The notes beneath the pieces are model-generated. The model made no database searches and was not told the origin of the DNA. It saw only the letters and a program-made list of their open reading frames with translations. A stretch of 18,055 bases of DNA from an uncultured Allobaculum sp. GTDB taxonomy: Bacteria; Bacillota_I; Bacilli_A; Erysipelotrichales; Erysipelotrichaceae. The translations under genes were made by a program, and so were the position numbers. Numbering within the stretch: position 1 is the stretch's first letter; the number at the start of each line of letters is the position of its first letter. Shown here piece by piece: positions 1 to 18,055 of the stretch. Where the stretch lies: positions 1-18,055 of the forward strand of contig CAOKFJ010000007.1 of the NCBI GenBank assembly GCA_948467695.1, given 5' to 3'.

Positions 1-84
1 GTCGTAGTCTTCCTTGCGCAGATACTGTGCGACCAGATTGTTGATGTCTTTTTCGTCTTCAACGATATTGATGATTCGTTTCAT
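1..84 (-). CDS. Response regulator, OmpR-type receiver N-terminus (partial, runs off the window)
   Basis: Only the first 28 codons are inside the window, reading MKRIINIVEDEKDINNLVAQ and then a few more residues. The pattern is the first beta strand of a CheY-like receiver followed by the acidic cluster (E9, D10, E11) that binds Mg2+ around the phosphoacceptor, then helix 1. This opening is typical of OmpR/PhoB-family regulators of two-component systems. The phosphoacceptor Asp and the DNA-binding domain lie beyond the left edge, so the subfamily is inferred. The ATG at 84 is preceded by GGGAG, which overlaps the glmM stop codon region. The gap to glmM is only 10 nt, so it is probably cotranscribed with glmM. 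Confidence 0.75.
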   Translation of the reverse strand, partial: MKRIINIVEDEKDINNLVAQYLRKEDYD

Positions 85-94
85 ATTGTTCTCC

Positions 95-1444
95 CTAGTT
101 CGTCTGTTCGTATCCTTTTTCACGAATCAGATCTGTGACACTGTGAACATATTTTTCGCATTCTTCCTGACTGACGGCTTCGACCATGACACGGATCAGC
201 GGTTCGGTTCCGCTCGGACGGACAAGAATTCGTCCATTGTTTCCGAGTTCTTCTTCTGCCCATGCAATGCGGGCATTGATGTCTTCGTCATCGAGAACGA
301 TTGTTTTGTCGACAACCGTTACATTTTCAAGAAGCTGCGGATAGATTGTCAGATCTTTGGTCATCTCCTGAATGGTCTGCTTTGTGCCGGTCATGGCTTC
401 AAGAAGTTTCAGCGCGGTAAACAGGCCGTCGCCGGTGACTTCATCGCCATAGAAGATGATATGGCCGGACTGTTCGCCGCCTAAGCGGTATCCGCTGCGG
501 CTCATTTCCTCGAACACGTATTTGTCGCCGACCGGTGTCTGGATGAAATCGAGTCCATCACGCTCGAATGCTTTGTACAGTCCAAGGTTTGCCATGACAG
601 TTGTCACGACCATGTTGTCTTTCAGATCGCCCTGCTCTTTCATATAGCGTCCAAGCAGGTACAGCAGGTAGTCTCCGTTGATCAATCGGCCATCAGAGTC
701 TACCGCGATCAGTCGGTCGGCATCGCCGTCAAACGCGAAACCGACATCGCAGTTGTTTTCGACAACATATTCCTGAAGCGCTTCGGGATGTGTGGATCCG
801 CATTTGAAGTTGATATTAAGACCATTGGGCGAATTGCTGATGGCATCGACTGTCGCGCCAAGCGCATCGAGCGTCTCGACCGCTGTCGTGCATGCCGAAC
901 CATTGGCGAGATCGACAGCGATATGCATGCCGGTCAGATCCACCGGAACAGTCTTTTTGAGGAACGAAATATACAGTTCCAGACCATTGTCCCAATCGAA
1001 ATATTCGCCTACCCCATCGCCTGTTGCCAGAGGAATAGTCGTCTTTCCGTCCATGTAGTCTTCGATCTGCAGAAGAATCTCTTCTTCCATTTTAACGCCA
1101 TCGTGATTGAACACTTTGATGCCGTTGTCGTAATAGGGGTTGTGCGAGGCGGAGACCATAATGCCGCAGTCGAAATTCTCGTGTCCGACAATATAGGACA
1201 CAGCCGGAGTTGGACATACACCAAGCAGATACACATCCGCCCCGGTGCTGACCGCGCCGGCTGCCAGCGACAGTTCGAACATCGATCCCGACAGGCGGGT
1301 GTCGCGTCCGATCAGAATACGGGCGTGTTTTTTGTTTTGCGAGTAGTACCAGCCGAGCCACTGACCGATTCGAACCGACATATCCAGCGTCAGTTCTTCA
1401 TTGGCACGGCCGCGTACGCCGTCGGTTCCAAAATATTTTCCCAT
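95..1444 (-). CDS. glmM: Phosphoglucosamine mutase GlmM
   Basis: Converts glucosamine-6-phosphate to glucosamine-1-phosphate in the cytoplasm, the step toward UDP-GlcNAc for peptidoglycan. The 449-residue protein has all alpha-D-phosphohexomutase signatures: an FGTDGVRG start, the SASHNP loop with the phosphorylated serine at about residue 100, the Mg2+-binding DGDADR at 239-244, the sugar-binding GEQSGH at 323-328, and the phosphate-binding RPSGTEP at 409-415. Length matches the family (about 445-450). I chose the ATG at 1444 because GGAG lies 9 nt upstream and translation begins directly with MGKYFGTDGVRG. An ATG at 1453 (3 codons longer) has the same GGAG almost touching it, and longer starts add unconserved residues. 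It is downstream of cdaA and cdaR, the usual Firmicutes order, where CdaR and CdaA bind GlmM. A hairpin separates it from cdaR. Confidence 0.97.
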   Translation of the reverse strand: MGKYFGTDGVRGRANEELTLDMSVRIGQWLGWYYSQNKKHARILIGRDTRLSGSMFELSLAAGAVSTGADVYLLGVCPTPAVSYIVGHENFDCGIMVSASHNPYYDNGIKVFNHDGVKMEEEILLQIEDYMDGKTTIPLATGDGVGEYFDWDNGLELYISFLKKTVPVDLTGMHIAVDLANGSACTTAVETLDALGATVDAISNSPNGLNINFKCGSTHPEALQEYVVENNCDVGFAFDGDADRLIAVDSDGRLINGDYLLYLLGRYMKEQGDLKDNMVVTTVMANLGLYKAFERDGLDFIQTPVGDKYVFEEMSRSGYRLGGEQSGHIIFYGDEVTGDGLFTALKLLEAMTGTKQTIQEMTKDLTIYPQLLENVTVVDKTIVLDDEDINARIAWAEEELGNNGRILVRPSGTEPLIRVMVEAVSQEECEKYVHSVTDLIREKGYEQTN

Positions 1445-1507
1445 TTTTTGCATTCTCCATTCTGTTTGATGCCAAAGTGAATGCACTCGGACATCTATAA
1501 AGCAAAC

Positions 1508-1531
1508 AAGACCAGCCGGTCGGCTGATCTT
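1508..1531 (-). terminator. Hairpin between cdaR and glmM, possible terminator or attenuator
   Basis: On the minus strand a 10-bp stem (AAGATCAGCC with GGCTGGTCTT, one G-U pair) closes a 4-nt loop and is followed by TGTTTGCTTT. The U-tract is interrupted, so termination is probably partial. It lies after the cdaR stop and about 60 nt before the glmM start. No good promoter is visible between the hairpin and glmM, which suggests an attenuator that lowers glmM expression relative to cdaA-cdaR, or an RNA-processing site. Confidence 0.5.
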
Positions 1532-1578
1532 GGATGCACTCTTCCGGTTTGTATTCGATGCCCTGGGGCATCCGGCTT

Positions 1579-2493
1579 TTATTTCAGAGTCGTCGGGTCG
1601 TCCGGATGACTCTCTTTTTTCAATGCCTGTGCAGAGTCGGTTTTCGCATTCGCTTTTTGAGCGGAATTCACGCTGTCTTTGGACTCGCTTTCCGTTTTGT
1701 CCTCCACACGGGGCGCGGAAGGCGTTCCCTCTCCCACCAGACGCACATCGGCGGTGACGGTAGAGGGCGATATGGAAACAGACACCTGCTTTCCAGCACT
1801 GTCATAGGCAACAAGCGGCACTTCCGCCTGGAACGAGCCTTCATAGCCCGAGGTATCGACAATTGCACGCACGAAACGAATCGAATTCAATTTGTTTCGT
1901 GTCGCTTTGATTGTAACAGAGCGAGTGGAAAGGACCGGTTTCTGGTACGCGTTAGCAGACTGTCCGGCTCCGACGATTAGATCGGAACTGATGAAGAATG
2001 TTTTGGAGTACTTCTTCGCAAGCACCGCGTTGACGGTTTCAGGATTAACCGTGACATCAAGACCTGTAGGCAGTCCCGATGCTGTCAAAGCGATGGTATT
2101 CGAGCCTTCCGCTGCGTTTCGCAAATCGGCGGTGACGCTTGCGGAATTCTGCGTGCGCACGAGCTGTATATCGGCGCCATCGCCCACGACCGTAATGTCG
2201 GCTGTGGGCGGCACGCCGGAAACTTCGTAGTTGTTTTCATCCACGAGCACCTCCACCGGAACGGCGGGCAGGTTGAGCGTGGCGGCGTCTTTGTTGAACA
2301 GACGGTATGACAGATCATCGGAATTGACGGCGACGCATATAAGCACCGCAATCAGCCCCGAAATAACCAGACTGCCTCTGTCGCTGTAGATAATGCGGTC
2401 GAACAGCCGCGATACGCGGCCAACAGTTCCTTCGAGCACACGGATGCATCCGTTGAAGAAACGATGGATCGAACCGGGTTCTTTATTGTCCAT
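1579..2493 (-). CDS. cdaR: CdaA regulatory protein CdaR (YbbR-domain protein)
   Basis: A membrane-anchored regulator of the diadenylate cyclase CdaA. The 304-residue protein has a short cytoplasmic N-terminus with basic residues, one transmembrane segment at about residues 41-57, then an extracytoplasmic region of repeated beta-rich YbbR-type domains (patterns such as VEVLVDENNYEVSG and PPTADITVVGDG recur in divergent form). The last 50 residues are Ser/Lys/Asp/Glu-rich and probably disordered. It has fewer YbbR repeats than longer homologues such as the B. subtilis protein, so it is on the short side. Its ATG lies 11 nt inside the end of cdaA with AAGGGG about 6 nt upstream, so the two are translationally coupled. 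The assignment rests on both sequence and the cdaA-cdaR-glmM order. Confidence 0.9.
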   Translation of the reverse strand: MDNKEPGSIHRFFNGCIRVLEGTVGRVSRLFDRIIYSDRGSLVISGLIAVLICVAVNSDDLSYRLFNKDAATLNLPAVPVEVLVDENNYEVSGVPPTADITVVGDGADIQLVRTQNSASVTADLRNAAEGSNTIALTASGLPTGLDVTVNPETVNAVLAKKYSKTFFISSDLIVGAGQSANAYQKPVLSTRSVTIKATRNKLNSIRFVRAIVDTSGYEGSFQAEVPLVAYDSAGKQVSVSISPSTVTADVRLVGEGTPSAPRVEDKTESESKDSVNSAQKANAKTDSAQALKKESHPDDPTTLK

Positions 2494-3415
2494 GCTGATC
2501 CCCTTCCTCTTTGTTCGAAGGCGTCACCACTACCGCAAGCGGTTTGATGCGATCGTCTTTCTTTGATGCGCTGTCATCCTTGCGCGATTTCGTCAGCGAG
2601 CTTGAGATCGTTTTTGCCGTATCGATGACCGGCTGAAACATGGACGAGCGCGGGGCTTCATCCGGAACAAGGCGCTTGGTCAGATAGCGGTGCAGGCTTT
2701 CGGGCGTATACTGCGTCAGCACGCCTTTCTGCGCGACGGAAACATTTCCGGTTTCTTCCGAGACCACAATTGTAATGCAGTCCGACACTTCCGAAATGCC
2801 TACCGCCGCACGGTGTCTGGCACCGTATTTGGATGGCAGTTCCTGTGCCGTGGACGGAAAGTAGGCTGCCGCGCAGATCGCGCGATCTCCGTCGATAATC
2901 ATCGCCCCGTCATGCATCGGTGTTCCATACTGGAAAATCGTCTCAATCAGCTCGGTCGAAACGTCCGAATCAAGCGGAATTCCGGTTTTGGCGTAGTCCT
3001 GAAGAGACTGACCCATCTGCAGCGAAATCAGAGCGCCGGTTTTGGTGCGGGACATATCACTGACTGCCTGAACGAGCTGGTCAACAAGATTGTTCATCCG
3101 CCTGGCAGGCAGATTGGGCTTGTAGCTCATATTGGTCGTGCCGACTTTCTCGAGCATGGAGCGGATCTCCGGCTGCAGAACGATCAGTACGACGATAATG
3201 CCCCAGCGCAGAACAACTTCCAGAATGTAGCTGACGGTGCGCAGATGTAGCATATCCGCAAACAGCTGAAACAGAACAAGGGCGATAATTCCCTTGACGA
3301 TCTGCACCGTGCGGCTGTTGTTGCGGATGATGCGCATGCCTGCGTAGATCAGCGTCCACATGACCAGGATATCGAGGATCAGTCGAAGGATCAGTTCAAT
3401 ATCCTTCATTATCAT
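2483..3415 (-). CDS. cdaA: Diadenylate cyclase CdaA (c-di-AMP synthase)
   Basis: Makes cyclic di-AMP from two ATP at the membrane. c-di-AMP controls potassium and osmolyte transport and cell-wall homeostasis in Firmicutes. Three hydrophobic segments at about residues 6-28, 39-56 and 60-81 match the CdaA membrane anchor. The DAC domain follows, with the two catalytic signatures DGA (in MHDGAMIIDGDRAI, about 169-171) and RHR (in GARHRAAVG, about 200-202). The protein is about 310 residues, longer than the roughly 270 of B. subtilis CdaA. The excess is a charged C-terminal tail of about 50 residues. Three ATGs occur near the start (3421, 3415, 3409). GAGGG touches the first and sits about 6 nt from the second, so I chose 3415. 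The 3' end overlaps cdaR by 11 nt. Confidence 0.96.
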   Translation of the reverse strand: MIMKDIELILRLILDILVMWTLIYAGMRIIRNNSRTVQIVKGIIALVLFQLFADMLHLRTVSYILEVVLRWGIIVVLIVLQPEIRSMLEKVGTTNMSYKPNLPARRMNNLVDQLVQAVSDMSRTKTGALISLQMGQSLQDYAKTGIPLDSDVSTELIETIFQYGTPMHDGAMIIDGDRAICAAAYFPSTAQELPSKYGARHRAAVGISEVSDCITIVVSEETGNVSVAQKGVLTQYTPESLHRYLTKRLVPDEAPRSSMFQPVIDTAKTISSSLTKSRKDDSASKKDDRIKPLAVVVTPSNKEEGDQHGQ

Positions 3416-3429
3416 CAGCATCCCTCTTT

Positions 3430-3459
3430 CTAAAGAAACCTCCTCATTGCTGAAGAGGT
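3430..3459 (-). terminator. Intrinsic terminator after the HAD phosphatase gene
   Basis: On the minus strand an 8-bp stem (ACCTCTTC with GAGGAGGT, one G-U pair) with a 6-nt loop is followed by TTCTTTA. It starts 16 nt after the HAD stop codon. The stem absorbs a perfect GAGGAGG, which lies too far from cdaA (about 17 nt or more) to be its main ribosome site. The T-tract ends only about 15 nt before the cdaA start. Full termination would therefore leave cdaA without a visible promoter, so read-through or attenuation is likely. Confidence 0.65.
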
Positions 3460-3475
3460 CTTGTGTATTCGGTTG

Positions 3476-4252
3476 TTAGTTTGTGCCCAGAATCTGGTCG
3501 ATGAATTCGCCGACTCCGGTTACGATGGATTTTGCGGCATCCTGCACTTCTGCCGGAGCAGCGCCGACAGCTGCGGAGTTGTCTACGCCTTCAAGCATCG
3601 GGATATCGTTGTAGGAATCGCCGATTGCGTATACATCATTGTCGTCAGCGCCGACGTAGGCGGTTACGAAATCGAGGCCTGTGGATTTGGAGATGCCTTT
3701 GGCAACCACGTCCACCACGAAATTATTGGCATAGGCGGCAATGGTTTCGCCAAAGTACTGGTTGAACTGATCGGCGAGTTCTTTTGCGCTTTCGGGTGTG
3801 TTGCAGGAGAACACAACCTGTGCGAAGTTGCCGGAGTCCATAACCTGTTCTTCAGTCCAGTCCTGTTTCAGTGTCGGATAGCGGTGGTCTTCCAGGTTGG
3901 GATGAACTTCCACTTTGTGACGGTGCACGCCGTCATTTACCACATAGCTGACGATATCGGGATGTTCATGCGAAATGTACATCAGGTCGATCGCAGTAAT
4001 GGTATCGAGAGTGGTCGACAGAAGCGCGTTGTCTTTATTGTCGAACACCATGCCTCCGTTGTTGGTTACATAATAGTCAACGGGGATGTTGAATCCTTCG
4101 GTCTCAGCGGAAATGGATTCTTTGGAACGGCCGGTCACGATCACAAACAGGTTTCCTGCTTCGCGCCAGCGGCGGATGGCATCAAGGTCAGCGTCCATGA
4201 CACTGCCGCCAAACTTCAAAGTTCCGTCGTAGTCAGTAGCGAGTAACTTCAT
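3476..4252 (-). CDS. HAD-superfamily phosphatase, Cof type
   Basis: A cytoplasmic phosphatase of the Cof/YidA-like (type IIB cap) group that dephosphorylates small sugar or cofactor phosphates. The exact substrate cannot be read from sequence. All four HAD motifs are visible in 258 residues: motif I DYDGT (nucleophile D7 and acid/base D9), motif II VTGR (T40), a motif III lysine near GISKS (K189), and motif IV GDSYNDIPML (D212 and D216). The cap insertion lies between motifs II and III, as in Cof proteins. The ATG at 4252 has GAGGAAT 5-8 nt upstream. It is the first gene before cdaA on the same strand, with a terminator-like hairpin between them, and has its own promoter at 4305-4334. A direct role in c-di-AMP metabolism is not indicated. 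Confidence 0.88.
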   Translation of the reverse strand: MKLLATDYDGTLKFGGSVMDADLDAIRRWREAGNLFVIVTGRSKESISAETEGFNIPVDYYVTNNGGMVFDNKDNALLSTTLDTITAIDLMYISHEHPDIVSYVVNDGVHRHKVEVHPNLEDHRYPTLKQDWTEEQVMDSGNFAQVVFSCNTPESAKELADQFNQYFGETIAAYANNFVVDVVAKGISKSTGLDFVTAYVGADDNDVYAIGDSYNDIPMLEGVDNSAAVGAAPAEVQDAAKSIVTGVGEFIDQILGTN

Positions 4253-4276
4253 TGGTATTCCTCTTTCTTTTGGTAT

Positions 4277-4291
4277 GTTTCAGTGTGAAAC
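4277..4291. repeat. Short inverted repeat in the HAD gene 5' UTR
   Basis: A perfect 6-bp inverted repeat (GTTTCA - GTG - TGAAAC) lies between the predicted transcription start (about 4298) and the ribosome binding site of the HAD gene. It could be a small operator or a 5'-end stabilising hairpin. Chance occurrence cannot be excluded. Confidence 0.35.
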
Positions 4292-4304
4292 TGCATTCGC
4301 TCTT

Positions 4305-4334
4305 AGTATAACATTTGGACTCGATTCATTTCGA
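4305..4334 (-). promoter_or_regulatory. Predicted promoter of the HAD-cdaA-cdaR-glmM block
   Basis: On the minus strand the -10 is TATACT with an upstream TGT, making an extended -10. An 18-nt spacer separates it from a weak -35 TCGAAA. The predicted start is near 4298, giving a leader of about 45 nt. It faces away from the plus-strand promoter at 4382-4410. It is the only good minus-strand promoter I see before cdaA. Confidence 0.6.
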
Positions 4335-4381
4335 CCTGATGGCGAACTTGTTGACGATTCCTGATGCCTCTTTTGCACCGA

Positions 4382-4410
4382 TTGACGGCGTCTGTTCAAC
4401 ATTGTAAAAA
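4382..4410 (+). promoter_or_regulatory. Predicted promoter of the phosphatase pair
   Basis: A -35 TTGACG (5 of 6) and a -10 TAAAAA (4 of 6) are separated by exactly 17 nt, with transcription predicted from about 4417. This leaves a leader of about 160 nt before the tyrosine phosphatase ATG. The leader contains no convincing gene. A frame open in phase from 4446 lacks a ribosome site and adds no family-like residues. Confidence 0.5.
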
Positions 4411-4577
4411 AGAAGTGTTTCATACCATGCGCTTTCGCCCGATCCATGTGCCAGCTGCCGGCGTTTTTTGCGCAGTTCGTACACATGGTTTGTCTGCTCA
4501 AGCTGCAGCCAGCAAAATCTGCGGGACATTCTGGAAGCGTAAAAAGTCTTTGTCCCGTCTATTCAAAGGAGTCCTTC

Positions 4578-5027
4578 ATGAAAAAAATTCTCTTTGTCTG
4601 CCACGGCAACATCTGCCGTTCCACCACAGCCCAATGGGTCTTTGAAGATCTCGTTGGCAAAGCCTCTCTGGAAAACCGTTATGAAATCGACAGCGCTGCG
4701 CTCACTGGCGAGGAGATCGGAAATCCCATCTATCCGCCGATGGCGCGCGTGCTCGATGCCCATCACATACCCTATGGCGATCACCGTGCAAGACGAATGA
4801 CGCTTTCAGATGCGAAACACTTTGATCATATTTACTACATGGACGGTGAAAACCGCTGGCATCTCGAGCGTCTGTTATCCGGATGCTCCGAACTTCTTTC
4901 CAAATGCGAACCTTTATCGAAAAACAAAGAAATCAGCGACCCCTGGTATACACGAAATTTTGAAAAAGCCTATGCGCAGATTTTAGCCGCATGCAAAGAA
5001 CGTCTGGAGGAAATTGAACATGAATGA
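4578..5027 (+). CDS. Low-molecular-weight protein tyrosine phosphatase
   Basis: Hydrolyses phosphotyrosine in proteins; in Firmicutes this family reverses BY-kinase or arginine-kinase signalling. The 149-residue protein starts directly with the active-site P-loop FVCHGNICRST: nucleophile C8, C13, and R14 of the CX5R motif, then S15. The general acid is D121 in the conserved DPWY motif. Length is typical for the family. The ATG at 4578 is chosen because AAAGGAG lies 6 nt upstream and the P-loop is at the usual distance from the N-terminus. CHGNICRS with His at position 2 and CRST instead of CRSP are mild variations. Its last 8 nt (ATGAATGA) overlap the start of the next gene, so the two proteins are translationally coupled. 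Subclass (phosphotyrosine versus phosphoarginine) is not resolved. Confidence 0.92.
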   Translation: MKKILFVCHGNICRSTTAQWVFEDLVGKASLENRYEIDSAALTGEEIGNPIYPPMARVLDAHHIPYGDHRARRMTLSDAKHFDHIYYMDGENRWHLERLLSGCSELLSKCEPLSKNKEISDPWYTRNFEKAYAQILAACKERLEEIEHE

Positions 5028-5862
5028 AACCATACGGCAGAATCTTCATACCCATTCCACGTTCGATGACGGAAAAAGCTCCATGGAAGAAATGGCGCAA
5101 AGCGCCATCGCCAAAGGGTTCACTGCTCTCGGTTTTTCCGGACATTCACCCAATCCCATTGACACCTGCTCCATGAGCATGGAAGGGATGAACGATTATC
5201 TCGAAACCTTCCGTTTTCTCAAAGAGAAGTATAAAGATCAGATTGCTCTGTACTGCGGCATCGAACTCGATTCGCTTTCCGATATTGATCTTTCGCCTTT
5301 TGCCTACATCATCGGCAGCATCCATTATCTGAACACCCCATCAGGTCAGGTCGCCATCGATGAAAGCCGCGAGACCTTCGATCATCTTCTCCATGACATA
5401 TACAGCGGCGATATTCAGAAGCTGACGGCAGACTACTATGCCGCGCTGATCGATATGATCCGCTCGCGTGATTTCGACATTCTCGGACACATTGACCTGA
5501 TCTCCAAATACAATGAAGACGAAACGTACTTTTCTTTTACGGCTGACTGGTATCTGGAACAGGCGCGAAAAGCCATTGATGCCGGCATCGAAAAAGGCGT
5601 GATCTTCGAAATGAACACCGGAGCAATCTCCCGCGGATACCGCACGATGCCATATCCTCACGCTTCGCTGCTCGACTACATGGCGAAAAAAGATGCAAAA
5701 CTGTGCATCAACACGGACTGCCACAACGCCATTGCGCTCGATCAGTCGATGAACCAGGCTCTTGCACTCGCTAAACGCGCCGGAATCACGGATCTGTACG
5801 CGCTGTCTGAAGATGGCTTTTCCCCTGTATCGATTGATTCATTCGTCGGCGAACTCAACTGA
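5020..5862 (+). CDS. PHP-domain phosphoesterase, histidinol-phosphatase (HisK/HisJ) type
   Basis: A cytoplasmic metal-dependent phosphatase of the PHP superfamily. It is closest by layout to the Firmicutes histidinol-phosphate phosphatase that completes histidine synthesis. The 280-residue protein shows the PHP metal ligands in order: HTH at 10-12, H42 in GHS, E82 in GIELD, H102 in SIHY, H157 in GHIDL, EMNTGA at about 197-202, and NTDCH with D233 and H235. Length is close to the family's roughly 265-280. The ATG at 5020 has GGAGG 9 nt upstream inside the previous gene. A TTG at 5014 would have only 3 nt of spacing. No other histidine genes are near. Its partner is a tyrosine phosphatase, and PHP enzymes also include the CpsB/YwqE tyrosine phosphatases, so a different phosphate substrate is possible. 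Confidence 0.85.
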   Translation: MNETIRQNLHTHSTFDDGKSSMEEMAQSAIAKGFTALGFSGHSPNPIDTCSMSMEGMNDYLETFRFLKEKYKDQIALYCGIELDSLSDIDLSPFAYIIGSIHYLNTPSGQVAIDESRETFDHLLHDIYSGDIQKLTADYYAALIDMIRSRDFDILGHIDLISKYNEDETYFSFTADWYLEQARKAIDAGIEKGVIFEMNTGAISRGYRTMPYPHASLLDYMAKKDAKLCINTDCHNAIALDQSMNQALALAKRAGITDLYALSEDGFSPVSIDSFVGELN

Positions 5863-6174
5863 GCCGCTCATCGCATACACGTTTTTTCGCGTTTCCATGG
5901 GCATACGTCCTCTCGACATGCGCCCACACAATCCGATTCGGACAATTCCGGCGCAAAAGAATGTTTGCGTATTGATTGACGGTTGTTAGAATAGTCGTAT
6001 CGCGCAAGCCCTTGCATTCTCTGACTCGCGCCGCAAATGAATACTGTATTCTGCAGCATCTGCGAAATTCCAGAGAACACACCGCATGGGCGCATTCATC
6101 CCCAGCTTGTCTGCACTGCCAATTCGAGCTGTCTGCAATCGAGGGATGATGGCGCAGAAATGGAGATATCCGCA
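5863..6174. other. Gene-free interval between the PHP gene and the small membrane protein gene
   Basis: This 312-bp interval has no open frame with a ribosome site and recognisable protein on either strand. No clear terminator follows the PHP gene. It contains one predicted plus-strand promoter (5965-5992) and then an untranslated leader of about 175 nt with only weak short inverted repeats, such as a 5-bp stem at GAATACTGTATTC. I do not recognise a riboswitch. Confidence 0.5.
5965..5992 (+). promoter_or_regulatory. Predicted promoter of the small membrane protein gene
   Basis: The -10 is TAGAAT with an upstream TGT (extended -10), and a weak -35 TTGCGT sits 16 nt before it. Transcription would begin near 6000. 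Alternatively the small gene is read from the upstream phosphatase operon, since no terminator separates them. Confidence 0.4.
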
Positions 6175-6402
6175 ATGAAATTCAGCGATCTGAAAGCCTA
6201 CCACGCTTATTATGTAATGGCAGGCATCTTCTTTTTATCCATCCTGTTCTTTAAGGATATGGTCTTCTTTCCGCTCGGATGCTGCTTCATCTGTCTTGGA
6301 TGGGTAAGCAAGCTCAAAGAAACCGGTCAGCTTAAAGGATGCCAGAAAAACGGCGAAGTGTCCGGCGAAAGCACAAATGCCGACACCTCCACCGAAGCTT
6401 AG
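6175..6402 (+). CDS. Small predicted membrane protein (75 residues), function unknown
   Basis: I do not recognise a family. The ATG at 6175 has GGAGA about 9 nt upstream. Residues about 12-27 and 29-45 are strongly hydrophobic with a short charged break (FFKDM) between them, consistent with one bent or two short membrane helices. The segment has an aromatic-rich first half (YHAYY, FFFL) and a Cys-Cys pair near residues 36-37. The last 25 residues are hydrophilic and rich in Gly, Ser, Thr, Glu and Asn, probably disordered. A strong terminator follows 28 nt after the stop codon. This and the ribosome site support a real gene. An upstream in-frame ATG at 6160 has poorer spacing. Earlier in-frame ATGs add unconserved Cys-rich sequence. 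Confidence 0.65.
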   Translation: MKFSDLKAYHAYYVMAGIFFLSILFFKDMVFFPLGCCFICLGWVSKLKETGQLKGCQKNGEVSGESTNADTSTEA

Positions 6403-6430
6403 TTTTTCTTCAAGAGTTTTTATTACGCAT

Positions 6431-6476
6431 AAAACCGTCACCTTCGATGCATTTCACATCGCAAGGTGACGGTTTT
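6431..6476. terminator. Strong bidirectional intrinsic terminator
   Basis: A perfect 14-bp stem (AAAACCGTCACCTT with its complement) encloses a further 5-bp stem (CGATG/CATCG) with a one-base bulge and a 7-nt loop. A/T tails flank both sides: TTTTCTTCTG on plus and TTTTATGCG on minus. It serves the small membrane protein gene from the left and the LytTR gene (stop at 6508) from the right, so convergent transcription ends here. Confidence 0.88.
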
Positions 6477-6507
6477 CTTCTGTTCTAATGCATTGTGTAT
6501 GAACCGC

Positions 6508-7224
6508 TTAAGCTGCAGCGCCTGCAACTTCCATTTCATCAGCACCATGACGCGGCGCGCGGACGGTGAGACCAAGTTTTTTCTTCTGTGCGCGAGAAAG
6601 CGGCACCCGCATGGAATGGTTGAGTTCGACTTCATCTTTGTAGATGCCGGTCAGATACTTGCCATTGATCAGATACGAGATGTGCACCCGCAGAAAGCCG
6701 TAGCGGTCAAATTCTTCATCGAGGTCAGCCAGATTGAGACGGCGGTGGAATTCGCCTTTGCGGGTATGGAAGTGAACGTTCTTTCCGATCTTTTCCAGAT
6801 AGAAAATATCCTCTACCGGTATTTCGATTTTGACGCCCTGATAGACAAGCGAATACATATCTTTCTGCGCCGCCTGCGCAAGAAGAGCCGGAGCGAGCGC
6901 GCGAAGATCCTCTGCAAGATGCGCTTTGGAAATATAGTGCACACGATTTCTCGTCTCGCTACTTTCCTTCAGCGTGGGATCCGCGCACAGATACACGATC
7001 AGCGCCGACGGGTTGTCATGCACAAAAAAGGAGTCGAGTCGCGGTGTGTCGAACATCTCGTCAAAAAAGAAGATCTGGAAGGCTTCTTCTTTCATGGCTT
7101 TTGCCAGATTTGACGCTTTGTAGTAATGACGAAACGTCCAGTCGATGTTTCGAAACACATCCGCCAGCTGGAACGCAATTTCCTTGGTTTCTTTTTCATG
7201 CTCCAGAATCGCAATCTTGATCAT
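6508..7224 (-). CDS. LytTR-family DNA-binding response regulator with divergent receiver
   Basis: A transcription regulator of the AgrA/LytR type. The N-terminal ~120 residues fit a receiver fold: strand 1 IKIAILEHEKE gives an E-H-E acidic site instead of the usual D-D, D55 in IFFFDEMF stands where the phosphoacceptor is expected, and K100 in YISK is the conserved lysine. The LytTR DNA-binding domain covers about residues 125-218 (VKIEIPVEDIFYLEK, then FLRVHISYLING and RVPLSRAQKKKL). The tail is Ala-rich. I chose the ATG at 7224 because GAGG lies 8 nt upstream and the protein then opens with the receiver's first strand. An ATG at 7248 adds eight residues and has GGAGG only 4 nt away. No histidine kinase is adjacent, so it is an orphan here, transcribed from its own promoter after the murA terminator. 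Confidence 0.88.
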   Translation of the reverse strand: MIKIAILEHEKETKEIAFQLADVFRNIDWTFRHYYKASNLAKAMKEEAFQIFFFDEMFDTPRLDSFFVHDNPSALIVYLCADPTLKESSETRNRVHYISKAHLAEDLRALAPALLAQAAQKDMYSLVYQGVKIEIPVEDIFYLEKIGKNVHFHTRKGEFHRRLNLADLDEEFDRYGFLRVHISYLINGKYLTGIYKDEVELNHSMRVPLSRAQKKKLGLTVRAPRHGADEMEVAGAAA

Positions 7225-7255
7225 CGCCAGCACCTCATTTCCGCTCATTCATCCT

Positions 7256-7271
7256 CCGCATTCTCATGCGG
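7256..7271 (-). repeat. Tetraloop hairpin in the LytTR gene leader
   Basis: On the minus strand CCGCAT - GAGA - ATGCGG forms a perfect 6-bp stem with a 4-nt loop. It lies in the predicted leader about 20 nt before the GAGG ribosome site of the start at 7224. It overlaps the first base of the GGAGG that would serve the alternative start at 7248. It could favour the downstream start or stabilise the mRNA. Confidence 0.4.
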
Positions 7272-7304
7272 TCTGCAAGCGTGATTTTCAACGATATACA
7301 TACC

Positions 7305-7332
7305 ACTATAATTGGAAATTCCTCTCGCGCAA
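7305..7332 (-). promoter_or_regulatory. Predicted promoter of the LytTR regulator gene
   Basis: The minus-strand -10 TATAGT (5 of 6) and a partial -35 TTGCGC are 16 nt apart. Transcription from about 7298 gives a leader of about 75 nt. The spacer contains the near-palindrome GGAATTTCC, which could be an operator. The murA terminator lies upstream, so this gene needs its own promoter. Confidence 0.5.
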
Positions 7333-7417
7333 AGCTAATGCGAAGTTTATCTGCTTTAAAATCCACATCAGCAGGCATAGAGAAGCTTTTGAATAAGCGA
7401 ATCGCCGATTCGACCAA

Positions 7418-7453
7418 GAAAAAAGAAGAGAGTCGTTAGACGATCTCTCTTCT
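7418..7453 (-). terminator. murA terminator containing the murA stop codon
   Basis: On the minus strand a perfect 9-bp stem (AGAAGAGAG with CTCTCTTCT), one unpaired A, and 3 more pairs (TCG/CGA) close a 5-nt loop TCTAA that holds the TAA stop. It is followed by TTTTTTC. The last codons of murA form the 5' arm, so a ribosome finishing murA would sit on the hairpin. Confidence 0.85.
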
Positions 7454-8719
7454 GATATCTGCTCCAAGAGCGCGAAGCTTTCCATCGAGGTTGTCATAGC
7501 CTCGATCAATATGCTTGATTTCGTGAATTTCAGTTTCGCCATCCGCCATCAGACCGGCAATGACAAGCGCGGCACCGCAGCGAAGGTCGGTTGCGGTCAC
7601 CACAGCGCCATGCAGAGGTGTCGGACCGACAATAATGCCGGTAGCGCCTTCCTGATGAGCATTGGCGCCCATTTTTTCAAGTTCGGGCAAATGCTTGAAG
7701 CGTGCCGCATAGATTTCTTCCGTAACCGTTGAACGTCCGCCGGAACGTGTCAGAAGCGCGGTAAACGGCTGCTGCACATCCGTCGCAAAACCGGGATACG
7801 GTTTGGTGATGATGTCTGTCGGTTTGAGCACTTTATGCGGATCGTTTCCGTAAATATGAATGGAATCATTGGTGTGATCGGTTTTGATGCCGATTTCTTC
7901 GAGTTTGGACAGAATGCCGGTCAGATGCGCAGGAATCACATTGGTGATTTCCATATCATCCGCCATAGCCGCCGCGATCAGCAGATAGGTAGCCGCCTCA
8001 ATGCGGTCAGGGATGATTTCATGCGTGCATCCTTTGAGCGGATGACCGCCTTCGATGACAAGACGATCGGTACCCATGCCGTAGATATTGGCGCCCATGC
8101 GGTTGAGCATGGTGGCAATGTCGATAATTTCAGGTTCTTTGGCAGCGTTGCCGATGATTGTGCGTCCTTTTGCGAAGACAGCAGCCATCATGATATTGAT
8201 CGTCGCTCCAACAGAGGGAATATCGAGGAAGATATCGGTTCCCTTCAGTCCGCCTTCGGGTGCGACAAGCAGTGTGCAGTCTTCATGCTCTTCAGGATAG
8301 GAAACCGTCGCTCCAAGCAGTTCGAAGCCTTTGAGATGCAGGTCGATGGGGCGTTTGCCCAGATTGCATCCGCCGGGCATGCGAATGAGAACCTTTCCGT
8401 ATTTGCCCAGAAGCGCGCCCATGAAATAGTAGGATGCGCGCAGTTTGGTTACGGCATCGGAAACAAGCGGGCGGTCTTCCATATTACGCGGGTCGATAAT
8501 CAGTGTTTCTTCATCCGGCTGTGTCACTTCGACACCAAGTTCGCGAAGCAGTTCAATCAGAGCATCAACGTCCGAAATTTTTGGAACACCATAAATGGTT
8601 ACGGGCTCGCTGCCAAGAACGGCTGCGGGAATGAGCGCAACTGTCGAGTTTTTGCTTCCGGAAATACGAACCGTACCGTTCAGGCGCCGGCTGCCCCTGA
8701 TCTTAATAACTTCTTCCAT
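7436..8719 (-). CDS. murA: UDP-N-acetylglucosamine 1-carboxyvinyltransferase MurA
   Basis: Transfers enolpyruvate from phosphoenolpyruvate to UDP-GlcNAc, the first committed step of peptidoglycan synthesis, in the cytoplasm. The 427-residue protein covers the whole EPT fold. Key features are SGSKNS with the PEP-binding lysine K23, LRASYYFMG near 93-101, and the mobile loop MPGGCNLGKRPIDLH with catalytic C118 (C115 in E. coli numbering), the fosfomycin target. PDRIEAATYL, PGFATDVQQPF and the C-terminal RGYDNLDGKL follow. Cys (not Asp) at the loop predicts fosfomycin sensitivity at this site. Many Firmicutes have two paralogues (murAA and murAB), and sequence alone does not tell me which this is. 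The ATG at 8719 has AAGGGGG about 10 nt upstream. A long gene-free leader precedes it, and its stop codon lies inside its terminator. Confidence 0.97.
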   Translation of the reverse strand: MEEVIKIRGSRRLNGTVRISGSKNSTVALIPAAVLGSEPVTIYGVPKISDVDALIELLRELGVEVTQPDEETLIIDPRNMEDRPLVSDAVTKLRASYYFMGALLGKYGKVLIRMPGGCNLGKRPIDLHLKGFELLGATVSYPEEHEDCTLLVAPEGGLKGTDIFLDIPSVGATINIMMAAVFAKGRTIIGNAAKEPEIIDIATMLNRMGANIYGMGTDRLVIEGGHPLKGCTHEIIPDRIEAATYLLIAAAMADDMEITNVIPAHLTGILSKLEEIGIKTDHTNDSIHIYGNDPHKVLKPTDIITKPYPGFATDVQQPFTALLTRSGGRSTVTEEIYAARFKHLPELEKMGANAHQEGATGIIVGPTPLHGAVVTATDLRCGAALVIAGLMADGETEIHEIKHIDRGYDNLDGKLRALGADIRREIV

Positions 8720-8760
8720 GCGGATACGCCCCCTTCTTTCTTATGTTTATCGTGTATGGA

Positions 8761-8780
8761 ACAGTCCCAGGCAGGACTGT
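8761..8780. repeat. Perfect inverted repeat upstream of murA
   Basis: ACAGTCC - CAGGCA - GGACTGT is a perfect 7-bp stem with a 6-nt loop. It ends about 42 nt before the murA ATG and so would sit in the murA leader near the ribosome site. No U-tract follows on either strand, so it is not a simple terminator. An operator or leader hairpin is possible. Confidence 0.5.
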
Positions 8781-8837
8781 ATGGCTTGTATGATGAGGTA
8801 AAACAAGTAAGCAAATCGCGCAGAAAATGGATGCGTA

Positions 8838-8860
8838 TGCAAAGTGCTGATCGTAAACAG
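8838..8860. repeat. Direct repeat copy A
   Basis: TGCAAAGTGCTGA, then 4 variable bases, then AAACAG. The second copy is at 9067-9089. Twenty of 23 positions are identical, and the 13-base core is exact. Confidence 0.55.
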
Positions 8861-9066
8861 ACAGCACAGAGACATGCAGGTATGAGTACAGCGTTTTGTA
8901 TGCTGTGATGTGCAGGTAATGACCATCTTTCTGTACGTGCATAAATATGATATACGATTACATTCCGCATGGCGTAAATGGCGTTCGCCTTAAGACGCAA
9001 AAACTGCTGTCTATAGGGAGGCAGAGCGGTGCGGATATGATCGAATTGAAATCTGTTGCAGGGTGT

Positions 9067-9089
9067 TGCAAAGTGCTGACGGGAAACAG
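9067..9089. repeat. Direct repeat copy B
   Basis: The same 13-base core and AAACAG tail as at 8838-8860, 229 bp apart and in the same orientation. Both lie in the gene-free region upstream of murA. Confidence 0.55.
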
Positions 9090-9094
9090 TTGTT

Positions 9095-9146
9095 ATGCAT
9101 GCGTCCGACGCAGTGTTCTTTTCATGCGCTGCAGACGACTATGCAT
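9095..9146. repeat. Imperfect long hairpin in the murA upstream region
   Basis: Three matched arms nest around an 11-nt loop: ATGCAT with ATGCAT, CGTC with GACG, and GCAGTG with CGCTGC (one G-U pair), separated by small internal loops. This makes 16 pairs in total. It would fold in the minus-strand RNA made from the promoter at 9228-9255. Confidence 0.4.
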
Positions 9147-9227
9147 GATGCAGACCGAAAGTTCATGGAAAACAAAGGCTGTAGTTTTTCCTTTATTTTT
9201 CCTTTTTTTCAGTCTATCCCGAAGGAA

Positions 9228-9255
9228 ATTATACAAGCTTTTTACTGCCTGTAAA
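9228..9255 (-). promoter_or_regulatory. Near-consensus promoter far upstream of murA
   Basis: On the minus strand, -35 TTTACA (5 of 6), a 16-nt spacer and a perfect -10 TATAAT are present. Transcription would begin near 9221, about 500 nt before the murA ATG. An inverted repeat (CCTG-T-AAAGC with GCTTT-CAGG, 9248-9284) covers the -35 box and may be an operator. I see no terminator between it and murA on that strand. Confidence 0.65.
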
Positions 9256-9451
9256 GCCGACGGAAAATCGTAGGCGCTTTCAGGATGTTGCACATGTCAA
9301 AAAGAAAGCGGATTTCATCCTTCCATTGCGACCTCTTCCTTCTCTGGCATTTGCACAGGAAGTACCTTCGTTGCACGCTCTCTGCTCCATGTCCGTCTAT
9401 TCTTTCGAGATTAACCTGCAATCTGATTCGGTCATGCACAACAAGCGCGCA

Positions 9452-9505
9452 GAAAAAAAAAACAAAACAAGCAGAATGAGACGCATAGGCATCAATTCTG
9501 CTTGT
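9452..9505 (-). terminator. Strong intrinsic terminator of the peptidase-PTS operon
   Basis: On the minus strand a perfect 11-bp stem (ACAAGCAGAAT with ATTCTGCTTGT) with a 17-nt loop is followed by TTTTGTTTTTTTTTTC. It lies about 45 nt after the EIIA stop codon. Confidence 0.92.
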
Positions 9506-9548
9506 CTGTCTTATCCGGTGGGGATATATCCATTTCAAAAAGTTCGTT

Positions 9549-10037
9549 TTACTTGTGTTCGAGAAGCGGTGTTTTTCCCGCTGCGGCGCTCTCGCCTTCC
9601 ATAACGCGGTAGTCTCCGGGTTTCGAAGTCGTCACGACCATAACTGTCGTCAGATCAATGCCGCGGTTTTCGAAGAATTTGCGATCAACGCGCAGCACGG
9701 GCATACCGGGTTTGAGCTTGGTGCCTTCAGCCGCGAGCACTTCGAATCCTTTGCCGCGCATTTCAGCTGTACCGAAGCCGACATGCACATAGACTTTCTC
9801 GTTCTGGTCGGTTTCGATGCCAAACGCGTGTTTCGAAGCGGAAACAAGAGTCAGTGTTCCAAAGCAGGGCGCGACGATGATATCGTCCCCAGGCAGAATG
9901 GCAACGCCATCGCCATACATTTTCGAGGCGTATACAGGATCGCTTACAAGATTGAGCGGAATGAGGCGTCCGGATACCGGCGCATAAAGACACTTGTCCG
10001 GGACGCGGCGCTCTTTTCGTTTAAAATTAGGCTTCAT
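9549..10037 (-). CDS. Stand-alone PTS EIIA, glucose (Crr) family
   Basis: A soluble phosphocarrier domain of the PEP:sugar phosphotransferase system, which receives phosphate from HPr and passes it to an EIIB or acts as a regulator. The 162-residue protein is a single EIIA(Glc) domain: APVSGRLIPL, DPVYASKMYGDGVAILP, and the two active-site histidines H70 (KHAFGIET) and H85 (VYVHVGFGT), with H85 the expected phosphorylation site. The usual IHVGIDTV is changed to VHVGFGTA, so the Asp after the active His is Gly here. A short basic N-terminus precedes the domain. No EIIB or EIIC partner is nearby. Its start overlaps the end of the peptidase gene by 11 nt with AAGGA 7 nt upstream, so the two are coupled. 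It could serve incomplete sugar permeases elsewhere. Confidence 0.9.
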   Translation of the reverse strand: MKPNFKRKERRVPDKCLYAPVSGRLIPLNLVSDPVYASKMYGDGVAILPGDDIIVAPCFGTLTLVSASKHAFGIETDQNEKVYVHVGFGTAEMRGKGFEVLAAEGTKLKPGMPVLRVDRKFFENRGIDLTTVMVVTTSKPGDYRVMEGESAAAGKTPLLEHK

Positions 10038-11946
10038 GTTCAGTTCCTTTTAAGTGACTGTCCATCCAGTTTGTAATTTCTTCCAGACGGCGCACGCGGT
10101 TTGCGGGCTTTCCGGAGCGGGACAGTTCATGATTTTCGTGATGGAAAAGCGCCATGCGCGCTTCTGTTCCATTGCTAAGCAGTCCGTTGAGCATCTGATA
10201 GCCCTGCTCAACCGGGCAGCGGTAGTCTTCGTCAGAATGAATAAGAAGAGTCGGCGTTTTCGCGTTCTGAATGTATTTCATCGGCGAGTGCTCCCACAGC
10301 GCCATTGGATCATCAAGACTTGCCTGCTGCTGATCCTCGGTAAAATCGGGGCCGATGTCGCTGGTTCCCCAGAAAGAGATCCAGTTGGATATGCTTCGCT
10401 GCGTGGCAGCGGCGGCGAAACGCTGTGTATGGGTAATGATCCAGTTGGTCATGAAACCGCCATAGCTTCCGCCGGTAACGCCAAGACGTTCGGGATCGAT
10501 CTGCGGCACGGCTTCAAGCACAGCATCCGTGAACTTCATCAGGTCATCATAGTCCTGCGTTCCGTATTTGCCGCGAAGATCGGCATAATCATTGCCCTGT
10601 CCATCGCTTCCAAACGGGTTGCAGAAGAAAACGAAATAGCCCTGCGATGCCCATACCTGCATTTCATGATAGAACACCGTGCCATAGACCGTCTTGGGGC
10701 CTCCGTGAATATCCAGAATGGCGGGATAAGTTTTATCGGCTGAGAAGTCTCGAGGATAGAGCACCCAGCCCATCTGGGAAGTTCCATTCCATCCGGTATA
10801 GAACACCGGACGCGCCTTGGCGACATATTTCCCTTCCATCTGCTTCTGAAAATCGGAAATCTGAAGGACTTCTCCCTCTTCCATGCAGAACAGCTCCTGC
10901 ATGCCGCCGGGTTTTGCGCCGATGAAATAGAGTTTTCCATCCGCAATGCCGAAAGAGTGAATGGTTCCAGGCCACTCGAGCACCTGATGCAGCGTGCCGT
11001 GGTCGTAGCAGAACAGGTTATTATGGTTCACAATCGTGCCGGTAAAAAACAGACGTCCATCGTATTTGCAGATCATGTTTCCGCCGACAGCCGCGCAATC
11101 CGTACCGACCGTATTGCCGACGGCTTCTTCCCATTCAAGAACACAGCGCATGGAACGTGTATCCAGACTGATTTCATACAGCCAGGGATTGGTGTTCATG
11201 CCATGAGCCTTTCTGTCTGTGCCGAAAAGATACAGACAATCGTTCATTCCATCGAGAGAATAGACATCCAGACCCGTTTTGCATACCGATACAAGAAGAC
11301 CGGTTGCGGGGTCGTATTCGAAAATCTCATCATGGCATACCGGACGGACTGCCTGAGCGGGCGAGGCCGCAAAATAGATTTTATGATCATAGAGCGCAGT
11401 CGCCGATACGAAGAAATCTTCTCCAATCGGTGCACCAAGTTCGCCGGTTTCCAGATCGAAGGTGTACAGAAGAGTGCGCTTTTTCGAAATAAAGCCTTCA
11501 TTGTTGAAATACCAGGGCGATTCGCAGAGGACTTCGACATCGCCGCCCTGAATCGGATCATCCTTGTTCAGATCCTTCATAGCCATAAACACCAGAAGGT
11601 TCTTTCCGATAAAGCCGATGGGCGCGCATCCGGCAAGATCAAAGCTTTCAATTCGCTGTGCTTCGCCGCCTTTAAGGCTCAGCAGATACAGCGCGCTTTT
11701 TTTGCCGTCTTCCTCCGGCTGGAAAAAGCAGATGGACTTGTGCGTGCGAAATGCAAATGCCGAAACGTTTCCCCGACTGGTCAGCGGTCTGATTTTCTTT
11801 CCCTTGTACATCATCAAATCGGTTTTCAGACGGTTCGTTTCTTCATCAAGCTGACCTTTGACGAAAACCGCCGTACGTCCTTTCGTCTGCAGATTTCCGC
11901 AGAACGAATAGGAGTAAAGATCCGATATTTCTACTGGATTCATCAT
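10027..11946 (-). CDS. S9-family peptidase (prolyl oligopeptidase / acylaminoacyl-peptidase type)
   Basis: A serine peptidase, probably cytoplasmic (no signal peptide), that trims short peptides. The 639-residue protein has an N-terminal ~380-residue beta-propeller-like region with repeated strand patterns, and a C-terminal alpha/beta-hydrolase domain. The catalytic residues are S494 in GGSYGGFM, D574 in HSDEDYRCP, and H606 in ENHELSRSGKP. The ILDIHGGP oxyanion segment precedes them. The HELSRSGKP ending is typical of the S9C acylaminoacyl-peptidase group. Exact specificity is unknown. ATGs at 11946 and 11943 are adjacent. AGGAG lies 5 nt from the first and 8 nt from the second, so the second may be used. 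It is the first gene of an operon with the PTS EIIA gene and has its own promoter. Confidence 0.93.
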   Translation of the reverse strand: MMNPVEISDLYSYSFCGNLQTKGRTAVFVKGQLDEETNRLKTDLMMYKGKKIRPLTSRGNVSAFAFRTHKSICFFQPEEDGKKSALYLLSLKGGEAQRIESFDLAGCAPIGFIGKNLLVFMAMKDLNKDDPIQGGDVEVLCESPWYFNNEGFISKKRTLLYTFDLETGELGAPIGEDFFVSATALYDHKIYFAASPAQAVRPVCHDEIFEYDPATGLLVSVCKTGLDVYSLDGMNDCLYLFGTDRKAHGMNTNPWLYEISLDTRSMRCVLEWEEAVGNTVGTDCAAVGGNMICKYDGRLFFTGTIVNHNNLFCYDHGTLHQVLEWPGTIHSFGIADGKLYFIGAKPGGMQELFCMEEGEVLQISDFQKQMEGKYVAKARPVFYTGWNGTSQMGWVLYPRDFSADKTYPAILDIHGGPKTVYGTVFYHEMQVWASQGYFVFFCNPFGSDGQGNDYADLRGKYGTQDYDDLMKFTDAVLEAVPQIDPERLGVTGGSYGGFMTNWIITHTQRFAAAATQRSISNWISFWGTSDIGPDFTEDQQQASLDDPMALWEHSPMKYIQNAKTPTLLIHSDEDYRCPVEQGYQMLNGLLSNGTEARMALFHHENHELSRSGKPANRVRRLEEITNWMDSHLKGTEHEA

Positions 11947-12011
11947 GATTTCTCCTCAATCACCACAAAATGAGTTACGTTACGCCGTACGCATTGGGTT
12001 CGTTACTGTTC

Positions 12012-12041
12012 ATTATATCGGTTACATTTTATGTTTTCCAA
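12012..12041 (-). promoter_or_regulatory. Predicted promoter of the peptidase-PTS operon
   Basis: On the minus strand a perfect -10 TATAAT is 18 nt after a -35 TTGGAA (4 of 6). Transcription begins near 12005, with a leader of about 60 nt. Two direct ATGTAA copies flank the -35 box, roughly two helical turns apart. Several GTTACG-type words lie in the leader. These may be operator elements. Confidence 0.6.
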
Positions 12042-12103
12042 TTTACATCAAATGCGCATGCCCTTTGAACGTTCTGCCTGCCTGACAGGATGTCTGCCAG
12101 ATG

Positions 12104-12139
12104 AAAAAAGCGGCATGTCCGAGAGTTCGAACATGCCGC
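12104..12139 (-). terminator. Intrinsic terminator of fba
   Basis: On the minus strand a 13-bp stem (GCGGCATGTTCGA with TCGGACATGCCGC, one G-U pair) closed by the tetraloop ACTC is followed by TTTTTTC. It starts about 43 nt after the aldolase stop codon. It is among the strongest terminators in the window, as expected for a highly expressed gene. Confidence 0.93.
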
Positions 12140-12181
12140 AAGCCGGTTTATCCGGCGATTGTATGTTGTAAAACGATGAGC

Positions 12182-13048
12182 TTACGCTTTGTTAGCGGAG
12201 CCAAGGAAGTCAGTTACGTAGTCTTCAACCAGTTTCTGGATTGCATCAGCACCCGGTTTGAGGAGTTTTCTGGGATCCCAGCCTTTGTTAACGAGGTCTT
12301 TGCCTGCTTCTACATATTTGCGGGTAGCATCAGCGAATACGAGCTGGCATTCTGTGTTGATGTTAACTTTGGAAACACCGAGAACGATGGCTTCTTTAAC
12401 CATTTCCTGGGGGATTCCGCTTCCGCCGTGGAGAACGAGGGGTTTGCCTTCAGTAACTTTCTGGATTTCGCCGAGAACTTCGAAGTTCAGGCCTTTCCAG
12501 TTTTCAGGATATTTGCCGTGGATGTTACCGATACCAGCAGCAAGGAAGTCTACGCCGAGGTCAGCGATAGCTTTGCATTCTGCGGGGTCAGCAACTTCAC
12601 CATTGGAGATAACGCCGTCTTCTTCACCGCCGATACCGCCAACTTCGCATTCGATGGAGCATCCTTTGGAATGAGCGAGTTCGATCAGTTCTTTGGATTT
12701 TTCGATGTTTTCTTCGATGGGGTAGTGGCTTCCGTCGAACATAACGGATGTGAAGCCAGCTTCGATAGCTTTTTTAGCGCCTTCGTAGGAGCCGTGGTCG
12801 AGATGGATAGCTACAGGTACAGTGATGTTGTAGAAAGCCATGATGTTTTTAACCATGTCTACAGCGTTTTTGTAACCGCACATGTATTTAGCTGCGCCTT
12901 CGGAAACACCGAGGATAACAGGGGACTGTTTTGCTTCGCAGCCGAGCAGAATGGCTTTGATCCATTCCATATTGTTGATATTGAAGGCACCGATTGCGTA
13001 ATGGCCTTCGTGAGCTTTGTTGATCATTTCAGTAGCAGAAACTAACAT
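12182..13048 (-). CDS. fba: Class II fructose-1,6-bisphosphate aldolase
   Basis: A zinc-dependent glycolytic and gluconeogenic enzyme that cleaves fructose-1,6-bisphosphate to DHAP and glyceraldehyde-3-phosphate in the cytoplasm. The 288 residues match the Firmicutes FbaA length. Visible family residues are AIGAFNINN near the N-terminus, HLDHGS with catalytic D84 and zinc ligand H85, zinc ligand H177 in GNIHG, zinc ligand H207 in LHGGSG, and the NINTECQ substrate loop. Codon choice looks more restricted than in the neighbours, consistent with high expression. The ATG at 13048 has AGGAGG 9 nt upstream. It is a single-gene unit with its own promoter and terminator. Tagatose-bisphosphate aldolase is a close relative, but the central-metabolism enzyme is more likely given the apparent expression level. 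Confidence 0.95.
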   Translation of the reverse strand: MLVSATEMINKAHEGHYAIGAFNINNMEWIKAILLGCEAKQSPVILGVSEGAAKYMCGYKNAVDMVKNIMAFYNITVPVAIHLDHGSYEGAKKAIEAGFTSVMFDGSHYPIEENIEKSKELIELAHSKGCSIECEVGGIGGEEDGVISNGEVADPAECKAIADLGVDFLAAGIGNIHGKYPENWKGLNFEVLGEIQKVTEGKPLVLHGGSGIPQEMVKEAIVLGVSKVNINTECQLVFADATRKYVEAGKDLVNKGWDPRKLLKPGADAIQKLVEDYVTDFLGSANKA

Positions 13049-13079
13049 AACTCAATTCCTCCTTGTAATTAACGTCTCT

Positions 13080-13108
13080 AGTTTACCCCGAAAGCGATTG
13101 AATGAAAA
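13080..13108 (-). promoter_or_regulatory. Predicted promoter of fba
   Basis: On the minus strand a -35 TTTTCA and -10 TAAACT are 17 nt apart. The transcription start would be about 13073, with a leader of about 25 nt. Both boxes match consensus at only 4 of 6 positions, so confidence is moderate. The dnaI terminator lies upstream, so fba needs a promoter in this interval. Confidence 0.45.
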
Positions 13109-13189
13109 GGTAATTCACCTGTGTCGGATTCGGGAATTGTCATCAAATCCCGCACGCGTTGCAAATCTATCCGTCCTGAATACACACAC

Positions 13190-13240
13190 AACAAAAATGC
13201 GCTTAGATTCTATGCAAACCGCACAGAATGTAAGCGCATT
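13190..13240 (-). terminator. Intrinsic terminator of the polA-mutM-coaE-dnaB-dnaI operon
   Basis: On the minus strand a 10-bp stem (AATGCGCTTA with TAAGCGCATT), a G/G mismatch and 5 more pairs (ATTCT/AGAAT) enclose a 13-nt loop. TTTTTGTTGT follows. It lies about 77 nt after the dnaI stop codon. Confidence 0.88.
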
Positions 13241-13316
13241 AATCATTTGAATGAAAATGAAGCAGGATTTTCCACGGCTGGCAGTTTATCGAAATCATTC
13301 GTGTGAACACACCGGA

Positions 13317-14237
13317 TTATTTCAGATTTCTTCTTGATCTTCCGACAACCTCAACGGGACTTGCCAATGTATTAACGCGCTCCATCAGACGCTTGGCAGC
13401 GACTGCCGAGTAGGCGGTACCCTCGATATTGTAGCGATCTTCAAGTTCGTCCGGATTGATGTTGCTGGCGAAATACGTTTTGCGTCCCGCATTCATTCTT
13501 TCGTCGAGCACCGGAAACAGTATCTCGTCGCGCGTCCATGCGGTTGCCGATTCACTGCCGAAATCATCCAGAAACAGCACGTCGGCAAAACGCATGCGTC
13601 CAAGAATGGTCGTGCGGTACTCGTCATCGGAAAGACTTGCTTTGAGCTCGCTGACCATCAGCGGCACGCGGACGAACGCGACTCGCTTATTCTGCTGCGC
13701 ATACAGGTTGGCCAGCGCGATCAGCAGCGTCGTCTTCCCTGTTCCCGGCTGTCCGAAAAGCAGACAGCCTTTGTCTTCCTGTGCAGAAGCCATGACTTCT
13801 CCAACCGCTTTCGTATAGGCTCTAGGCTCTTCATACAGTGTCTTCATCAGAATCGGAAAACTGGTCAGATAGTCTTTTTCTTCAAGATGAGCAATCGAAA
13901 AATTTGCCGCGTGCGCAAGCTTCGCCGTTTTTTCCTTCTGATAGCGGCAGGGCATGTAGACATCAATCAGAAATCCCTGTTCGTCTGCTGAAAGGGATGG
14001 CGCCTGACCGCGTATTTTCATAGTGCAGAACGGAAGCCCCTGACAGGCGGCGCATGTCTGCCTGACCTTCAGATAGCGGTTGAGCTTAGCAGGATTTTCC
14101 TCAATGATGCTTGCCGGCAAGTGGTTTTCCTGTACAAATTTTGCGATCACAGGACTGGCTTTGAGCGATTCAACCATTTGGAGGCGATAGTTTCGCTGCT
14201 GTTCATCCAGATCAAATTCAAGCTTTATCTTCTGCAT
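13317..14237 (-). CDS. dnaI: Primosomal helicase loader DnaI
   Basis: Loads the replicative helicase onto DNA at the origin and at restart sites together with DnaB and DnaD. The 306-residue protein has an N-terminal helicase-binding region with a cysteine cluster (C62, C65, C71 and C97) consistent with the DnaI zinc-binding domain. The AAA+ ATPase follows: Walker A GQPGTGKTT at 162-170, Walker B FLDDFG with D224 and D225, and ASNINP as sensor 1 near the C-terminus. Length matches the family (about 310). The ATG at 14237 has GGAGG 8 nt upstream. It overlaps the 3' end of dnaB by 20 nt, as expected for coupled helicase-loading proteins. It is the last gene of the operon. Confidence 0.95.
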   Translation of the reverse strand: MQKIKLEFDLDEQQRNYRLQMVESLKASPVIAKFVQENHLPASIIEENPAKLNRYLKVRQTCAACQGLPFCTMKIRGQAPSLSADEQGFLIDVYMPCRYQKEKTAKLAHAANFSIAHLEEKDYLTSFPILMKTLYEEPRAYTKAVGEVMASAQEDKGCLLFGQPGTGKTTLLIALANLYAQQNKRVAFVRVPLMVSELKASLSDDEYRTTILGRMRFADVLFLDDFGSESATAWTRDEILFPVLDERMNAGRKTYFASNINPDELEDRYNIEGTAYSAVAAKRLMERVNTLASPVEVVGRSRRNLK

Positions 14238-15411
14238 CGCTCTCTCCTCCTAAAATCGCCTGCTGCAGGCGCATGATTTCTTCGATATCGGCATCGGTCG
14301 ATTTCTCTTCCGGAATCTTGTCGTACCATTCAGGAAGTTTTTCTTTTTCACGTTTCGTTTTGTATTTCCGGCGTGTCTTTGCCGAGGCATCGCTTTGTTC
14401 GAGCTGCTCCAGACAAGCCTGACGTGTCGTGACTTTCGCACGAACCATGTTGTTGGCAAGTGTGCGGACAAAACCGGCATGAAAACCGTCCTCGTTTTTC
14501 TTCATGCAGTACTCAATCAGTGTATTGATGACTTCATTGGGCAGTTTCTTCTCTTCGACCAGCGAAGCAAGAAGCTTGCGCTCCGAGGGGAGGATGTCCG
14601 CATTGTCCGGCTGCCGGCTTTTAAGAAAGGTGATCGGCGACTGCATGAAGTCATCGGGATTGCCTGACCCGATTTTTCTGGTTTTCTCCAGATCGGAGAC
14701 AATCGCTTCAAAATCGATCCAGCTTTTTTTCTCGCGCAGATGACGCACCACGAAAACTCTCATGGATTTTTCATCGATGCCATACAGATTGGCTAGATGC
14801 GCAATGCGGGACATGTTTTCCCGGCTTCGCACCCTTGTCGGGATCGCATTGTGCATGCCCTGGAAAAACTCGTTCCAGTTGAACGGATAGGCATCGACAT
14901 CATGCCAGTCCTGCACATACTCCTTCATCGCTTCTTCTTTTTGCAAAGTCCATACCGTTTCCAGAACATTTGTTTCAATGCGCGCGGTGATATTGCGCAT
15001 CTTTCCCTTGCGCGCGACAGGATGGCGCAGTCTGGTCAGACGCTCCATTCCCTCTTCGCCGACGGCTTCAAAGAACAGGCGTCCAAGAAGCGGATCAGAA
15101 AGAAAAGCTTCCTGATTTTTGGGCGCCACGACTTCTATCGCGCATACGGCATGATCCTCTTCTTCAAATGTGTGAACAAGCATCAGTTCTTCAAGCTTGC
15201 ACAGCGCCGCTTCAAGCATCGCATCGCTGCATCCGCTAAGCGTCTTCAGATCCTCTAGATCTGCCTGGTCGCCAAGTTCGCCTAAACTGATGAAAAATTC
15301 ATAGACAAGGCACGCCTGCGCTCCCGCAATCGGGCGGTAGAGCAGGTTGAGATCCGCAATCCAGTGCATCGACAGATCATACGGGATGATGATCTGACAT
15401 TCGCTGCTCAT
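14218..15411 (-). CDS. dnaB: Replication initiation and membrane attachment protein DnaB (Firmicutes DnaB, DnaD-domain)
   Basis: A primosome component that with DnaD and DnaI recruits the replicative helicase; it is not the helicase called DnaB in E. coli. The 397-residue protein has a winged-helix-like N-terminal half and a DnaD/DnaB_2 domain at about residues 270-345 (SPITFLKSRQ, LPSERKLLASLVEEKKLPNE, FVRTLANNMVRAKVTT). A basic linker of Lys/Arg runs and a Glu/Asp-rich tail follow. This is somewhat shorter than the roughly 470 of B. subtilis. The ATG at 15411 overlaps the coaE stop by 4 nt (ATGA), with AAAGGG about 9 nt upstream. Position directly before dnaI supports the call. Confidence 0.92.
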   Translation of the reverse strand: MSSECQIIIPYDLSMHWIADLNLLYRPIAGAQACLVYEFFISLGELGDQADLEDLKTLSGCSDAMLEAALCKLEELMLVHTFEEEDHAVCAIEVVAPKNQEAFLSDPLLGRLFFEAVGEEGMERLTRLRHPVARKGKMRNITARIETNVLETVWTLQKEEAMKEYVQDWHDVDAYPFNWNEFFQGMHNAIPTRVRSRENMSRIAHLANLYGIDEKSMRVFVVRHLREKKSWIDFEAIVSDLEKTRKIGSGNPDDFMQSPITFLKSRQPDNADILPSERKLLASLVEEKKLPNEVINTLIEYCMKKNEDGFHAGFVRTLANNMVRAKVTTRQACLEQLEQSDASAKTRRKYKTKREKEKLPEWYDKIPEEKSTDADIEEIMRLQQAILGGESDAEDKA

Positions 15412-16004
15412 CGTCCGCTTCCCTTTCGCACGTCTTCAAGATAGCCGTCGATGATCTTTTCCAGATCTTTTTCGGTTCTATCGTTTTCCAGGACACGATC
15501 GGAAGCGGCTTTTTTCCTGTCCACCGGATACTGAAGCGCAAGTCTTCTTGTCGCTTCCTCGCGGGAGATATTGCGTCCGCTTTCCAGTCGGCAAAGCGCG
15601 GTTTCTGTAGAGCAGACAACCGTCCAGACTTCATCAAAAAGATGTTCAAGAGAACATTCAAAGAGCAGCGGAACTTCCGCAGCGCATACATCTGTCTGCT
15701 CGCCAATCCAGTTTTTCAGATCCCGAACGATGAGCGGATGAAGAATCTGCTCCATTCTCTTACGCTTGTCCGGATTCTCGAACATGGCATCAGCCATCGC
15801 CTGACGGTCAATATTTCCCTGCTCATCCGTATAGAGCAGCCCGGCCTTTTTCAGCTCCGTATAGCCGTCATGATTTTTTTCAAGCAGAGCGGCATTGATG
15901 CCGTCGCAGTCGATGGTCGGAATGCGTCTGGAGAGAATGCGCTTGGCTGTGCTTTTGCCTGATCCCATGCTTCCCGTAATTCCAATTACTTTTCGATCTG
16001 ACAT
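15408..16004 (-). CDS. coaE: Dephospho-CoA kinase CoaE
   Basis: Phosphorylates dephospho-CoA to coenzyme A, the last step of CoA synthesis. The 198-residue protein begins with the P-loop (GITGSMGSGKST, K17) and continues with the CoaE pattern IPTIDCDGINAALLE, HPLIVRDL and VPLLFE. A typical ~200-residue length supports the ATG at 16004. A longer frame from 16073 would add residues unlike the family. There is no clear Shine-Dalgarno sequence before this ATG, and it lies 19 nt inside the mutM 3' end, so translation probably depends on ribosomes finishing mutM. The 3' end overlaps dnaB by 4 nt. polA-mutM-coaE is a conserved Firmicutes order. Confidence 0.93.
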   Translation of the reverse strand: MSDRKVIGITGSMGSGKSTAKRILSRRIPTIDCDGINAALLEKNHDGYTELKKAGLLYTDEQGNIDRQAMADAMFENPDKRKRMEQILHPLIVRDLKNWIGEQTDVCAAEVPLLFECSLEHLFDEVWTVVCSTETALCRLESGRNISREEATRRLALQYPVDRKKAASDRVLENDRTEKDLEKIIDGYLEDVRKGSGR

Positions 16005-16837
16005 TTGGGGCAGTACCAGGTTCCCCGCTGACCGACACGTGTATACACCACATCGGTGCCGCCGTTCTGGCACTTTCCCTCCTTTCCATGAACTTTCAGC
16101 TGATCCTGATAGCTTCCCGCATGACCTGTGCCGTACGAGAAAGAACGGATCGTGGAACCGCCGCAGCGCATCGCTTCGGCAAGGATGCGTCTTGCGGCGT
16201 TCAGAATGCGCTGCCAGTCTTCAAGGCTTAAATGGCTGGCGGCGCTTTTTGGCGAAATACCCGCTTCGAAAAGGATTTCGTCCGCATAAATATTGCCGAT
16301 ACCCGCAATCAGCGACTGGTCGAGCAGAATGTTTTTGATCGGCGCTTTTCGCTTTTTTACCGCTTCGAACAGATCGTTGGCAGTAAGGCTTTCGTCGAGC
16401 GCGTCTTTGCCCACTTTTTCGAGTGCCGGCAGCGTGCGCCAGTCTTTGACTTTTTCGTACAGGGACAGGCGTCCGAATTTGCGCGTGTCGCGATAGCACA
16501 GAATCCTTCCATCCGATAAATCAAATTCAGCATGGATATGCTTGCCGTCTTTGATCGGATCAACCGCTTCGAATTCGGCGCGGTTGTTGAAAATCAGAAA
16601 CTTTCCTTCCATACGCAGATGACTGACAAGATCCTTGTCGTCGAGTTCGATCACGATGTACTTGCCCAGACGATAGAAGGATCGGAAATGCTCGCCGGCA
16701 ATATCGTGTTCAAACTGCTCGACAGACAGATTGGAACACAGACCGGGATACGTAATCGTGCATTTTTCAATCATCGCTCCGGTGAGTTCCTGCTGCAGAT
16801 ACGCGATGACGTTCTGGACTTCAGGGGCTTCCGGCAT
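15986..16837 (-). CDS. mutM: Formamidopyrimidine-DNA glycosylase MutM (Fpg), atypical zinc finger
   Basis: Removes 8-oxoguanine and formamidopyrimidines from DNA and cuts the abasic site by beta,delta-elimination. The 283-residue protein has the catalytic N-terminal P2 and E3 (MPEAPEV, where most members have MPELPEV), the K in the RLGKYI strand, HLRMEGKF, the helix-two-turn-helix region LIAGIGNIYADEILF, and the C-terminal zinc finger with conserved arginine R271. The finger has only three of the four cysteines: C256, then Gly at 259 where the second Cys belongs, then C276 and C279. All spacings are otherwise exact. The start ATG overlaps the polA stop by 1 nt (TAATG) with GAGG 7 nt upstream. 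Otherwise a complete, normal-length member. Confidence 0.94.
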   Translation of the reverse strand: MPEAPEVQNVIAYLQQELTGAMIEKCTITYPGLCSNLSVEQFEHDIAGEHFRSFYRLGKYIVIELDDKDLVSHLRMEGKFLIFNNRAEFEAVDPIKDGKHIHAEFDLSDGRILCYRDTRKFGRLSLYEKVKDWRTLPALEKVGKDALDESLTANDLFEAVKKRKAPIKNILLDQSLIAGIGNIYADEILFEAGISPKSAASHLSLEDWQRILNAARRILAEAMRCGGSTIRSFSYGTGHAGSYQDQLKVHGKEGKCQNGGTDVVYTRVGQRGTWYCPKCQIEK

Positions 16838-18055
16838 TATTTCGCCTCGTACCAGCTGCGTCCTGCCTGCACGCTTGCTTCAAGCGGTACCTGCAGTTCC
16901 ATTGCCTGGTCCATAATCGACGGAATCAGGTTTTCCATCAGTTCTTTTTCCTCATCGGGAACAAGGAAAATCAGTTCATCGTGAATCTGGAGAATCATCT
17001 GCGATTTAAGATTTCGCTCGACAAGCTCGTTTCGCATGCGAATCATCGCGATTTTGATCAGATCGGCAGCAGATCCCTGAATCGGTGCGTTCATGGCGGC
17101 GCGTTTTCCGAATTCGCGTGTCATGAAGTTCTTGTCGTTGATTTCCGGAATCTCTCTGCGTCTGTGAAGAAGGGTTTCGACATAGCCGTTCTCTTCGCAG
17201 AACGCGATCAGGCCGTCCATAAAGCGATGAATGTTGGGGTAGTTTTCAAAGTAGGCTTCAATGAATTCTTTGGCCTGCTTGCGTGTGATGCCCAGTTCCT
17301 GCGACAGACCGAAATCGGTCTGGCCGTAGATGATGGCAAAGTTGACGGTTTTGGCGATGCGGCGCTGGTCGGCAGTGACGTCTTCGGGTTCCACACCGAA
17401 AATGACCGAAGCGGTGCGTTTATGAATATCGATGCCTTCTTTGAACGCCTGAATCATGAACTCTTCATCCGCCATATGCGCAAGCATGCGCAGTTCAACC
17501 TGCGAATAGTCAGCCGAGATCAGCCAGTATCCTTCAGGCGCGACAAACGCCTTGCGGATTTCTCTGCCCTCTTCGTTTTTGATCGAGATGTTCTGCAGGT
17601 TGGGATCGGATGACGAAAGTCTTCCGGTCTGTGTCATCGTCTGGTTGAATGTCGTGTAGATTTTTCCGTCAATGATGTAGCGGGTCAGTCCGTCGATATA
17701 CGTTCCGACAATTTTCGCGTACTTGCGGTATTCCATGATCTCTTCAATGATCGGGTGATAGCCGCGCATTTTTTCCAGGACATCCGCTGCGGTGGAGCGT
17801 TTCTTTCCTCCGCCTTTGAGATTGAGTTCATCAAAAAGAACGACGCCTAGCTGCTTGGGCGAATTGATTTTGAACTCATGTCCGGCGTATTCGTAAATGC
17901 GCGCGGAAATTTCGTCCATGCGTCTCTGGTACTCGATGCCTGTCTGTTCAAGAATTGCGGCATCGCAGGCAATGCCGCGGCATTCCATCTCGTACAGCAC
18001 TCTGGCAAGCGGAAGTTCGATTTCACGGTACAGTTCGAGCTGATTTTCTTTTTCC
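16837..18055 (-). CDS. polA: DNA polymerase I, C-terminal part (partial, runs off the window)
   Basis: Family A polymerase for Okazaki fragment processing and repair synthesis. About 406 C-terminal residues are present and the frame is open to the right edge, so the start is outside. The in-frame Met at 18000 is internal. Visible motifs are motif A (SADYSQVELRMLAHMAD, first metal-binding Asp), the O-helix motif B (RRIAKTVNFAIIYGQ, with the conserved Lys and Phe, but Ala where most enzymes have Gly after Phe), and motif C (LQIHDELIF, second metal-binding Asp). The Phe of the O-helix predicts discrimination against dideoxynucleotides as in E. coli. The 3'-5' and 5'-3' exonuclease domains lie outside the window, so their state is unknown. 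It overlaps mutM by 1 nt. Confidence 0.96.
   Translation of the reverse strand, partial: EKENQLELYREIELPLARVLYEMECRGIACDAAILEQTGIEYQRRMDEISARIYEYAGHEFKINSPKQLGVVLFDELNLKGGGKKRSTAADVLEKMRGYHPIIEEIMEYRKYAKIVGTYIDGLTRYIIDGKIYTTFNQTMTQTGRLSSSDPNLQNISIKNEEGREIRKAFVAPEGYWLISADYSQVELRMLAHMADEEFMIQAFKEGIDIHKRTASVIFGVEPEDVTADQRRIAKTVNFAIIYGQTDFGLSQELGITRKQAKEFIEAYFENYPNIHRFMDGLIAFCEENGYVETLLHRRREIPEINDKNFMTREFGKRAAMNAPIQGSAADLIKIAMIRMRNELVERNLKSQMILQIHDELIFLVPDEEKELMENLIPSIMDQAMELQVPLEASVQAGRSWYEAK

What the first reader, a model, noticed from the sequence alone, without database searches (positions are those of the whole stretch)
16001..16072. MutM zinc finger has three cysteines instead of four
The C-terminal finger of Fpg is normally C-x2-C-x16-C-x2-C. 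Here the spacing is preserved exactly, but the second cysteine is glycine (codon GGC at 16061-16063). One base change (TGC to GGC) explains it. The catalytic residues and the conserved Arg R271 are intact. Either the finger tolerates a substitute ligand, or zinc is lost, or this is a recent mutation or sequencing error. Loss of Fpg activity would raise G-to-T mutation.
Basis: partly seen in the sequence, partly recalled or inferred. Interest (0 to 1): 0.7.

Follow-up and report, generated by a model that had tools for sequence, protein, structure and literature searches.

The report
MutM missing one zinc-binding cysteine
One draft bacterial genome encodes an otherwise normal DNA-repair enzyme (MutM/Fpg) in which one of four zinc-holding cysteines reads as glycine; no relative examined shares this, so it is probably a recent damaging mutation or a base error rather than a new kind of enzyme.

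Summary
Window 15986-16837 (-) encodes a 283-aa MutM/Fpg (TIGR00577, 270 bits). Its finger reads C256-x2-G259-x16-C276-x2-C279; codon 259 is GGC (16061-16063), one base from TGC. The rest looks like a working MutM: 25 of 26 strictly invariant sites are intact, amino-acid to silent change is 15:5 as in the sister species, mutY is present, and G:C>T:A change is not raised against that sister (p=0.21). A paper whose passages I read says Cys-to-Gly changes in the E. coli Fpg finger abolish DNA binding; a working second-cysteine variant of Lactococcus Fpg supplies a histidine, which the window lacks. So if the base is real, a recent, private, damaging missense change is likeliest; if not, it is a consensus error. 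Without reads or a second strain I cannot separate the two. A tolerated three-cysteine finger is less likely. Low interest.

The parts
15986..16837 (-). mutM/fpg, 283 aa, formamidopyrimidine-DNA glycosylase
   Evidence: TIGR00577 270 bits; AlphaFold2 model mean pLDDT 94.4, best Foldseek match 1r2y MutM, TM 0.91
16001..16072 (-). C-terminal beta-hairpin finger, Cys256 to Cys279, C-x2-G-x16-C-x2-C
   Evidence: read directly; alignment of 216 MutMs
16061..16063 (-). codon 259, GGC (Gly) where 215 of 215 aligned relatives have Cys
16025..16027 (-). Arg271, the invariant finger arginine, intact
   Evidence: 215 of 215 aligned relatives have Arg
15408..16004 (-). coaE; overlaps the end of mutM by 19 bases, its ATG (16004-16002) overlapping the codon of Cys279
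   Evidence: sequence; same ATG context in G002
16837..18055 (-). polA, 3' part, runs off the contig

Best explanation
A recent, private missense change (TGC to GGC) in the sampled strain removed the second of four zinc ligands from an otherwise ordinary MutM. With three cysteines and no His or Cys beside the gap, the finger should hold zinc poorly. The hairpin that presents Arg271 to the DNA phosphates would then be unstable, so the enzyme would bind damaged DNA weakly or not at all (a hypomorph or null). MutY, still encoded, would limit the mutational cost. Shown here: the sequence, its absence from all relatives read, and the conservation of the rest of the protein. Inferred: that the base is real, that zinc is lost, and that activity is lost.
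For: The second cysteine is kept by 221 of 221 readable distinct relatives and by all three same-genus copies read. Only 1 of 26 strictly invariant sites departs. In mutM, private amino-acid to silent changes are 15:5 in the window's lineage and 15:5 in the sister G002, so there is no sign of decay beyond the sister's. [quoted passage not shown] coli Fpg zinc finger abolishes DNA binding (citing work I could not read), and that disrupting zinc coordination impairs DNA binding. The window's assembly does not look error-laden: private departures from invariant sites are 1/162 (murA), 0/144 (fba) and 1/129 (glmM), within the range of the other 29 sequences in each alignment. One mutY match is over cut-off, and no second Fpg/Nei was found in the held, 68% complete genome.
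Against: A single base in one draft assembly (315 contigs, 68% complete), with no reads and no second strain, cannot be told from a consensus error. No clear mutator footprint was found. The AlphaFold2 model folds the finger normally (pLDDT 92-97), but the method ignores zinc and leans on the relatives' alignment; the four-cysteine sister gives the same confidence. In Lactococcus Fpg, ligand changes to His (C248GH, C268H) still complemented a mutator strain, so some fingers tolerate a changed ligand. mutM in the window's lineage has more amino-acid change relative to silent change than the other 13 genes (15:5 against 131:158, p=0.011), which could mean some relaxation, but the same tendency appears in G175 (p=0.03) and G002 (p=0.06), though not in G003 (p=0.64).
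Confidence: 0.42

Rival explanations
1. The base is a consensus or assembly error: the organism has TGC and a normal four-cysteine finger.
For: The change is a single base in one codon of a 315-contig, 68% complete assembly; 221 of 221 readable relatives have the Cys; the other 25 strictly invariant sites are intact; there is no clear mutator signature.
Against: Private departures in murA, fba and glmM are not raised in this assembly, and none of the 14 window genes used has an internal stop. Three other residues near position 259 (E255K, G261T, I263V) also differ from G002, G003 and G175 (4 of 5 comparable sites in 255-263 changed, hypergeometric p=0.0007 for a stretch chosen after the fact; p=0.10 by permutation for the best 9-residue stretch). 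G261T is shared with the same-genus G001 copy, so this cluster is weak evidence.
Confidence: 0.4
2. The finger tolerates the loss: it holds zinc with three cysteines plus water or a nearby side chain (Asp262 is a candidate), or works as a zinc-poor hairpin like the zincless fingers of NEIL1 and plant Fpg, and the enzyme stays active.
For: The other three cysteines, Arg271 and the predicted hairpin are intact. C248GH and C268H variants of L. lactis Fpg complemented a mutator strain (PMC4176347 passages). [quoted passage not shown] Shortened C-x1-C knuckles occur in 3 of 221 relatives.
Against: Those Lactococcus variants replace Cys with His; the window has Gly-Gly, with no His beside the lost ligand. 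E. coli Cys-to-Gly changes abolish DNA binding. Asp at 262 also occurs in 12 of 215 four-Cys relatives, so it is not a specific compensation. If zinc had been dispensable for long, the other three cysteines should have begun to drift (inference).
Confidence: 0.15
3. Long-standing loss of MutM function has made this lineage a G:C>T:A mutator.
For: The G:C>T:A share is slightly above the sister G002 (93/642 against 73/605, p=0.21) and above G003 (71/805, p=0.0008). One private change in polA (FNINS to FKINS, codon AAA) could be a C-to-A change.
Against: G175, whose finger is intact, has a higher share (282/1485). At codon positions 1 and 2 the window's lineage shows no excess (36/323 against 41/333 in G002 and 51/497 in G003). 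The amino-acid to silent ratio of mutM equals the sister's.
Confidence: 0.03

Closest known systems
Bacterial MutM/Fpg with Cys4 beta-ribbon finger (TIGR00577; B. stearothermophilus MutM 1r2y)
   Same: Whole-protein family score, predicted fold (TM 0.91), catalytic residues, Arg271, spacing of the finger
   Different: Second zinc cysteine is glycine
L. lactis Fpg C248GH (PDB 4pd2; PMC4176347 passages)
   Same: Second zinc cysteine replaced, in an otherwise normal Fpg
   Different: A designed change that supplies a histidine; the window supplies none
NEIL2-type Cys3His finger (PMC9266487 passages)
   Same: Three cysteines kept
   Different: NEIL2 has a histidine as fourth ligand; the window has glycine
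Zincless fingers (NEIL1, Arabidopsis MMH; PMC9266487 passages)
   Same: A hairpin presenting an arginine, with an incomplete zinc site
   Different: Those lack zinc-coordinating residues; the window keeps three of four cysteines

Membership tests
MutM/Fpg (TIGR00577) | Whole-protein profile score over curated cut-off | tested here: met
   270 bits against 203.3
MutM/Fpg (TIGR00577) | N-terminal Pro-Glu catalytic pair and other invariant residues | tested here: met
   Pro2 and Glu3 present; 25 of 26 strictly invariant sites kept
MutM/Fpg (TIGR00577) | H2TH domain and Fpg fold | tested here: met
   PF06831 95.8 bits; model matches 1r2y
Cys4 zinc finger of Fpg (PF06827) | Four cysteines, C-x2-C-x16-C-x2-C | tested here: not met
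   C-x2-G; PF06827 19.5 bits, below 21.3
Cys4 zinc finger of Fpg (PF06827) | Binds one zinc ion | not testable with these tools
   needs purified protein
NEIL2-type Cys3His finger | Histidine as substitute ligand | tested here: not met
   residues 257-264 are Q N G G T D V V; no His
Zincless finger | No zinc-coordinating residues in the hairpin | tested here: not met
   three of four cysteines remain

The most novel reading that the evidence does not exclude
A naturally occurring, active bacterial MutM with a three-cysteine finger and no histidine substitute, an intermediate on the way from zinc to zincless fingers.
Probability: 0.1. Interest if true: 0.45.

Novelty: new member of a known kind. 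Interest (0 to 1): 0.18.

Why it matters
Published work says intact zinc ligation is needed for E. coli Fpg to bind DNA (PMC4176347 passage). A natural active three-cysteine MutM would be a test of how such fingers lose zinc, and an inactive one would be a natural repair-deficient strain. As it stands the case rests on one base of one draft genome, so it matters little until that base is confirmed.

Tried and rejected
Hidden frameshift: rejected; neither other frame gives CxxC (read). Clade-wide variant: rejected. Compensating cysteine elsewhere: Cys225 (MRCGG) is not private (7 of 215 relatives have Cys there). Error-laden assembly: not supported by murA, fba and glmM. Backup Fpg/Nei gene: none found in the held genome. 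MutT: only matches below cut-off in all 5 genus genomes, uninformative. AlphaFold2 control on the sister G002 copy: same confidence as the window's model (94.3 against 94.4), so the model does not separate a good zinc site from a bad one. Literature: searches, judged by listed titles and abstract starts, showed no report of a natural three-cysteine MutM; the library is open-access only. The 1993 E. coli papers are not held and are cited through PMC4176347. Of PMC4176347, PMC9266487, PMC3188539, PMC2628661 and PMC7139703 I saw passages only. PMC3188539 says the four cysteines are perfectly conserved in its BaFpg clades; PMC2628661 added nothing on cysteines.

Rows dropped and limits: the alignment of 216 sequences left out L084 and L085 (G001, split gene), L116 (in-frame stop) and L013, L036, L064, L066 and L074 (reading-code or length trouble) by hand, and collapsed identical proteins, which kept them, found the C-x2-C...C-x2-CQ motif in all of these except L116. 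One search kept the best 80 of 587 relatives. One search found matches in 255 of 272 family genomes but listed 150 places (149 genomes); all 150 were read (30 as loci, 120 fetched); the unlisted ones were not looked at. The murA, fba and glmM counts used only the 30 best loci of each search; the polA and coaE counts used the loci whose flanks reach those genes (70 and 63 sequences).

Full report
What is there. The minus-strand ORF at 15986-16837 encodes a 283-aa protein that scores 270 bits against the NCBIfam equivalog for Fpg/MutM (cut-off 203.3). It lies between polA and coaE, and its end overlaps coaE by 19 bases, the coaE ATG overlapping the codon of the fourth finger cysteine. The finger reads KVHGKEGKC-QN-G-GTDVVYTRVGQRGTWYC-PK-CQIEK. 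The second position of the first knuckle is Gly259, codon GGC at 16061-16063, one base from TGC. The Pfam finger model falls just below cut-off (19.5 against 21.3 bits) and matches only the second knuckle, while copies from G002, G003 and G175 pass at 26.2-30.2 bits.

Is it clade-wide? No. Relatives came from 80 genome contigs (best 80 of 587), the five genomes held for the genus (four with a match, the window's own included) and 272 family genomes (255 with a match, 150 places listed and all 150 read). Among 223 distinct proteins, leaving out the window and one copy cut by a stop codon (L116), 221 of 221 keep the second cysteine: 218 as C-x2-C-x16-C-x2-C and 3 (L040, L135, L141) with a knuckle shortened to C-x1-C. 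In an alignment of 216, columns 256, 276, 279 and Arg271 are invariant and column 259 is Cys in all 215 others. The three same-genus copies, 61-66% identical (one of them, G001, only over its second part), all have TGY at this codon. The window differs at 1 of 26 strictly invariant sites; four other sequences of the 216 also have one such private departure each, at other sites.

Is the gene decaying, or the assembly poor? Neither is clear. Measured against three relatives, mutM carries 15 private amino-acid changes to 5 silent ones in the window's lineage and 15 to 5 in the sister G002. Against that, mutM has more amino-acid change than the other 13 genes in the window's lineage (p=0.011), but the same tendency appears in G175 (p=0.03) and G002 (p=0.06), not in G003 (p=0.64), so it looks like a trait of the gene rather than of this lineage. 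Private departures from otherwise invariant sites in neighbouring genes are 1/162 (murA), 0/144 (fba) and 1/129 (glmM), within the range of the other sequences. polA has one (FNINS read as FKINS; mean 0.34 per sequence, 13 of 70 with one or more, the window included) and coaE none of 8. Three more residues close to Gly259 also differ from G002, G003 and G175 (E255K, G261T, I263V). The best-stretch permutation p is 0.10, and G261T is shared with G001, so I put little weight on it.

What would it do? [quoted passage not shown] coli Fpg finger abolish DNA binding (citing papers I could not read), and that disrupting the zinc site of Lactococcus Fpg impairs DNA binding. The same paper made the second-cysteine change in Lactococcus as C248GH, supplying a histidine as in NEIL2. 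That variant kept zinc, its structure and complementation of a mutator strain, and C268H also complemented. The C248GH structure is PDB 4pd2, which also appears among the fold matches. The window has Gly-Gly with no histidine, so by that precedent zinc binding should fail (inference). Zincless fingers exist in NEIL1 and Arabidopsis MMH (PMC9266487 passages), but they lack the zinc residues, whereas here three of four are kept. AlphaFold2 folds the window's finger as well as the sister's (mean pLDDT 94.4 and 94.3), which says nothing about zinc.

Mutational consequence. A lasting MutM loss should raise G:C>T:A. Over 14 window genes, 93 of 642 private changes in the window's lineage are of that kind, 73 of 605 in G002 (p=0.21), 71 of 805 in G003 (p=0.0008) and 282 of 1485 in G175 (p=0.013, in the other direction), which has an intact finger. 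At codon positions 1 and 2 there is no excess (36/323, 41/333, 51/497 and 162/941). So no lasting mutator is visible; a very recent loss would not show. If the ancestor was TGC, the change to GGC is A:T>C:G, not the kind that MutM loss causes. mutY is present, which limits the effect of losing MutM alone (established knowledge of the GO system, not tested here).

Verdict. A recent damaging missense change and a consensus error are about equally likely and cannot be separated with the data on hand. A tolerated three-cysteine finger is possible but has published evidence against it. This is an ordinary MutM with one private change.

Noticed in passing
L005:3001-4392 and 21 of the 150 places listed, with open frames of 463-505 aa: MutM and CoaE are fused in one ORF in at least one family member: L005 (the same protein as L182) carries Fapy_DNA_glyco, H2TH, zf-FPG_IleRS and CoaE in 464 aa; 21 listed open frames have a length that fits such a fusion, of which only this one was scanned. 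In the window the two genes are separate but overlap by 19 bases.
   Followed up: partly
L040, L135 (G225), L141 (G224): First finger knuckle shortened to C-x1-C, four cysteines kept.
   Followed up: partly
17869-17871: polA motif FNINSPKQL reads FKINSPKQL; the Asn is invariant in the other aligned sequences with a letter there.
   Followed up: partly
G001:C1:844436-845238 (L084, L085): Same-genus mutM split into two pieces in a single-contig genome rated 58% complete; perhaps a sequencing indel, not checked.
   Followed up: no
residues 92-98 of the window's MutM (about 16564-16544): A 7-residue stretch (VDPIKDG) that aligns to gaps in 207-213 of 215 relatives.
   Followed up: no
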